DNA of 64,000 bases, taken from NCBI RefSeq assembly GCF_000708045.1, contig NZ_ANIE01000007.1, positions 372,001 to 436,000 on the forward strand, in the 5' to 3' direction. Below the pieces are notes generated by a model. The model did not search any database. It worked only from the letters and a program-made list of their open reading frames with translations, and was not told where the DNA came from. Shown piece by piece: positions 1 through 64,000 of this stretch. Both the position numbers and the translations under genes were made by a program. The first letter of the stretch is position 1. Each line of letters starts with the position of its first letter. The stretch is from Marinobacter nitratireducens. Its GTDB lineage: Bacteria; Pseudomonadota; Gammaproteobacteria; Pseudomonadales; Oleiphilaceae.

Positions 1-1563
1 ATTGTAATTTGCCGGATTGTGACTGCCGGTCACCATGACGCCAGAACCGGTACCGAGTTCATGGGTTGCGAAATATAGAACCGGAGTCGGCACAGCACCA
101 ATAGGGATAACATCACATCCGGTGGACATGATACCCGCCCCCAGAGCGTCAGCCAGCTCGGGGCTGGAGTGCCGGCCATCATAGCCGATGCAAATGGCCG
201 TCACGCCACGCTCAACGGCTTCGGAACCGATGGACTGCCCGATAACACGGACCACCTCTGGCGACAGCGTTTCTCCGACAATACCGCGAATGTCATAGGC
301 GCGAAATATATCCGGAGACAGTTCAACGCCGGGATTGGGCGTCTCCTCAAGCCCCGACAGATCATCATCCCCAAAGCCCAGGACATCTTCATCGCCATCC
401 AGCATGTCGATGTCCGGCATATCGGAGTCCTGGAACAGAGGCTCATCTTCAGAGGATGCGGGCTGCCTGCCTGTCTTTTTAGGCCTGGCCGCCTCCACTG
501 CCTTGGCAAGCCGTTTTTCCACAGTCTGGGACAGGCGGTATAGCACTTCACCGGCAGAAGCAATCAGATCCCAACGAAACGGCGGCAACTTGGCGCGCTC
601 TCCGCCAAACACCTTATGTGACCACTGAATCAGGGCAGCCACATCCTGGCGCAGCCCCCGTTGCGCTCCGGAGATCAGGATCCAGCCAATGATAGCGGCA
701 ATCAGCGCCGGAACCACGACCAGGATGGCAATCATCACAATATCAACCGGTGCGCCCACCATCCGGGCGGGCTTGTAGGTAACCGACCAGTCCGGATTGA
801 CAAGCGGACGGGACATTTCCGTCCCGCTGCCATTGCCGTTGCTAACAACGGCTCGGGACGAACCAGATATAGTCTGTACCAACGCCAGTTGCCCACCCAG
901 TTCAGCATTGACAACCTGCAGCAGCGGGCGAAGCTGAGCCGCGTCAAAAATGACCAGCAGACTGCCGGTCACGGCATTGCTTTGTGGGTTGCGCACAGTC
1001 GCGGCCATCTGCACAAACCACTTGCCATCTTTGGGAAACGCATCCGGAAGCATAGGGCTGGCGAGCTCGGCTTTTCTGGCCAGCTCCAAGCCAGCGAAGC
1101 CCAGCAACCCATCGCCATTGGCCGTGCGGGGCACCTTCCGGTAGGGGAAAAGGTGGGCCTCCACAACGCCTTCCAGCGGTGCTGTCAATCGAGCCTCAAC
1201 CTGAGCAACTCCCGAAGTCCCCGCCACGGCTTCCCGCACATCCATCCGGGAGGCCAGACTATCGACACTGTCCTGCAGCAGGGCAAGATACTGATTGATG
1301 CGGATGGCCGCGGAATCAACCTCAACCGAGGCAGCCTGCTGCTGCCTGTCTTGTGCTGCCGGTTCCACCACCAGAAACTGGATCAGGGCAGCCGCCAGAA
1401 CTGCAGCCAGCACCACGGCCATAGACTGGTTGACTGCTACCGAGGTGAGTTGCCGGAGCTTGGGCCCCTTGCCAGCGTTTTTCTTGTCAGCCTTCGCCGC
1501 CTTCCTGGCAGTTTTTTTGTCCTCAGGGGCGTCGGAATCGGAAGTCTTCTTACCCAGCTTCAT
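1..1563 (-). CDS. algC: Phosphomannomutase/phosphoglucomutase with membrane-anchored N-terminal extension (partial)
   Basis: Interconverts hexose 1- and 6-phosphates for exopolysaccharide and LPS sugar nucleotides. Only the first 521 codons are in the window; the C-terminal part lies beyond base 1. The last visible residues contain TGSHNP, the phosphohexomutase active-site loop with catalytic Ser at about residue 514, preceded from about residue 430 by a canonical N-terminal mutase domain (DIFRAYDIRG). Unlike short AlgC forms, about 430 residues precede it: a Lys-rich start, a membrane helix near 44-66, an extracytoplasmic sensor-like stretch, a second helix near 275-300 and an acidic linker. 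This matches the long AlgC annotated in some pseudomonads. Downstream of dut in the same direction, as in the coaBC-dut-algC cluster of Pseudomonas. Start is the ATG at 1563. Confidence 0.9.
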   Translation of the reverse strand, partial: MKLGKKTSDSDAPEDKKTARKAAKADKKNAGKGPKLRQLTSVAVNQSMAVVLAAVLAAALIQFLVVEPAAQDRQQQAASVEVDSAAIRINQYLALLQDSVDSLASRMDVREAVAGTSGVAQVEARLTAPLEGVVEAHLFPYRKVPRTANGDGLLGFAGLELARKAELASPMLPDAFPKDGKWFVQMAATVRNPQSNAVTGSLLVIFDAAQLRPLLQVVNAELGGQLALVQTISGSSRAVVSNGNGSGTEMSRPLVNPDWSVTYKPARMVGAPVDIVMIAILVVVPALIAAIIGWILISGAQRGLRQDVAALIQWSHKVFGGERAKLPPFRWDLIASAGEVLYRLSQTVEKRLAKAVEAARPKKTGRQPASSEDEPLFQDSDMPDIDMLDGDEDVLGFGDDDLSGLEETPNPGVELSPDIFRAYDIRGIVGETLSPEVVRVIGQSIGSEAVERGVTAICIGYDGRHSSPELADALGAGIMSTGCDVIPIGAVPTPVLYFATHELGTGSGVMVTGSHNPANYN

Positions 1564-1656
1564 AATTCATCCTGCAATTTATTATTTCGTCCTGGCCAAG
1601 CACTTATGCGCAAAGTATAGACGCCGACAAGTGTCAATGCGTCGCCGAGCTGAGTC

Positions 1657-2118
1657 TCAACGGGTACCGGTGGAACCGAACCCCCCCTCGCCCCGGGCAC
1701 TGGCATCAAATTCGGAGACAATTTCAAAATCGGCCTGCACGACGGGAACCAGCACCAGCTGGGCGATCCGTTCACCGATATCGACAGTAAAGGTGGTGTG
1801 ACCGCGATTCCAGCAAGAGACCATCAACTCGCCCTGATAGTCCGAGTCGATCAACCCGACAAGATTACCCAGAACAATACCGTGCTTATGGCCCAGACCG
1901 CTGCGGGGAAGAATCATGGCAGCAAGGGACGGATCGGCAATGTGAACGGAAAGGCCGGTTGGAATCAGTTCGGTTTGCCCCGGTTCCAGTGTAAGAGGTT
2001 CCTTCAGGCATGCTCTGAGATCAAGGCCGGCAGATCCTTCGGTGGCGTACTCGGGAAAGGGAATCTGTTCGCCGATGCGGTTATCCAGCACCCGAACCTG
2101 AAATGTCTGTCTGGTCAT
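1657..2118 (-). CDS. dut: dUTP diphosphatase
   Basis: Hydrolyses dUTP to dUMP and pyrophosphate, keeping uracil out of DNA and supplying the dTMP pathway. The 153-residue length is normal for the trimeric enzyme. The conserved motifs are in order: [11 protein letters not shown] (motif 2), [11 protein letters not shown] (motif 3, catalytic Asp region), [10 protein letters not shown] (motif 4) and the Gly-rich C-terminal GEGGFGSTG (motif 5). The ATG overlaps the coaBC stop codon by 4 bp (ATGA), so the two genes are probably translationally coupled. algC follows 93 bp downstream. Confidence 0.97.
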
Positions 2119-3314
2119 GGGGAGTCCTTTAGGTGTTCTGAAATCAGTTCGATCAGTGAACCGGCAACCTGCTGCTTGCTGGTCGGCCCGATAGAGCGCT
2201 GCCCACCAGGCCAGAAGACTGTCACTGCATTGTTATCACTGTTGAAGCCCAGACCGGGCACGGATACATCATTGGCCACAATCATCCGGAGCTTCTTCCG
2301 TTGCATCTTGTCTGTCGCGTATTTAGCCACATCCGTGGTTTCCGCGGCAAAACCCACGGTAAAGGGCGCATCCTTGCGGTCTGCGATGGTTGCCAGCGTA
2401 TCGGGATTGCGCACCAGAGCAAGGGCCATTTCCTCACTGGATTTCTTGATTTTGTCCCCGGCACAGGTCTGAGGTCGATAATCCGCAACCGCAGCGCTGG
2501 CAATAAACAGGTCACATCCCTCATCGACTGCGGCCGAGGCGGCCTCAAGCATATCCTGCGCCGTGGTAACATCTTGTACGTCCACTCCCTCCGGCGACGG
2601 GATAGTGACCGGCCCGCTGATCAGCACCACCTTTGCCCCGGCATCGCGTGCAGCGGCAGCCAGAGCGTAGCCCATCTTCCCCGAGCTGTGATTGGTGATA
2701 TACCGAACGGGGTCGATTGGCTCTCGGGTGGGGCCAGCGGTGATCACCACCCGCTTGCCCGATAGTACGCCGTCCGTTGATGCCCCCTGAATCCGTTCCA
2801 GCAGGGCCTGAGGTTCAAGCATCCTCCCTGGACCGGTGTCACCACAGGCCTGCTGCCCCTGATCCGGTCCCCACAGGCGAATCTGAGGATCATCTTCCAG
2901 AAGCTTTATATTGCGCTGCGTCCGATGGTTCCGCCACATCGCCTGATTCATTGCAGGCGCCAGAGCGATGGGAGCCTCGGTCGCCGAGCACACGGTGGTG
3001 AGCAGATCATCGGCCATACCCTGTGCCAGCCGGGCGAGAAAATCGGCTGACGCGGGCGCCACTACAACCTGATCCGCCCATTTCGCCAGCTCGATGTGCC
3101 CCATGCCGGACTCTGCCTCCGGATCCAGCAGCGAGGTTCGCACCGGCTCACCACTCAAAGCCTGGAACGTCAGGGGAGTAACAAAGGCTTCCGCACCCGA
3201 TGTCATGACAACACGGACGTCGTAGCCGGCTTTCTTCAACAACCGCACCAGCTCAGCGCTCTTGTAGGCGGCAATACCTCCGGTGACACCCAGAAGGATT
3301 CGTTTGGCGGCCAT
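2115..3314 (-). CDS. coaBC: Bifunctional phosphopantothenoylcysteine decarboxylase / phosphopantothenate-cysteine ligase
   Basis: Catalyses two consecutive steps of coenzyme A synthesis. The N-terminal half is the FMN-dependent CoaC decarboxylase ([10 protein letters not shown], active-site His in [10 protein letters not shown], Cys in [11 protein letters not shown]); the C-terminal half is the CoaB ligase ([24 protein letters not shown] near the end). I prefer the ATG at 3314 (399 aa) over the ATG at 3332 because GGAG lies five bases before it and nothing ribosome-binding-like precedes the other. Transcribed away from radC and coupled to dut by a 4 bp overlap. Confidence 0.96.
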
Positions 3315-3494
3315 AGGGCTCCGTATCCTCATAAAAATAAAGGTTTATAACATAGCATGGTCTGGCCACTCAGGCAGCCCGCAAGACGCGCTCAACGGTT
3401 ACGCTTTTTCACTCTTTCGCGTAATCTAATGTAACACTGAGACTCACATCCCGGTGCAGGACGCACCACAACACCCAAATCCAAGGACAAGGAC

Positions 3495-4169
3495 ATGTCA
3501 GACTCCCCCTGGCCCACGGACGAGCGACCGCGAGAGCGGCTGCTGCGCCACGGCGCCAACACTCTCTCCGATGCTGAGCTACTGGCCATTTTTCTGCGCA
3601 CCGGCACCGCCGGCGTGCCCGTTATGGCCATGGCCCGCAATCTCATTGACAGCTTTGGCGGCCTGCGGGGACTGATGACGGCCTCCCAACGGCAGTTCTG
3701 TGGTGTGCGCGGGCTGGGTAGCGCAAAATACGCCCAGGTTCAGGCCGCCATGGAGATGGCCAGGCGGGTGATGGATGAACCGCTGCGCCAGGGTGACCCA
3801 CTGCGCTCACCCGAAGATACCCGGCGTTTTCTGACCAGTCGGCTATCCACCTACCCCCACGAAGTCTTCGCCGGCCTGTTCCTCGACAACCGGCACCGCG
3901 TCATCCAGTACCACGAACTCTTCCGCGGCACCATTGATGGCGCCGCCGTTTACCCGAGAGAAGTGGTTCGCCAGGCACTTGAGCACAATGCGGCGGCGGT
4001 CATTTTCGCCCACAACCACCCCTCCGGGGTTGCCGAGCCAAGCCAGGCCGACGTTTCGCTGACCCGTAGGCTCAAAGAGGCCCTGTCACTGGTGGATATC
4101 AGGGTTCTTGACCATATGGTTGTCGGCCATGGTGAGGTAATATCGCTGGCAGAACGGGGTATGATGTAA
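3495..4169 (+). CDS. radC: RadC family JAB-domain protein
   Basis: A 224-residue protein with an N-terminal helix-hairpin-helix-like region and a C-terminal JAB/MPN metalloprotease-like domain carrying the full metal motif: Glu in the KEVFAGL-like region ([11 protein letters not shown]) and HNHPSG followed by a downstream Asp. RadC was named for DNA repair but its biochemical role remains unsettled. Length and motif order are those of the family. Divergent from coaBC, as in many Pseudomonas genomes; 219 bp upstream of rpmB. Confidence 0.95.
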
Positions 4170-4217
4170 ATCCGTCGGGGCCATTGCCGGAAAACTGGCC
4201 AAATTCCCAACAATTTT

Positions 4218-4246
4218 TTGCGTTGGGGGGTGAGTTCTGGTATAAA
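4218..4246 (+). promoter_or_regulatory. Sigma-70 promoter of rpmB-rpmG
   Basis: TTGCGT (4218-4223) and TATAAA (4241-4246) are separated by exactly 17 bases, near-consensus for sigma-70. The bases after the -10 are GC-rich (gcgtcc), a discriminator type expected in stringently controlled ribosomal promoters; that consequence is inference. Predicted start near 4253 leaves a leader of about 135 nt. Confidence 0.75.
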
Positions 4247-4263
4247 AGCGTCCCTTTCTGGCG

Positions 4264-4336
4264 GCGTCTGGCAGGCAGCGTTCCGTTTATTAGGCGCGAA
4301 CAGGGAGCAAGTGAGCTCCCCGGCAACCAGAGACGC
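4264..4336 (+). other. Structured 5' leader of rpmB
   Basis: In the untranslated leader, GCGTCTGG (4264-4271) can pair with CCAGAGACGC (4327-4336) with a two-base bulge, enclosing a perfect hairpin GGGAGC-aagtga-GCTCCC (4303-4320). This could be an autoregulatory ribosomal-protein leader. Seen: the complementarity. Inferred: any function. Confidence 0.35.
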
Positions 4337-4388
4337 ATTTAAAACGAATTCGTATTGATTAAGACCACTGCTCAGGTCGGAGGCAAGT

Positions 4389-4625
4389 ATGTCCAGAGTT
4401 TGTCAGGTTACCGGTAAGCGTCCGGTCACCGGTAACAACGTTTCCCACGCGATGAACCACACTCGTCGCCGTTTTCTGCCGAATCTGCAGAACCATCGTT
4501 TCTGGGTTGAATCCGAGAAGCGTTTTGTAAAGCTGCGCGTATCCACCAAGGGCATGCGCATCATCGACAAAAAAGGCATTGACGCTGTGCTGGCCGATCT
4601 TCGTGCCCGCGGCGAGAAAGTTTAA
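4389..4625 (+). CDS. rpmB: 50S ribosomal protein L28
   Basis: Structural protein of the large ribosomal subunit, 78 residues, the standard bacterial length. Begins [20 protein letters not shown] and ends with a Lys/Arg-rich tail, fully typical of gammaproteobacterial L28. Preceded by GGAGGC a few bases before the ATG. First gene of the rpmB-rpmG pair, 11 bp before rpmG, under the promoter at 4218. Confidence 0.98.
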
Positions 4626-4636
4626 GGAGCCGCATC

Positions 4637-4792
4637 ATGCGCGAAAAAATCAAGCTGGTATCTTCAGCAGGCACTGGTCACTTCTACACGACCATCAAGA
4701 ACAAGCGTAACACCCCGGAAAAGATCGAGATCAAAAAGTACGATCCGGTTGTCCGTAAGCACGTTGCGTACAAGGAATCCAAGATCAAGTAA
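4637..4792 (+). CDS. rpmG: 50S ribosomal protein L33
   Basis: Large-subunit ribosomal protein of 51 residues ([19 protein letters not shown]...). It contains no cysteine, so it is the zinc-independent (C-) L33 form; a zinc-ribbon paralogue, if the genome has one, would lie elsewhere. AAGGAGCC precedes the ATG with good spacing. Cotranscribed with rpmB; a strong hairpin follows 46 bp after the stop. Confidence 0.98.
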
Positions 4793-4838
4793 TATCGATC
4801 TCCGGCATCCTGATGGCCAGCTCCGGCTAGGCCAGACG

Positions 4839-4876
4839 AACAACAAACCCTCGCCCCTGGCGGGGGTTTGTTGTTT
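4839..4876. terminator. Hairpin terminator between rpmG and ada
   Basis: A stem of about 17 bp (outer arm AACAACAAACCC at 4839-4850 with GGGTTTGTTGTT at 4864-4875, continued inward by CGCC/GGCG) with a three-base loop. It closes the rpmBG transcript and touches the ada stop codon (4875-4877) on the opposite strand, so convergent transcripts may share it. Confidence 0.8.
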
Positions 4877-5951
4877 AAAGACCCGCCTCTCTTCGCAACA
4901 ACTCGCGCTTACGCTCAACTCCCCAGCGATAACCCGACAAGGCTCCATCACGCCGAACCACCCGGTGACAGGGAATAGCAACCGCCAGACAGTTGGCTCC
5001 GCAGGCACGGGCAACGGCGCGCACCGCCTTCGGCTCCCCTATGCGTTCAGCCAGATCAGAATAGCTAACCGTGACCCCCACAGGAATTTCGCGCAACGCT
5101 TCCCACACTCGCTGCTGGAAGACCGTGCCCTGAATATCCAGCGGCAGATTCAACGCTGTGCCGGGCGCCTCAACCACCCCCACCACTTCCGCAACCATTC
5201 GCTCAAAAGCACGATCTCCGCCAATCAGCTCCGCCTTCGGGAAGCGATCCTGAAGATCCCGGACCAACGCATCCGGTTCATCCCCCAGCAGGATGGCGCA
5301 AACGCCTCGCTCACTTTGAGCCACAAGAATCGACCCGAGCGTACATTCGCCAACCGCAAACCTGATCACCACCCCCGCACCACCGGCACGATATTCTCCC
5401 GCACGCATCCCCAACACCTGAGCAGACGATTCATAAAACCGGCTACTGGAGTTATACCCGGCACCATAGATGGCATCAGTCACCGTGCCCTCGGCAGCCC
5501 CCAGCTCATCCCGAACCTTTCGGGCGCGACAGGCAATTGCATAGGCCTTGGGCGTCAGCCCTGTTTCCGCCTTGAAGACACGATGAAAATAATGGGGACT
5601 CAAGCGGGCCTGTGCCGCCAATTTACGAAGGTCGGGCACGTCCTCCGATGATTCGATGAGACGACAGGCTTCACGGACAAGCGCGATGCGATTGGAAACA
5701 ACTGCGGTTCGGTCACCCTGAGGGCGACGACTTGGGCGATAGCCGGCCTTTTCAGCGAGATCCGCAGAGTCAAAGAACTCGACGTTCTCCCGTTTTGGCA
5801 ACCGAGACGTGGCGCTGGGACGGCAATAAACACCGGTCGTGCGCACCGCATACACGAAACAGTTATCGGCACGCTCATCCCTGCCAACGATTGCTTGCCA
5901 GCGAGCCTCGTCCGTTCCGTAATCTGACACTTCTGAGCCCTGGACAGTCAT
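4875..5951 (-). CDS. ada: Ada-type O6-methylguanine-DNA methyltransferase/regulator with degenerate zinc site
   Basis: Three-part protein of 358 aa: N-terminal Ada zinc domain (about 1-80), AraC-type helix-turn-helix (about 90-180), C-terminal methyltransferase (about 195-355) with intact acceptor motif PCHRVVR. In E. coli Ada, Cys38, 42, 69 and 72 bind zinc and Cys38 takes the methyl group from phosphotriesters. Here only the first remains (Cys43 in VYCRPSATS); the other positions are Ala47, Ser74 and Pro77 (GYRPSRRPQ). Guanine repair should work; phosphotriester sensing is doubtful. The ATG at 5951 has CAGGGAG well placed upstream; an upstream TTG at 5972 is less likely. Confidence 0.92.
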   Translation of the reverse strand: MTVQGSEVSDYGTDEARWQAIVGRDERADNCFVYAVRTTGVYCRPSATSRLPKRENVEFFDSADLAEKAGYRPSRRPQGDRTAVVSNRIALVREACRLIESSEDVPDLRKLAAQARLSPHYFHRVFKAETGLTPKAYAIACRARKVRDELGAAEGTVTDAIYGAGYNSSSRFYESSAQVLGMRAGEYRAGGAGVVIRFAVGECTLGSILVAQSERGVCAILLGDEPDALVRDLQDRFPKAELIGGDRAFERMVAEVVGVVEAPGTALNLPLDIQGTVFQQRVWEALREIPVGVTVSYSDLAERIGEPKAVRAVARACGANCLAVAIPCHRVVRRDGALSGYRWGVERKRELLRREAGL

Positions 5952-6053
5952 TGCACGCTCCCTGATACCCAACCAAGAGATATCAGGATAGACAGCCGCT
6001 TAATCATGAGAACTCGGTTTTTTGCTCTTGAATTCCACTCCCCCGAAAAACAG

Positions 6054-6914
6054 TCAAAACGTTTCCAGGTATCCCTTGGGCAATGCGATATCCATTGCGA
6101 TCGGCAGGTGATCCGACATCGGATAGCTCACTACTTCCGAACGACGAATTTCCAGAGATGGGCTGACCAGAATATGATCCAGCGCCTTTTCCGGACGCCA
6201 GCTCGGGAAGCTGTGCGCAGAGTCGGGCAACGGCACCAAGTCCGTTTCCTTCAACGGGGTCTGTGTCAGCAATTCTTCGGCATGATTGTTCATATCACCC
6301 ATCAGCACCACATGCTGATAGTCCGCAATTTGCTCCCTGACAAATCCAAGCTGTCGCTGCTGCGCCGCTTTACTCAGCGAGAGGTGCATCTGCACCAGAA
6401 CCAGGGGGTCCTCTTCCGATCCATACCGGGCAATGATAACCCCACGCCCGGGAATCAGTCCCGGCAACTTGTGCTCAGTTACATCCAGCGGCCGATACCG
6501 GCTCAACAGGCCGTTGCTGTGCTGGGCAATCTGACCAAGATTCCGGTTAAGCTGCTGATACCAATAAGGAATGCCGGCGGCTTCGGCAAGATACTGGACC
6601 TGATTGATGTAACCGCTTCTGAGACTGCCGCCATCGCACTCCTGCAACGCAATGACATCGTAGTTGCTGATCAGCTGCGCGATACGATCAAGATTCTCGA
6701 TCCGGCGACGGTGCGGCAGGATGTGTTGCCAACTGCGAGTGACGTAGTGACGGTAGGAAGACGTGTTGATGCCGACCTGGATATTGAAGGTCAGAAGACG
6801 GATGTGCCGGTGCGGCTCGAATTCAGGGACATGCTCCAGCCCCGAGCAGCGACCTCTCGGCGGACGCTCCGGCTTGAGCATGGTATCAATCTGTTTGCGA
6901 AGTCGCTTATACAT
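6054..6914 (-). CDS. Endonuclease/exonuclease/phosphatase (EEP) family protein
   Basis: A 286-residue member of the DNase I / exonuclease III-like metal-dependent phosphodiesterase fold. Family landmarks are in order: TFNIQVG, the metal-ligand Glu in ALQECD, a mid-domain His (QMHLSL), GDMNNH, and the C-terminal DHILVS and SDHLPIAM, where the final Asp-His pair is catalytic. No signal peptide or membrane segment. The substrate cannot be told; the family covers nucleic acid, lipid and sugar phosphate hydrolysis. It lies 64 bp downstream of dsbA on the same strand. Confidence 0.88.
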   Translation of the reverse strand: MYKRLRKQIDTMLKPERPPRGRCSGLEHVPEFEPHRHIRLLTFNIQVGINTSSYRHYVTRSWQHILPHRRRIENLDRIAQLISNYDVIALQECDGGSLRSGYINQVQYLAEAAGIPYWYQQLNRNLGQIAQHSNGLLSRYRPLDVTEHKLPGLIPGRGVIIARYGSEEDPLVLVQMHLSLSKAAQQRQLGFVREQIADYQHVVLMGDMNNHAEELLTQTPLKETDLVPLPDSAHSFPSWRPEKALDHILVSPSLEIRRSEVVSYPMSDHLPIAMDIALPKGYLETF

Positions 6915-6978
6915 ACGTCGGCAATCTCACCCTGCCCGCAGGTTACTGATCGACACCAACCTGCGGCCCGGGTACCGA

Positions 6979-7614
6979 TCACTGTCCAGCGGCGTGTTCC
7001 TTTTCCACCAGGTAATCCAGGACTTTCAGCACTGCTTCATGTCCACCAGCCATGGATGCCGTAACAAGGTACTTTCCATTTACCAGCATAGTCGGTGTAC
7101 CGGTAACGCGCGCGCCGCGGACTTTGGCTTGGGCCTGCTGCATCCGTGCATTCACACCAAAACTGTTGTAGTTATTGAGGAAAACCTCGGGATCGACCCC
7201 GTAACCGGAAACGAAATCCGCCAGGGATTCGCCGTCATTCAGAGGCCGATGCTCGCCAGCGAGTGCATCAAACAAGGCATCATGCACCGCCTCGCGCTGA
7301 CCCATGGCCTCCAGAGCATAAAACGCCTTTGCGTGGGGCTCCCAGGAGCGACCCAGAGCCGCAGGTATGCGGACATAGTTCACGTAATCAGGCGCTTTCG
7401 CTTCCCAGGCTTCGGCCAGGGGCTTGAAGTTGTAGCAGTGCGGACAGCCGTACCAGAATATCTCAGCCACCTCGACACCCTTGTCACTCTCGGTGCGCAC
7501 CGGGGTATCAAGCTTTTTGTAGTGAGTACCTTCTACCCAGGGCTCTGCGCTGGCCAGCCCGCTAAAGGCGACCGCCATAGCAACAACCACTGCCATACCA
7601 AGTGCTCTGATCAT
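6979..7614 (-). CDS. dsbA: Thiol:disulfide interchange protein DsbA
   Basis: Periplasmic oxidase that introduces disulfide bonds into exported proteins. 211 residues with a cleavable signal peptide (about 1-23, ending ASA). The thioredoxin-fold active site is CPHC at residues 57-60, the classic DsbA dipeptide, and the cis-proline loop is GTPTMLVNG. Separated from the upstream cytochrome c4 gene by a strong terminator, so it probably has its own promoter in the 150 bp gap; the pairing of cytochrome c4 and dsbA is also seen in Pseudomonas. Confidence 0.96.
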   Translation of the reverse strand: MIRALGMAVVVAMAVAFSGLASAEPWVEGTHYKKLDTPVRTESDKGVEVAEIFWYGCPHCYNFKPLAEAWEAKAPDYVNYVRIPAALGRSWEPHAKAFYALEAMGQREAVHDALFDALAGEHRPLNDGESLADFVSGYGVDPEVFLNNYNSFGVNARMQQAQAKVRGARVTGTPTMLVNGKYLVTASMAGGHEAVLKVLDYLVEKEHAAGQ

Positions 7615-7723
7615 TCAACGTCTCCAGATTCCAGAATTCAGTTTGAGGAAGATTATGACCCAGGCACCGGCAAAAGTTCCATAACGGCCCGAGCTTCAAG
7701 AATTACAGGACGGTAAGCCAGCA

Positions 7724-7752
7724 ACAAAAAACCCCGCCGTGGCGGGGTTTCT
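7724..7752 (-). terminator. Rho-independent terminator of the cytochrome c4 gene
   Basis: AACCCCGCC/GGCGGGGTT perfect 9 bp stem (7730-7749), followed on the minus strand by a run of T residues (7724-7731 read in reverse). Placed 16 bp after the cytochrome stop codon. Confidence 0.85.
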
Positions 7753-7767
7753 TCAGGAACTCATCGA

Positions 7768-8376
7768 TCAGTTCAGGCCAGACACGTAGTTGGCGACTGC
7801 TTCGATCTCGGCATCCGTCAGCTTGGCTGCCACGTCCATCATGATCGCAGAGTTGCTGTCCGTTGCACGAGTACCGTCACGGTAAGCTTTCAGCTGCTTG
7901 ATCACATAATCCGCATTCTGACCACCCAGCATCGGGTAACCAGCCGGCTCGTTGCCCTGACCGCGCGGGTTGTGACAACCGGCACAGGCAGGAACGCCAG
8001 ACGCCATGTTACCACCGCGGTACAAGGCTTCACCCTGCTCAAGGCCCTCGGGGCTCGCCTGGTTAACAATCATTTCATTGCTATCAAAGTAAGCTGCCAG
8101 GTCTTGCAATTCCTGATCAGACTTTCCGTCCAGCAGGCCGGTCATTTCAGGGATCGCCCGATCACCCGCCTGGATAGCAACCAGCTGTTTGTGAAGGTAG
8201 GTTTCACCAAGGCCAGACAGTTTCGGGTAGTTACCCATAATGGGCTTCTGGCCACCCTGGCCGTGACAACCGGCACACACCGCTGCGTTCTGTTCACCCG
8301 CTTGAGGATCTCCAGCCCCGTGAGCCATCGCTGTGAGGCTAACGCCGAGAACAACTCCTGCGATCAGTTTTTTCAT
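7768..8376 (-). CDS. Di-haem cytochrome c4
   Basis: Periplasmic electron carrier of the respiratory chain, likely donating to terminal oxidases. 202 residues from the ATG at 8376: signal peptide (MKKLIAGVVLGVSLTAMAHG), then two homologous cytochrome c domains each with a CAGCH haem site (first Cys at residue 34; the second near residue 136) and downstream Met ligand candidates. In-frame starts further upstream (to 8496) would put about 40 hydrophilic residues before a normal signal peptide and are unlikely; AGCGGAGC precedes 8376. Upstream lies a 21 bp tandem duplication. Confidence 0.95.
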   Translation of the reverse strand: MKKLIAGVVLGVSLTAMAHGAGDPQAGEQNAAVCAGCHGQGGQKPIMGNYPKLSGLGETYLHKQLVAIQAGDRAIPEMTGLLDGKSDQELQDLAAYFDSNEMIVNQASPEGLEQGEALYRGGNMASGVPACAGCHNPRGQGNEPAGYPMLGGQNADYVIKQLKAYRDGTRATDSNSAIMMDVAAKLTDAEIEAVANYVSGLN

Positions 8377-8437
8377 GCTCGCTCCGCTTCTCTCATCTTT
8401 AAAGGTATTCTTCATTATGCAGCCGGCAGGGCTCAAT

Positions 8438-8479
8438 CCAGGCTGGCTCAAAACCGGGCCAGGCAGGCTCAAAACCGGG
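8438..8479. repeat. 21 bp tandem duplication upstream of cytochrome c4
   Basis: Two head-to-tail 21-base units (8438-8458 and 8459-8479), each containing GGCTCAAAACCGGG, differ at one base. A weaker third relative (GGCTCAATCC) starts at 8430. They lie in the gap between the divergent cytochrome c4 and engB genes. Function unknown; could be paired regulator sites or replication slippage. Confidence 0.7.
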
Positions 8480-8574
8480 GCTGACAGCGGTGACAAAAAG
8501 GCGCACCGCCCGGATTTGGTGTAGCATTATACATTAATCCCCGATAACTGAAATCCGAAGGAAACCCAACCGCT

Positions 8575-9216
8575 GTGGACCCTGATCTGACTCAAAAAAC
8601 CATCTCTTTTAATAGTGCCCGTTTCCTGATCAGCGCCTCACGACTGGACGAGTGTCCTGAGGACATCGGTGCCGAGGTCGCTTTCGCTGGCCGCTCCAAT
8701 GCCGGCAAGTCCAGCGCACTCAACGCCATTACCGCCAATGGCAAACTGGCACGAACCAGCAAGACGCCCGGACGCACCCGGCTGATCAACTTCTTTTCCC
8801 TGAACCGCGAGGGCTGTCGCCTGGTGGATCTGCCAGGTTACGGCTATGCCAAAGTGTCCAGGGATATGAAAGACGACTGGCAACAGCACCTTGGCCACTA
8901 CCTTAATGACCGGCGCTGCCTCAGAGGCCTGGTTCTGGTCATGGACATTCGACACCCCCTGACCGAGTTCGATCAAATGATGGTGGAATGGTGTGAGCAT
9001 AACAACCTGCCATTGATGATCCTGGCCACCAAGGCAGACAAACTGAAGTTCGGACAGGCGAAGAATGCCATGATGGGCATTGCCAAAAGACTCAAGCCGT
9101 TCAGCTGCGTTGAGCACCTGATCATGTTTTCGGCAACCTCGAAGCGTGGCATTGAGGAGTGCAGGGAAGCTCTGACGGACTGGCTGGAGTCTCCTGAGAC
9201 CGCAGAAATGCCCTGA
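8575..9216 (+). CDS. engB: Ribosome biogenesis GTPase EngB/YihA
   Basis: Small TrmE-Era-type GTPase of 213 residues needed for 50S subunit assembly. Visible G motifs: P-loop [10 protein letters not shown]2 threonine in KTPGRT, G3 DLPGYG, G4 TKADK and a G5-like SAT near the C-terminus. Start is GTG at 8575, consistent with the conserved N-terminus. Divergent from the cytochrome c4 gene. Confidence 0.96.
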
Positions 9217-9224
9217 TTTGGCAT

Positions 9225-9255
9225 AAAAAAACCGGTCTGTCGGCGACAGACCGGT
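9225..9255. terminator. Bidirectional hairpin between engB and the tetR gene
   Basis: Perfect 11 bp stem ACCGGTCTGTC / GACAGACCGGT (9231-9255) with a three-base loop. An A-run at 9225-9230 becomes a T-run on the minus strand, so termination is strongest for transcripts arriving from the tetR side. From 9256 to 9380 I see nothing else. Confidence 0.75.
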
Positions 9256-9380
9256 GAAACGTCAGGGTTTGCGACGTGCTAAAACCTGAGAACTCACTCA
9301 GGAGACGCAAGAATGTCCGGATTCCCACGTCATTACCTTCGACAAAGACATTCGACGAAAGTTCCAAATCAGATCACTTT

Positions 9381-10079
9381 TTAACCAACCCTTTCTTTCC
9401 TCGCAACCACTTTCACTGGGGCCCCGCCAGCTGCGGGCAGTGAAGGCCGGTACCTTTCCCGCAATGCCACCACCCGATCCCGATACTCCGGTGTCAGGTA
9501 AGGCATCTGCATGGTCAGCACCTGATAGATGCCCTGCTTGAGCTCAGTGATGGTCAGACTTGCCGGCTCGTCCCCCGCATGAGCGGTTTTCAGGAAGGCC
9601 ATCCAGTTTGTCACCACCAGCCAGACATTCAGTGAGACGGCGGCACGCAGATCCTCAGACGTCAGCTCGATGATTCCCGCCTCCGTCAACTTCCAGAATA
9701 TCTCCTGTATGGATGACAGGCATCGGTTGGTGAACTCCCGATAATCCTTTCGCAGCCTCGGGTCGGTATCCAGCAGATATTCGAGATCCCGGTGAAAGAA
9801 GCGATAACTCCAGAGACCATCGAACACCGATTCAAGATAGAACGTCAGATCATCCAGAGTAAGCGCCCTGTCCTGGGGAATATCCAGATAGAAGTCCACC
9901 AGCTTTTCATACTCCAGAAAGATCTCGTAGATGATGTCCGACTTGTTCCGGAAGTGGTAATACAGGTTCCCGGGCGAAATCGCGAGGTGCGCCGCGATGT
10001 GATTGGTGGTGACGTTTCGTTCCCCACGCTCGTTGAACAGTTCCAGACTGGAAAGCAGGATCTTGTCTCTGGTTTTCAT
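9381..10079 (-). CDS. TetR family regulator divergent from the aldehyde dehydrogenase cluster
   Basis: A 232-residue repressor-type protein. The N-terminal helix-turn-helix is very typical (SLELFNERG then TTNHIAAHLAISPGNLYYHFRNKSD), followed by an all-helical ligand domain rich in aromatic residues, fitting a hydrophobic or long-chain ligand. I take the ATG at 10079 (MKTRDKIL...), the usual start of this subfamily; an upstream GTG at 10145 would add 22 residues with no better ribosome site. A 16 bp palindrome in the divergent promoter region is a likely operator. Confidence 0.88.
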   Translation of the reverse strand: MKTRDKILLSSLELFNERGERNVTTNHIAAHLAISPGNLYYHFRNKSDIIYEIFLEYEKLVDFYLDIPQDRALTLDDLTFYLESVFDGLWSYRFFHRDLEYLLDTDPRLRKDYREFTNRCLSSIQEIFWKLTEAGIIELTSEDLRAAVSLNVWLVVTNWMAFLKTAHAGDEPASLTITELKQGIYQVLTMQMPYLTPEYRDRVVALRERYRPSLPAAGGAPVKVVARKERVG

Positions 10080-10164
10080 AAACTCGTCGGCAATTGTTGT
10101 TGTCTGTCTCTTTTTATCCGGAGCCCCGATGGCCCGATCGGCCACGGGGCCCGGCTTGACTACC

Positions 10165-10180
10165 TAGAGTATATACTCTA
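10165..10180. promoter_or_regulatory. Perfect 16 bp palindrome, candidate TetR operator
   Basis: TAGAGTATATACTCTA is its own reverse complement. It sits between the divergent tetR (start 10079) and aldehyde dehydrogenase (start 10286), where an autoregulating TetR protein would be expected to bind. The link to this TetR is inference from position. Confidence 0.7.
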
Positions 10181-10285
10181 ATAATACCGGTGAATGCAAA
10201 CTGAACACAGATTAACCACCCAAGAACAACAGGCTGTTTGCCGCTTCACAGCCGCGTATCAGGCAGCCGCATTGCGGAGAAGATC

Positions 10286-11731
10286 ATGGGAGCCACCGTC
10301 GTTCAACTCACCGAAAGCAAAAAGCAGATCCAGCACACTCACCGGGTGTTCGAAAGCCAGAAAAGCGCCTTTCGAAGTAACCCCATGCCCTCGCTGACTG
10401 AGCGACTGGAAAACCTGAAACGTCTGAAGCGTGCGCTGCTGAGCAACCAGGACAGGATACTGGAAGCCATCGACCGGGACTTCAGCTGTCGCTCGAAGGA
10501 TGAATCGCTGATTGCCGAGGTGATGCCTTCCATTCAGGGCATCAACTACACCCTGAAGAACGTCAGTGACTGGATGAAGCCGTCCAAACGCCACGTTTCC
10601 GTGCTGTTCCAGCCAGCCAGCAACAAGGTTCACTATCAGCCCAAAGGCGTCGTCGGTGTCATTGTGCCCTGGAACTACCCGCTTTATCTGGCGGTCGGGC
10701 CACTGGTTGCCTCCCTGGCAGCGGGCAACCGCACCATGATCAAAATGTCCGAGTTCACACCCCATACCTCGGCATTGTTCAAGGAAATTATTGAAGCCGC
10801 GTTCTCCGAGGATCTGGTATCGGTGATTACCGGCGAGGCCGATGTCGCAGCGGACTTCTCGTCCCGGCCGTTTGATCACCTGCTGTTCACCGGGTCGACC
10901 TCCGTCGGCAAGCTGGTAATGCGGGCGGCGGCTGAGAACCTGACACCCGTTACGCTGGAACTGGGCGGCAAATCCCCCGCCATCGTGTCACCGGATGTTC
11001 CCATGGAGGACGCCGCACAGCGCATCGCGTTTGGCAAAGCCTTCAACGCTGGCCAGACCTGCGTTGCTCCGGATTATGTCCTGTGCCCGGCTGATCGGGT
11101 ACAGGCCTTCGTAGACGAGTTCCGAAGCCAGTTTGCCGAGATGTACCCGAGCCTCCGGGACAATGACGACTACACCGCGATCATCAATGAACGCCAGTAC
11201 GACCGTCTGCGTGGCTACATTGAAGATGCCCAGGCCAAAGGTGCCGAAATCATCGAAATCAATCCGGCGCGGGAAAACCTCCAGGACGGCACCCGCAAGA
11301 TTCCCCTGACGCTGATCCTCAATACCACTCCGGACATGCGAGTCATGCAGGACGAAATCTTCGGTCCGTTGATGCCAATTGTCAGCTACAACGGCCTCGA
11401 CGAAGCCATCCATTACATCAATGACCGCCCCCGGCCACTTGCCCTGTACTTCTTCGGCTACGACCGCGACGAGCAGCAGCACGTTGTCCACAACACACAT
11501 TCCGGCGGTATGTGCATCAACGATTCACTGATGCACGTCGCCCAGGACGATTTGCCATTTGGCGGTGTCGGAGACTCCGGCATGGGCCATTACCATGGCA
11601 AGGAAGGCTTCCTGACCTTCTCTCATCACCGCGCGATCTTTACCAAGCAGAAGTTCAACAGCGGCAAGTTTGTCTACGCCCCCCACGGCACCGCCGCTCA
11701 CAAAATGGTGTACAAACTGTTTATTCGCTAA
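10286..11731 (+). CDS. Coniferyl-aldehyde-dehydrogenase-like NAD(P)-dependent aldehyde dehydrogenase
   Basis: Oxidises aldehydes to acids. 481 residues, class 3-like length; catalytic Glu in LELGGKS, nucleophile Cys in GQTCVAPDYVL, oxyanion Asn in VPWNYPL, and the EIFGPLMPI motif. The GQTCVAPDY variant is that of CalB-type coniferyl or fatty aldehyde dehydrogenases. The ATG at 10286 follows GGAGAAGATC; an in-frame TTG at 10238 is not needed. First gene of a cluster with a TAT lipoprotein and a GMC oxidoreductase, suggesting it removes the aldehyde made by that alcohol dehydrogenase. An intercistronic hairpin (arms 11751-11758 and 11776-11783) follows. Confidence 0.93.
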   Translation: MGATVVQLTESKKQIQHTHRVFESQKSAFRSNPMPSLTERLENLKRLKRALLSNQDRILEAIDRDFSCRSKDESLIAEVMPSIQGINYTLKNVSDWMKPSKRHVSVLFQPASNKVHYQPKGVVGVIVPWNYPLYLAVGPLVASLAAGNRTMIKMSEFTPHTSALFKEIIEAAFSEDLVSVITGEADVAADFSSRPFDHLLFTGSTSVGKLVMRAAAENLTPVTLELGGKSPAIVSPDVPMEDAAQRIAFGKAFNAGQTCVAPDYVLCPADRVQAFVDEFRSQFAEMYPSLRDNDDYTAIINERQYDRLRGYIEDAQAKGAEIIEINPARENLQDGTRKIPLTLILNTTPDMRVMQDEIFGPLMPIVSYNGLDEAIHYINDRPRPLALYFFGYDRDEQQHVVHNTHSGGMCINDSLMHVAQDDLPFGGVGDSGMGHYHGKEGFLTFSHHRAIFTKQKFNSGKFVYAPHGTAAHKMVYKLFIR

Positions 11732-11839
11732 ACAGCCGGTACTGCGTGCAGGCAGGCCACGGATTTGGAACCGGAGGCCTGCCCGTATCGTCAACCCAGA
11801 AGCGTGACTGAAAACAAACCACAACAATAACGAGACCTA

Positions 11840-12481
11840 ATGATGACCAGTCTACCCGACGACACATTGCATCAATCTGATGCTCCTGGGATGGATCGCC
11901 GAAGCTTCCTGAAAACAGGAATCGGGGGCGCATTTTTTCTTGGCACGGTCAGTGTGAGCGCCGGACTCAGCGGCTGCGCGACCCAACCCGCGGGATCGCT
12001 CGGCGACAGCACAACTCGCCCGGCCTCCAGCTATCAATTCCGGTTTCTGACCCGCGACGATATTGCGCTGTTCGAAGCGCTGCTACCTGCCATCGCTGGC
12101 CCGAACCTGCCCGAGGATCCCCAGACCCGGCGCGCCGCAATCGCAGGCACCATCGAACGGATCGACAGCGGCATCCACAACTTCGGCCCCGCCAACCAGA
12201 AAGAGCTGCGCCGGCTGTTCGATCTGCTCAACTTCGGCCTGACCCGAGTCACCGTTGCCCGGGTCTGGTCCAGCTGGCCCAACGTCAGTACCGATGAAGC
12301 CCACGCCTTCCTTGAACGCTGGCGTACCAGCAGTATCGGTCTGTTCAACAATGGCTACATTGCTCTGACCAAGATCAGCAATGTGGCGTTCTATGGCTAC
12401 AGCGACAACTGGCATTTGTCAGGCTACCCGGGGCCGCCCCAGTATGCCGTCGATGCCCTGCCCCAGTTCAAGAACGCCTGA
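11840..12481 (+). CDS. TAT-exported lipoprotein, gluconate 2-dehydrogenase subunit 3-like
   Basis: 213 residues with a twin-arginine signal (DRRSFLKTG, Arg20-Arg21) and a lipobox LSGC placing the lipidated Cys at residue 46. The rest (FLTRDDIALFEALLPAIAGP...) resembles the small gamma-type subunit (Gluconate_2-dh3 family) that accompanies flavin GMC dehydrogenases and carries them through the TAT pathway. It precedes the GMC gene by 25 bp, the expected order. Family assignment is from pattern recognition only. Confidence 0.78.
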   Translation: MMTSLPDDTLHQSDAPGMDRRSFLKTGIGGAFFLGTVSVSAGLSGCATQPAGSLGDSTTRPASSYQFRFLTRDDIALFEALLPAIAGPNLPEDPQTRRAAIAGTIERIDSGIHNFGPANQKELRRLFDLLNFGLTRVTVARVWSSWPNVSTDEAHAFLERWRTSSIGLFNNGYIALTKISNVAFYGYSDNWHLSGYPGPPQYAVDALPQFKNA

Positions 12482-12506
12482 CCCCAGCTGATCAACGGAG
12501 TTACCC

Positions 12507-14099
12507 ATGCAGTTAAAAGACCGTATTGCCCAGGGCTATGAATCCGGCTGGAAAGTCACTGACGGAGCCACCCTGACTGAAAACCAGACCTTCGAAGCCG
12601 ACGTTGTGATTATCGGCACCGGTGCCGGCGGAGGCACCACCGCAGAAATCCTGGCCCAGAGCGGATTGTCCGTCATCCTGGTGGAAGAGGGCCGTCTGTA
12701 CTACCAGAAAGACTTCAAGATGGACGAGCTGACCGCCTACGCCAGCCTGTACCAGGAAGGCATGAGCCGGGTCACGAAGGACGGCGCCATCGCCATCCTT
12801 CAGGGCCGCTGCGTCGGCGGCTCCACCACCGTCAACTGGACCAGTAGCTTCCGCACCCCGGACGAGACTCTGAACCACTGGGCCAACCGATTCGGCCTCG
12901 ACAGCCTCAGGCCCGACGCTATGACCCCCTGGTTTGATGGTCGTGAACAACGCCTGAACATCGAACCCTGGGCCGTCGACCCCAACCCTAACAACGACGT
13001 GCTGCGCCAGGGCTGTGAAAAACTCGGCTATAGCTGGAAAGTGATTCCCCGCAACGTCAAAGGCTGCTGGAACCTGGGTTACTGTGGTGTCGGCTGCCCC
13101 ACCAATGCCAAACAAGGCTCCCTGGTAACCACGGTACCGGGCGCGCTGGAAAACGATGCCCACCTGATCTACGGCCTGCGGGCCGAAAAGCTCGTCGCCA
13201 ACCAGGACCGGATAGAACACCTCCAGGCCACCGCCATGTCCGCCGACGGCGTCACCCCCTCTGGCATCACCGTCACCCTGAAAGCCCGTCACTTTGTCTC
13301 CGCGGCCAGTGCGATCGGAAGCCCCGGCCTGCTGCTCCGCTCCGAGCTGCCCGATCCCTATGATCGCGTAGGCAAACGCTCCTTCATCCATCCGGTCAAC
13401 GTTACAGTGGCGGAAATGCCGGATAAAATAGATCCCTTCTACGGTGCCCCACAGTCCATCTACTCCGACCACTTCAACTTCAGTGGCGGCGTCGACGGCC
13501 CCGCCGGCTACAAGCTGGAAGTACCGCCCATGCACCCCGCCATGGCAGCCGGTGTCATACCGAACCACGGCCAGGCCCAGGCCACCAACATGGCCGGCCT
13601 GCCCTGGACCAACGCCGTGCTGGCACTGATCCGCGACGGCTTCCACCCGGACAGCCCTGGCGGCACCATCGGCCTCCGGGACGACGGCAGCCCCTACCTG
13701 GACTACCCGGTAACCGACTACCTCTGGGACGGCTTACGCCGGGCCTTCCATACCATGGCTGAAGTCCAGTTCGCCGCCGGCGCCAAGCGGGTACGCCTGA
13801 TGCACCTGGATTCGGACTGGTACACCAACCTGGCCGACTGCAAGGCCGCCATCGACGACGTCCCCATGGAACTTCATCGAGTCCGCCTGTTCACCGCACA
13901 CCAAATGGGCGGCTGCGGCATGGGCGCCAATCCGGAAGAATCGGTGGTCAACGCCTTCGGTGAACATCACCACATCAGCAACCTGAGCGTCCACGATGCC
14001 TCCATCTTCCCCACCAGCATCGGCGCAAACCCCCAACTGTCCGTGTACGCCCTGGCGGCAAGAAACAGCTCAAGGCTGGCCAATAAACTGAAGGAATAA
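12507..14099 (+). CDS. GMC family FAD-dependent oxidoreductase (alcohol dehydrogenase-like)
   Basis: 530 residues. FAD-binding GTGAGGG at about 37-43 followed by the VEEG acidic end of the second strand; C-terminal HQMGGCGMG and NPQLSVYALAARNSSRLA match the GMC_oxred_C domain with its catalytic His and Asn. It lacks its own export signal; its partner, the preceding TAT lipoprotein, probably carries it across the inner membrane. No cytochrome c subunit follows, unlike classical three-subunit gluconate or sorbitol dehydrogenases, so the electron acceptor is unknown. Downstream lies the first copy of a hairpin repeat. Confidence 0.92.
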   Translation: MQLKDRIAQGYESGWKVTDGATLTENQTFEADVVIIGTGAGGGTTAEILAQSGLSVILVEEGRLYYQKDFKMDELTAYASLYQEGMSRVTKDGAIAILQGRCVGGSTTVNWTSSFRTPDETLNHWANRFGLDSLRPDAMTPWFDGREQRLNIEPWAVDPNPNNDVLRQGCEKLGYSWKVIPRNVKGCWNLGYCGVGCPTNAKQGSLVTTVPGALENDAHLIYGLRAEKLVANQDRIEHLQATAMSADGVTPSGITVTLKARHFVSAASAIGSPGLLLRSELPDPYDRVGKRSFIHPVNVTVAEMPDKIDPFYGAPQSIYSDHFNFSGGVDGPAGYKLEVPPMHPAMAAGVIPNHGQAQATNMAGLPWTNAVLALIRDGFHPDSPGGTIGLRDDGSPYLDYPVTDYLWDGLRRAFHTMAEVQFAAGAKRVRLMHLDSDWYTNLADCKAAIDDVPMELHRVRLFTAHQMGGCGMGANPEESVVNAFGEHHHISNLSVHDASIFPTSIGANPQLSVYALAARNSSRLANKLKE

Positions 14100-14138
14100 C
14101 CTACCCCGCTGCCGGCAGTCTGGCACAGCTGTCTGATC

Positions 14139-14249
14139 GGCCACTCTGGCGGGTGCGTCTGGAAATGTGCGAAGCCAAGGATGGCGAAGCCCAAGCGCCC
14201 CAGGGACGGGCCGAAGGAGCGTTTTCCAGACGCGCCCGCCAGAGTGGCC
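14139..14249. repeat. Intergenic hairpin repeat, copy 1
   Basis: A 27-base left arm (14139-14165) is complementary to 14222-14249 with a single G-T mismatch, enclosing a 56-base core (14166-14221, TGTGCGAAGCCAAGGATGG... GAAGGAGCG). The core matches copy 2 at 23878-23933 with five differences; the arms mostly do not. It lies 39 bp after the GMC stop codon. Could act as a terminator-like structure, a mobile palindromic element or a structured RNA. Confidence 0.9.
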
Positions 14250-14308
14250 AGCCACCGGAACTTAGCTGACCTCGCCCATCTACAGAACCCCACCAATTAT
14301 TGCTATGA

Positions 14309-15080
<772 letters not shown>

Positions 15081-15106
15081 AAAGCCCCGAACGGGGCTTT
15101 TTTTAT
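15081..15106 (+). terminator. Rho-independent terminator after coaD-ferredoxin
   Basis: AAAAGCCCC-gaac-GGGGCTTTTTTT directly after the ferredoxin stop codon: a perfect GC stem with a T-run. The A-run on the left could also serve the convergent DUF945 gene. Confidence 0.88.
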
Positions 15107-15121
15107 AGCTGGGATTTCGAG

Positions 15122-16411
15122 TCAGAGCAACGGCGGCAGTGGTATTTCCTGGCCATTCACATTGACCATCAGATCCTTCATGGTCGCATTGACCACCAGC
15201 CGGTCCCCGTCCTGAACCAGCCACCCCTGCTTGATCATTGGCGCCACCTGCATCCGGATCTCCGGGTACTCTTCCGCCAGCGCCAGAGGCATGCTCACAT
15301 CCAGCTCACCCGTCAGCCGGTGCATCACCATCAGCATCGCAGCCTTTTCCTGCGCAGACAGCTCCGGGTGGCGAATCGTCAGATGGCCGCGAATGTCCCC
15401 CTCCGGCGTTGCCATCGTCAACGTTGGCACGCTAAGAGAGAAACCCGCTGCCGATAAATCACGCAACGCCTTATTGAGCACCTGCATTGCCATCATTTGC
15501 TGCTCGATACGAGCCTGCGGGGGCGTGGCCGGATCAAGGGAAGCCGTCTGCATACTGCTCAGGGCCTCGCTGAAGGCATTCCAACTGGCCGTCTCGAAGT
15601 TTTCCAGGGACACCACAAATTGATGCGGGCCGTAGGACGCCGACTCGGTGCCAGCCTTGCGGACGCTCAGGTCCAGCGTGGAATCGATCCGCTCGCCATC
15701 ATCCGTTGCAGTGGTGGATGCCAGTACGGCGATACCCTGAACCTTCACGGTTTCATCGTCGCGAGGCGTAACCGACACGGTATCCACAGAAAAGTCGGCA
15801 TCGCCGGTCCAGACGTCCCCGATCAGGTGTGCCATCGTCTGCTCAAGACGGACACCAGACACCTCAATCTCCGCTTGCGGCCCCGTCAATCGCACAGACG
15901 GCCAGTCCATCGAGGCATCCACCGAAGCACCCGCATCCGTCACCCCAAGCTCCAGCCTTCCGGCGGATGACTGAAGGACTTCCCCGGTGTTCGGGTCTGT
16001 CAATCTGGTGTCAGGGACATCAAGGTTCATCACCGCACTGCCCCATAGTCGGGTTTCTACCGTCAGGCTCGGCTGGGAGCCTGAAAACCAGTCAGCACCC
16101 TCTGGTTGCCAGCCATCGGCCGGAGCCAGGTCCAGCAGGCTTCCAGTCACACCGTGGGTGATATTGCCGCGATACCCGAATGACCGGGACTCGCCCGTCT
16201 CCGGGTTCAACAAGGTAATCTCGCCGTGAACCTGAGAGTTGAGATACCCTCGACGATAGTCCTCCGTGTTCAACTGGAACAGCGGCTGGCTCCGATTCAC
16301 CTCCTGAGTCGCCAGCTGCCACTGCTTTTCTGTCACCTGCCCCACGATCCAGGGCATCCCCCCTCCGGCGACCAGGGCAACTGCGCCAGCAATCATCCAT
16401 TTTTTCTGCAA
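15122..16411 (-). CDS. DUF945 (YdgA-like) envelope protein
   Basis: 429 residues with an uncleaved N-terminal membrane segment (about 7-25) followed by a large beta-rich domain with the family pattern (QLNTEDYRRGYLNSQV, the central hydrophobic repeats, and the C-terminal KQGWLVQDGDRLVVNATMKD). Members lie in the cell envelope; their function is not established. It follows ppk by 14 bp and is probably cotranscribed with it. Confidence 0.85.
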   Translation of the reverse strand: MQKKWMIAGAVALVAGGGMPWIVGQVTEKQWQLATQEVNRSQPLFQLNTEDYRRGYLNSQVHGEITLLNPETGESRSFGYRGNITHGVTGSLLDLAPADGWQPEGADWFSGSQPSLTVETRLWGSAVMNLDVPDTRLTDPNTGEVLQSSAGRLELGVTDAGASVDASMDWPSVRLTGPQAEIEVSGVRLEQTMAHLIGDVWTGDADFSVDTVSVTPRDDETVKVQGIAVLASTTATDDGERIDSTLDLSVRKAGTESASYGPHQFVVSLENFETASWNAFSEALSSMQTASLDPATPPQARIEQQMMAMQVLNKALRDLSAAGFSLSVPTLTMATPEGDIRGHLTIRHPELSAQEKAAMLMVMHRLTGELDVSMPLALAEEYPEIRMQVAPMIKQGWLVQDGDRLVVNATMKDLMVNVNGQEIPLPPLL

Positions 16412-16425
16412 AAACGTTCTCCGTC

Positions 16426-18564
16426 TCAGGGTTTACCGGTCAAACGATCCAACAGAACCAGCTGTGAGGCAAATCGCTCCTCACCTTCCACCGGCTGGCT
16501 CTGAACATAACTGCCGTCGGATTGCAGCAACCAGGACTGGCAATTATCGGCCAGATACGTATCCAGATCCTCTCGCACCCTGGCGGCCAGGGAAGCGTCA
16601 TCCAGAGGGAATGCCGTCTCCACACGGTTCATCAAATTACGCTCCATCCCATCGGCACTGGAGCAGTACACATCCGGGCGACCATTATTGCCAAAATAGT
16701 ACACCCGGGTGTGCTCCAGGAAACGGCCAATGATGGAACGGACCTGAATATTCTCGGAAAGCCCCGGCACGCCTGGCCGCAGACAACAGATACCACGAAT
16801 AATCAGATCGATCTTCACCCCGGCCTGAGAAGCACGGTAGAGCGTTTTGATCAGTCGGGGCTCCGTCAGGGCATTGAACTTGAAAATAATCCGGCCGTTC
16901 TCGCCAAGTTCAGCCTCACGCTCGATCAGACTGAGTATCCGTTTGTGCATGGTGAAGGGGGCGTGGAACAACTTCTTGATCTTCAGGGCCTTGCCCATGC
17001 CCGTCAGCTGCTGGAACAGTTTGTTGACGTCGTCTCCGATGGACTCGTCACAGGTCATGAAGCTGTAGTCTGTGTACAGACGCGCATTGCCAGCATGGTA
17101 GTTACCGGTGCCCAGGTGCACGTAACGTCGCAACCGCCCCTCTTCCCGGCGAACGATCAGAATCATTTTGGCGTGTGTTTTATAACCAACCACGCCGTAC
17201 ACCACGATGACCCCCGCCTCCTGAAGCCGGCTGGCCAGCTCCAGGTTCTCAGCTTCACTGAAACGGGCCCGCAGTTCGATGACAGCGGTCACTTCCTTGC
17301 CCCGTCGGGCAGCATCAGCGAGGGCTTCAACAATCTCTGAATCCACCCCGGTGCGATACAGTGTCTGCCTGATCGCGAGAACCTGGGGGTCCTTGGCCGC
17401 CTGCCTCAGCAGATCGACCACCGGACTGAAGTTCTCATAAGGGTGCAGCAGCAGGATCGGCTGCTTTCGGATGGCATCAAACATCGAATCCTTACTGCGG
17501 ATCTGCTTGGGGATCGATGGCGAAAACCCGGAATAGGTCAGGTCGGGCCGATCCACCAGTCCACTGACCGCCATGAGGCGTGTCAGGTTTACCGGACCAT
17601 GCACCTGGTAGAGATCCCGCTCGGTCAGACCGAATTCGGTTAACAGGAACTGAACCAGCTCCTCCGGGCAGTTGTCAGCCACCTCCAGACGCACGCCATC
17701 CCCGAAACGACGACTGAGCAGCTCACCTCGCAAAGCCGAAGCCAGGTCTTCAAGATCGTCTTCAAGCTCAAGGTCCGCGTTACGGGTCAGACGGAACTGG
17801 TAGCAGCCTTTCACTTCCATGCCCGGAAACAGCTCATCGGCATGGGCGTGAATCATCGACGAAAGGAACACCAGATTCTCCCCACCGTCACAGACCTCAT
17901 CCGGTAACCGCACGAGGCGAGGCAGGGAACGAGGTGCCGGAACAATGGCCATTCCGGTTTCACGCCCGAACGCATCCTTGCCATCCAGTTCAACAATGAA
18001 GTTCAGGCTCTTGTTCACCAGTCGCGGGAACGGGTGAGACGGATCCAGCCCGATGGGACTGACCACCGGCAGGATCTCATCCTCGAAATAGTTACGCACC
18101 CACTCTGCCTGCTGCGGCGTCCACTCACGACGACGGACAAAGTGAATGTTTTCACGCTCCATTTCCGGAATCAGTACGTTGTTCAGGATGTCGTACTGTT
18201 CATGGATGTAGTCGTGCGCGACCCGACTGATCTCCGCCAGGACCTCATCGGGCATCATGCCATCGACACCCACAGCCTCGCGGCCGTACTTCATCTGCTG
18301 GCGCAGACCCGCCACCCGGATTTCGAAGAACTCATCCATGTTGCTGCTGAAGATACAGCAGAAAATCAGACGGTTAATCAGCGGATGCGTGGAATCCAGC
18401 GCCTGCTTCAACACCCGGTAATTGAACTGAAGCTGACTCAGCTCACGGTTGAAGTAGTTCTCGCTGGCGTCCAGATTGATCTCTTCCCCTGCCGGCAGAT
18501 CCATCGGGGCCGGGACAGTCGGACTATCCTCTGCAGTCAGGTTTTTCGCTGTTTCCGTCGTCAT
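16426..18564 (-). CDS. ppk: Polyphosphate kinase 1
   Basis: Makes polyphosphate from ATP reversibly. 712 residues, normal for PPK1. N-terminal YFNRELSQLQFN, then IFSSNMDEFFEIRVAGL; the autophosphorylated histidine lies in the YKTHAKMILIVRRE motif and the second catalytic His in GTGNYHAGNARLYTD. Part of hemB-ppk-DUF945, with 49 bp from hemB, an arrangement known from Pseudomonas. With Pit, PhoBR and PhoD elsewhere in the window it completes a phosphate-handling set. Confidence 0.97.
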   Translation of the reverse strand: MTTETAKNLTAEDSPTVPAPMDLPAGEEINLDASENYFNRELSQLQFNYRVLKQALDSTHPLINRLIFCCIFSSNMDEFFEIRVAGLRQQMKYGREAVGVDGMMPDEVLAEISRVAHDYIHEQYDILNNVLIPEMERENIHFVRRREWTPQQAEWVRNYFEDEILPVVSPIGLDPSHPFPRLVNKSLNFIVELDGKDAFGRETGMAIVPAPRSLPRLVRLPDEVCDGGENLVFLSSMIHAHADELFPGMEVKGCYQFRLTRNADLELEDDLEDLASALRGELLSRRFGDGVRLEVADNCPEELVQFLLTEFGLTERDLYQVHGPVNLTRLMAVSGLVDRPDLTYSGFSPSIPKQIRSKDSMFDAIRKQPILLLHPYENFSPVVDLLRQAAKDPQVLAIRQTLYRTGVDSEIVEALADAARRGKEVTAVIELRARFSEAENLELASRLQEAGVIVVYGVVGYKTHAKMILIVRREEGRLRRYVHLGTGNYHAGNARLYTDYSFMTCDESIGDDVNKLFQQLTGMGKALKIKKLFHAPFTMHKRILSLIEREAELGENGRIIFKFNALTEPRLIKTLYRASQAGVKIDLIIRGICCLRPGVPGLSENIQVRSIIGRFLEHTRVYYFGNNGRPDVYCSSADGMERNLMNRVETAFPLDDASLAARVREDLDTYLADNCQSWLLQSDGSYVQSQPVEGEERFASQLVLLDRLTGKP

Positions 18565-18613
18565 GATTCCTTGATCCAGTCAGGCGGGTGTAGGGTTGCC
18601 ACCCGTGGAGTTG

Positions 18614-19756
<1,143 letters not shown>

Positions 19757-19781
19757 TTACGAATGATTTGTGACAATCAGG

Positions 19782-20816
19782 TTACCGAATGGAATCCAGC
19801 GCCTTGGCACGAATTCTTTCGGCACCATTGAAATGGCTGTTACGCAGGCGTTCCAGGGCCGCCTCGACCTCGGGGCCGGCCAACCCCGACGATGCCAGCA
19901 GTTCGTCGCGCGCTGACGAGTAGGCTTGCCAGCGCCGATTCCAGTCCTGCTGCTTCTGCTCCAGCTCGGCCAGACGCCCGGCGGCCTCGGCGCCGAATGC
20001 GTCCTCTCTCCAGGCATTCAGGGCCTGCGGATCGTCGGCCAGGGTCTGCTGAACCTCCTCGTACTCAGAGAAACGACGGGTCTGCTTTCGAGCCGTTCTG
20101 ACTGGCTCGGGCAACGCCGATTCTGCCTCAGCGAGGGCAGCTGCGCGCTGTTCCGGATTCAGGGCGTCATTGCTCAGAATACGACGTTGGGCAACCTGGA
20201 ATTCATCGACGGCCTCTTCATTGGCAAAGAACGCGCCAACGGTATCCGCATCAAACCAGGTACGCCTGAGAGCATGAATTTCCCTCATTCGCCGCTCCAT
20301 GTCGGCTGGATCAGCCGAACTGTAGGCCATTTCAAGATCGGCAACCGCCAGCTTGTAGTCCAGATAAGCGCCCAACGTCTCCAGCGCCTGGCTCCGGGCA
20401 GGCTCCTGCAACTGCGAGAGTGCCTGCTCGATTCGGGCCACCAACTGGGGCATGGATTCCTCTCCAAGCGCCGACAGGTAATACTCGAACAGTTGTCGAA
20501 GCTGGGACGTAGGGATCAGGGCGCCGGTTGCGTCCACCCTCTGCCAGCCGGACGGCACCGACGTGCCAGACAAGGATGCAGGAAGCTGCTCTGGAATGGC
20601 GACCGGTGTAGAGGTTCCCACCAGTTCAGAGGGCCGCAGTCCGGGCGCCGGCCCTGACGCGTCATTCGCCGGCGGCTCGCCCGCCTCAACGAGTAGATCT
20701 GAGTTGCCGGTTTCAGCGACACTGCCAGCCGGCTCGAAGGGCCAAAATGCCCAGACCAGACCGGCCGACAACATTGCCGCCAGAGCTGACAGTTGAAATG
20801 CTCTGCTCCTGCTCAC
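19782..20816 (-). CDS. Lipase-specific foldase (lipase chaperone) without neighbouring lipase
   Basis: 344 residues, N-terminal membrane anchor (about 8-26), a Pro/Ala/Ser-rich linker (about 30-90), then a long helical domain. The foldase signature Rx3FDx5AFF is present as RRTWFDADTVGAFF, followed by many Gln/Glu-rich helices. Such proteins (Lif/LipB) sit in the inner membrane and fold secreted class I.1/I.2 lipases. They are normally encoded directly after their lipase; here the flanking genes are hemB and a small SutA-like gene, so the client must be elsewhere or absent. Confidence 0.85.
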   Translation of the reverse strand: MSRSRAFQLSALAAMLSAGLVWAFWPFEPAGSVAETGNSDLLVEAGEPPANDASGPAPGLRPSELVGTSTPVAIPEQLPASLSGTSVPSGWQRVDATGALIPTSQLRQLFEYYLSALGEESMPQLVARIEQALSQLQEPARSQALETLGAYLDYKLAVADLEMAYSSADPADMERRMREIHALRRTWFDADTVGAFFANEEAVDEFQVAQRRILSNDALNPEQRAAALAEAESALPEPVRTARKQTRRFSEYEEVQQTLADDPQALNAWREDAFGAEAAGRLAELEQKQQDWNRRWQAYSSARDELLASSGLAGPEVEAALERLRNSHFNGAERIRAKALDSIR

Positions 20817-20961
20817 GGTTCACACCCGCTTGAGACTGCCTTATTCACCGAATCGTGCACGACGATTCCGGTAACCAAACCGCAGAATAAACGACATCGC
20901 TCAAGCGTACCGAGAACAGGATCAAAAACGGGGCCTGGGACAGCCCGACCCCGGAACCGGT

Positions 20962-21183
20962 TCAGAATGAACGGTTGTTAAAGCCTACGTCGACCTTGCG
21001 AGGAGCATCATTGCGAAAGGCCGTATCCACTTCCTCAATCTGCCCACCCTGGCTAAGAAAGGCTTCAATATCCGATTGCAGTTGTGCCCTGATACGGGCA
21101 CGTCCGGCAACAGAATGATTATCGTCGCTGTCGCTAGCCCAGTTTCCGGGCTGCTCCAGATTGCTTTCGTCGAATTCACTCAT
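20962..21183 (-). CDS. SutA-like small RNA-polymerase-associated protein (tentative)
   Basis: 73 residues: an acidic N-terminus (SEFDESNLEQPGNWASDSDD), then RIRAQLQSDIEAFLSQGGQIEEVD, then APRKVD and an aromatic C-terminus. This layout recalls SutA of Pseudomonas aeruginosa, a small protein that binds RNA polymerase in slow growth (acidic tail, a helix with EEFLSRGGKVQEI, then a PPKKPDSKYG-like end). The match is from memory and partial. Alone on the minus strand, with 272 bp upstream. Confidence 0.5.
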   Translation of the reverse strand: MSEFDESNLEQPGNWASDSDDNHSVAGRARIRAQLQSDIEAFLSQGGQIEEVDTAFRNDAPRKVDVGFNNRSF

Positions 21184-21409
21184 AGACTCATCTCCATCAA
21201 CGAAAACAGAACATCGAGTGCATGGCGATCATTCGGCGCTACACTCCACCTCGACGAAAGGCCGGCTGCGGCATCGTCTTGGCGTCTTTATAATCCGGTT
21301 TTCGTGACGGCGCTATTTCCAGGCAACGACTTTTTTGTATCTTTTTGTAACAAGCCATAACCCATTAAAAATAAAAGACTTTATGTAGAGCGCCCGCAGA
21401 GATAGAAGA

Positions 21410-21436
21410 TTGACACAAAGAATGAATAATGATTCA
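21410..21436 (+). promoter_or_regulatory. Promoter with FadR-type (TetR) operator-like sequence upstream of tetR-aidB
   Basis: A consensus -35 TTGACA (21410-21415) is followed by AGAATGAATAATGATTCA (21419-21436), containing inverted arms TGAAT and ATTCA. From memory it matches 15 of 17 specified positions of the Bacillus FadR (TetR family) box, TGAATGAMTANTCATTCA. No good -10 at 17 bp is evident. Autoregulation by the adjacent TetR is inferred. Confidence 0.5.
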
Positions 21437-21455
21437 CTACTTATAAAGGACAACC

Positions 21456-22076
21456 ATGGCCTATCGCGAAACTGAAAAAATGCGCCAGAGGAAAGCTCTG
21501 GCGCGGGAAAAGATCATTAACTGCACTTACGAGTGTGTCGCGGAAGGTGGATTCCGAAGTGCCCGAATCACCCGGATCGCCGGTTTGGCTGAGGTGGCAA
21601 CAGGCACAATTTATCGCCACTTCGAATCCAGGGAAGATCTGTTTGCCGAAGTTTTCCAGCTGGCAACACAGAAGGAAGTGGACAAGGTCGCCGAGGCTCT
21701 GAACACCTCCGGTGATGCCGCTGCCCGACTGGAAGCCGCACTGCGTCAGTTTGCAGGTCGCGCACTGAGAGGCCCGGTTATGGCGTGGTCACTGCTGGCT
21801 GAGCCGGTAGACCCGAAAGTGGAAGAAGAACGGCTGGCTTACCGCAAGGCCTACGCCAGCCTGTTTGAGAAAACGATCCGGGAAGGCATCACCGAAGGGT
21901 GCTTTCCCGACCAGAACGCCCAGCAGAGTAGCACCTGCCTGGTCGGAGCAATTGCTGAAAGCCTGGTGGGCCCGCTGTCGCTGACACAACCCAACCGGGA
22001 AAACGAAGACAATGACCCGCTGGTCGACGCCATCATCCGATTCTGCATGCAGGGGCTGACCGGCACCAGGAGATAG
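21456..22076 (+). CDS. TetR/AcrR family regulator of aidB
   Basis: 206 residues; N-terminal helix-turn-helix with AREKIINCTYECVAEGGF then ARITRIAGLAEVATGTIYRHFESREDLFAEVF. The C-terminal ligand domain (FAGRALRGPVMAWSLLAEPVDPKVEEERLAYR) is typical of TetR regulators next to acyl-CoA dehydrogenases. Good ribosome site AAAGGACAACC before the ATG. Its stop is 2 bp before the aidB start, so they are one operon. Ligand probably an acyl-CoA or related thioester; that is inference. Confidence 0.88.
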   Translation: MAYRETEKMRQRKALAREKIINCTYECVAEGGFRSARITRIAGLAEVATGTIYRHFESREDLFAEVFQLATQKEVDKVAEALNTSGDAAARLEAALRQFAGRALRGPVMAWSLLAEPVDPKVEEERLAYRKAYASLFEKTIREGITEGCFPDQNAQQSSTCLVGAIAESLVGPLSLTQPNRENEDNDPLVDAIIRFCMQGLTGTRR

Positions 22077-22078
22077 CC

Positions 22079-23779
22079 ATGATCGCACGGCAGCCTTATC
22101 CCGAAACCCCGGATCAAGCAGATGATTCTCGTTACCTGGCGAGCACCCACGAAGTTTTCAACCAGCCCCCGGCGCTGGAGGACTACAACCTGTTTGAACA
22201 GGACACCGCTCTGCGAGAAGCCGCAGACAGGGAAGGTGCCGGCGCAGCTGCCCCGGAACTGAGCCGGTTCGGCGCCTTGGCCGGCGCCGCGGAAACCATC
22301 GATCTCGGTTTCCGCGCCAATGCCAACAAACCAGTGTTCAACACCCACGATCGATTCGGCCACCGGATCGACGAGGTCGACTTCCATCCCGCCTATCACG
22401 ACTTGATGCGCATCGCCCTGGAAAACGGGCTGCACAGCAGCCCCTGGACCAACCCGGGACAGGGCGCCCATGTTGCCAGGGCAGCAAAATATTACATGCA
22501 CTCCCAGGTAGAGGCCGCACATTGCTGTCCGATTACCATGACGTTCGCGGCCATTCCCTCAATCCGCAACCAACCCGAGCTGGCCAGGGACTGGGAACAA
22601 CGCATCCTGGCCAACAGCTACGATTCCCGCAACCTTCCCGACAGCCAGAAGAGCTCCGTCACCATCGGCATGGCGATGACCGAGAAACAGGGCGGCAGCG
22701 ACGTGCGTGCCAACAGCACCAAAGCCTACGCCGTCGGTGCCGAAGGCCCCGGGCAGGCCTACGAGTTGGTTGGTCATAAATGGTTCGTGTCTGCCCCCAT
22801 GTGCGACGCCTTCCTGGTGCTCGCCCAGACCGCCAGCGGACTGTCCTGCTTCCTAATGCCGCGCTGGCGCCCGGATGGCACCAAAAACCCCTGGCAGGTC
22901 CAACGCCTCAAGAACAAAATGGGCAACGTCGCCAACGCCTCCAGCGAAGCTGAACTCCGTGGAGCCCTGGCCTGGATGGTTGGAGAAGAAGGTCGCGGCG
23001 TACCGACCATCATCGAAATGGTCGCCATGACCCGCTTCGACTGCATGATCGGCAGCTCTGCCGGCATGCGCCAGGCCGTGGCCCAGGCCACCCACCACTG
23101 CCGCCATCGCAGCGCTTTCGGAAACCGCCTGATAGAACAGCCGCTGATGCAGAACGTCCTGGCCGACCTCGCCCTGGAAAGCGAAGCCGCACTGGCGTAT
23201 ACCATGCGCATTGCCCGGGCTCTGGACAACCAGGATCAGGAACACGAACGCCTGCTGGCACGACTGGCCACACCGGTCGGCAAATACTGGATCTGCAAAC
23301 GCACCCCCAACCACGCCTACGAAGCCATGGAATGCATCGGCGGCAGCGGCGTGATGGAAGACTGCATCATGCCACGCCTGTTCCGGGAATCCCCGGTCAA
23401 CGCCATCTGGGAAGGCAGCGGTAACGTCCAGTGCCTGGACACCTTGCGCGCTCTCCAGAAAGAACCCAGCACCCTGGACGCCTTCTTCCAGGAGGCCGCC
23501 CAAGCCAAGGGCGCCGACACCCGTTTCGATCAGTTCCTGCTGAAACTCCAGAATGATTTCACTAACGTCTCGGACTTCCAGTACCAGGCCCGCAACCTCG
23601 TCGACCGCATGGCTCTGGCCCTTCAAGGCTCCCTGCTGCTGCGCCATTCCGACAAAGCCGTCGCCGACGCCTTCTGCGCCTCACGCCTGGAGTCCAACGG
23701 TGGCATCAACTACGGCAACCTTCCAACCGGCACTGACGCCGCGGCCATTATCAAACGGGCCACGCCTGTAGTAGGCTGA
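22079..23779 (+). CDS. aidB: AidB-like acyl-CoA dehydrogenase
   Basis: 566 residues, close to E. coli AidB along its length: THEVFNQPPALEDYNLF, REGAG, EAAHCCPITMTFAA, GMAMTEKQGGSDVRANST (flavin-contact region), LVGHKWFVSAP, CLMPRW-like, MTRFDCMIGS, and ECIGGSGVMED...SPVNAIWEGSGN with the catalytic-region Glu. AidB has weak isovaleryl-CoA dehydrogenase activity and in E. coli is induced by methylated Ada. Here it is cotranscribed with a TetR gene, pointing to a different control. It ends 70 bp before the second hairpin repeat. Confidence 0.93.
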   Translation: MIARQPYPETPDQADDSRYLASTHEVFNQPPALEDYNLFEQDTALREAADREGAGAAAPELSRFGALAGAAETIDLGFRANANKPVFNTHDRFGHRIDEVDFHPAYHDLMRIALENGLHSSPWTNPGQGAHVARAAKYYMHSQVEAAHCCPITMTFAAIPSIRNQPELARDWEQRILANSYDSRNLPDSQKSSVTIGMAMTEKQGGSDVRANSTKAYAVGAEGPGQAYELVGHKWFVSAPMCDAFLVLAQTASGLSCFLMPRWRPDGTKNPWQVQRLKNKMGNVANASSEAELRGALAWMVGEEGRGVPTIIEMVAMTRFDCMIGSSAGMRQAVAQATHHCRHRSAFGNRLIEQPLMQNVLADLALESEAALAYTMRIARALDNQDQEHERLLARLATPVGKYWICKRTPNHAYEAMECIGGSGVMEDCIMPRLFRESPVNAIWEGSGNVQCLDTLRALQKEPSTLDAFFQEAAQAKGADTRFDQFLLKLQNDFTNVSDFQYQARNLVDRMALALQGSLLLRHSDKAVADAFCASRLESNGGINYGNLPTGTDAAAIIKRATPVVG

Positions 23780-23849
23780 GGTTCTCGCAACCTGACCCTG
23801 TCACTCCTGAGGCCGGTCGATACGCGAGGAACGCAACTCAGAATTCGAT

Positions 23850-23962
23850 GAGCGGGCGGGGTTCTGTCTTCCAAAAATGTGCGGAGCCATGGATGGCGCA
23901 GCCCAAGCGTCCCATGGACGGGCCGAAGGAGCGTTTTTTGGAAGACAGAACCCCGCCTGCTC
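23850..23962. repeat. Intergenic hairpin repeat, copy 2
   Basis: Left arm 23850-23877 pairs with 23934-23962 over nearly 28 bp with one G-T mismatch, enclosing a 56-base core (23878-23933) that differs from copy 1 at only five positions. The arms share with copy 1 mainly GCGGG and GTCT blocks, the rest differing but remaining self-complementary. It ends 16 bp before the start of the DUF503 gene. Confidence 0.92.
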
Positions 23963-23978
23963 CAGCACGGAACCAGCC

Positions 23979-24323
23979 ATGTCAGAAGCCCTGCGAAAAC
24001 TCCTTAAGGAAGGCAACGCCAACCAACCCACCGTCATCACCCCACACGTGGGCCTCCTGACCCTGCACTTCCAGCTCTATGGCTGTGAGGATCTGAAAGC
24101 CAAACGCAAAGCCTTCACTGCACTGCGCGCCATCTGGGGCAAAGAACCGGACCTCGCCGTATCGGAAACCGCCGACCAGGAAGCCCTGGACTGCGCGACT
24201 TGGACCGTCGCCGCCCTCGGCACCTCATCCCAACAGATCACCCAACGCCTGGACCAGGTCGAAAAAGCCATTGAGGAACGGATCGACGCTGCCATACTGG
24301 ATGTACACCGGGAAATTCTCTAG
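23979..24323 (+). CDS. DUF503 (YlxP-like) family protein
   Basis: 114 residues starting at the ATG at 23979. HVGLLTLHFQLYGCEDLKAKRKAFTALRAIWGK and the C-terminal AAILDVHREIL fit the DUF503 pattern (LTLxLxIxxxxSLKxKR ... LIDVxxEIL), small ferredoxin-like proteins often near ribosome-binding factor genes. About 20 residues precede the usual domain start. No ribosome site is obvious; the right arm of hairpin repeat copy 2 ends 16 bp upstream and may influence expression. Confidence 0.75.
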   Translation: MSEALRKLLKEGNANQPTVITPHVGLLTLHFQLYGCEDLKAKRKAFTALRAIWGKEPDLAVSETADQEALDCATWTVAALGTSSQQITQRLDQVEKAIEERIDAAILDVHREIL

Positions 24324-24515
24324 CCCGGCCATCATCCCGATCCGAGGCCTTCTGGCGTAACGTCTCACCACGCCTTATACTACGGCCCCTCAGGGATGCC
24401 AGTACGCCTGCAAGCGGCAGGCGGTCAGTTATCAATGCCGGATCGACAGACCGGCTCCGTCCGTAGAGCTTCCGGAACCTGCTCCGCGGATGACCACTGA
24501 AAGCGTGTGGTACCT

Positions 24516-26192
24516 ATGACCGGAAAGAAAAAAACCGCCCAGGCCTCGGTCGAGGCGATGTATCGCGTATTCACGGTGCCCGAAGCACCGGAATCGACGC
24601 TGAGCCGAATCGACCAGGACGTATCCCGCAACCTTGCTGGCTTCCTGCAGGAGCACATCGTTGCCGTGGAGCGTGACCTCGCGGACGTTGAAAAAAACTT
24701 TTCCGACTACAGCATCCCGGAAAAGCCGGTGTTCGTCTCCGAGCAGGCCCAATTCCTGCTGGACAAGCTGGTCGCCAATTCCGTTCATACCGCTTCGCCC
24801 GCATTCATTGGTCACATGACATCGGCACTGCCCTATTTCATGCTGCCACTGTCGAAAATCATGATTGCTCTGAACCAGAACCTGGTCAAAACCGAGACCT
24901 CCAAGGCTTTCACCCCTATGGAGCGTCAGGTTCTGGGCATGATCCATCGCCTGGTTTACGAGGAAGATGGCGCCTTCTACCGGAAATGGATGCACGATCC
25001 CAGGTACGCCCTTGGAGCCATGTGCTCAGGCGGAACCGTTGCCAACCTGACAGCGCTCTGGGTTGCCCGAAACCGCGCCTTCCCCGCTGAAGGCAGCTTC
25101 CGGGGCCTGCATGAGGAAGGCTTGTTTCGGGCGTTGAAATACTACGGGCACGAGGGGGCCGCCATACTGGTATCCAGGCGAGGACACTATTCCTTGCGCA
25201 AGGCCGCGGATGTTCTTGGACTCGGGCGGGAAGCCCTGGTGCCAGTGGATACTGACGACGACAACCGGATCCTGACCGACGCGCTGAGGGACAAGTGCCT
25301 GGAGTTGCAGCGTCAGAAGATCAAGGTGATGGCCATTTGTGGCGTGGCCGGAACCACGGAAACCGGTAACGTCGACCCTTTGGACGCTATGGCAGACATT
25401 GCCCGGGAGTTTGGCGCTCACTTCCACGTCGACGCAGCCTGGGGCGGACCCACCCTGTTTTCCCGCACCTATAAACACCTGCTTCGAGGGATAGAGAAAG
25501 CCGACTCGGTCACCTTTGACGCCCACAAGCAGCTCTACGTGCCCATGGGCGTGGGATTGGTTGTGTTCAAGGACCCCAGCCTTGCCAGCGCCGTCGAGCA
25601 CCATGCTCAGTACATCATCCGGAAGGGCTCCAGAGACCTGGGCACAACCACCCTCGAAGGCTCCCGCCCGGGCATGTCGATGCTGATTCACTCTGGCCTG
25701 AAAATCCTGGCCCGGGAAGGCTACGAAATCCTGATTGATCAGGGCATCGAAAAAGCTCGCACCTTTGCGGATATGATCTCGGCAGCACCCGACTTTGAGC
25801 TGGTAACCAGCCCTGAATTGAACATCCTGACTTATCGCTACTGCCCGGAGAATGTGCAGCAGGCACTGTCGATTGCCGACCCTCTGCAGGCGGAAAAGCT
25901 TAATACCTGCCTGAACCGGATCACCAAGTTCATCCAGAAAACCCAGCGGGAACGGGGTAAAGCCTTTGTTTCACGGACACGCCTGGAGCCGGCTCGCTAT
26001 TTCCACTTCCCTTGTATTGTGTTCAGGGTGGTGCTGGCGAATCCGTTGACCACGCCAGATATTCTTGCGGATATTCTAGAGGAACAGCGGGAGTTATCCG
26101 GGGAAGAAGGTATTCAGGATGAGATGGATATTCTGAATCAGATGGCTGAGGCGGTTCTCAAGCAGGCCAACCCTGAGGTGCGCCTCGGGTAA
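24516..26192 (+). CDS. panP: Group II pyridoxal-phosphate decarboxylase, PanP-like (putative aspartate 1-decarboxylase)
   Basis: 558 residues from the ATG at 24516 (an in-frame GTG at 24507 is possible). Glutamate-decarboxylase-like fold: GAMCSGGTVANLTALW cofactor-phosphate region, HVDAAWGGPTLFS with the PLP-pairing Asp, and TFDAHKQLYVPMG with the Schiff-base Lys. Closest remembered subgroup is PanP, a PLP-dependent aspartate decarboxylase replacing PanD for beta-alanine in Vibrio and relatives; that would feed CoA synthesis, for which coaBC and coaD are also present. Glutamate or another amino acid as substrate cannot be excluded. A -10-like TATACT lies at 24376-24381. Confidence 0.8.
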   Translation: MTGKKKTAQASVEAMYRVFTVPEAPESTLSRIDQDVSRNLAGFLQEHIVAVERDLADVEKNFSDYSIPEKPVFVSEQAQFLLDKLVANSVHTASPAFIGHMTSALPYFMLPLSKIMIALNQNLVKTETSKAFTPMERQVLGMIHRLVYEEDGAFYRKWMHDPRYALGAMCSGGTVANLTALWVARNRAFPAEGSFRGLHEEGLFRALKYYGHEGAAILVSRRGHYSLRKAADVLGLGREALVPVDTDDDNRILTDALRDKCLELQRQKIKVMAICGVAGTTETGNVDPLDAMADIAREFGAHFHVDAAWGGPTLFSRTYKHLLRGIEKADSVTFDAHKQLYVPMGVGLVVFKDPSLASAVEHHAQYIIRKGSRDLGTTTLEGSRPGMSMLIHSGLKILAREGYEILIDQGIEKARTFADMISAAPDFELVTSPELNILTYRYCPENVQQALSIADPLQAEKLNTCLNRITKFIQKTQRERGKAFVSRTRLEPARYFHFPCIVFRVVLANPLTTPDILADILEEQRELSGEEGIQDEMDILNQMAEAVLKQANPEVRLG

Positions 26193-26200
26193 TTCAATTT

Positions 26201-26227
26201 GGACTTCTCGCCATCCATGGCTCCGCA
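26201..26227 (-). repeat. Fragment of the hairpin repeat core
   Basis: On the minus strand TGCGGAGCCATGGATGGCG matches nineteen consecutive core bases of copy 2, after which similarity ends. It lies just after the panP-like stop. No paired arms are visible, so this is a decayed or truncated copy. Confidence 0.7.
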
Positions 26228-26285
26228 CGGTTCCGCGCAACGGGGCTGCGCTTCACCGCTATGAGTCCGCCTTAAAACACAGTGC

Positions 26286-26552
26286 TCAGTAGAGCGCTTC
26301 CTCGTCCTCAAGAACGTCGTGAATAATTTCCAGGAACATCTTGTCTGCTTCGCTCCAGTTTTCCGGAATGCGGATTGTGGTATTGGCGCTGATGTCCCGG
26401 GCAATCAATTCTTTGGCATTGGGCTCTGAGCGATGCTGACGGGCGATCTCCATGGACTTCACGGCGATGGTGGGGTCACTCAGAACCTTTTTGATGAACA
26501 CTCTCAGCTCGTCAATCATTTTGGCCTGACGGCTTTCAGCGGACGTACTCAT
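26286..26552 (-). CDS. Conserved-looking small hypothetical protein
   Basis: 88 residues, soluble, mostly helical and acidic at the C-terminus (ENWSEADKMFLEIIHDVLEDEEALY). I recognise no family. The ATG at 26552 is preceded by a GGGAGTGAAGT region giving a plausible ribosome site. It lies about 100 bp downstream of pit on the same strand; a GC-rich hairpin (about 26582-26599) without a T-run lies between them. Confidence 0.65.
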   Translation of the reverse strand: MSTSAESRQAKMIDELRVFIKKVLSDPTIAVKSMEIARQHRSEPNAKELIARDISANTTIRIPENWSEADKMFLEIIHDVLEDEEALY

Positions 26553-26652
26553 ACTTCACTCCCGGGACAATTGGATGCTCGGGGGGGTGAACCACCCCCT
26601 CTGTAATCATCATAGTATGGTCAAACAGGCCGGTTGCAACCAGCCCAAGGTA

Positions 26653-28212
26653 TCAGATCAGCAGCCCGCGCAGGGTGAAAAACAGGATCGCTGCCATGAT
26701 CGCTGAGGCCGGTACAGTAATAATCCAGGCCGCCGCAATTTTGGTCAGGTGGGAGCGCTTGACCATCTCTTCCCGATAGATCTTTTTCAAACGCTTGCGC
26801 TCGGATTTGGACAGGGGCACCTGTTTTTTCTTCTTGGCCTGCTGCAACAACCGCTCCATTTCTTCCACAGACGCGTTGCGGAAATCATCCAGGAAGGGTC
26901 GCAAGCGCTCCTGCTCGTCCGGATCATGCTGCTCCATGATCTTATGCAGCTGAGTCGCATAGTTGGACTTGAGGTACTCACGCAGGAAACCAACGCCAAA
27001 GACACCGCCGATGGCGATGTGGGTGGAGCTGACCGGCAGGCCCAACTGGGAAGCCAGGATAACCGTCAATGCAGCCGAAAGAGCAACACAGAAGGCGCGA
27101 GTCTTATCCAGCTCGGTGATTTCGCTACCTACTGTTTTGATCAGCCGTGGGCCGAACAGCATCAGGCCAACCGAAAGCCCCAGAGCCCCCACCATCATCA
27201 CCCACAGCGGGATGCTGGCGGAGGTAACAACACCACCGGAAGACAGCGCGTCGTTGATCGCTGCCAGCGGACCGATGGCATTCGCTACGTCGTTAGCACC
27301 GTGGGCAAAACTCAGCAGCGCGGCGGCAAAGATCAACGGCCAGGTAAACAAGCCGCTTACACCGGCGGGGCTGTTCTCCATGGTGGCCGCTTTCCGGCTC
27401 ACCAGGGCACGCACAGCGAGGAAGACCACTACCGCAGCGGCAAAACCGATCAGCGCAGCGTCAACAAAATCGACCTTGATGACCTTCTTGACGCCCTTGA
27501 TCATCAGATAGGTACCAAAGGCCCAGGCCATGATGGCCACCAGCCAGGGCACGAAGGTGCGCGCGGCCGGAACCACGTCTTTGCGATAGAGCACGCTCTT
27601 CTTGATCAGAAACAGGAACAGCGCCGCCAGTGCGCCACCCAGTACCGGTGAGATCACCCAGCTCGCGGCAATCTTGCCCATGACGGCCCAATCAGCAATA
27701 CCCCAGCCGCCCGCGGCGATCCCGGCACCCAGTACGCCACCTACGATGGAGTGAGTCGTGGACACCGGCGCTCCCATCCAGGTCGCCAGGTTCAACCACA
27801 GGGCGCCGGCCAGCAAAGCCGCGGTCATCAGCCAGACGAACGCCCGCTCTTCGGTCAGGGTCGTGGGGTCAATGATGCCGCCTTTGATCGTGGAAACAAC
27901 GTCGCCACCGGCGATCAGAGCGCCGCTGGCCTCGAAGATAGCCGCGATGATCACCGCCGCGCCGAGGGAGAGCGCACCCGAGCCCACGGCTGGCCCCACA
28001 TTGTTGGCAACGTCGTTGGCGCCGATGTTGATCGCCATATAGCCACCGATAACCGCCGCTGCCATCAGCAGCATGCTATTCGGCATATCCTTGCTTAGTG
28101 CACCTACGATCAGCCAGACGCCGAGAAGGAATAGCAGGCTGATACCGACCCTGTATCGTTCCGTGGTGGGGCTGGTAAGAAGAGTGTCAAGGAATCCGGT
28201 TGAACGGGCCAT
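26653..28212 (-). CDS. pit: Low-affinity inorganic phosphate transporter (PiT family)
   Basis: 519 residues, about ten membrane helices. The PiT signature repeat appears twice, GANDVANNVGPAVGSGALS in the N-terminal half and GANDVANAIGPLAAI in the C-terminal half, reflecting the inverted duplication of this family of metal-phosphate/H+ symporters; MGAPVSTTHSIVGG and GLPVSSTHIAIGG are also paired. A charged cytoplasmic loop (EQHDPDEQERLRPFLDD...KKKKQVPLSKSERKR) precedes the last helix. Start taken at ATG 28212; TATAGT at about 28263-28268 on the minus strand may be its -10. No convincing Pho box. Confidence 0.95.
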   Translation of the reverse strand: MARSTGFLDTLLTSPTTERYRVGISLLFLLGVWLIVGALSKDMPNSMLLMAAAVIGGYMAINIGANDVANNVGPAVGSGALSLGAAVIIAAIFEASGALIAGGDVVSTIKGGIIDPTTLTEERAFVWLMTAALLAGALWLNLATWMGAPVSTTHSIVGGVLGAGIAAGGWGIADWAVMGKIAASWVISPVLGGALAALFLFLIKKSVLYRKDVVPAARTFVPWLVAIMAWAFGTYLMIKGVKKVIKVDFVDAALIGFAAAVVVFLAVRALVSRKAATMENSPAGVSGLFTWPLIFAAALLSFAHGANDVANAIGPLAAINDALSSGGVVTSASIPLWVMMVGALGLSVGLMLFGPRLIKTVGSEITELDKTRAFCVALSAALTVILASQLGLPVSSTHIAIGGVFGVGFLREYLKSNYATQLHKIMEQHDPDEQERLRPFLDDFRNASVEEMERLLQQAKKKKQVPLSKSERKRLKKIYREEMVKRSHLTKIAAAWIITVPASAIMAAILFFTLRGLLI

Positions 28213-28409
28213 AGCAGAGTTAGTCTCACTTGGTCGGAGTGGAAATCTGAAATTGCGTGGCAACTATAGTTTTTTTGATGCCAAAATGAAACAAAGCGGT
28301 CATATTCCAAACAGGTCACAACTGCCACCGAGAACACTCCCATCTTCCGATAGATTGACCCATAATCGACCCCAAAAGCGTCAAAAATAACAACTTCGAC
28401 CAGGCCGCC

Positions 28410-29510
28410 ATGCCCAACCACACAGATAACGGCTCCAGATCCGCTGGAGATAGCGAGGAGGCTCAGGTCTCCCGATTGTTAACCTGGCTTTCCGTCATGG
28501 CCATCGTGTTCCTGGTGGGTATTGGCAGCAAGGCCTGGTATGCCGGTCACAGCACCCACAGTTACACCTTATGGTCCTTTGCGGTACTGGTCGGCCTTAA
28601 CATGCTCTATTTCGCCGCTACGACCAACCGGGCCGCCCAGAAAGGGGGACTATTGGTCGTCGTCGGGCTGCTGTTCACTTACCTCATTGCCTCAGGGGGC
28701 GAAAGTAATACCGGTCCCCTCTGGTTCTATGTGTTTCCGCCCCTGCTTTTTTATCTGACAAACCTTAAGGCCGGCACAGCCATGTTGCTGTTCTGCTTCC
28801 TGCTGGCGGTCATCGTATTCCAGTTTCCAGAACTGCCATTCGTGACCGCGGAATACAGCATGGATTTCAAGATTCGTTTCTTCGCCACGCTGATTTTCGA
28901 GTCCATTTTCTGTTTTGTGCTGGAGGCTGGGCGCCTACGGGCACGAGGCCGCCTCATTGAACTGGCCCAAAATCACGAATACGCGGCCCGGACTGACGAG
29001 CTGACCGGCCTGTCGAACCGGCGCGACATGCTCAACCGGCTAGCCGGTGAGTTTTCCAGGTATCAGCGGTCCGGCCATCACTTTTCCATCGCCCTGATTG
29101 ACCTGGACCTTTTCAAGACCATCAATGACCGGTTTGGCCATGACGCTGGCGATGATGTGCTACGCAGGTTTTCTGATCTGATAAAAAACGTGATACGCCA
29201 GACGGATATTGCCGCCCGTTGGGGAGGCGAGGAGTTTCTGGTACTACTCCCGGACACCTCGCTACTGCAGGCGCTGACCCTGGCGGAACGCCTACGTGCC
29301 GAGGTAGCGGACACCCGTTTCGAATCTGGCAAATCGCACATCCCGGTCACCATCAGCGCCGGCGTGTGCTCCATTGCTAACGCCAATACCCTCGATGATT
29401 TGCTAAAACAGGCCGACATAAACCTGTACAGCGCGAAGGAAGCGGGAAGAAACCAGATAGCACCCCGTGTCCGCAGCCGCGAGCAGAAGGGTGCCTGGTC
29501 TGCAACTTGA
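28410..29510 (+). CDS. Membrane diguanylate cyclase (6 TM + GGDEF)
   Basis: 366 residues. About six membrane helices in the first 180 residues form a sensor, then a GGDEF domain starts at DELTGLSNRRDMLNRL. The active-site motif is GGEEF (in RWGGEEFLVLLPD), catalytically competent, and an inhibitory-site RxxD (RQTD) lies five residues before it, so product inhibition is expected. Makes c-di-GMP from two GTP. Divergent from pit and upstream of a flavodoxin gene. Confidence 0.93.
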   Translation: MPNHTDNGSRSAGDSEEAQVSRLLTWLSVMAIVFLVGIGSKAWYAGHSTHSYTLWSFAVLVGLNMLYFAATTNRAAQKGGLLVVVGLLFTYLIASGGESNTGPLWFYVFPPLLFYLTNLKAGTAMLLFCFLLAVIVFQFPELPFVTAEYSMDFKIRFFATLIFESIFCFVLEAGRLRARGRLIELAQNHEYAARTDELTGLSNRRDMLNRLAGEFSRYQRSGHHFSIALIDLDLFKTINDRFGHDAGDDVLRRFSDLIKNVIRQTDIAARWGGEEFLVLLPDTSLLQALTLAERLRAEVADTRFESGKSHIPVTISAGVCSIANANTLDDLLKQADINLYSAKEAGRNQIAPRVRSREQKGAWSAT

Positions 29511-29575
29511 GCACACTCACCACGGACAGTATGATCAGCCGCTTCTATCCTGACCAACTCACTACAGGACCAACT

Positions 29576-30022
29576 ATGACTGCCATCCGCATTCTGGTGG
29601 GAAGTGTCTATGGCGGCGCGCTGCTTACTGCCAGAGAGATCAAGAAAGACCTCGAAGCCGTCGGGCATCAGGTCACCGTGCTCGAAAACCCGAGCGTGAG
29701 CGACATGACCGGCAACACTGACGCACTGTTGGTTTGCACCTCGACAACCGGACAGGGTGAGGTTCCAGCCAACCTGTTACCTTTCTATGCGGAGCTTCGC
29801 GATACGCTGCCGCAACAGCCTGGCCGGCCATTCGGCATCATCGTGCTCGGCGACAGCTCATATGGCGATACGTTCTGCGGCGCCGGAGAGCTGATGGAGG
29901 AGGCGCTTTATGAAACGGCCGCTCGCAAAGTCGGAGACACCCTTCGTATCGATGCGCTGGAAACCATGGAACCGGAGAACGAAGCCCTACCCTGGGCGAG
30001 GGCCTGGGCAGAACAGCTCTAA
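29576..30022 (+). CDS. mioC: MioC-like flavodoxin
   Basis: 148 residues, FMN-binding flavodoxin fold: GSVYGGALLTAREI phosphate loop, LLVCTSTTGQGEVPANLLPF, and GIIVLGDSSYGDTFCGAG. Length and motifs are those of MioC, an electron carrier implicated in biotin synthase support in E. coli. The ATG at 29576 with AGGACCAACT upstream is preferred over an earlier in-frame start. Confidence 0.85.
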   Translation: MTAIRILVGSVYGGALLTAREIKKDLEAVGHQVTVLENPSVSDMTGNTDALLVCTSTTGQGEVPANLLPFYAELRDTLPQQPGRPFGIIVLGDSSYGDTFCGAGELMEEALYETAARKVGDTLRIDALETMEPENEALPWARAWAEQL

Positions 30023-30130
30023 CAAGGTTGGCGTTTTAACCAGACCACGACACGCTCGCCTCTCAGGGGCTTGAGCCGCCGATAGCGACAGTCCATACTC
30101 AGGCTATAACGACAACAATACGGTAGCACC

Positions 30131-32683
30131 GTGACAAGACAAACCTGGTTGCGATTATTGGCGGCAATGGTCCTGCTGTCTCTGTTTATAGCCCCTGGCA
30201 TTGGGGCCGCAGCGTCGTACGTTCCCGATATCGAATACCTACGCCTGTCGCCTGGGCAGCAACTGTCGGCGGCGCAGGCGTTTGAACGCGACGATTGGAA
30301 GAACTACGAGGGCAACAACCCCAATTTTGGCTACATCCGGGATACGATATGGATTCGGATGCCGGTCAAAAGCGATCCTGCCATTGACCTGCTTGAGGTC
30401 CAGTACTCCCAACTCGACCATCTGCAATTTTTCCTTTTTGAAAACGGCAAGCAGGTCCAGCATTACGAGACAGGTGATCACCTACCTTTCGCTCAGAGAC
30501 CCATTCAGGATCGTCATTTCCTGTTTCCCATTGAGAAAACGTCTGGCCGGAATTATCAGATTCTTCTCAAGGTCAACACGCTTGGGGCCATGCAGATCCC
30601 GGTAAAACTGTGGAACACCACCGAGTTTTATGAAGCCTCCTCGGTCCAATCCCAGCTGCACTCCGTTTACTACGGCATCCTGATCACGGTCATATTCTTC
30701 AACCTCTTCATATTCACCGCCCTGAAAGAGGCGGTCTACCTGGTCTACGCACTGTCGACACTCGGCTACCTTCTGCTGATTGGCAATCTGAATGGCACCG
30801 CCTATCAGATGCTATGGCCCAACTACCCCGGGCTCCAGAACCATGCGATGCTGCTGGCGGTCCCCCTCGCAGTGACCTTCACGCTGCTGTTCTCGAGATT
30901 ATTCCTCAAACTCAGGCAAACAGCCCCGGCCTGGAACCGACTGATCGGATTTGCATTACTCCTGAACCTGATCATTGCCGCCTATACGTTTTTCACCGAT
31001 TACAGCATCGGCAGCCGTCTGACCGTGGCGTTCGCCATCCCAAGCTGTCTCCTGCTCACAATCCTTGGCCCCTACCAATGGTACAAGGGCAATCCCCAGG
31101 CGGTTTACTACACCATTGCCTGGGGAGCGCTGACCATCGGCAGCGCGGTCACAGCGGCCAACAAGTACGGGTTCTTTCCCAATAACTTCTTCACCACCTA
31201 CGGCATGCAGATTGGCTCGGCGCTTGAGGCAATCCTGCTGACGCTGGCTCTGGCCATGCGCCTCTACCAGGAGCGCCAGGATAAAGTCGTCGCTCGGGAA
31301 GCTGAGCTCAGTGCCATGGCGGCTCGACGATCGGCTGAGCTCAAGCTGATGGATAACGCCCTGCACAACCCGCTGACAGGACTCCCCAACCGCAGCAGTT
31401 TCGAAATGGTGTTGAATGATCTGATGATGCGAAGTCCGGATTGCCGGTATGGCGTTGCCATCATCCGCCTCAACAATCTCGATTCGGTCACCAAAACCCT
31501 GGGTCATCGCAACAGCGACCGGATACTGGAACTGGCCTCCAAACACTATAATGCGGCCATCCGTGATCTCCCGGGCGCCCTGCCGGTTGAGCAAAACGAC
31601 CAGCATATCTATTTTGTCGCGGCCCTGGACCCACAGACGTTTGCCTGTGTCGTCAATGCGAATACCGCCGAAGCTGCACCGCGGGCCGTCATCTCCACCC
31701 TGGAAGTACTGCGTTTTCCGGTCGACTACCTGGGCATGCAGATTCCCATGGATGTCCGCATCGGCGTGGCCGTCTTCCCCGAGCACGGCAAGGATGCCAA
31801 CACACTCATTCGCAGGGCCATTATTGCGGAGGGCTCCGACCGGGCAACAGAGCGAGGCATGGCTTACTACAAGCCGTCCCGGGATTCGTTTAGCGCTGAC
31901 CGCCTGACCATTGCCTCTGAACTCCGCCGGGCCCTTACGGACAACCAACTGGCTCTTTACCTGCAGCCCAAACTGTCGCTGTCGACCAATACTGTCGTCG
32001 GTATGGAGGCCCTGATTCGGTGGCCGGAGAAGATGGGGACGATACGTCCGGATGAAATCATTGAACTCGCGGAACAAACGGGGTTGATCAAGCCACTGAC
32101 GCGCTGGGTTCTGGAGCAGGCACTGAATCTCAGGGCCCGCTTAAAGGAACAGGGATGGGATCTGGGAATCTCGGTGAACATCTCACCGAACAACCTTCGA
32201 GAGCCCGACTTTCCCATGTTTGTGCAAAGACTGATGAGCAGTTTTCACAACCACCAGGGCACCATCACCTTTGAAGTGACGGAAACCTCCATGATGCAGG
32301 ACCCGGCCAATTCCCTGATGGCTCTGAAATCACTCAATGCCGCCGGCATACCAGTGTCCATTGATGATTTCGGGTCCGGATATTCCTCGCTGTCCTACAT
32401 CAAGCAACTGCCGGCAAGCGAAGTCAAAATCGACCGCTCCCTGGTCACCGATCTGGCCACGGAGTCTGAGGACAGGGTTATCGTGCAGACGACCATCAAC
32501 ATGTGCCACAGCCTGGGTTATCAGGTCGTTGCGGAAGGTGTGGAGGATGAAGCAACAGCAGACATCCTCAGGGACATGGGGTGCAATATGATTCAGGGAT
32601 ATCTGCTGACACCCCCGCTACCTTTCGATAAAGCATTGGCCTGGCTGCATGGCGCCGACGGCCGGCAACAGGGGCTAGGCTGA
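30131..32683 (+). CDS. 7TM sensor (7TMR-DISM) c-di-GMP phosphodiesterase with degenerate GGDEF and intact EAL domain
   Basis: 850 residues from a GTG start. Signal peptide, periplasmic 7TMR-DISMED2-like sensor (about 25-180), seven membrane helices (about 185-395), short coiled linker, a GGDEF domain that keeps the fold (NPLTGLPNRSSFE) but has no GG(D/E)EF motif, then an EAL domain with the catalytic residues: MEALIRW, NISPNN, FEVTET, DDFGSGYSSLSYIKQLP, KIDRS and EGVED. Likely a net phosphodiesterase. It follows the flavodoxin by 108 bp. Confidence 0.92.
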   Translation: MTRQTWLRLLAAMVLLSLFIAPGIGAAASYVPDIEYLRLSPGQQLSAAQAFERDDWKNYEGNNPNFGYIRDTIWIRMPVKSDPAIDLLEVQYSQLDHLQFFLFENGKQVQHYETGDHLPFAQRPIQDRHFLFPIEKTSGRNYQILLKVNTLGAMQIPVKLWNTTEFYEASSVQSQLHSVYYGILITVIFFNLFIFTALKEAVYLVYALSTLGYLLLIGNLNGTAYQMLWPNYPGLQNHAMLLAVPLAVTFTLLFSRLFLKLRQTAPAWNRLIGFALLLNLIIAAYTFFTDYSIGSRLTVAFAIPSCLLLTILGPYQWYKGNPQAVYYTIAWGALTIGSAVTAANKYGFFPNNFFTTYGMQIGSALEAILLTLALAMRLYQERQDKVVAREAELSAMAARRSAELKLMDNALHNPLTGLPNRSSFEMVLNDLMMRSPDCRYGVAIIRLNNLDSVTKTLGHRNSDRILELASKHYNAAIRDLPGALPVEQNDQHIYFVAALDPQTFACVVNANTAEAAPRAVISTLEVLRFPVDYLGMQIPMDVRIGVAVFPEHGKDANTLIRRAIIAEGSDRATERGMAYYKPSRDSFSADRLTIASELRRALTDNQLALYLQPKLSLSTNTVVGMEALIRWPEKMGTIRPDEIIELAEQTGLIKPLTRWVLEQALNLRARLKEQGWDLGISVNISPNNLREPDFPMFVQRLMSSFHNHQGTITFEVTETSMMQDPANSLMALKSLNAAGIPVSIDDFGSGYSSLSYIKQLPASEVKIDRSLVTDLATESEDRVIVQTTINMCHSLGYQVVAEGVEDEATADILRDMGCNMIQGYLLTPPLPFDKALAWLHGADGRQQGLG

Positions 32684-32686
32684 CCA

Positions 32687-33541
32687 TCAGCGCTGGCGAA
32701 TCAGCGCCTCCTGTGTGGTCGAGGCCACGAGAACGCCTTCCTGATTAAAGAAATTGCCGCGATTGAAACCCCGCCCGGCGGAAGCGCTGGGGCTGTCTTT
32801 ATCATACAGCAGCCACTCATCCATTCGAAAATCCCGGTGGAACCAGATGGCATGATCCAGACTGGCCACTTGCATGTTTTTACTCATGAACGTCACGCCA
32901 TGGGGATTCAGGGACGTTCCGAGAAACTGGAAGTCGGAGGCGTAGGTCAGCAGGCAGCGATGGAGTACCGGATCGTCCGGCAGCTGTCCCTGAGCCTTGA
33001 ACCAGCTTTGCTTGTAAGGCGGCCGTTTCTCGGGCTGAAAAGGGTTCACCGGGTCCACCGGGCGGATCTCGATGGGACGGTCCCGGGTCAGAGAATCCCG
33101 CATTTTCTCCGGAACGTGAGGGGCAATGATCTTGCCCCACTCGTGTTCTGACTTGATGGTTTCGGGATCCGGTGCCTGAGGCATGTCCAACTGGTGCTCA
33201 AACCCCTCCTCGGCGTTCTGGAACGACATGGAACCTGTCAGAATTTCCTTGCCACCCTGGCGTGCAATCACCCGCCGCACGGAAAAACTGCCGCCATCGC
33301 GAACCCGCTGAACTTCATAGTCAATCGGCATGCTGTGGTTGCCAGGGCGCAAGAAGTAGGCATGGAGGGAGTGGCACAGGCGATCTTCGACAGTGCGACT
33401 GGCCGCCATCAAAGCCTGCCCAAGCACCTGCCCGCCAAACACATTGGGAAAACCAAGATCTTCGCTATCGCCCTGAAAATGGTCGTCGCCGATGGGAGAA
33501 AGATCCAGCAACTCCACCAACTTCTTTGTCACTTCAAGCAT
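32687..33541 (-). CDS. tesB: Acyl-CoA thioesterase II
   Basis: Double hot-dog thioesterase of 284 residues; hydrolyses medium and long acyl-CoA. Family patterns: FGGQVLGQALMAA, HSLHAYFLRPG, SVRRVIARQ, LDHAIWFHRDFRMDEWLLYD, and GRGFNRGNFFNQEGVLVAST with a near-C-terminal catalytic Gln/Thr region. Strong ribosome site AGGAGCAGGC precedes the ATG. Convergent with the EAL gene. Confidence 0.96.
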   Translation of the reverse strand: MLEVTKKLVELLDLSPIGDDHFQGDSEDLGFPNVFGGQVLGQALMAASRTVEDRLCHSLHAYFLRPGNHSMPIDYEVQRVRDGGSFSVRRVIARQGGKEILTGSMSFQNAEEGFEHQLDMPQAPDPETIKSEHEWGKIIAPHVPEKMRDSLTRDRPIEIRPVDPVNPFQPEKRPPYKQSWFKAQGQLPDDPVLHRCLLTYASDFQFLGTSLNPHGVTFMSKNMQVASLDHAIWFHRDFRMDEWLLYDKDSPSASAGRGFNRGNFFNQEGVLVASTTQEALIRQR

Positions 33542-33675
33542 GCCTGCTCCTGTCGATTCGTTAGCACACGAAGGAGTTTTCTACCCCAAGCAGACTATTT
33601 TCGCAACGAAAAACAGGCCAGTACAGCAGAAGTTCCGGTCCGGACAGCCGCCGGACCGATTGGCGAAACGGCGTA

Positions 33676-34830
33676 TCAGCCGTGAATCGGGGGAACTTCT
33701 TTTGAAAGCGCCTGCTTTTCAACCGCGAAACGGCCAGTCAGCGCAAACCCCAGCGAGAACCCATCCGGCCCCCGGAAAATTGCCTTGACGTCAGAACCGT
33801 CCTGTTCGACCTGCCATTCACCCTCGGCGCCGGTCGGTGGAGGGCATACCGCAGTCGGGCAGCAAGGGGTTTTGATCATCACCGGCATGGTGCCGTAACT
33901 CACTTCGGTACGGTCTCCAGCCAGGGTTTTCGCCAGGGCGCGGGCGCAAGCCATCAAAGGCAAAACATAGAGCAGCACGTGGCCGTCCACTTCCGCACAG
34001 TCACCAAGTGCGTAGATATCACTGGCCGACGTCTCCAGCGCCCGGTTCACCACGATACCACGCTCAACGGTCAGCCCGGCAGCCTTGGCCAGCTCAACCC
34101 GCGGCCGCAGCCCGACAGCCGAGATCACAAGGTCGGCGTCAATCTGCTCGCCATTGGCAAGACTGAGGCGCACCCCGTTGCCCTCGCGATCAATCTTCTC
34201 CACCACCGTTTCAAGATGAAACCGGACACCGAGGTTTTCCAGCTCCCGCTGAACGGCATTGGCCGCGACCGGCGGCAACAGGCCCGGCATGACAACATCG
34301 GACGGAGCGATGATGTCTACGTCGTAATCGCCATTTCGCAGATCGTTGGCGAATTCACAACCGATCAGGCCTGCGCCCATAATGGCAACACGCTTCCCAC
34401 CTTCCAGTGCCTGCCGGAACGCCCGGTAATCCATCAGATCGTTGATCGAGAATACGCGATCCTGGCCATTGCCCGGGATGTCCAGGCGAATGACGTCCGC
34501 TCCCCAGGCCAGAACAAGCTTGCTGTAGGCAATGCGCTCGTCACCCACGACCAGCTCATGGGCCTCTGCATCGATGGCGGTGACTGTCGCGAAGGTTCTC
34601 AGTTCGATATTCAGCTGCTCAGCCATGGCTTCGGTAGAAGCCTGGGCCAGCCCGTCCGCATCCTTACCTTTTGTGAAACCGGTGGACAGCATGGGCTTGG
34701 AGTAGCTGACACCATCATCAGCCGTCACCATGATAATCGGCGTGTCTTTGTCCTGCTTTCGGATTTCCCGCGCCAGCGAGTAGCCGGACAAACCTGTGCC
34801 GACAATGACGATGGGGGCCTGCTCAGTCAT
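33676..34830 (-). CDS. rubB: Rubredoxin-NAD(+) reductase
   Basis: 384 residues, same size as the Pseudomonas enzyme. N-terminal FAD-binding [17 protein letters not shown], mid-protein NAD-binding [15 protein letters not shown], and second FAD motif [13 protein letters not shown]. Passes electrons from NADH to rubredoxin, serving alkane hydroxylase or oxidative-stress reactions. Adjacent to a rubredoxin gene (25 bp upstream), which supports the specific name. A short Cys-containing insert ([14 protein letters not shown]) lies near the C-terminus. Confidence 0.92.
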
Positions 34831-34855
34831 AACCTTGCTCCGTAGGGATCAGCGA

Positions 34856-35023
34856 TCAGCCAATCTCGATCATTTCAAAGTCTTCTTTTCCAACACCACA
34901 ATCCGGGCAAACCCAGTCTTCAGGAACGTCTTCCCACTTGGTGCCCGGCTCAATTCCGTCCTCCGGCCAGCCTTCGGCCTCATCGTAAATCAGGCCACAC
35001 ACAACACACTGCCACTTTTTCAT
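34856..35023 (-). CDS. rubA: Rubredoxin
   Basis: A 55-residue single-iron electron carrier. The two iron-binding pairs are CVVCG near residue 6 and CPDCGVGK near residue 39, separated by the typical [16 protein letters not shown] segment. ATG at 35023, stop at 34856-34858. Cotranscribed with the reductase gene. Its promoter carries a palindrome between the -35 and -10 elements. Confidence 0.96.
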
Positions 35024-35079
35024 TGTATTTCTCCCAATTACCTTCTTTTCCCGCAGCTTTTGACGGGCAACAGCACGCC

Positions 35080-35109
35080 ATAATAATTGTCAGACAATCA
35101 TGCACGCAA
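35080..35109 (-). promoter_or_regulatory. Rubredoxin operon promoter with GntR/FadR-like palindrome
   Basis: On the minus strand TTGCGT (35104-35109) and TATTAT (35080-35085) are 18 bp apart. The spacer contains ATTGTCTGACAAT (35086-35098), an inverted repeat around one central base that fits the FadR-subfamily GntR pattern TNGTNNNACNA. A regulator bound there would block the promoter. No GntR gene is in the window. Confidence 0.55.
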
Positions 35110-35290
35110 GTGCTTTCTCGAGCTGCCCTGTCGCTGGCGTCAAGATGACAAGGCCGGAGGTAATGATACCCACCACGTCCCTATTCACCAATGCCACTGA
35201 CGACGCTGCTTGCGCTTGTTTTCTGCCAATAGCCACAAATACAGACCTGATCACCGGCGCTCGCCCCTCCCTTCCGACGAGCCACTCCGG

Positions 35291-35296
35291 TATAAT
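35291..35296 (+). promoter_or_regulatory. -10 element of hpt
   Basis: A perfect TATAAT 30 bp before the hpt ATG; no clear -35 at standard spacing. The rest of the 302 bp gap between rubredoxin and hpt (35110-35290) shows nothing I recognise. Confidence 0.45.
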
Positions 35297-35325
35297 CGCC
35301 GGTTTTACGACAGGATCCGACCGTT

Positions 35326-35883
35326 ATGACCGATACCGTCGCCGAAATGAACAAGGTAATGGACGAAGCCGACTGCCTGGTTAACGAACAACAGGTACAG
35401 GCCGCCATTGGCGAGCTGGCAGACGCCATCACTGACCGGCTCCGGGACAGCAACCCCCTGCTATTCTGCGTCATGAACGGGGGCCTGATACTCACCGGGC
35501 AACTGCTGACACAACTGAACTTTCCGGTGCAGGCAGAATATCTGCACGCCACCCGCTATCGCCAGGAAACCACCGGTGGCATCCTGGAATGGAAACTCCA
35601 GCCGGAAGCCGATATGGCCGGGCGCACCGTTCTGATCGTTGACGACATTCTCGACGAAGGCACAACTCTCTGCGCGATTGCCGACTACTGCAAAGCCCAC
35701 GGAGCCAGCGAGGTCCTGACCGCCGTACTGGTCGACAAGAAACACGATCGCAAGGCAAAGCCGGACCTCAAGGCGGATTTTACCGGCCTCGAGGTTGAGG
35801 ACCGATTCCTGTTCGGTTTCGGCATGGACTACAAGGGCTACTGGCGAAACGCGCCCGGTATATATGCCGTCAAAGGACTGTGA
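35326..35883 (+). CDS. hpt: Hypoxanthine-guanine phosphoribosyltransferase
   Basis: Salvages hypoxanthine and guanine to IMP and GMP using PRPP. 185 residues; the PRPP motif is VLIVDDILDEGTTL, preceded by a VMNGGLILTGQLL loop and followed by LVDKKHDRK (base-binding Lys). C-terminal FGFGMDYKGYWRN is typical of the proteobacterial type. Its last 20 bp overlap the ubiC start. Confidence 0.92.
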   Translation: MTDTVAEMNKVMDEADCLVNEQQVQAAIGELADAITDRLRDSNPLLFCVMNGGLILTGQLLTQLNFPVQAEYLHATRYRQETTGGILEWKLQPEADMAGRTVLIVDDILDEGTTLCAIADYCKAHGASEVLTAVLVDKKHDRKAKPDLKADFTGLEVEDRFLFGFGMDYKGYWRNAPGIYAVKGL

Positions 35884-36445
35884 CATCGACTTCTGTACGC
35901 CCGAGCTGTCAGCCAATCCCCGCACCCTGAGCGTACCCCGCACCGAGTGGTATGATTCTCTTGCCGCTGCCGGTCTCAGGAACGCCGACGTCCACGGCCC
36001 TGCCCGTTACTGGCTTCAGGTGGAAGGCTCATTCACCAGGGCTTTGCAGCAACAGTGCCGGCACTCGTTTCACGTCGAGATTCATTACGAGGGCTTTTCC
36101 CGGCCCTCACTTGAAGAAGCCAGACATTTGGGCATTCCCGGACGCCAACACGCCTGGATTCGCGAGGTTCGCCTGTGCGGCGATGGCGCTCCCTGGGTGC
36201 TCGCCCGCACCATTATCCCCCTGGCCTGTCTTGACGGTGAAGGTCGCCGGCTTCGACACCTGGGCAACCGTCCACTGGGCGCGTACCTGTTCAGCAACCC
36301 GCTCTGGCAACGCGGTCCCATTGAAACCGGCCTGTGCCTCCCTGAGTTTCCGGGCCAACCCGAGATAGCCCGACGCTCCGTGTTCCGAAATCAGTCCAGG
36401 TCCCTTCTGGTGGGCGAGTACCTGCTACCACGGCTCTATCGTTGA
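35864..36445 (+). CDS. ubiC: Chorismate pyruvate-lyase
   Basis: Makes 4-hydroxybenzoate from chorismate, the first step of ubiquinone synthesis. 193 residues from ATG 35864. Visible family features: VEGSFTRALQQQC, WIREVRLCGDGAPWVLARTIIP, LGNRPLGAYLFSN, and FRNQSRSLLVGEYLLPRL with the conserved Glu near the end. A longer reading to 35795 lies inside hpt and is unlikely. Followed 81 bp later by ubiA, as in Pseudomonas and E. coli. Confidence 0.93.
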   Translation: MPSKDCDIDFCTPELSANPRTLSVPRTEWYDSLAAAGLRNADVHGPARYWLQVEGSFTRALQQQCRHSFHVEIHYEGFSRPSLEEARHLGIPGRQHAWIREVRLCGDGAPWVLARTIIPLACLDGEGRRLRHLGNRPLGAYLFSNPLWQRGPIETGLCLPEFPGQPEIARRSVFRNQSRSLLVGEYLLPRLYR

Positions 36446-36526
36446 CATCCAGCCTTTAACCCGCCGACCATCGCTCGCTATAATCCCGTTACCCCGCTCA
36501 CCGGCACACCTGACGGATTCCAGACT

Positions 36527-37414
36527 ATGCTCCTGAACGCCTTGCCCGAACATATTCAGAGTCGCCTGACCGACTACGCCAGACTGCTCAGGGTTGATCG
36601 CCCCATTGGTTCACTGCTGCTGCTCTGGCCGACCTATTGGGCGCTTTGGCTCGCGGGTGACGGCAGCCCCAGCATCGCCAATATCCTCATTTTCACCCTC
36701 GGTGTGTTTTTCATGCGGGCCGCCGGCTGTGCCATCAATGACTTTGCAGACCGGGACTGGGACAAACACGTCAAGCGCACCATGGACCGGCCACTAACCG
36801 CGGGCCGGATCCAGGCCTGGGAGGCCGTGGCGCTGTTCGCCGGGCTCTGCCTGGTGTCGTTCCTGATGGTCGTGCTGTTTACCAACACGCTGACGTTGTA
36901 TCTGTCATTCGCCGGCGCCCTGCTGGCCTTCATCTACCCTTTCATGAAGCGCTACACCCACCTTCCCCAACTGTTTCTGGGGGCGGCGTTTTCCTGGGCG
37001 ATCCCCATGGCCTGGGCCGCCGAAGCCAACGAGCTGAGCCAGGTAACCTGGCTGCTGTTCACCGCCAACGTACTCTGGACGGTTGCCTACGATACGCTCT
37101 ATGCCATGGTCGACCGCGATGACGACTTGAAGGTTGGCATCAAGTCCACCGCCATCCTGTTCGGCGATGCTGACAAAGCCATCATCGGAATTCTCCAGGC
37201 ACTGGTGCTGCTGATTCTGATCATCGTTGGCGTACGTTCTGAACTGGGCACCTTTTTCTACCTCGGCGTCGCCGGCATGGCCAGTCTGTTCGTCTATCAT
37301 CAGTACCTGGCTCGGGATCGTGAGCGGGCCGGATGTTTCAAAGCTTTTCTCAACAACAATTGGGCGGGATTCTCAGTGTTCGCCGGCTTGTTTATCGACC
37401 TAATAATTCGCTGA
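36527..37414 (+). CDS. ubiA: 4-hydroxybenzoate octaprenyltransferase
   Basis: Inner-membrane prenyltransferase attaching the polyprenyl tail to 4-hydroxybenzoate. 295 residues with about eight to nine helices; both Asp-rich magnesium motifs are present, NDFADRDWD and [19 protein letters not shown]. Works directly after UbiC. A Pho-box-like sequence begins two bases after its stop codon. Confidence 0.97.
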
Positions 37415-37416
37415 CA

Positions 37417-37438
37417 GTGTCATATACTTGTAATACTA
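37417..37438 (+). promoter_or_regulatory. Pho-box-like site upstream of phoB
   Basis: GTGTCATATAC-TTGTAATACTA forms two 11-base half-units resembling the PhoB direct repeat CTGTCAT-N4. It sits 52 bp before the phoB ATG, the expected place for autoregulation. One half-unit is good, the second imperfect. Confidence 0.6.
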
Positions 37439-37490
37439 GGGCGTTGTAATGAGGCAGCAACATATCTAGGTCTGACACAGGTTATTGCAT

Positions 37491-38183
37491 ATGTCTGGAA
37501 AAACTGTCCTGATCGTCGATGACGAAGCGCCCATCCGGGAGATGATCGCTGTCGCCCTCGAGATGGCGGACTATGACTACATAGAGGCAGAGGACGCCCG
37601 GGAAGCCCATGCCCTGATTGTCGACAAACACCCGGATCTGGTTCTTCTCGATTGGATGCTACCCGGCACCAGTGGTGTGGAGCTCGCAAGACGACTCAAG
37701 AAAGAGGAATCCACCGCCGACATTCCCATCATCATGCTCACCGCCAAGGTTGAGGAAGACAACAAAATCCAGGGGCTGGAAGTGGGTGCCGATGATTACA
37801 TCACCAAACCCTTCAGCCCCCGCGAACTGGTCGCCCGCCTGAAGGCGGTGCTCCGCAGGGCTACGCCCCCCGGTGTCGATACGCCGATCGAGGTGGATGG
37901 CCTGACGCTGGATCCTGTCGGCCATCGGGTGACCACCCATGACGGCGCCCTGAATATGGGACCGACGGAGTATCGCCTGCTCCAGTTCTTCATGACCCAT
38001 CAGGAACGGGTGTATACTCGCTCGCAATTGCTGGATCAGGTCTGGGGTGGCAACGTATACGTGGAAGAGCGGACTGTCGATGTCCATATCCGTCGCCTGC
38101 GCAAGGCACTCGGAGACCGGTATGATCATCTGATCCAGACTGTCCGGGGAACCGGCTACCGATTCTCCACCAAAGCCGCATAG
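37491..38183 (+). CDS. phoB: Phosphate regulon response regulator PhoB
   Basis: 230 residues: receiver domain (about 5-118) with acidic pocket VDDE, phospho-acceptor Asp in [10 protein letters not shown], Thr in MLTAK and Lys in [10 protein letters not shown]; then an OmpR-type winged helix (about 130-228) ending [11 protein letters not shown]. Activates the phosphate-starvation regulon. ATG at 37491 is preferred to a TTG two codons upstream. Followed by phoR after 53 bp. Confidence 0.97.
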
Positions 38184-38236
38184 AGCTTACGGGCCCCAGG
38201 TCAGCGGCAGCCCAAATCAACACAAGGCGGTGTTTG

Positions 38237-39553
38237 ATGCAGTACAACTGGTCACGCTACTTACGCATTATCATTAGTGGCTTGATTGGCACGACCCTGG
38301 TCGGCCTGATCTTTGGCGAACCTCTGTACGGCCTGACCGTGGGCCTGGTGATCTACCTCTGGTGGACGCTGGTTCAGGCCCGCCGCCTCTACCACTGGCT
38401 GGCCAATCCCAGCGCCGCCGAGGAGGCACCCCAGAGTGTCGGCCTCTGGGGCGACATTTTCGACAACCTGCACAAGCTCAACCAGAACCATCTTCGGACC
38501 CAGGACCGGCTTCGCGCCCAGATCAATCGGGTTCAGGAATCCACCAACGCCATGCGCGACGGCGTGATCATGACCAACGCTCAGGGCGCCATGGAATGGT
38601 GGAATGGTTCAGCCGAATACCTGCTTGGATTCCGGCGCAACACGGACCAGGGCCAGTACATCCACAACCTGATCCGAACACCGGTATTCAAAACCTATTT
38701 CGATTCCCGGGATTATCGGGAGCCCCTGGAACTGAACTCCCCCTCCAAACCCCACATCCACCTCCAGATCCAGATCAGCCTGTTTGGCGATGACGACCGT
38801 CTGATCGTTGCCAAGGATGTGACCCGCCTTTATCAGCTGGAACAGATGCGGCGGGACTTTGTCGGTAACGTCTCCCATGAGATGCGCACGCCACTGACCG
38901 TGATCAGCGGATACCTGGAAACCCTCGTAGACAATGCAGACGACCTTCCCCCGAAATGGCGGCGGGCCATCAACACCATGTCCATCCAGTCGTCCCGGAT
39001 GGAAGCCCTGATTACCGATCTGATCCTGCTGTCAAAAATTGAGACCGGCGAACAAACCGTTCACGATACCCTGACGGAAGTGGACACGATGGTCGAGGAA
39101 ATCTGTCGCGATGCGCGGGCGCTGAGCGGTGACCAGAAGCACGAAATCACCGTCAATGTAACCGACCACCGGATGTTGCGGGGTGACGAAAGCCAGTTAC
39201 GCAGCGCCTTCTCCAATCTGATTTTCAATGCGGTCAAATACACGCCGGCCGGCGGACATATCACGGTCACCTGGAGCACGAATCGGGAGGGCGCGCACCT
39301 ATCCGTCAAGGACACGGGCATTGGCATTGACCCGGTCCACATTCCGAGGCTGACCGAGCGTTTCTACCGGGCAGACCCCAGCCGTCACAAAGACACGGGC
39401 GGAACCGGTCTGGGACTGGCGATCGTCAAGCATGTACTGCTGAACCACGACGGCAACCTGGAAATTCACAGCCGTATCGGCGGCGGCAGCGAGTTCATCT
39501 GCCATTTCCCTCGGGAACGACTGGTTGAGCGGATTCCGGAAAAGCAGGCGTAA
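38237..39553 (+). CDS. phoR: Phosphate regulon sensor kinase PhoR
   Basis: 438 residues: two short N-terminal membrane helices (about 10-50), a PAS domain (about 95-190; MRDGVIMTNAQGAMEWWN), HisKA with phospho-His in FVGNVSHEMRTPLTV, and an HATPase domain with NLIFNAVKYTP, DTGIGI and GGTGLGLAIVKH. No large periplasmic domain, as expected for PhoR, which takes its signal through the Pst/PhoU complex (not in this window). ATG at 38237 follows AAGGCGG. Confidence 0.97.
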   Translation: MQYNWSRYLRIIISGLIGTTLVGLIFGEPLYGLTVGLVIYLWWTLVQARRLYHWLANPSAAEEAPQSVGLWGDIFDNLHKLNQNHLRTQDRLRAQINRVQESTNAMRDGVIMTNAQGAMEWWNGSAEYLLGFRRNTDQGQYIHNLIRTPVFKTYFDSRDYREPLELNSPSKPHIHLQIQISLFGDDDRLIVAKDVTRLYQLEQMRRDFVGNVSHEMRTPLTVISGYLETLVDNADDLPPKWRRAINTMSIQSSRMEALITDLILLSKIETGEQTVHDTLTEVDTMVEEICRDARALSGDQKHEITVNVTDHRMLRGDESQLRSAFSNLIFNAVKYTPAGGHITVTWSTNREGAHLSVKDTGIGIDPVHIPRLTERFYRADPSRHKDTGGTGLGLAIVKHVLLNHDGNLEIHSRIGGGSEFICHFPRERLVERIPEKQA

Positions 39554-39564
39554 ACACTCAAGCC

Positions 39565-40446
39565 TCAGGCCCGGCCGGCCCGGAAGCGAGCGACAAATCG
39601 GGAGAGGTCTTCCAGTTTCTTGGGGTCTTCGTCGACAAAACGGATTGTCACACTGACAAAATCCGTGTCCTGACGCTTATCCACGGCCTGTAGCTGGTGC
39701 ACATACCCGTTCAGGCGGGCCATTTCGCCCTCCCCGATGTCGATGTCCACAACCGCCTGATCAAGGATACCGGGGAAAACCTGGTCACGTTTTGCCACCA
39801 CCTTCACTTCGGTCAGATTGATGTCTTTGACCACCGACTTGAGGGCGCTGTCGGCAAACCTGACCGATGCGAGGTTCATGGACGGTTTGCCGGCTGCTGG
39901 CTTCTTCGCGGGCGCAGACTCTGGCTGTGACGATGATGCAGACTGAGCGCCGGGCTTTGCGGGTACCGTTGCGGCCTCCCGTTTCTGGGTCAACAGGGTC
40001 GCAGATTCCTTGAACGCATCCGCGGGGCCGGCCATGGACTTACCGCTGCTATCCATTGCCTCCTTCAGACGCCGACCCATGACCTTGATAATTTTCTTGC
40101 TCAGCCCTTCCGGACTGAAGGGTTTACCCAGATATTCCGACACCCCTTCCTGCACGGCCTCGATGACATGATCCTTGTCTCCGCGGCTGGTGATCATGAT
40201 GAATGGCACCGTCTTGCACTGCGGCTGCTGGCGCATCCATTGAAGCAGCTCCAGCCCGGACATCTCCGGCATTTCCCAGTCACAAAGCACCAGATCGAAC
40301 GCATTTCTCGACATCAGCGACTGCGCCCGCTTGCCATTCTGCGCATCCGTCGTCTCGATCACGGGGAAACGCTGGCGTACCGTTCGCTTGACCAGATCCC
40401 TCACGAAGCTGGCGTCATCGACTACCAGCGCCTTCAACATTGCCAT
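39565..40446 (-). CDS. Response regulator with C-terminal PilZ-like domain
   Basis: 293 residues. Receiver domain (about 5-122) with VDDASFVR, phospho-Asp in LVLCDWEMPEMSG, Thr/Ser in MITSRGD and Lys in YLGKPFSPEGL. A low-complexity Ala/Pro/Ser/Lys linker (about 135-190) leads to a beta-rich C-terminal domain (KVVAKRDQVFPGILDQAVVDIDIGEG...VSVTIRFVDEDPKKLEDLSRFVARFRAGRA) whose pattern resembles PilZ, the c-di-GMP receptor fold, but the usual RxxxR is not clear. Convergent with phoR; partner kinase not visible. Confidence 0.8.
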   Translation of the reverse strand: MAMLKALVVDDASFVRDLVKRTVRQRFPVIETTDAQNGKRAQSLMSRNAFDLVLCDWEMPEMSGLELLQWMRQQPQCKTVPFIMITSRGDKDHVIEAVQEGVSEYLGKPFSPEGLSKKIIKVMGRRLKEAMDSSGKSMAGPADAFKESATLLTQKREAATVPAKPGAQSASSSQPESAPAKKPAAGKPSMNLASVRFADSALKSVVKDINLTEVKVVAKRDQVFPGILDQAVVDIDIGEGEMARLNGYVHQLQAVDKRQDTDFVSVTIRFVDEDPKKLEDLSRFVARFRAGRA

Positions 40447-40688
40447 GATTCAGACCTTCCGTTACCAGAGCCATCCTGTCCACCTTGACCAACTATAGAT
40501 CAAAGCCCCTGCCCGGAAACCCCATCGCTACAAAAAGACGACATAACCGCCACAAGCAGGAAGCCACGGAACCCCGAGGTTAAACAATTGTCACAAGCGC
40601 TGGCCTGATTCAGTATTTTCATGGCGCACAAACGCGATACCATGAGCGTCAGGATTTCTACCACACTTTACCCTGACCGAGGTTTTGC

Positions 40689-41945
40689 GTGTCGAACATG
40701 TTTGCAAGGATTCTTCCCCGCAAGAGCACCCACAGTCGCGTTTCACTCGCGGTGTATCTGACTCTACTGGCAGGGACCTCACTGGCCCAACAGGAGGCGC
40801 CGGAGGCAGCACCCGACTCCGCCTTTGATCAATGCAAGATGAGCCTGCAGGACAAAGCCATTGCCGCAGGCGTCAGCGCAGAGACGGCCCGAAGCGTCAT
40901 GGCGGATGTCAGCCACCTCGACAGGGTCATCGAACTGGATCGCCGACAGCCGGAATTCACCACAACCTTCGCCGACTACCTTAATCGTAGGGTGAATGAC
41001 ACCCGGGTCAGCAAGGGACGCGAAATGCTGGCCGAACATCGCGATCTGTTGAAACAGGTCACTGCGGAAACCGGCGTGCCAGGCCCCTATCTTGTGGCCT
41101 TCTGGGGGCTGGAAACCAATTTCGGAAGCTATTTTGGCAAAATGTCGGTGCCCAGTGCCCTGACAACCCTGGCCTGCGACGCCCGGCGTAGCAGCTTTTT
41201 CACCACCCAGCTCATCGCCGCCCTGCGCATTATTGACGAGGGCGCCATCGCAGCCGACCAGATGGAAGGTTCGTGGGCCGGTGCCATGGGCCACGTTCAG
41301 TTCATGCCGACAGTGTTCCTGAAACACGCCGTGGATGCCGACGGCGATGGCAAGCGCGACCTCTGGAACAGCGTCCCCGATGCCATGATGTCCGCTGGCC
41401 GTTTCCTGCAATCAATGGACTGGAACGGCGACTACCGCTGGGGCCGGGAAGTGCTGCTGCCCCGGAACTTCGATTACTCCCTGGCTGATGGGCGTCGTCT
41501 GTCGCTGAAGCAGTGGCGGGACATGGGCATCACAGATGCCTTTGGCCATGCCCTGGCCCGGGAACCGATCAAAGCCTCACTGGTCGTCCCTGCCGGGCAT
41601 GAAGGGCCGGCCTTCCTGGCCTATCATAATTTCCGGGTCATCATGGGCTGGAACCGGTCAGAGTTCTATGCCATTGCGGTTGGTCACCTTGCGGACCGGA
41701 TCGCCGGCGCAGGAAAGCTCCAGAACCCTCCGCCGGAGGATCTTCCTGCGCTTTCCCGTTCGGCGATCCTTCAGCTTCAGGAGAACCTGAACAATCGCGG
41801 ATTCGACAGCGGAAAGCCTGACGGCATCATGGGTCCTGGAACCCGCTCGGCTATTCGCCGGTTCCAGGCCTCCGCAGGCCTTGTGGCTGACGGTTACCCC
41901 GGTGATCAGGTGCTTCAGAAGCTGGATATCACGACAGGGCGGTAA
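40689..41945 (+). CDS. MltB-type lytic murein transglycosylase with peptidoglycan-binding domain
   Basis: 418 residues from GTG 40689 (ATG at 40698 possible). Signal peptide ending near ASLAQ, no lipobox. Catalytic domain with the active Glu in FWGLETNFGSYFGKMSVPSAL and the SWAGAMGHVQFMPTVF motif of family 3 (MltB) transglycosylases; C-terminal PG_binding_1 domain (about 355-415; NNRGFDSGKPDGIMGPGTRSAIRRFQ). Cleaves glycan strands forming 1,6-anhydromuramic ends. Starts a close run with the next two genes (6 and 2 bp gaps). Confidence 0.93.
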   Translation: MSNMFARILPRKSTHSRVSLAVYLTLLAGTSLAQQEAPEAAPDSAFDQCKMSLQDKAIAAGVSAETARSVMADVSHLDRVIELDRRQPEFTTTFADYLNRRVNDTRVSKGREMLAEHRDLLKQVTAETGVPGPYLVAFWGLETNFGSYFGKMSVPSALTTLACDARRSSFFTTQLIAALRIIDEGAIAADQMEGSWAGAMGHVQFMPTVFLKHAVDADGDGKRDLWNSVPDAMMSAGRFLQSMDWNGDYRWGREVLLPRNFDYSLADGRRLSLKQWRDMGITDAFGHALAREPIKASLVVPAGHEGPAFLAYHNFRVIMGWNRSEFYAIAVGHLADRIAGAGKLQNPPPEDLPALSRSAILQLQENLNNRGFDSGKPDGIMGPGTRSAIRRFQASAGLVADGYPGDQVLQKLDITTGR

Positions 41946-41951
41946 CCCGTA

Positions 41952-42980
41952 ATGGACTCGATCACCCAAGTTGCCCTCGGCGCGAGTATCGCGGGCGCCG
42001 TTGCCGGCAAGACCCTGGGGCGGTCCGCCTTACTGGTCGGCGCGGCCCTGGGTACGCTCCCGGACCTTGATGTGGTCATTGACTACGGCTCTGCGGTCGC
42101 CAACTTTACCTATCATCGGGGCTTCAGCCATTCCCTGTTTGTACTGGCGCCACTGGCGCTCTTACTGGCCTACCTTCTCCGGCGCTGGAAGCCCCAGCTC
42201 TCGTTCCGGCGATGGCTGGCGTTAACCGGACTGGTGCTGATAACGCATCCTCTACTGGATGCCTTCACGACCTATGGTACCCAGCTGTTCTGGCCCTTCG
42301 GTTCTCCAGTCGCGATCAGCAGCATTTTCATTATTGATCCGCTCTACACGGTGCCACTGCTCGTCGGCTGCCTGGCATTTTTCATCACCCCCCCGGCCCG
42401 GAGCGCCCTGGCGGCAGGCCTTGCACTGTCAACTCTGTACCTGGGCTGGACTGTGGTCGCTCAGCAGATCATCACTGAACGGGTACAACCCGTCCTGGCC
42501 AACGCCGGCATGGCATCCGCCAATCTTCTCATCCAACCCATGCCGTTCAACACCATTCTCTGGCGAGTGACCGCTATGTCGGACACTCAGCATGTTGAGA
42601 TTGTCACCGGGTTTCTGGACGGCGATGCCAGCCCGACGCCGGAGTATTTTCCCCGTCACCCTGCGCTGGCACAGTCGGTCTCCGATTTCCCGGAAGTGCA
42701 GCGACTCGAATGGTTCACCCGCGGCTTCCTGAGCTACACCGAAGAAGACGACCGGATTATGGCAACCGATATCCGTTTGGGACTGCCTGGAGCACACCCG
42801 TTTACGTTCGTCCTTGCCCAGCATTCAGGTAAGCGGATAACCCCGCTCACCAGCACCCAACTGCCAAGGCCATCCGTTGATCCCCGGGCACTGGGGGTCC
42901 TCTGGTCGAGAATCACCGGTGATATCCCTGTGCTCTGCCTCGCCAGTCTGGCACCACCCAGCCAGGGCCAGAGCTGCTGA
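41952..42980 (+). CDS. Inner-membrane metal-dependent hydrolase (YbcI/DUF457 family)
   Basis: 342 residues. N-terminal half has four to five membrane helices with the conserved charged motifs LGTLPDLDVVIDY and YHRGFSHSLFVLAPLAL, then THPLLDAFTTYGTQLFWPF: the His/Asp residues that define this family. The C-terminal third is soluble. Annotated as metal-dependent hydrolases; substrate unknown. Tightly packed between the transglycosylase and rsuA. Confidence 0.87.
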   Translation: MDSITQVALGASIAGAVAGKTLGRSALLVGAALGTLPDLDVVIDYGSAVANFTYHRGFSHSLFVLAPLALLLAYLLRRWKPQLSFRRWLALTGLVLITHPLLDAFTTYGTQLFWPFGSPVAISSIFIIDPLYTVPLLVGCLAFFITPPARSALAAGLALSTLYLGWTVVAQQIITERVQPVLANAGMASANLLIQPMPFNTILWRVTAMSDTQHVEIVTGFLDGDASPTPEYFPRHPALAQSVSDFPEVQRLEWFTRGFLSYTEEDDRIMATDIRLGLPGAHPFTFVLAQHSGKRITPLTSTQLPRPSVDPRALGVLWSRITGDIPVLCLASLAPPSQGQSC

Positions 42981-42982
42981 CA

Positions 42983-43675
42983 ATGAGACTGGATCAGTTC
43001 ATAGCACAATGCTCTACTCTCTCCCGCAAAGATGCCAAACGCGCCATCGGTACAGGCCGAGTTCAGGTGGATGGGCAATCCTGCACCTCGGCCAATCTCA
43101 GAGTAACCGAAGATTCAACCGTCACACTTGATGGAGAGCGCTGCCAGCTACCTGGCGAGCTGTACCTGATGCTGAACAAACCCGCGGGGGTAATCAGCGC
43201 AACCCGGGACAGCGATCACCCAACGGTGTTGGATCTGCTTCCGGCAGATCTGGCCAAAGATCTTCACATCGCCGGTCGTCTCGATGCCGACACCACCGGC
43301 CTGGTATTGCTGACCAGCGATGGTCAATGGTCACACCGGGTCACATCCCCCCGACGACAATGCGAGAAAATCTATCGGGTGACCCTGAGCGCGCCACTGA
43401 CGGAGCAAGCCGTCCGTGCACTTGAGGGCGGCGTGCAATTGCGCAACGAGGCAAAGCCAACAAAACCGGCACAGGTGAGAATGCTCGAGGACAACGTCAT
43501 AGAGCTGACCATAACGGAAGGACGCTACCACCAGGTCAAGCGAATGCTGGCTGCGGTTGGCAACCATGTGGACGCGTTACATCGTGAATGCATCGGGGGG
43601 ATTGCCCTGGATCCGACATTGGGTCCGGGCGAGTATCGAGAATTGACTCCAGACGAGATCAACTGCGTCAACTGA
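42983..43675 (+). CDS. rsuA: 16S rRNA pseudouridine(516) synthase
   Basis: 230 residues: S4 RNA-binding domain (about 1-60; MRLDQFIAQCSTLSRKDAKRAI) and RsuA-type catalytic domain with the nucleophilic Asp in AGRLDADTTGLVLLTSDG; C-terminal ITEGRYHQVKRMLAAVGNHV is characteristic. Modifies U516 of 16S rRNA. Starts 2 bp after the preceding gene's stop. Confidence 0.94.
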   Translation: MRLDQFIAQCSTLSRKDAKRAIGTGRVQVDGQSCTSANLRVTEDSTVTLDGERCQLPGELYLMLNKPAGVISATRDSDHPTVLDLLPADLAKDLHIAGRLDADTTGLVLLTSDGQWSHRVTSPRRQCEKIYRVTLSAPLTEQAVRALEGGVQLRNEAKPTKPAQVRMLEDNVIELTITEGRYHQVKRMLAAVGNHVDALHRECIGGIALDPTLGPGEYRELTPDEINCVN

Positions 43676-43678
43676 GCG

Positions 43679-44158
43679 TCAGACTCGCTCAAACTTCTGG
43701 GCCTTGAGGTTCTTACGCGCCGAACCGGCCTCGAAGACCTCTCCGTTCATGGCAATGTAAACCCCGTGCGGCAGCAATTGCACCGATGCCCAGGCAAAGC
43801 CGATATTGAACACTGCATCGGTCCTGCGCATGCGTGCCGGCTGCATGGCCCCGGTGAGTACAATGGTCTTACCGGTCACCTTCGCCAGAGCTGCCGCCGT
43901 TTCAGCCATGGTATCAGTACCATGGGTGATCACAATACGACTGCAATCGCACTCGGCTACGGCCCCTACTACCAGCTCCCGGTCTGTATCGTCCATTTCC
44001 AGGCTGTCCTTGCGCAACAACTCCCGCAGTCGGTAGCCCTCATGAATGTTTGACTCGGACAGCAATTCCGGCAGGGTCGAGTGTCCCACCTCGAACTCAC
44101 TGTTGGCGTCGTGATAGACCTTGTCGATGGTCCCGCCGGTGGTAAAAATCTGGATCAT
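43679..44158 (-). CDS. Single-domain asparaginase-like protein
   Basis: 159 residues from ATG 44158 (AGGAG nine bases upstream); a longer reading to 44311 runs into pbpG coding sequence. Contains the asparaginase N-terminal domain with FTTGGTIDKVY (nucleophile Thr), VITHGTDTM (second Thr-Asp) and a C-terminal ARKNLKAQKF where the catalytic Lys is expected, but the whole C-terminal domain of normal L-asparaginases (about 330 aa) is missing. Short forms like this exist; activity not shown. Twenty-two bases after pbpG in the same direction. Confidence 0.85.
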   Translation of the reverse strand: MIQIFTTGGTIDKVYHDANSEFEVGHSTLPELLSESNIHEGYRLRELLRKDSLEMDDTDRELVVGAVAECDCSRIVITHGTDTMAETAAALAKVTGKTIVLTGAMQPARMRRTDAVFNIGFAWASVQLLPHGVYIAMNGEVFEAGSARKNLKAQKFERV

Positions 44159-44180
44159 GCTGGGCAACTCCTGCTCATGC

Positions 44181-45086
44181 TCAGTGGACAGCCGTCGCGC
44201 TGTTGCCGGCAGCGGCATAATCAGCATTTTTTTCCTGCTCATACCGGCGAGCGGCTCGAGCCACCTTACCGGACGCACCGGTATCCAGCCAGCGCTTGAT
44301 CCTTCCGGCATCGCCCATCGGCGACCGGGTTCCCAGGGAGTCCAGAAGTACCGTAATGACTTGCTTTCCGTTCATGGCCGACACCATCACCAGACACCGC
44401 CCTGCTTCGGTCAGATAGCCAGTCTTGCTTAGCTCAACTCCCCAGCTTTCACGGTGCACCAGGGCATTGGTGTTACCAAAAGATAGGCTGTAGCGGGGGT
44501 TTCGGAAGTGTCCACGGTAATAGCCTGTCGTCGAATACTCCTGAATTTCCGGGTGTTTCATCGCCGCATTCACCAGCCGCACCAGATCAGCCGCCGTTGA
44601 CCGATTGCCAGCGGACAATCCGGTGGGGTCAACAAACCGGGTTCCCGTCATGCCGAGCTGCTTCGCCTTTGCATTCATGGAATCTACAAAGGTATCGAAA
44701 CCTCCCGGCTGGCTTCGAGCCAGGGTGTAAGCGGCAAAATTCTCAGACGACATGAGAGCGATGCGGAGCACATCCGCACGCTTCATCCGTGAACCCACAC
44801 GAATTCGGGTGTACGCATTGGCTGCGGCTGGCTGATGCCTCTCCTCGAACGTCAGCCACTCATCGAGGACCTCCCCGGAATCCAGAACCACCAGGGCGGT
44901 CATCAATTTTGTGATGGATGCAATCGGAACCGACCGATCCTCATGCTTGCCGAACACCAGTTCATCATCGCCAACCACGGCTACCGCCGCATTAACAGAA
45001 GCCAGGTTCGGCCCGGAACCTGCCAGCAAGGCTGGCACGTAACACAACCATAACGCCGAAACCTGAACGAGTGTTCGCAAACTCAC
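44181..45086 (-). CDS. pbpG: D-alanyl-D-alanine endopeptidase (PBP7-like)
   Basis: Low-molecular-mass penicillin-binding protein, 301 residues from GTG 45086 with a signal peptide. Catalytic motifs SITK (Ser nucleophile), SSEN and KTG (SKTGYLT) in the right order. S11 peptidase cutting peptide cross-links in peptidoglycan; the short length and lack of C-terminal membrane anchor fit PbpG rather than DacA/DacC. Translation from upstream starts at 45122 is possible but gives a less typical signal. Confidence 0.9.
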   Translation of the reverse strand: MSLRTLVQVSALWLCYVPALLAGSGPNLASVNAAVAVVGDDELVFGKHEDRSVPIASITKLMTALVVLDSGEVLDEWLTFEERHQPAAANAYTRIRVGSRMKRADVLRIALMSSENFAAYTLARSQPGGFDTFVDSMNAKAKQLGMTGTRFVDPTGLSAGNRSTAADLVRLVNAAMKHPEIQEYSTTGYYRGHFRNPRYSLSFGNTNALVHRESWGVELSKTGYLTEAGRCLVMVSAMNGKQVITVLLDSLGTRSPMGDAGRIKRWLDTGASGKVARAARRYEQEKNADYAAAGNSATAVH

Positions 45087-45309
45087 TATATCGTGTCCTG
45101 TTCTATGTCCGTGGACTCCCAACTATACCAGCCTGACAAGGGAGCATTCATGTCATCATTGTCATCGAACGCCCGGAAGACTCCGCCCGTTGAGGCAGCA
45201 GTGTCGTCCATTCATGGTTTCCAGAGCAAACGACTTGCCGGCATATAGACCCTACACTGACCGGATCCAGTCACAGCACATGCTCATTGCCATTGAGATC
45301 GGACACACC

Positions 45310-45939
45310 ATGGCCAGAAAACCCAGACAACAACGTGCCAAAGCAACGGTCGACGCCATCGTGGAGGCCGGATTCATCGCCATGGCAGATCGGGGGCCAG
45401 CCGGCACAACAACTCGGCAGATCGCTGACATTGCAGGTGTTGGGGTCGGCTCACTGTACGAGTATTTCGAGAACAAGGAAGATATTTTCACGGCCATGAG
45501 CCAGCGTTTCGTGACCGACACCATCGCCATGATCCAGCCCCAGATACCCATCATCGTTCGCAAGCCGATCCGGGAAGCCGTCATGGAGCTTCTGAGCCTC
45601 TTTCGTGATTTCCTGCAGGCGGATGAAGCCCGGTACCTGAAATGCGCCCGCTACGCCATGGCACTGGACTTCGAACAATATGTCGAACCGCTGCAGAAAA
45701 CCTTGTCAGAGCTGGTGACCCAGTACCTGATGCACCATCCTGAAACGCTCCGAATCCGCAACATCCCAACCATGAGCTACATTATGATTCATGGCGGCAT
45801 CTATTCAGTGGTCCGTCAGCTTTGCGACCCCACCCCTCCTATCAGCTTCGATGAACTGGCCGCAGGCCTTGCCGACATGGTCGGCCATTACATCGAGCGG
45901 GAAATGGCCCTCGCGGGCCATGACATACCGGCTAGCTGA
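45310..45939 (+). CDS. TetR family regulator
   Basis: 209 residues from the ATG at 45310; earlier in-frame ATGs (45280) are possible. N-terminal helix-turn-helix RAKATVDAIVEAGFIAMADRG then TTRQIADIAGVGVGSLYEYFENKEDIFTAM. The C-terminal ligand domain gives no clue to its effector. It stands alone, divergent from pbpG and convergent with the PAAR gene, so its target is uncertain. Confidence 0.85.
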   Translation: MARKPRQQRAKATVDAIVEAGFIAMADRGPAGTTTRQIADIAGVGVGSLYEYFENKEDIFTAMSQRFVTDTIAMIQPQIPIIVRKPIREAVMELLSLFRDFLQADEARYLKCARYAMALDFEQYVEPLQKTLSELVTQYLMHHPETLRIRNIPTMSYIMIHGGIYSVVRQLCDPTPPISFDELAAGLADMVGHYIEREMALAGHDIPAS

Positions 45940-45951
45940 CCCAAACAGACG

Positions 45952-46242
45952 TCAACGACCAATCAACACGGTTCCAGAGCCCACGGTTACGCCGCCGCAG
46001 GATACCGCGCCACCGGTAACGGCGGCAGGCTTGCCGTTGATCATTACGGAGGCAGATCCCGCGGCAATCTGACGCGGATGAGGGGGGTGTTTGGGCTTGG
46101 AGTGAACGGCCAACGGATCGCCCACACGGGCAACCGGTTTACCATCAATCAACACGTCCGGAGATCCGGCAATCACCGGAGTTGGGGGGAAGCCCTGATG
46201 ATCTGTCCCCAGATCACCGAGCAGCACAACAGCCTTGCTCAT
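45952..46242 (-). CDS. PAAR-repeat protein (type VI secretion spike tip)
   Basis: 96 residues covering essentially one PAAR domain: VVLLGDLGTDHQGFPPTPV, SPDVLIDGKPVARVGDPLAVH, then HPRQIAAGSASVMINGKPAAVTGGAVSCGG with His/Cys positions suited to the zinc at the tip. PAAR proteins cap VgrG spikes of type VI systems. No VgrG, Hcp or other T6SS gene is in the window, and no C-terminal toxin extension is present. ATG 46242 follows AAAGGAATCTG. Confidence 0.9.
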   Translation of the reverse strand: MSKAVVLLGDLGTDHQGFPPTPVIAGSPDVLIDGKPVARVGDPLAVHSKPKHPPHPRQIAAGSASVMINGKPAAVTGGAVSCGGVTVGSGTVLIGR

Positions 46243-46469
46243 TTTCAGATTCCTTTCTAATCGATTCCTTTCTGCAGACTCTTCCGTAATCCGCAACCCA
46301 GTCAATAGCGAGACTTGTCTATGCTAGCGGAAACGGGCTCGAACACCAAACCACGGTGCTCTGCCACCTGGGCCAACACATCGGATGTCATTCGGATGAC
46401 CTACATCAAGAGGGCACACTGACGCAGCTCATAGAATGGCTGACATGATCCTATTCACGGAGCTCCGTC

Positions 46470-48887
46470 ATGCCATCGCCCATCACCACTGAGACGGTGC
46501 CTGACACCGGATCGTCCTGCCCGGAGTTTCAACTCTGGCGCAGGGGTTACGGTGAAATCAGGCATTCTGATGCCACCTGCAATCACGTAATTGCATTGGC
46601 AGAAAGGCTTGTCAGTTCAGGCCTGCAACCAGACCAGGCCACGGTTTTCAGCAAGCTTCGAGCCCTGGACCTGCTGACCAGCGCCGGACTCTGGCTGGTT
46701 GTCCACATGACCTACGCAAACCGGGTTGATCCCACCGGAGAAGCCCTGGCGGCCCAGGATTTCAAATCCAGCCCTGAGGGCCACACCGGGGGCGCCCTCA
46801 ATATGGTGCCCGCCTACGCAGCTTACCTCACACTGAACAATCTGACCGGCACCACCCGCAGCTGGCTGATGGGCCAGGGGCATTGCGTGGCTGCCGTGGA
46901 CGCATTGAATGTGCTGACCGGCAACCTCCACCCCGAACAGCAGGAGCGCTATCAGAGCCCCGACGGCCTGTCCCGGTTGGTTTCTGACTTCTACAGCTAT
47001 CGGCAAAACCCCGACGGTACCATGGCCGCTCCCCTGGGGAGTCATGTTAACCCCCACACCGCAGGCGGTATTCTGGAGGGAGGATACCTCGGCTTCGCCG
47101 AGCTTCAATACGCCCACATGCCACTGCCCGGTGAGTCTCTTGTTGCATTCCTGTCAGATGGCGCCGCCGAGGAACAGCGAGGCAGCGACTGGATTCCTCG
47201 CTGGTGGCGGGCCGAGGACTGTGGCTTGGTATTACCGGTGATGATTGCCAACGGGAGGCGGATCGAACAACGGACCGAGCTGGGCACAAGGACTGGTCTT
47301 GAGCGTTTCGAATCCCACCTCGAAGAGCGAGGATTTGATCCATGGCGGTTCGATGGTCGAGACCCTGCCGCCTTTGTATGCGCACTGTTCGAGATGGAAC
47401 ACGCTTTAAAACTGAACGCTGACAGTGCCTTCCGAGGTGAAAGTCGTTACCCGGTCAGAATCCCTTACGGAATCGCCGAATCCGTCAAAGGCTACGGTTT
47501 TTATGGGGCGGGCAGTAACGCCGCTCACAACCTGCCGCTGCCTGGCAACCCGAGACTGGACGCCAGGGCCAGAGAGCTATTCAACGAGCACGCAAGCCAT
47601 CTTCACGTGCCACCAAAGGCCTTGGCTGACGCCATTACGAATCTGAATGAACACTCGACCCAGTGCCGCCCGCTCGAGCGGGACCACCCGCTATCGAAAA
47701 GGAACCCGCCAAAGCCGGCCATCCCGACGTTGCCGGAAGACACTGATGGCGTGTCCCCCATGCGGGCTGTGGATGATTTTTTCCGGGCGCTGGTCAGGGA
47801 AAACCGGCAACTGCGGGTTCGCGTGGGCAACCCCGATGAGCTGGCAAGCAATCGACTCGGGGGGATTCTCAACGATCTCAAGCACCGGGTAACCGATCCG
47901 GAGAACGATCAGGAATCGGTCAATGGCAGCGTCATCACCGCCCTGAACGAAGAAGCCGTGGTCTCTGCCTGTCTCGCCAACAAGGCAGGTCTGAACCTGG
48001 TCGCGAGCTACGAGGCCTTTTGCGTCAAAATGCTGGGGGCCATTCGCCAGGAACTGATTTTCGCCCGGCATCAGAAAGAAGTGGGGCGCCCGCCTCAGTG
48101 GCTCGGGTTCCCGGTGATTGCCACGTCCCACACCTGGGAAAACGGAAAGAATGAGCAATCGCATCAGGACACGACGTTCTGTGAAAGTCTGCTTGGCGAG
48201 ATGAGTGACGTCTCCAGGGTTCTTTTCCCGGCGGATTACAACAGCACTCTCGCGGCACTGCCGGGCGTTTACACAGACCGTGGCCGGATAACCTGCATGG
48301 TGATCCCCAAGAGGGATCGTCCCTGTGTCTTTGACACCAAAGAATCCGCCATTCTAGCCAGGGACGGTGCCCTGGTGGTGGATGAAGATATCTCCGAGGG
48401 CGAACCACTGCTGCTCATCGCCAACGGCGCCTATCAACTGTCTGAAGCCATCCGGGCCTGCGAAAGACTGCGGGAAACAGGCACGCCGTTCCGTCTGGTT
48501 TACATTCAGGAGCCCGGCCGTTTCCGCCAGCCCCGGGATGTCACCGAAGCGGCAACCTGCCTGTCCGAGTTGGAGCGGGAGCGGCTGTTCCCGAAACGTC
48601 TGCGGAGACGTGTCGCCCTGACCCACATGCGCCCGGAAGTATTCCTTGGCCACGTTCATCCACTCTTCCCGGCACCGGCGACTTCCCGTGTGCTCGGTTA
48701 CATCAACCGGGGCGGAACGCTGAACGATGCCGGCATGTTGTTTGCCAACCAGTGTTCCTGGGGCCATACACTGCTTGCCTGCGCGGATGTGCTGGACAAA
48801 CCTCCGGGCGAGTGGCTGTCCAGTGCCGAGCTTGCCGCCGTGGAGGGTCGGGGAGACCCTGCGGTTATTACCCGAGGGCTCCCCTGA
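46470..48887 (+). CDS. Divergent phosphoketolase family protein
   Basis: 805 residues, the length of XFP phosphoketolases (thiamine-diphosphate enzymes making acetyl phosphate from xylulose or fructose phosphate). Family marks: EGHTGGALNMVPAYAAY, HVNPHTAGGILEGGYLGFAE, SNRLGG-like region, VIPKRDRP, and LGYINRGGTLNDAGML. Usual motifs are altered: GDGEAETGP is SDGAAEEQRG and GPGHGG is MGQGHCV. Some databases label such relatives xylulose-5-phosphate 3-epimerase, which I do not consider supported. No acetate kinase or phosphotransacetylase adjacent. Convergent with phoD, 7 bp between stops. Confidence 0.82.
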   Translation: MPSPITTETVPDTGSSCPEFQLWRRGYGEIRHSDATCNHVIALAERLVSSGLQPDQATVFSKLRALDLLTSAGLWLVVHMTYANRVDPTGEALAAQDFKSSPEGHTGGALNMVPAYAAYLTLNNLTGTTRSWLMGQGHCVAAVDALNVLTGNLHPEQQERYQSPDGLSRLVSDFYSYRQNPDGTMAAPLGSHVNPHTAGGILEGGYLGFAELQYAHMPLPGESLVAFLSDGAAEEQRGSDWIPRWWRAEDCGLVLPVMIANGRRIEQRTELGTRTGLERFESHLEERGFDPWRFDGRDPAAFVCALFEMEHALKLNADSAFRGESRYPVRIPYGIAESVKGYGFYGAGSNAAHNLPLPGNPRLDARARELFNEHASHLHVPPKALADAITNLNEHSTQCRPLERDHPLSKRNPPKPAIPTLPEDTDGVSPMRAVDDFFRALVRENRQLRVRVGNPDELASNRLGGILNDLKHRVTDPENDQESVNGSVITALNEEAVVSACLANKAGLNLVASYEAFCVKMLGAIRQELIFARHQKEVGRPPQWLGFPVIATSHTWENGKNEQSHQDTTFCESLLGEMSDVSRVLFPADYNSTLAALPGVYTDRGRITCMVIPKRDRPCVFDTKESAILARDGALVVDEDISEGEPLLLIANGAYQLSEAIRACERLRETGTPFRLVYIQEPGRFRQPRDVTEAATCLSELERERLFPKRLRRRVALTHMRPEVFLGHVHPLFPAPATSRVLGYINRGGTLNDAGMLFANQCSWGHTLLACADVLDKPPGEWLSSAELAAVEGRGDPAVITRGLP

Positions 48888-48894
48888 ACGGCGC

Positions 48895-50634
48895 TCAGGT
48901 CGTCGGCAAAATCGACCGATTTCCAGGCCCGGGCAAAACGCGCCGGGATGCGGATCGGGCGTTGTCCGGGGCATATTCCCGGGACTTGATGGTATCGACA
49001 AAGTGCCAGTCTGCACGCGCTTCCTCGGGCGTAAAGGTCACGACCATATAGCCACGCTGGTTCAGGTTCAGGTAATCCAGATCGTCCACCAGCAGACCTA
49101 TCCCCTGCTCGGCACCGGCAATGGTCTCGTCAGTCAGCCCCAGATAGTCTTCAAGACCCGGAGAAGACACTGACGAGGTGGCGAATTCGACCCCGATCTG
49201 ATCACCCTGAATATCCTTCAGGTTGCTGCCCCAGGCGTTATGGGTATCCCCCGCCAGCACCACGAGATTCTTGTTCAGCGCCTTGGCCGTGCCCAGCACC
49301 ACTTCCCGCTCGTATTGATAGCCATCCCAGGCATCAAGGTTGTAGGGGGCGACGGTGTTGATCCGAGCCAGTTCCTCAGGAGTCAATGTCGGATCGCCAG
49401 CGAGAGCCCGCCCTTTCAACTGAGCCAGCTCCGCCAGATTGGCTGCCACACCATCCAGCTGCCCGGTGGCAATGGCCAGTAGCAACTCGGCCGGCAAATT
49501 CATACGCCCCATCAGCACCTGCTGTCCGAGGACCTGCCAGGTGGCCGAGGAGTAGCCCATGGTCGCCTGCAGCCAGAGCAGTTGTTCCGCGCCCAACAGG
49601 GTCCGGTTTTCGCTGCCCACGTCGGCGGTGAAGCGCGCCGCATCGAGGCCCGTAGCGGTCAAATAGTCCTGATAATCGAGCTGCTGATCTCGCCCGATTA
49701 CCCGGGTGTCCAACATGTGCAGATCCACCAGGTTACCGAAACGGAAGGTCCGGAAGATGGCTTCGTCGCTGCCGTCCAGAACCGGTCTTACCGGCATCCA
49801 TTCAAACCAGGCCTGGAGAGCATTAAGCTTGCGAGCGGTAAAGTCACCTTCACCCTCATTATGATTCTCGGCGCCGTCTTTCCAGGTGTCATTCGCCACT
49901 TCGTGGTCATCCCAGACCACGATGAATGGCAATTTCCGATGCAGCGCCTGGAGGTGCTCATCATTACGATAGATGCCATAGCGGCGGCGATAGTCTTCCA
50001 GTTCAATCAGCTCGAGATTGTTATCGTCCGGGAAGGTTCGTCCCAGGGCCTCGGCATCAGCAGCCGCGTAGCTACTGCTGTCACTGCTGTATTCGTAGAT
50101 GTAGTCCCCCAGATGCACCACCGCGTCGAGATCGTCTTGCAGGCTGATTTCACGGTACACATTGAAATATCCGGCGGGATAGTTGGCACAGGAAACCACC
50201 GCCAGGCGCACCGAATCCACACTGCCTTCTGGCAGGGTCCGCGTCATGCCGACTGGCGAAGCGCTGCCGGGGGTAACAAACCGGTAAAAATAGCTCTGCC
50301 CCGGCGCCAGGCGACGGACATCGACTTTGACAGTGAAATCGTGAGCTTCGCTGGCCTGGGCCGTGCCGGTGTGTATGGTGTTCGTGAACCCCTCGTCGGT
50401 GGCGATTTCCCAGCCCACGTTGACGGGCTTGCTCCTGTTACCGGAGGGCTCTGCCCGGGTCCATAAAATGACGCCGTCGGCAAGCGGATCGCCGCTGGCC
50501 ACGCCATGGGTAAACCGGATGCTGCGATCGTCGTCACTGTCCAATACACACCCAGCCAACCCCGTAGAGATGGCCACAGCCCCCATACCGAGGGCCGATG
50601 CCTTGAGAAAATCCCGTCTTGTCAGTCGCTTCAT
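48895..50634 (-). CDS. phoD: Alkaline phosphatase D (TAT-exported, probable lipoprotein)
   Basis: 579 residues. Twin-arginine signal TRRDFLKASALG with a lipobox LAGC (Cys29). N-terminal Fn3-like PhoD_N domain, then the catalytic metallophosphatase with VVSCANYPAGYFN, HLGDYIYEY, VWDDHEVANDTW (metal-binding), and LAGDTHNAW; these bind iron/calcium in PhoD. Releases phosphate from diesters and monoesters outside the cytoplasm. Two tandem Pho-box-like units upstream fit PhoB control. Confidence 0.94.
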   Translation of the reverse strand: MKRLTRRDFLKASALGMGAVAISTGLAGCVLDSDDDRSIRFTHGVASGDPLADGVILWTRAEPSGNRSKPVNVGWEIATDEGFTNTIHTGTAQASEAHDFTVKVDVRRLAPGQSYFYRFVTPGSASPVGMTRTLPEGSVDSVRLAVVSCANYPAGYFNVYREISLQDDLDAVVHLGDYIYEYSSDSSSYAAADAEALGRTFPDDNNLELIELEDYRRRYGIYRNDEHLQALHRKLPFIVVWDDHEVANDTWKDGAENHNEGEGDFTARKLNALQAWFEWMPVRPVLDGSDEAIFRTFRFGNLVDLHMLDTRVIGRDQQLDYQDYLTATGLDAARFTADVGSENRTLLGAEQLLWLQATMGYSSATWQVLGQQVLMGRMNLPAELLLAIATGQLDGVAANLAELAQLKGRALAGDPTLTPEELARINTVAPYNLDAWDGYQYEREVVLGTAKALNKNLVVLAGDTHNAWGSNLKDIQGDQIGVEFATSSVSSPGLEDYLGLTDETIAGAEQGIGLLVDDLDYLNLNQRGYMVVTFTPEEARADWHFVDTIKSREYAPDNARSASRRVLPGPGNRSILPTT

Positions 50635-50740
50635 ATCGTTATCTGTCCTGAACCTTCATTCCGATATCGGGTGCCGTTTGTTATGGAATCTGATGGCACC
50701 TGTCCAGACTCAGACGCTAATCCGGCGTTGTTAAGAACAC

Positions 50741-50779
50741 ATTGCCAAATTACGACAGGCCGATGGCAAATCACGACAA
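50741..50779 (-). promoter_or_regulatory. Tandem Pho-box-like repeats upstream of phoD
   Basis: On the minus strand TTGTCGTGATTTGCCATC (50779-50762) and CTGTCGTAATTTGGCAAT (50758-50741) are imperfect direct repeats with a 21-base period, each starting YTGTCRT-like as PhoB half-sites do. About 107-145 bp before the phoD start. Confidence 0.5.
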
Positions 50780-50803
50780 TTATCGACCGTGGGAGGCGGC
50801 GCA

Positions 50804-50832
50804 CAAAAAAGGGAGCCTTCAGGCTCCCTTTT
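50804..50832 (-). terminator. Terminator downstream of the Yip1 gene
   Basis: Minus strand: AAAAGGGAGCC-tgaa-GGCTCCCTTTTTT, a perfect stem with a six-T tail, 32 bp after the Yip1-family stop and upstream of the phoD control region. Confidence 0.88.
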
Positions 50833-50863
50833 CAAGGTTTTCAGGTCCGAATATCACACTGGC

Positions 50864-51475
50864 CTAGCCGCTGACGAAGACAGGACCAACACCAAAGTTC
50901 CACAGAATCACCGAGCCGACCCGCGTGGACACCAGAATGACCAGAGCGACGGTCAGCAGTGCTCCACCGTACATCACGGCCCGTTCTTTCTCGATCCCCA
51001 TCACAATCGGCAAGCCGTCGTACATCAGCCAGGCGCCGTAACAGGCCGCAATCAGAAAGACGATGGCATTGAACCAGGGCACCGGATAGAGCAGCGCAAA
51101 GCCAGCCAGAAACAGCGGGGTGCAGGAATAAGACGCCAACGCAATGCCGTTAGAAGGAACATGCTCCTCCTTCGCACCATAGGTTCTCGCCATCCAGTTG
51201 ACCGCATAGCCAAGCGCAAAAACACCGATCAACATTGATATGTAGGTGAGAATGCTAAGCTGCATGGCGCTGATTTCCGTCAGCTTGATCAAACGTTCAT
51301 TGCCAACGGTCCAGCCAAAGTAGGCTGTGGAGATATAAGCACAAACCGGCGCAATCGCCGCCAGTACTACGACATAGGCTACATAGAGCCTGCGTGGATG
51401 TTCGTGTTCTTTTCGAATGGAAGCCCATTCTTCATCAGGATGTGTGAAGAGACCAAACGCATGGGACAGGAGCAT
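50864..51475 (-). CDS. Yip1 family membrane protein
   Basis: 203 residues, about five membrane helices. N-terminal HAFGLFTHPDEEWASIRKEHEHPRRLYVAYVVVLA is typical of bacterial Yip1-domain proteins, and a loop with ASYSCTPLFLAGF precedes the last helices. Function in bacteria unknown. Monocistronic, flanked by a terminator. Confidence 0.85.
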   Translation of the reverse strand: MLLSHAFGLFTHPDEEWASIRKEHEHPRRLYVAYVVVLAAIAPVCAYISTAYFGWTVGNERLIKLTEISAMQLSILTYISMLIGVFALGYAVNWMARTYGAKEEHVPSNGIALASYSCTPLFLAGFALLYPVPWFNAIVFLIAACYGAWLMYDGLPIVMGIEKERAVMYGGALLTVALVILVSTRVGSVILWNFGVGPVFVSG

Positions 51476-51609
51476 GGATTACCCCCTTGCTTTACTGTTG
51501 TTGGTATTGTGAGGTACGTATTGAGAGCCACGCCGGATCAACAGAGGTTCCTGTCCTTAACTATAGTCAAGAACCGCAAGGGCGAAAGTAAAAGGTGAAA
51601 GAAACTGCC

Positions 51610-51629
51610 GAAAAAATGTGCGGAGCCGT
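51610..51629 (+). repeat. Truncated end of the hairpin repeat
   Basis: AAAAAATGTGCGGAGCC reproduces the left arm end and first twelve core bases of copy 2, then similarity stops at the edge of the ald-GST terminator hairpin. A second decayed copy. Confidence 0.6.
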
Positions 51630-51633
51630 CCAG

Positions 51634-51664
51634 TTAAAACAGGGCCGCCACGGCGTGACGGCCC
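51634..51664 (-). terminator. Terminator of the ald-GST operon
   Basis: Minus strand GGGCCGTCACG and CGTGGCGGCCC (51642-51664) pair nearly completely, followed by TGTTTTAA; begins 6 bp after the GST stop. Confidence 0.75.
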
Positions 51665-51670
51665 GTCAGA

Positions 51671-52243
51671 TCACGGCTGGCGAGGGTCGGTTTGTTCCAC
51701 CCAGGGCTTATGCTTGCGACTGTCCCGGAAGGACAGCAGGCTTTCAACGCCGGTCCAATCCACCAGATCGCGGAATTCCATCCAGTCAACCATGCAATAG
51801 AGGCAGATGGACGGGTAGTTCCACTCTTCGAATTGACCATCATCAACCATCGCCGCCAGCGTTCGAAGCGTCATCATGATCCGCTCACGCTGAAGGTTCC
51901 AGAACATAAGATCTTCTTCGACGTTGATGCCGGATTTCTTGGACAGCAGCAGGGTGACGGCCGAGTCATTGGCTCCGTCGATCAGGGTTAGCTGGTTCTG
52001 CTGGTCCCAGGTCAGCGGATCCCGGCCCTGTTTGGCACTGAGGTAGCGGGCAATGATCCGGGAGTCGAAAATTTCCTGCCCGTCATCTTCCAGAACCGGA
52101 ATTTTCAGAGCCGGATTATTCTTGCGCAGTTCATCCCGCCCCTCACCGTAGATGTCCAGGTTAATGAACTCGTACGGTTCTTCGTCCAGCAGGATGCGAA
52201 TGCGCCGAACATAGGGGGACGTAGTGGATCCAATCAGCTTCAT
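51671..52243 (-). CDS. Glutathione S-transferase family protein
   Basis: 190 residues. Thioredoxin-like N-terminal domain ([19 protein letters not shown]...NPALKIPVLEDDGQEIFDSRIIARYL) with a Ser rather than Cys in the active-site loop, close to the YibF-type GSTs; the C-terminal helical domain is present but short. Glutathione site residues VPxL and DS are kept. Its ATG overlaps the ald stop by 4 bp (ATGA), so it is translated with alanine dehydrogenase; the functional link is unclear. Confidence 0.88.
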   Translation of the reverse strand: MKLIGSTTSPYVRRIRILLDEEPYEFINLDIYGEGRDELRKNNPALKIPVLEDDGQEIFDSRIIARYLSAKQGRDPLTWDQQNQLTLIDGANDSAVTLLLSKKSGINVEEDLMFWNLQRERIMMTLRTLAAMVDDGQFEEWNYPSICLYCMVDWMEFRDLVDWTGVESLLSFRDSRKHKPWVEQTDPRQP

Positions 52244-53361
52244 GGTATCTCCAGCAAGGATTCAGGGTCTGTATAGGCATACCCGGTCGCCTCGGCAACC
52301 TCTTTGTAGGTCACCTTGCCGCCAATCACATTCAGGCCAGCCAGCAAGTGTGAATCCTCCCGCATGGCAGCCATCGCCCCCTTGTTGGCGAGCGCGACGA
52401 TGAACGGAAGGGTCGCGTTGTTGAGCGCGAGAGTTGAGGTACGCGCAACCGCTCCGGGCATATTTGCAACGCAGTAATGTACCACACCATCCACCACATA
52501 CGTCGGCTCATCATGGGTGGTTGCGCGGGATGTTTCGGCACAACCGCCCTGGTCAATGGCAACGTCCACAATCACACTTCCCTCCGGCATTCGGCGCACC
52601 ATGTCCCTGTGGATCAACTTGGGCGCCGACGCCCCCGGGATCAGCACACTGCCAATGACCAGATCCGCCTCCGTTACCGCCTGATCCAGAGTTCGGGCTG
52701 TCGAGTACAGGGTGGTGATGCGGTTTCCATACAGATGATCCAGGTTGCGCAAGACATCCATGGTGCGATCCAGCACGGTGACATGCGCGCCCATGCCGAT
52801 GGCCATCACCGTCGCATTCTGACCGACAACACCCCCGCCAATCACCGTTACCCTGGCCGGACTGACGCCCGGCACTCCTCCCAACAAGACGCCCCTGCCG
52901 CCCAGGGCTTTTTCCAGACAATGGGCGCCTGCCTGTATCGACATTCGGCCGGCAACCTCCGACATCGGTGCCAGCAGAGGTAAATGGCCGTGACGGTCAG
53001 TCACGGTTTCGTAGGCGATGCAGGTGGCTCCTGACTGCACCAGATCATCGGCCTGGGGTTTGTCCGGCGCCAGGTGGAGATAGGTAAACAGCGTATGCGC
53101 CTCTGTCAGCAACGCCCGCTCCCGGGGCTGCGGCTCCTTGACCTTGACGATCAACTCCGCCGTGTTGAACACCTCCTCCGCGGTTCCAAGCACGTCTGCG
53201 CCCGCAGAGCGGTAGTCGTCGTCACAGAATCCGATTGCCGCACCAGCGTTCGTCTCCACGTATACCTGATGGCCATGACTACAAACCTCATGGACAGCCG
53301 CGGGAGTCATACCAACTCGGTACTCGCGATTTTTGATCTCTTTCGGCACACCCACTCTCAT
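52240..53361 (-). CDS. ald: Alanine dehydrogenase
   Basis: Reversible NAD-dependent deamination of L-alanine to pyruvate and ammonia. 373 residues; N-terminal [20 protein letters not shown], pyruvate-binding region with Lys and His (KVKEPQ, YLHLAPD), NAD-binding [29 protein letters not shown]. All typical of hexameric Ald. Coupled to the downstream GST by overlap. Confidence 0.96.
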
Positions 53362-53507
53362 GGATTACCTCCTGCATTCGTGAGTCTTACCGGAAAGTGT
53401 AGTAAAAAGGGGGAGCACCGGCGGAAGCCATTGAAGGCATCGGTTTTCCGGTTACCGGCGTAAAAGCCGGAACGATGACACCCGAACCACAAGGAGCAGG
53501 AACCATA

Positions 53508-54305
53508 ATGAAAACACTGACCAGCGCAGCTATTGCAGCTTTTATTTCGATGACGACCACACAGGCCCTGGCGGAAATGCAAACCGAGACGGTCGAGTAC
53601 AAGGTAGGTGATCAGGCCTTCACTGGCTATCTGGCCTGGGATGACCAACGCGAAGGGAAACGTCCAGGCGTTTTGGTGGTCCACGAATGGTGGGGACACA
53701 ACAAGTTTGCCCGCAGCCAGGCCGAAAAACTGGCTGAAGCGGGCTACACGGCGTTCGCGCTCGATATGTATGGCTCAGGCAAGGTCGCGGACCACCCGGA
53801 CACCGCCAAGAAATTCATGGAGGAAGCCACCAGTGATGCCCAGCAGATCAAGACCCGTTTCGTAACCGCCATGAATATCCTGAAAAATCATGACAGTGTC
53901 GATGGGGACAGGATCGCCGCCCAGGGTTATTGTTTTGGGGGCGCCGTCGTTCTCAATATGGCCCGGCTCGGCGTCGACCTGGATGGCGTGGTCAGTTACC
54001 ACGGAGCGTTGGGTAGCCCGATCAAGGCAGAAGCGGGCGCCGTAAGCGCGAAGGTTCAGGTATACACTGGCGGCGCCGACAAGATGGTGCCATCGGACCA
54101 GGTTGCCGGGCTGGTCAAAGAAATGCAGGACGCGGGCGTGGATCTGACGCTGGTCTCATTCCCTGGTGTGATGCATTCATTCACCAATCCGGGGGCCGAT
54201 CAGTTCGCGGAGAAATACGGTATGCCGGTGGGATATGACGAGGATGCGGCCAACCGTTCCTGGCAAGGCACCATGCGCTTCTACGAGCACATTTTCAGCG
54301 AATAA
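53508..54305 (+). CDS. Exported dienelactone hydrolase family protein
   Basis: 265 residues from ATG 53508 with a signal peptide (about 1-23, ending QALAE), so unlike cytosolic ClcD-type enzymes it is periplasmic or secreted. Alpha/beta hydrolase with Cys nucleophile in QGYCFGGAVVLN, Asp in YTGGADKMVPSDQ and His in FPGVMHSFTNPGAD, the dienelactone hydrolase triad. Active-site entrance HEWWGHN is also typical. True substrate unknown. Transcribed opposite to ald. Confidence 0.88.
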   Translation: MKTLTSAAIAAFISMTTTQALAEMQTETVEYKVGDQAFTGYLAWDDQREGKRPGVLVVHEWWGHNKFARSQAEKLAEAGYTAFALDMYGSGKVADHPDTAKKFMEEATSDAQQIKTRFVTAMNILKNHDSVDGDRIAAQGYCFGGAVVLNMARLGVDLDGVVSYHGALGSPIKAEAGAVSAKVQVYTGGADKMVPSDQVAGLVKEMQDAGVDLTLVSFPGVMHSFTNPGADQFAEKYGMPVGYDEDAANRSWQGTMRFYEHIFSE

Positions 54306-54331
54306 CCGCGACAGGTAACTCTGACAGACAC

Positions 54332-54359
54332 AAAAAAAGGCAGCCGAAGCTGCCTTTTT
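54332..54359. terminator. Bidirectional terminator between the hydrolase and cold-shock genes
   Basis: AAAAAGGCAGC-cgaa-GCTGCCTTTTT, perfect stem with A- and T-runs on either side, serving both convergent genes. Confidence 0.88.
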
Positions 54360-54385
54360 GGCGGTTGCGCCTGAATCCAAAAGGA

Positions 54386-54592
54386 TTACAGAGCTACAAC
54401 ATTCTCCGCCTGAGGACCTTTCTGGCCCTGGGTAACGGTGAACTCAACCTGCTGGCCTTCTGCCAGGGTTTTGAAACCGCTGCCCTGAATAGCGCTGTAG
54501 TGAACGAATACGTCCGGGCCGTCTTCACGAGTGATAAAACCAAAGCCTTTCGCTTCGTTGAAGAACTTAACAGTACCGGTAGTAGTAGACAT
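54386..54592 (-). CDS. Cold-shock domain protein (CspA family)
   Basis: 68 residues from ATG 54592; AGGAAG seven bases upstream. RNA-binding motifs RNP1 KGFGFI and RNP2 VFVHYS are intact in the single cold-shock domain. Single-stranded nucleic acid chaperone; whether cold-induced or constitutive cannot be told. The 260 bp up to crcB shows no recognisable cold box or ORF. Confidence 0.95.
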
Positions 54593-54852
54593 ACTTAAAC
54601 TTCCTGAAATCAATCATTTAATCTGTGACCGGCCCCGATCGTGGAGCAAGTCAGCCATTACGGAAATACAGAACTCGCGGAATCAAAAACAGGACGGTCA
54701 CTACTTACTACGAAGGTACGTCTTATTCATGAATTGCTTTGCTGAATCTTTCCTACACAAGTCACTCTACTCTGGAATTCGGGGCTTGCCAAGCGGATTT
54801 TCAATAATTTATGTAGGTATAGGTACCCACGTTGGCGGTGGCCCCAAAAGCA

Positions 54853-55233
54853 TTATCCACGAAGCAGTCCGAACGAATAGATGCCAACGGCAGTCATCAT
54901 CAGGGAACCGATGACATGGGCCAGGATACCGATCACAGCCATCGCGAATTTGCCCTCCTGCAGCGCGGAGAACATTTCCAGGGAAAAGGTCGAAAACGTG
55001 GTCAGGGCACCACACAACCCGGTGATGGCAAACAGGCGCCACTCCGGTGAAAGGCTGCTGCCATGGGTAAAGAAGCCAATGAGAAAACCGATGAGCCAGC
55101 CGCCACTGAGATTCGCGATCAGCGTGCCGTAGGGAACGGCATGATACGTGCTATTCAACCAGAGGCCGAGAACCCAACGCAGGTTTGCGCCGACCACCGC
55201 ACCCCCACTCACTGCCAACACTGATAACCACAT
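54853..55233 (-). CDS. crcB: Fluoride channel protein CrcB/Fluc
   Basis: 126 residues with four membrane helices; conserved GANLRWVLG, GTLIANLSGGWLIGF and GLCGALTTFSTFS, the last containing the phenylalanine and threonine pore residues of Fluc channels. Exports fluoride. No crcB-type (fluoride) riboswitch is apparent in the 90 bp upstream. Confidence 0.94.
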   Translation of the reverse strand: MWLSVLAVSGGAVVGANLRWVLGLWLNSTYHAVPYGTLIANLSGGWLIGFLIGFFTHGSSLSPEWRLFAITGLCGALTTFSTFSLEMFSALQEGKFAMAVIGILAHVIGSLMMTAVGIYSFGLLRG

Positions 55234-55265
55234 TCCGCCAGACTCACCTGAGATTCCATGGATTT

Positions 55266-55297
55266 AACCGGCAGCCCGAATCACCAGGCTGCCGGTT
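55266..55297 (-). terminator. Hairpin after fadE
   Basis: AACCGGCAGCC / GGCTGCCGGTT, 11 bp perfect stem with a 10-base loop, between fadE stop and crcB start; only a weak T-run follows on the minus strand (TTAAAT). Confidence 0.6.
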
Positions 55298-55324
55298 CCA
55301 GTATGCCGTCAAAACGGCACGGTA

Positions 55325-57775
55325 TCACGCGGGATTGTGGTCGATGACGGTATCCTTGTTGCGAGCAAACTCGTCGAACGGGAAGTCGTCCACGGTCAGC
55401 ATCTCCAGCACCACAGCTTCATACTCGCGCATGAACTCTGCTTCTTCCTTACTGAAAATACCCGCCTCCAGTGCAGCCTCGAATCGCTCCTCCGGGTGCA
55501 GTGCCGTCATAGGCAGCTCGCCCTTGGCGTAGGCCTTCGCGGACTTGCGGTAAAGCTGTTCCGCCTTGTCGTAATCCTTGAGCAAGCGGTTGTAACGCGC
55601 CACCGGATTGACCACATCGCCGTCGCCCTCGGAGCTCCAGATGCTGGAAATCAGTTTGTGGCGTACCGGCGTATCCGTGGAAATGGCCCGGGCCAGTTTC
55701 CGCGCCAGGTCATCGTGAGGCGCATCCCAGCGACGGCCCAAAGGCATGGTGATAGCCCGTAGCGCCAGCGCGGCGGGACGATTCGGGAGGTTCTGCAGGA
55801 ATTCGGCCAATGCACTTTCCGTGCGGGAAAGCAGCAGTTCCAGGCTGTACTCCATGACCTCCTTTTCCCCTTCAACGGGCTGGGTCTCGTGCCAGTTTTT
55901 CAACACCATGGAGGCCAGATAGAGGTTGGACAGCATGTCGCCAAGGCGTGCAGAAATCAGCTCGCGCATTTTGAGTTCGCTGCCAAGCGTCGTCATGGCA
56001 GCATCCGAGCACAGACCAAAGGCGGCACTGAAACGGGCCACGGCCTGGGCATAGCGGCGACTTGAGCTATCGAAGGGCACGTCAGCCCGCCCCAGCCCCA
56101 AAGCCTGGGTGAAGGCCCTGGCCGCGTTTCCGAAGATCAGACCGGCATGGCCGAAGAAGGCCTTGTCGAATGCAGTGATGTCGTCGTTGTCTTTGGCAGC
56201 CAGTTCTTCCAGCACATAAGGGTGACAACGAATCGCACCCTGACCGAAGATCATCAGGCTCCGGGTCATGATATTCGCGCCTTCCACGGTGATGGAGACT
56301 GGCGTGCCGCTGTATCCGATACCCAGATAGTTACGTGGCCCCAGGGTCACCGCCTTGCCACCGTGGACATCCATGGCATCGGCCAGGACACCGCGCTGGA
56401 ATTCCGTCAGATGGTATTTCAGGATTGCCGACGGCACCGCCGGCTTCTGGCCATTATCAATCATATTGGCGGTGTGGTTGACCGCAGACTGGGCAATGTA
56501 GGTCTTCGCGGCGATGCGGGCCAGAGGTTCCTGCACGCCTTCCATGTCAGCCACTGGCGTATTGAACTGGCGTCGTACGCGGGTAAAGCCACCGGCCGTG
56601 GCGACTGCGGTGGCAGCACCACCAGCAGCCCCGGAGGGCAGAGTGATACAACGCCCCACCGACAGACACTCAACCAGCATCCGCCAGCCCTGGCCAGCCA
56701 TATCCTGGCCACCAATGATGTAATCCATCGGAATGAATACATCCTTGCCCTTGATGGGACCGTTCAGGAACGGTGTCCCAATGGGGCAATGCCGGCGCCC
56801 GATTTCCATGCCATCCGTGTCACGGGGAATCAGCGCACAGGTGATGCCATAGTCCTTGGTATCCCCAAGCAGTCCATCCGGATCAAACATCCGGAAGGCC
56901 AGCCCGACCACAGTCGCGATTGGCGCGAGGGTGATCCAGCGTTTCTCAAAGTTGAGCTTGATGCCAACAACTTCTTTGCCATCAATTTCGCCCTTGCACA
57001 CGATACCGGTGTCCGGCAGCGAGGTGGCATCGGAGCCGGCCCTTGGCCCGGTCAGGCCGAAACAGGGAATTTCACGGCCATCCGCCAGGCGCGGCAGGTA
57101 ATGCTTCTTCTGTTCTTCGGTGCCGTACTTGACCAGCAGTTCCCCGGGCCCAAGGGAATTAGGCACGCCCACGGAAACCATCAGCATTTCATTGGACGCC
57201 AGTTTCTGCAGGACCGCTGTCTGGGCCTTGGCCGAGAAATCCAGCCCCCCGTATTCCTTCGGAATGATCATGCCGAAGAACTTCTCTTTCTTGAGAAACT
57301 CCCAGAGCTCAGCAGGCAGGTCTGCACGTTCGACCGCCAGATCCCAGGCATTGCACATGGAGATGGCCTGGGTGCACTGATTGTCCACAAACGCCTGCTC
57401 TTCCTCACTCAGGCCGGTATTCCTATTGATCAGCAGGTTGTGCCAATCGGGACGGCCAGTAAACAACTCGCCATCCCAGCCGACGGTTCCCGCTTCCAGG
57501 GCCACTTTTTCAGTTTCGGACACTTTGGGGGCCACCTTTTTGAAAGTGGCAAAGATACGAGGCGTCAGCCAGCTACGGCGGAAGCCGGGCAGACCCGCAG
57601 CAGCGGTAACCGCGGCGCCAGCAAACAACAACAGGGCAAGGCCACCGGAGGCAAAGATCAGGGACAGCAAGCCGGTGACAGCCATCACCCCGATCGCAGC
57701 CCCGGCACCGGCTTCGCGGCGCATCACAATCAGCAAGCCAGCGAGCGCCAGCAGAAACAGAATCAAAGTCATCAT
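55325..57775 (-). CDS. fadE: Acyl-CoA dehydrogenase FadE
   Basis: First step of fatty-acid beta-oxidation. 816 residues, the large FadE type with two N-terminal membrane helices (about 3-18 and 27-62) and an extended C-terminus. Motifs: CFGLTGPRAGSDATSLPDTG (flavin region), KRWITLAPIA, LSVGRCITLPSGA, AKTYIAQSAVNHTANMI, and ITVEGANIMTRSLMIFGQGAIRCHPYVLEE, containing the catalytic Glu region of FadE enzymes. Monocistronic, ending in a hairpin. Confidence 0.96.
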   Translation of the reverse strand: MMTLILFLLALAGLLIVMRREAGAGAAIGVMAVTGLLSLIFASGGLALLLFAGAAVTAAAGLPGFRRSWLTPRIFATFKKVAPKVSETEKVALEAGTVGWDGELFTGRPDWHNLLINRNTGLSEEEQAFVDNQCTQAISMCNAWDLAVERADLPAELWEFLKKEKFFGMIIPKEYGGLDFSAKAQTAVLQKLASNEMLMVSVGVPNSLGPGELLVKYGTEEQKKHYLPRLADGREIPCFGLTGPRAGSDATSLPDTGIVCKGEIDGKEVVGIKLNFEKRWITLAPIATVVGLAFRMFDPDGLLGDTKDYGITCALIPRDTDGMEIGRRHCPIGTPFLNGPIKGKDVFIPMDYIIGGQDMAGQGWRMLVECLSVGRCITLPSGAAGGAATAVATAGGFTRVRRQFNTPVADMEGVQEPLARIAAKTYIAQSAVNHTANMIDNGQKPAVPSAILKYHLTEFQRGVLADAMDVHGGKAVTLGPRNYLGIGYSGTPVSITVEGANIMTRSLMIFGQGAIRCHPYVLEELAAKDNDDITAFDKAFFGHAGLIFGNAARAFTQALGLGRADVPFDSSSRRYAQAVARFSAAFGLCSDAAMTTLGSELKMRELISARLGDMLSNLYLASMVLKNWHETQPVEGEKEVMEYSLELLLSRTESALAEFLQNLPNRPAALALRAITMPLGRRWDAPHDDLARKLARAISTDTPVRHKLISSIWSSEGDGDVVNPVARYNRLLKDYDKAEQLYRKSAKAYAKGELPMTALHPEERFEAALEAGIFSKEEAEFMREYEAVVLEMLTVDDFPFDEFARNKDTVIDHNPA

Positions 57776-57904
57776 AGGTTCTCTCTGTCTTCCATGGATG
57801 GGAAATTCGAAGACTACAATTCGTTACGTTCAAGGTATCGCATCGGATGAGGCCTGACCAGCGAATCCTCCACAGTCAGGCACTTATGCGACAAAGCTAA
57901 CGGA

Positions 57905-60766
57905 TCAGGCGGTTACAATCACCCGTATTCCCTCCAGCGCCAGGGAGGCATGACTGATCGCATCCCGGGCTGCCGACAGTTGATGCCGGAAATAGTCAAT
58001 TTCTTCATCCCGAATGGCCGGATTGACTTTCTGCAGCGCCTCCAGGCGACGTATTTCCGGATCCAGCAACGCATTCACCCGCTCCAGCGCCTGGGCCTTC
58101 ATGGGTTCAAGATGTGGTTCCGACAACCGCTCCACATGGTCAACCATGGTTTCCACCTCAGACCGGATCTTCGGTACGATCGCCTGAGCCGTGCGGCGGC
58201 GGATGTTGGAACACAGGTCGTTCAGGCGATCGTGGGGCAACGCGGCAGACAGTTCCTTACCGTTCACGTCCACCAGCAAACGCAGGGGAGACACCGGCAG
58301 ATAGCGGGTCAGCTGCAGAGCATCCGGTGCCGGGCAATGCACACTGAACATGGCCTCCAGCAACAGCGTACCCGGCGGCAGCGCCTTGACCGACAGGCTC
58401 GCCAGAGCGGCCTTGCCCAGACCGGAACTGGTGACCGAATCCATGACCCCGGTCACCAGGGGGTGCTCCCAGCTCATGAAGGCCAGATCTTCCCGCTCCA
58501 GCGCCTGCTGGCGACTCCAGGTGACGGTAATGCCTTCCTCCGGCAGCTCGGCCACATGGCCAGCGTGGTAATGCTCTCCCGGGCGCAAAACGTCGGACTC
58601 TTCGCTGTGGTCCTCAACATCCACACCCAGAATGTCGAACGCCTCAATCATGTATTCCCGTACCTGGGCGGAGGTTTCCTCTTCCTCAATCCCGGCAATC
58701 AACCGGTCAGCCACCTCCGGGCGGCAGGAGTTGAGTTCAATCAGCGCATCCCGCCCATTCTGCAGCAGGGTGCGAAGCACATTCGCCTCACTGGTGGTGT
58801 CGGACACCAGCTTGTCCAGAGCCGACAATTCGCCGGCAATGACCGTATCCCACAACGGCCGGACCTTTTCCTGCACGGCGACGCCCACCGCACAGCTTTC
58901 GGCAAAGGCATTGAGGCCCTCATGGAACCAGCGGTATTGAGCTTCCTGGGCGGTGCCTTCGAGATACGGGATGTGGATATCGATGGTGTCGGTCTGGCCA
59001 ATCCGATCCAATCGACCGATACGCTGCTCCAGCAGGTCCGGGTTGGCCGGCAGATCAAACAGGACCAGGTGATGGGCGAACTGGAAGTTGCGGCCTTCAC
59101 TGCCGATTTCCGAGCAGATCAGCGCCTGCGCACCCTGTTCACTGTCCGCAAAATAGGCTGCGGCACGATCCCGTTCGACCAGGCTCAGGTGCTCATGGAA
59201 CGCCGTGCTGCGGATACCCGCGCGCAATTGCAGGTGATGCTCCAGAGCCATGGCGGTTTCGGCCCTGGCACAGATAACCACCACCTTGGACGGCCGCAGG
59301 CTAACCAGAGTTTTCTCCAACCAGCTGACCCGAGGGTCCTCGGCCAACCACTGCTCCTCAGCCACGGACTGCTCTGGCGCCAAAGCTGCCACGCCCCAGG
59401 AGTTCTCGTCATACATCGCGGGACACGGCAGTGGCGTGGGGGTTGGACGGCGCTCAGGGAAGCCCTGGATGGCGGCACGGGTATTACGGAACAACACCCG
59501 GCCGGTACCGTGGCGATCCAGCAAAGCATCAATGACCGCCTGATGAGCATCCTCTTGCGCCAGCAGACGCTCCAGGTCATCTCCCAGCCAACCCTCAAGC
59601 GCCTCCCGATCGTCCGCAGATGGGCTGGCATTTTCATCCTGTAACCGGCGAACAACCGCGTTGATGGCTTCGTACTGCGCCTCTTCCTTACGGAAGCTTT
59701 CAAGATCATGGAAGCGGGCCGGATCCAGCAGTCTCAACCGGGCGAAATGACTGGCGACGCCCACCTGTTCCGGGGTTGCCGTCAGCAACAATAGCCCGCG
59801 ACTGACTGCTGACAAACGTTCAACAACCTGATATTCCTCACTAACCGCTTCCGGCGACCATGCCAGGTGGTGGGCCTCATCCACGATCATCAGGTCCCAG
59901 CCTGCGGCCTCTACGTCCTTACAGGCCTGAGCACTACTGACCAGGAAGTCCAGACTGCACAGGACCAGCTGTTCAGACTCAAAAGGATTGATCGCGTCAT
60001 CGTCCCCAAAAATATGATTCACCAGAGCATCGACGTCGTCTTCCTCGTCTTTCAGGGCGTCGTAACGTCCCTGGTCCACGATAGAGAAACGCAGGTTGAA
60101 ACGGCGCAGCATTTCGACCAGCCATTGGTGCATGAGCGAATCCGGCACCACGATCAGCGCCCGACGGGCTCGGCCGGTATGCAGCTGATAGTGGAGAATC
60201 AGGCCTGCTTCGATGGTTTTACCCAGCCCCACTTCGTCTGCCAGCAGAACCCGGGGGGCATGGCGTTTGGCCACTTCATGGGCAATGTAGATCTGGTGCG
60301 GCAGGTGCTGGGTCCGGGCACCAATAAGCCCCTGGGCCGGAGAAGCCCGCAACCGGTCCATATGCTGAAGCGTCGCGACCCGCAGCCGGAAAGCGCCGTT
60401 TCGGTCAAACTGGCCCGCGAACAGGCGTTGATGTGGAGCTGAGAAGTTCACGGAACTGCTCAGTTTCACCTCGGAAATCTGTTGGATGGCCTCGCCATCG
60501 TCGGCGTGGTACATCAGAACACCACCGATGTCTTCCACCGAACGCACGATGTAGGCATCACCGTCAAAGGTTTCTATCTGTTCCCCGGTCTGATAGACAA
60601 TCCGAGACAGTGGTGCGTTATCGATGGCATAGGTGCGCTCTTCATCAGCAGCAGGGAAACCCAGAGTGACCCTGCGGCCGGAAATATCCGTAACGATCCC
60701 CAATCCCAGGGCGGTATCGCTATGACTGACCCAGCGCTGACCAATGACAAAATCCGATGTATCCAA
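57905..60766 (-). CDS. rapA: RNA polymerase-associated protein RapA
   Basis: SWI2/SNF2-type ATPase that recycles RNA polymerase. I take the TTG at 60766 (953 aa): GGAGG lies five bases upstream, the protein then begins LDTSDFVIGQRW like E. coli RapA, and a 17 bp gap to cysZ results. Reading from 60835 would overlap cysZ by about 50 bp. Motifs: Walker A DEVGLGKTIEAGLI, DEAHHLAWS, and C-terminal helicase SEGRNFQFAHHLVLFDLP with QRIGRLDRIGQ. Confidence 0.95.
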   Translation of the reverse strand: MDTSDFVIGQRWVSHSDTALGLGIVTDISGRRVTLGFPAADEERTYAIDNAPLSRIVYQTGEQIETFDGDAYIVRSVEDIGGVLMYHADDGEAIQQISEVKLSSSVNFSAPHQRLFAGQFDRNGAFRLRVATLQHMDRLRASPAQGLIGARTQHLPHQIYIAHEVAKRHAPRVLLADEVGLGKTIEAGLILHYQLHTGRARRALIVVPDSLMHQWLVEMLRRFNLRFSIVDQGRYDALKDEEDDVDALVNHIFGDDDAINPFESEQLVLCSLDFLVSSAQACKDVEAAGWDLMIVDEAHHLAWSPEAVSEEYQVVERLSAVSRGLLLLTATPEQVGVASHFARLRLLDPARFHDLESFRKEEAQYEAINAVVRRLQDENASPSADDREALEGWLGDDLERLLAQEDAHQAVIDALLDRHGTGRVLFRNTRAAIQGFPERRPTPTPLPCPAMYDENSWGVAALAPEQSVAEEQWLAEDPRVSWLEKTLVSLRPSKVVVICARAETAMALEHHLQLRAGIRSTAFHEHLSLVERDRAAAYFADSEQGAQALICSEIGSEGRNFQFAHHLVLFDLPANPDLLEQRIGRLDRIGQTDTIDIHIPYLEGTAQEAQYRWFHEGLNAFAESCAVGVAVQEKVRPLWDTVIAGELSALDKLVSDTTSEANVLRTLLQNGRDALIELNSCRPEVADRLIAGIEEEETSAQVREYMIEAFDILGVDVEDHSEESDVLRPGEHYHAGHVAELPEEGITVTWSRQQALEREDLAFMSWEHPLVTGVMDSVTSSGLGKAALASLSVKALPPGTLLLEAMFSVHCPAPDALQLTRYLPVSPLRLLVDVNGKELSAALPHDRLNDLCSNIRRRTAQAIVPKIRSEVETMVDHVERLSEPHLEPMKAQALERVNALLDPEIRRLEALQKVNPAIRDEEIDYFRHQLSAARDAISHASLALEGIRVIVTA

Positions 60767-60783
60767 GAAACCTCCGAACTGGT

Positions 60784-61533
60784 TTATTGACGGGTCGCGC
60801 CGTTCTCGCGTACCCAATAGGCCGTCGCACCACACACGGCGGCAGGAACAACAACAAGATTCAAGACCGGGACCATAGCGGCCAACGCAACCGGCAGACC
60901 AAAGCCGAACGCCGACAGACGGGTATCCCCCAAAAGCCTCCGCAAGGCCTTGAAGCTGACCTTGTGGTTATCCGCCGGATAATCGACGTACTGCAACGCC
61001 ATCATCCAGCTGTTGAATAGAAACCAGAGCAACGCTGCCACCAGATTGACGACCGGGATAAGGCCGATGATGATCAGACCAATGGCCCTGGGCAGGTAAT
61101 AGAGAATTTTCTGCACCTCGCGCCAGAGCGCCCTCGGGATATCCCGGATAATGGCCGCCCAGCCCTCTTCAGTACTGACCTCCTGGCCAGTGAGGTGCTT
61201 CTCGGTGAGTTCGGCCAGATAGCCGTAAAACGGGGAGCCGATGAGATTGGCGACGATGACGAAGCCGTATGCCAGCATCAACAGAATGACGCCGCCGTAG
61301 AGAATCCAGAACAACCAGTCCAGCGCCTGCAACCACTGCCAGTCGGGCAACCAACCCATGACCGTGGCGATCAGAACAGTGAAAGCTTCAGCAAGGAAAT
61401 AGAAGAAAAGGCCGAACAGAACGATGTTTATTACCAGCGGGATCAGCACGAACAGGCGCAGTCCGGGCTGACGAATCAGGCGGAAGCCTTCCCCCAGGTA
61501 GCCCAGTCCACGAAAAAAATTTCCCTTGAGCAT
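60784..61533 (-). CDS. cysZ: Sulfate transporter CysZ (EI24 family)
   Basis: 249 residues from ATG 61533, four main membrane segments. FFRGLGYLGEGFRLIRQPGLRLFVLIPL at the start and YNALQYVDYPADNHKVSFK-like (MMALQYVDYPADNHKVSF) near the end are hallmarks. Sulfate permease for cysteine synthesis. Forms an operon with rapA. Confidence 0.92.
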   Translation of the reverse strand: MLKGNFFRGLGYLGEGFRLIRQPGLRLFVLIPLVINIVLFGLFFYFLAEAFTVLIATVMGWLPDWQWLQALDWLFWILYGGVILLMLAYGFVIVANLIGSPFYGYLAELTEKHLTGQEVSTEEGWAAIIRDIPRALWREVQKILYYLPRAIGLIIIGLIPVVNLVAALLWFLFNSWMMALQYVDYPADNHKVSFKALRRLLGDTRLSAFGFGLPVALAAMVPVLNLVVVPAAVCGATAYWVRENGATRQ

Positions 61534-61630
61534 GGCCGGAAGGCCCTCCGTTTCAATGACATTGACGGGGCGCAAAGCATATCATGTTGCAGACATTCCC
61601 ACAGCCCGGAGCCAGTTACGGAAAATCCCC

Positions 61631-62035
61631 ATGGCATCCCTCAATCAACACGTTCGAACCCTGCTGAATGCCCGCGCACTGTGGCGGCTGGCATTATTGG
61701 TTTCCGTCGCAGCCATTGTATATCTGGCCACTACGAGCCAGAGCTACCCGATTCCCGCTTCCGCAAACGACAAGGTCAATCACCTGATTGCCTTTCTGGA
61801 GCTGACACTGCTGACCCGCCTTGCCTGGCCGGAACTCAAACCCTGGTGGTTTGCTCCCGCACTGCTGAGCTTTGGTCTGGGTATCGAAATGGTGCAGGCC
61901 AACCTGCCCTACCGGGATTTCTCCCTGGCAGACCTCGCCGCCGATGCCGCCGGAATAGCAATCGGTCTGCTGCCGTGGCCGTTCTTCAAACACATCACAA
62001 AACAGCCTTTAAGAAATTCGCCCAACTCCCTGTGA
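61631..62035 (+). CDS. VanZ-like small membrane protein
   Basis: 134 residues, three to four membrane helices; the motif pattern NDKVNHLIAFLELTLLTRLAWP and YRDFSLADLAADAAGIAIGL (an acidic face between helices) matches the VanZ-like domain. Function unknown. Its stop codon overlaps a GacA/UvrY-like box. Confidence 0.75.
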   Translation: MASLNQHVRTLLNARALWRLALLVSVAAIVYLATTSQSYPIPASANDKVNHLIAFLELTLLTRLAWPELKPWWFAPALLSFGLGIEMVQANLPYRDFSLADLAADAAGIAIGLLPWPFFKHITKQPLRNSPNSL

Positions 62036-62048
62036 GATATATCCTACA
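62031..62048 (+). promoter_or_regulatory. GacA/UvrY box upstream of a CsrB-type RNA
   Basis: TGTGAGATATATCCTACA fits the GacA consensus TGTAAGN6CTTACA at ten of twelve positions. Its centre is about 178 nt before the predicted RNA start, the distance known for GacA-controlled small RNA genes in Pseudomonas. Confidence 0.75.
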
Positions 62049-62202
62049 ACATTGTGCGAACTTACAGTCCTGAAGCGTGCGCGGGCTCAGCCTGCCCCCA
62101 ATTGATTTCGCCTAACCTGTTGATACAGATATTTAATTGAGTAACTGACCATTTACCCACCGGAAACGACGTGCATACGTCACAAGTTTGTAAGGAATCG
62201 GC

Positions 62203-62211
62203 TGGTATATT
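62203..62211 (+). promoter_or_regulatory. Extended -10 promoter of the small RNA
   Basis: TG-g-TATATT is an extended -10; a -35 at standard distance (near 62183-62188) is weak, as expected for an activator-dependent promoter. Just upstream lies a perfect inverted repeat GACGT-gcat-ACGTC (62168-62181). Confidence 0.65.
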
Positions 62212-62216
62212 GTTTT

Positions 62217-62448
62217 CAGTCAAGGATGACAGGGAAAGGGACGACGCACTGGATGCACCCCGGCAAGGATTAGCAGGGAGAGGCAGGGACACAGGGACGC
62301 CTCGCTTTAGGGACAATATTCGGATGGCCGGCTCGGAAGCCGGCACCAGGGAGCGGCATAGGGAACTCGCAACACGGCTGTTGCCCAATGCGCAAGGACG
62401 CGCCGACCTGTTTCGATTAGGGTAGCCTCCGGGCTACCCTTTATTTTT
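62217..62448 (+). ncRNA. CsrB/RsmZ-family regulatory RNA sequestering CsrA/RsmA
   Basis: Untranslated transcript of about 230 nt. Fourteen GGA motifs lie between 62224 and 62398, many as AGGGA or AAGGA, the CsrA-binding signature; one sits in the loop of a perfect hairpin GCCGGCT-cgga-AGCCGGC (62328-62345 region). It ends in a strong terminator GGGTAGCC-tccg-GGCTACCC plus T-run (62420-62448). A GacA-like box lies upstream. The RNA would titrate CsrA/RsmA and switch motility, biofilm and storage genes. No plausible protein gene occupies this stretch. Exact 5' end is inferred. Confidence 0.9.
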
Positions 62449-62457
62449 GCCCGGACC

Positions 62458-63117
62458 TCACGACGACTCCCCCGCCAGATAGATTCTCACCTGATTAAAT
62501 TCCTCGAACTCATTCAGATCCGGCCAGGTACGGGCCTCGATAACGGTCTGCAGGGCGTACCGATCATCGTTCAGGTTTCGGACTCGCGAATCCGCCAACA
62601 GCACCCTCGGGGCTGAGGATCGGAACTGCGCCAATAGCGGACGGTTTTCCGGGTCGTAAAGCACATCGGCGGCGGTAATGACGTCGAGATCGTCGGGACG
62701 TTTACTCCAGTCTTCACAAAGAGTAACCCGCACACCATTCAGTTCGGCATTGGCGGCCACCGCATCCAGAGCCGCCAGATCGATATCGCAAGCAATCACT
62801 TCCCGGGCTCCGGCCTTGGCAGCAGCAATAGCAACGATGCCTGACCCGGCACCGAAGTCCAGAACTGTTCGGCCAGAAACGGATTGAGGATTTTCCAGAA
62901 TCCAGCGAGCCAGTACCTGACCACTGGCCCAGCAAAATGACCAATAGGCCGGTTCCGCCACCACCGCCTGGGCCTCATCGTGACTCAGCGGCCCTTCCAG
63001 AACCGAGGGATCAAACAGGTAGAGCGCCAACTGAGGGCAACCCGCCGGCCGGGATTCCGCAACCCGGCCCCGACTGAGGGTTTTCTGTAACTGGGCATCG
63101 AGGCGTTCAGGTGTCAC
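62458..63117 (-). CDS. Class I SAM-dependent methyltransferase, ETFB/PrmA-like
   Basis: 219 residues from a GTG (GGAGATTCTC upstream). SAM motif [20 protein letters not shown], acidic motif II ACDID, motif post [16 protein letters not shown], resembling METTL20-like lysine methyltransferases (electron-transfer flavoprotein beta, or ribosomal L11). Substrate cannot be assigned from sequence. Its stop is ten bases after the end of the convergent small RNA terminator. Confidence 0.85.
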
Positions 63118-63254
63118 GAGAATCTCCGGCTCATCAGAATGTCATTGGCGCGCCATTGTATCGGGCAATCCGGCGTCAATCAGCGCGTTTCGGGCAGAAA
63201 ACTGCCATTTCCGCTATACTGCCGCCTCATTCCGGCAACCAGTTATCCCACGAA

Positions 63255-64000
63255 ATGGCATCCAGACCCGACACCGACGACTACCTCTCGCTGTTCCTTA
63301 ACGACGTCCCGCTGATGGATGTACGAGCCCCGGTGGAGTTTACCAGGGGCAGCTTCCCAGAGGCACAGAATGCGCCGCTCATGAATGACGAGGAGCGTCA
63401 CCGTGTGGGCATCTGTTACAAGGAAAAGGGCCAGGACAAGGCGATTGAACTGGGCCACCAACTGGTGTCGGGCGACATCAAGGCCCAGCGCATCGAGGCC
63501 TGGAAGCGCTTTATTGCACAGCATCCCGATGGCTACCTGTTCTGCTTCCGGGGCGGCCTGCGCTCACGACTGACCCAACAGTGGATACGGGATGCCGGCA
63601 TTGACTACCCGCTGGTAAAGGGTGGATACAAGGCCCTTCGGCGTTTTCTCATCGACAGTTTGGAAGAGCAGATCGAGAGCAGCGAATTCCGCATCCTCAG
63701 CGGCAGAACGGGAACCGGCAAAACCCGGGTCCTGAAAAAGCTCCCCAACCCGGTAGACCTCGAAGGCCTCGCCAATCATCGGGGTTCGAGCTTCGGCCGA
63801 CGGGTATCTCCCCAACCGTCACAAATCGATTTTGAAAACCGTCTCGCCGTCGCCATGCTCAAATCAGCAAACCTGAAAGGTGGCCCCGTCTACCTGGAGG
63901 ATGAGAGCCGCCTGGTAGGGCGCTGCTGCCTTCCGGAAAGGCTGCGGGAACGGATGGCGGAAGCCCCCCTGATGGTGCTTGAACAGCCGCTCGCGGAACG
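63255..64000 (+). CDS. selU: tRNA 2-selenouridine synthase (partial, runs off the window)
   Basis: First 248 codons of SelU/MnmH. N-terminal rhodanese domain with active-site Cys in LFCFRGGLRSRL, then the P-loop domain with GRTGTGKT (Walker A). Converts 2-thiouridine to 2-selenouridine at the wobble position of certain tRNAs, using selenophosphate; selD is not in this window. ATG at 63255. Confidence 0.95.
   Translation, partial: MASRPDTDDYLSLFLNDVPLMDVRAPVEFTRGSFPEAQNAPLMNDEERHRVGICYKEKGQDKAIELGHQLVSGDIKAQRIEAWKRFIAQHPDGYLFCFRGGLRSRLTQQWIRDAGIDYPLVKGGYKALRRFLIDSLEEQIESSEFRILSGRTGTGKTRVLKKLPNPVDLEGLANHRGSSFGRRVSPQPSQIDFENRLAVAMLKSANLKGGPVYLEDESRLVGRCCLPERLRERMAEAPLMVLEQPLAE

Follow-up and report, generated by a model that had tools for sequence, protein, structure and literature searches.

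A predicted CsrA-sequestering small RNA gene of Marinobacter, unrecognised by Rfam and preceded by a csrB-like promoter region

The described systems closest to the locus studied here are the Csr/Rsm small RNAs of E. coli, Pseudomonas and Alteromonas. According to excerpts of PMC4682653, the box of E. coli csrB is TGTGAGAGATCTCTTACA, it lies at -183/-182 and is a UvrY site, and IHF is required for optimal UvrY binding and activation of csrB. In Pseudomonas, a GacA-type palindrome lies upstream of RsmX, RsmY and RsmZ, as it does in Marinobacter (PMC2375449, in excerpt). The marine gammaproteobacterium Alteromonas has three RNAs, Aln1a-c, which excerpts of PMC5864184 present as transcriptome-shown analogs of CsrB-C/RsmX-Z with A(N)GGA motifs, and which are likened to the Marinobacter RNA by description only. 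Among the literature matches listed, none describes a Marinobacter Csr/Rsm RNA. CsrA-regulating RNAs are reportedly the subject of a computational prediction paper of 2006, and such a prediction may already be listed there.

We examined a stretch of 64,000 nucleotides from Marinobacter nitratireducens (the window). Judged from its sequence, 62219-62448 on the forward strand is very probably an unannotated small-RNA gene, predicted to soak up CsrA. The CsrB/RsmZ-like RNA is about 230 nt long and carries 14 GGA motifs, its 5' end being placed from the -10 element and conservation. That an unannotated RNA lies here had been proposed in a preliminary description of the sequence, and the proposal is supported by the GGA content, the distance to an upstream box, a terminator, the lack of a conserved reading frame, genus-wide conservation and the presence of partner genes.

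To locate the box we scanned with TGTAAG-N6-CTTACA, which we take to be the GacA/UvrY box consensus. The putative 18-bp box TGTGAGATATATCCTACA (62031-62048) has the form TGTGAG-N6-CCTACA, with two mismatches to this pattern, and is the best of 13 matches in the window with up to three mismatches. Because these 13 loose matches are close to the number expected by chance (a mean of 10.2 in shuffled sequences), the evidence for the box rests on its place and its conservation. Both were followed in aligned Marinobacter loci; 34 were examined, and one (L034, genome G026) was left out as shortened, which leaves 33 including that of the window. The aligned box stands 169, 170, 171 or 173 nt before the RNA in all 33 (170 nt in the window), and has at most three mismatches in 30 of them, the others having four (L013 and L032) or five (L031). 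An 18-base GacA/UvrY-like box about 178 nt upstream, as previously described, is thus present and holds its place throughout. It overlaps, again as described, the end of a gene on the forward strand (61631-62035; an open reading frame listed from an earlier TTG), which the preliminary description had named VanZ-like and whose stop codon (62033-62035) falls inside the box. By tblastn, all 32 other Marinobacter loci have a VanZ-like gene upstream of and next to the RNA, and a methyltransferase-like gene lies downstream of the RNA in 26 of the 32.

Two further elements lie between the box and the RNA. The sequence TAACCTGTTGATA (62113-62125), a putative IHF site, exactly matches the complement of WATCARNNNNTTR, which we take to be the IHF consensus. 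At this alignment column, 25 of 33 loci have the match with no more than one mismatch, 15 of them without any, and 8 lack it; anywhere in the spacer, a match within one mismatch occurs in 27 of 33 loci (8.9 in shuffles) and an exact match in 15 (0.46 in shuffles). A scan of the region with the sigma-70 consensus returned no promoter, and the extended -10 element TGGTATATTG (62203-62212, forward strand; commonest form in the genus, TTGGTATAGTG) was recognised by conservation, with a mean column identity of 92% in the -10 region as against 57% in the spacer between it and the box.

The plan of this promoter region closely follows that of E. coli csrB. The gap between box and RNA is 173 nt in E. 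coli K-12 and 170 nt in the window, and the exact IHF consensus starts at -105 and -106, respectively. A partial second box repeat, TGTGCGAAC (62053-62061), follows the box by 4 bp, as compared with 5 bp in E. coli csrB (PMC4682653, in excerpt). The densest 180 nt hold 14 GGA motifs in E. coli CsrB and in the Marinobacter RNA alike, although the former (RF00018) is 369 nt long with 22 GGA and the latter about 230 nt with 14. RsmZ has fewer GGA motifs. The Marinobacter model gives E. coli csrB a score of only 11.3 bits, and the window contains no Rfam CsrB match. On this one comparison, the sequences suggest that the switch has been kept more strictly than the RNA, the promoter plan being csrB-like while the RNA itself goes unrecognised.

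A CsrA-sequestering RNA would be expected to carry GGA motifs beyond chance. Between 62214 and 62448 on the forward strand we counted 14, the first at 62224 and the last at 62396, a number reached by 5 of 5000 dinucleotide shuffles. The longer motif AGGGA occurs 8 times in the same interval against a shuffled mean of 0.85, and none of the 5000 dinucleotide shuffles reached 8. Together these counts bear out the earlier claim of a dense stretch of 14 motifs. A density of 10 GGA per 180 nt was also found at three other places on the forward strand of the window, near 24132, 25179 and 31986, where AGGGA occurs 0, 1 and 1 times. In every one of the 33 aligned loci the RNA has 13-16 GGA.

Several of these motifs are placed in hairpin loops by a consensus fold of the 33 loci, which has 33 pairs with 98% of cells paired. 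Seven pairs show changes on both sides, compared with a shuffled mean of 2.3 and with none of 500 shuffles as high. Three of these pairs lie in a hairpin at 62258-62278 with GGA in its loop, two in the hairpin GCCGGC-TCGGAA-GCCGGC at 62327-62344, also with GGA in its loop, and two in the hairpin GCAAC-ACGGCT-GTTGC at 62369-62384, whose loop has no GGA. A short hairpin, CGC-AAGGAC-GCG (62390-62403), again presents GGA in its loop and is found in the consensus fold only, being absent from the single-sequence fold. The single-sequence fold is ordinary (z of -1.08; 25 of 200 shuffles fold equally well), and loop presentation is read from the consensus fold and its pair counts. The preliminary description was right that GGA is presented in a loop but counted one such motif, whereas the consensus fold gives at least three. 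At its 3' end the RNA has the strong intrinsic terminator that had been described, with a 9-bp stem and a T run (62419-62448). Because, according to the scan, 0.8 sites of this kind would turn up in the region by chance, the evidence for the terminator rests on conservation: a terminator-like hairpin is present in 32 of 33 loci, L005 being without one.

Conservation also bears on how the RNA might act. The GGA columns are 95% identical and the rest of the RNA 81%, and none of 5000 random triplet sets was as high, figures to be read with the caution that tests on 33 related sequences are not independent trials. The 81% identity of the non-GGA columns is what might be seen in a small RNA whose main action is to pair with mRNAs and whose GGA motifs are incidental. 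We regard this as improbable, since the GGA triplets are more conserved than their surroundings, several of them sit in loops, and the promoter plan is that of csrB.

An open frame of 84 codons (62171-62425) runs through the region, and the preliminary description had warned that it might be mistaken for a gene. Read as the gene of a small protein, the frame stops within 50 codons of the aligned start column in 29 of 32 relatives; one other (L016) keeps a similar reading of 82 codons without a start codon at that place, and the other two long readings (L020 and L033) are shifted into other peptides. Conservation, moreover, tracks GGA triplets and hairpins. We therefore rejected the coding reading, which is very unlikely to be correct, and treat the RNA as non-coding.

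The predicted CsrA-sequestering RNA is not recognised by Rfam. No Csr/Rsm family was matched in the window at the gathering score, CsrB, CsrC, RsmY and PrrB_RsmZ included, or in 61950-62550 at E<=10, while the control, E. coli csrB, scored 380.4 bits. For Pseudomonas, the comparison consists of this lack of RsmY/RsmZ matches in the window and of the search of the order with model R1 described below. A separate Rfam match in the window, to the cspA thermoregulator, lies at 54331-54776 on the reverse strand (83.5 bits; gathering score 78). At E<=5, 20 of the 32 other Marinobacter loci gave 11 listed matches. The one with the lowest E was to CsrC (RF00084) in L022, a weak match of 21.2 bits (E 0.028; gathering score 61 bits) that covers part of the RNA; the others were to other families. 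At E<=1, 15 further loci gave two matches, both far below gathering: CsrC over the RNA of L089 (16.7 bits), and CsrB at 2258-2630 of L160 (17.9 bits), on a GGA-rich stretch directly after a match to our own model R1 (see below). Sub-threshold CsrB/CsrC matches were thus seen in 3 of 35 related loci scanned, within or directly beside GGA-rich RNAs. The preliminary description had proposed an Rfam search and had listed 'no model hit' among the outcomes that would speak against it, and literally this was the outcome in the window. Rfam families, however, are bound to sequence. By its sequence, the RNA is predicted to work like CsrB, yet it is no member of the Rfam CsrB, CsrC, RsmY or PrrB_RsmZ sequence families.

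Genes for the three partner proteins are present in the genome. CsrA has one match, a 65-aa protein that is almost identical to the solved homolog 1vpz along a stretch of 58 residues, and its gene adjoins lysC, an aspartokinase-like gene. One response regulator, taken as GacA, exceeds the NCBI UvrY cut-off (302.6 bits against 280) and adjoins a uvrC-like gene. A 973-aa frame with a single sCache_4 match and a receiver match is the GacS/BarA-like sensor, the kinase being assigned by its sensor domain and receiver match only. The names lysC, uvrC and, below, comEA were given by eye. In another study, csrA is up in a Marinobacter (PMC10516948, in excerpt).

The elements, how they are spaced and conserved, and the three protein genes are direct observations, and with them we hold with high confidence that 62219-62448 and its upstream elements form a Gac/Csr output gene predicted to act through CsrA sequestration. 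The activities in this scheme, from kinase activity, GacA binding and IHF action to transcription and the binding and sequestration of CsrA, are inferred from E. coli and Pseudomonas. A GacS/BarA-like kinase would phosphorylate GacA, which would bind the 18-bp box, whose centre lies about 179 bp upstream, and IHF would bend the DNA that separates this box from the promoter. Transcription would proceed from the extended -10 to the terminator and yield an RNA of about 230 nt. The 14 GGA motifs of this RNA, of which several sit in hairpin loops, would bind several CsrA dimers and pull CsrA off its target mRNAs. The complete Gac/Rsm output gene that had been claimed is supported in all parts that sequence can address.

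The RNA has a defined range. A DNA search found it in 33 of 36 other Marinobacter genomes and in none of the 21 genomes searched from other families in the order, and a pattern of the promoter and 5' end found 47 loci, all 47 in Marinobacter. With strict filters, R1, a covariance model of the 33 Marinobacter sequences, had matches in 20 of 390 genomes searched across the order, of which 16 belong to Marinobacter, 2 to other genera of the family and 2 to neither group. The last two, at the E limit of 0.01, are probably chance matches, and there was no strong match outside the family among the 390. Within the family, R1 matched 153 of 163 genomes and 14 of 16 genera. In Marinobacter it matched 121 of 124 genomes (counted from the listing), including three shortened copies (G026, G482 and G502), and found nothing in G456, G004 and G033, the last being 62% complete.

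The link to VanZ extends into the rest of the family. Among 16 genomes examined from other genera, 12 have a VanZ match, and in 9 of these 12 an RNA match immediately follows VanZ in the same orientation (G533, G389, G442, G525, G423, G420, G534, G428 and G425; the G534 locus, L162, was left out of the locus anatomy). In G437, locus anatomy places an RNA with 16 GGA and a perfect box downstream of VanZ; in G438 the VanZ and RNA matches are on different contigs; and G527 has a VanZ match and no RNA match. G438 has four R1 matches, three of which are listed head to tail within 570 bases (G438:C7:6739-7307), possibly as tandem copies. In G389, L089 (G389:C1:4015513-4015711) is a second R1-like RNA, away from VanZ and with no upstream Gac box within three mismatches.

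The VanZ-linked RNA is damaged in five genomes (L150-L154, corresponding to G456, G004, G502, G482 and G026), which form one clade in the VanZ tree (100/100). In G026, G482 and G502 the box is still perfect and the ends of the RNA remain, but only 4 GGA are left; G456 has a perfect box without the RNA, and G004 has neither; VanZ stays in all of this clade. That retention, together with the 170-nt gap that holds its own conserved Gac box, IHF site and extended -10, makes it most unlikely that the RNA, although VanZ immediately precedes it in the same orientation, is no separate gene but a 3' tail that the VanZ-like mRNA gains by read-through.

Besides this predicted Gac/Csr output RNA, a box-pattern search of the clade genomes and the window's own genome (G000) led to another GGA-rich RNA, with 11 GGA, in G456, G004, G502 and G026, where it begins 57 nt after a perfect box. 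R2, a model built from the second RNAs of these four genomes, had matches in 115 of 163 family genomes, namely 114 of 124 Marinobacter (counted from the listing) and one other, among them all five genomes with a damaged first RNA. In the window's own genome it matched G000:C4:154068-154262 on the reverse strand (L219, 1469-1663, reverse strand; 56.3 bits), so that the first RNA is not, as had been considered, a single copy. The second RNA was missed at first because, on its own strand, its box does not follow the pattern used in the scan, and because R1 falls short of it. R1 scores R2 RNAs at 9.3-18.5 bits in the five clade genomes and at 7.0 bits in our genome, and R2 scores the window's RNA at 7.6 bits over one hairpin. 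The start TCA(A/G)GGATGA is common to both RNAs, in 25 of 33 R1 loci and 31 of 31 R2 loci. The gene comEA lies downstream in all 31 R2 loci examined; 23 of them have a box of at most three mismatches with its end 57 nt upstream of the RNA, and 8 have none. The window genome's own second RNA carries 13 GGA within 200 nt, and a search for an intrinsic terminator between it and comEA found none. Elsewhere in G456, four Gac-box-like palindromes (L177, L179, L183 and L188) lie within about 130 bases (G456:C43:3065-3195), with no GGA-rich stretch after them.

A joint reading of the two RNAs, which we offer tentatively and consider rather doubtful as a whole, is that Marinobacter has a two-RNA Csr set, unrecognised by Rfam, with promoters of two designs: one csrB-like, beside VanZ, with an IHF site and its box at 170 nt, the other short, before comEA, with the box at 57 nt. 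The second RNA would perhaps be a comEA leader that ties Gac/Csr to DNA uptake, and one clade would have shed the first RNA stepwise and would rely on the second. If this were true, the clade would be a natural experiment in regulatory-RNA turnover.

On its sequence, the first RNA is ordinary in kind, well supported and unrecognised by Rfam; its promoter plan is remarkably csrB-like, and the case of its loss is informative. Marinobacter, a widespread marine genus, thus gains a candidate Gac/Csr output, and the case shows that a predicted regulator conserved throughout a genus can escape annotation by Rfam. In the clade whose copy is shortened or absent, redundancy among Csr RNAs can be tested directly.
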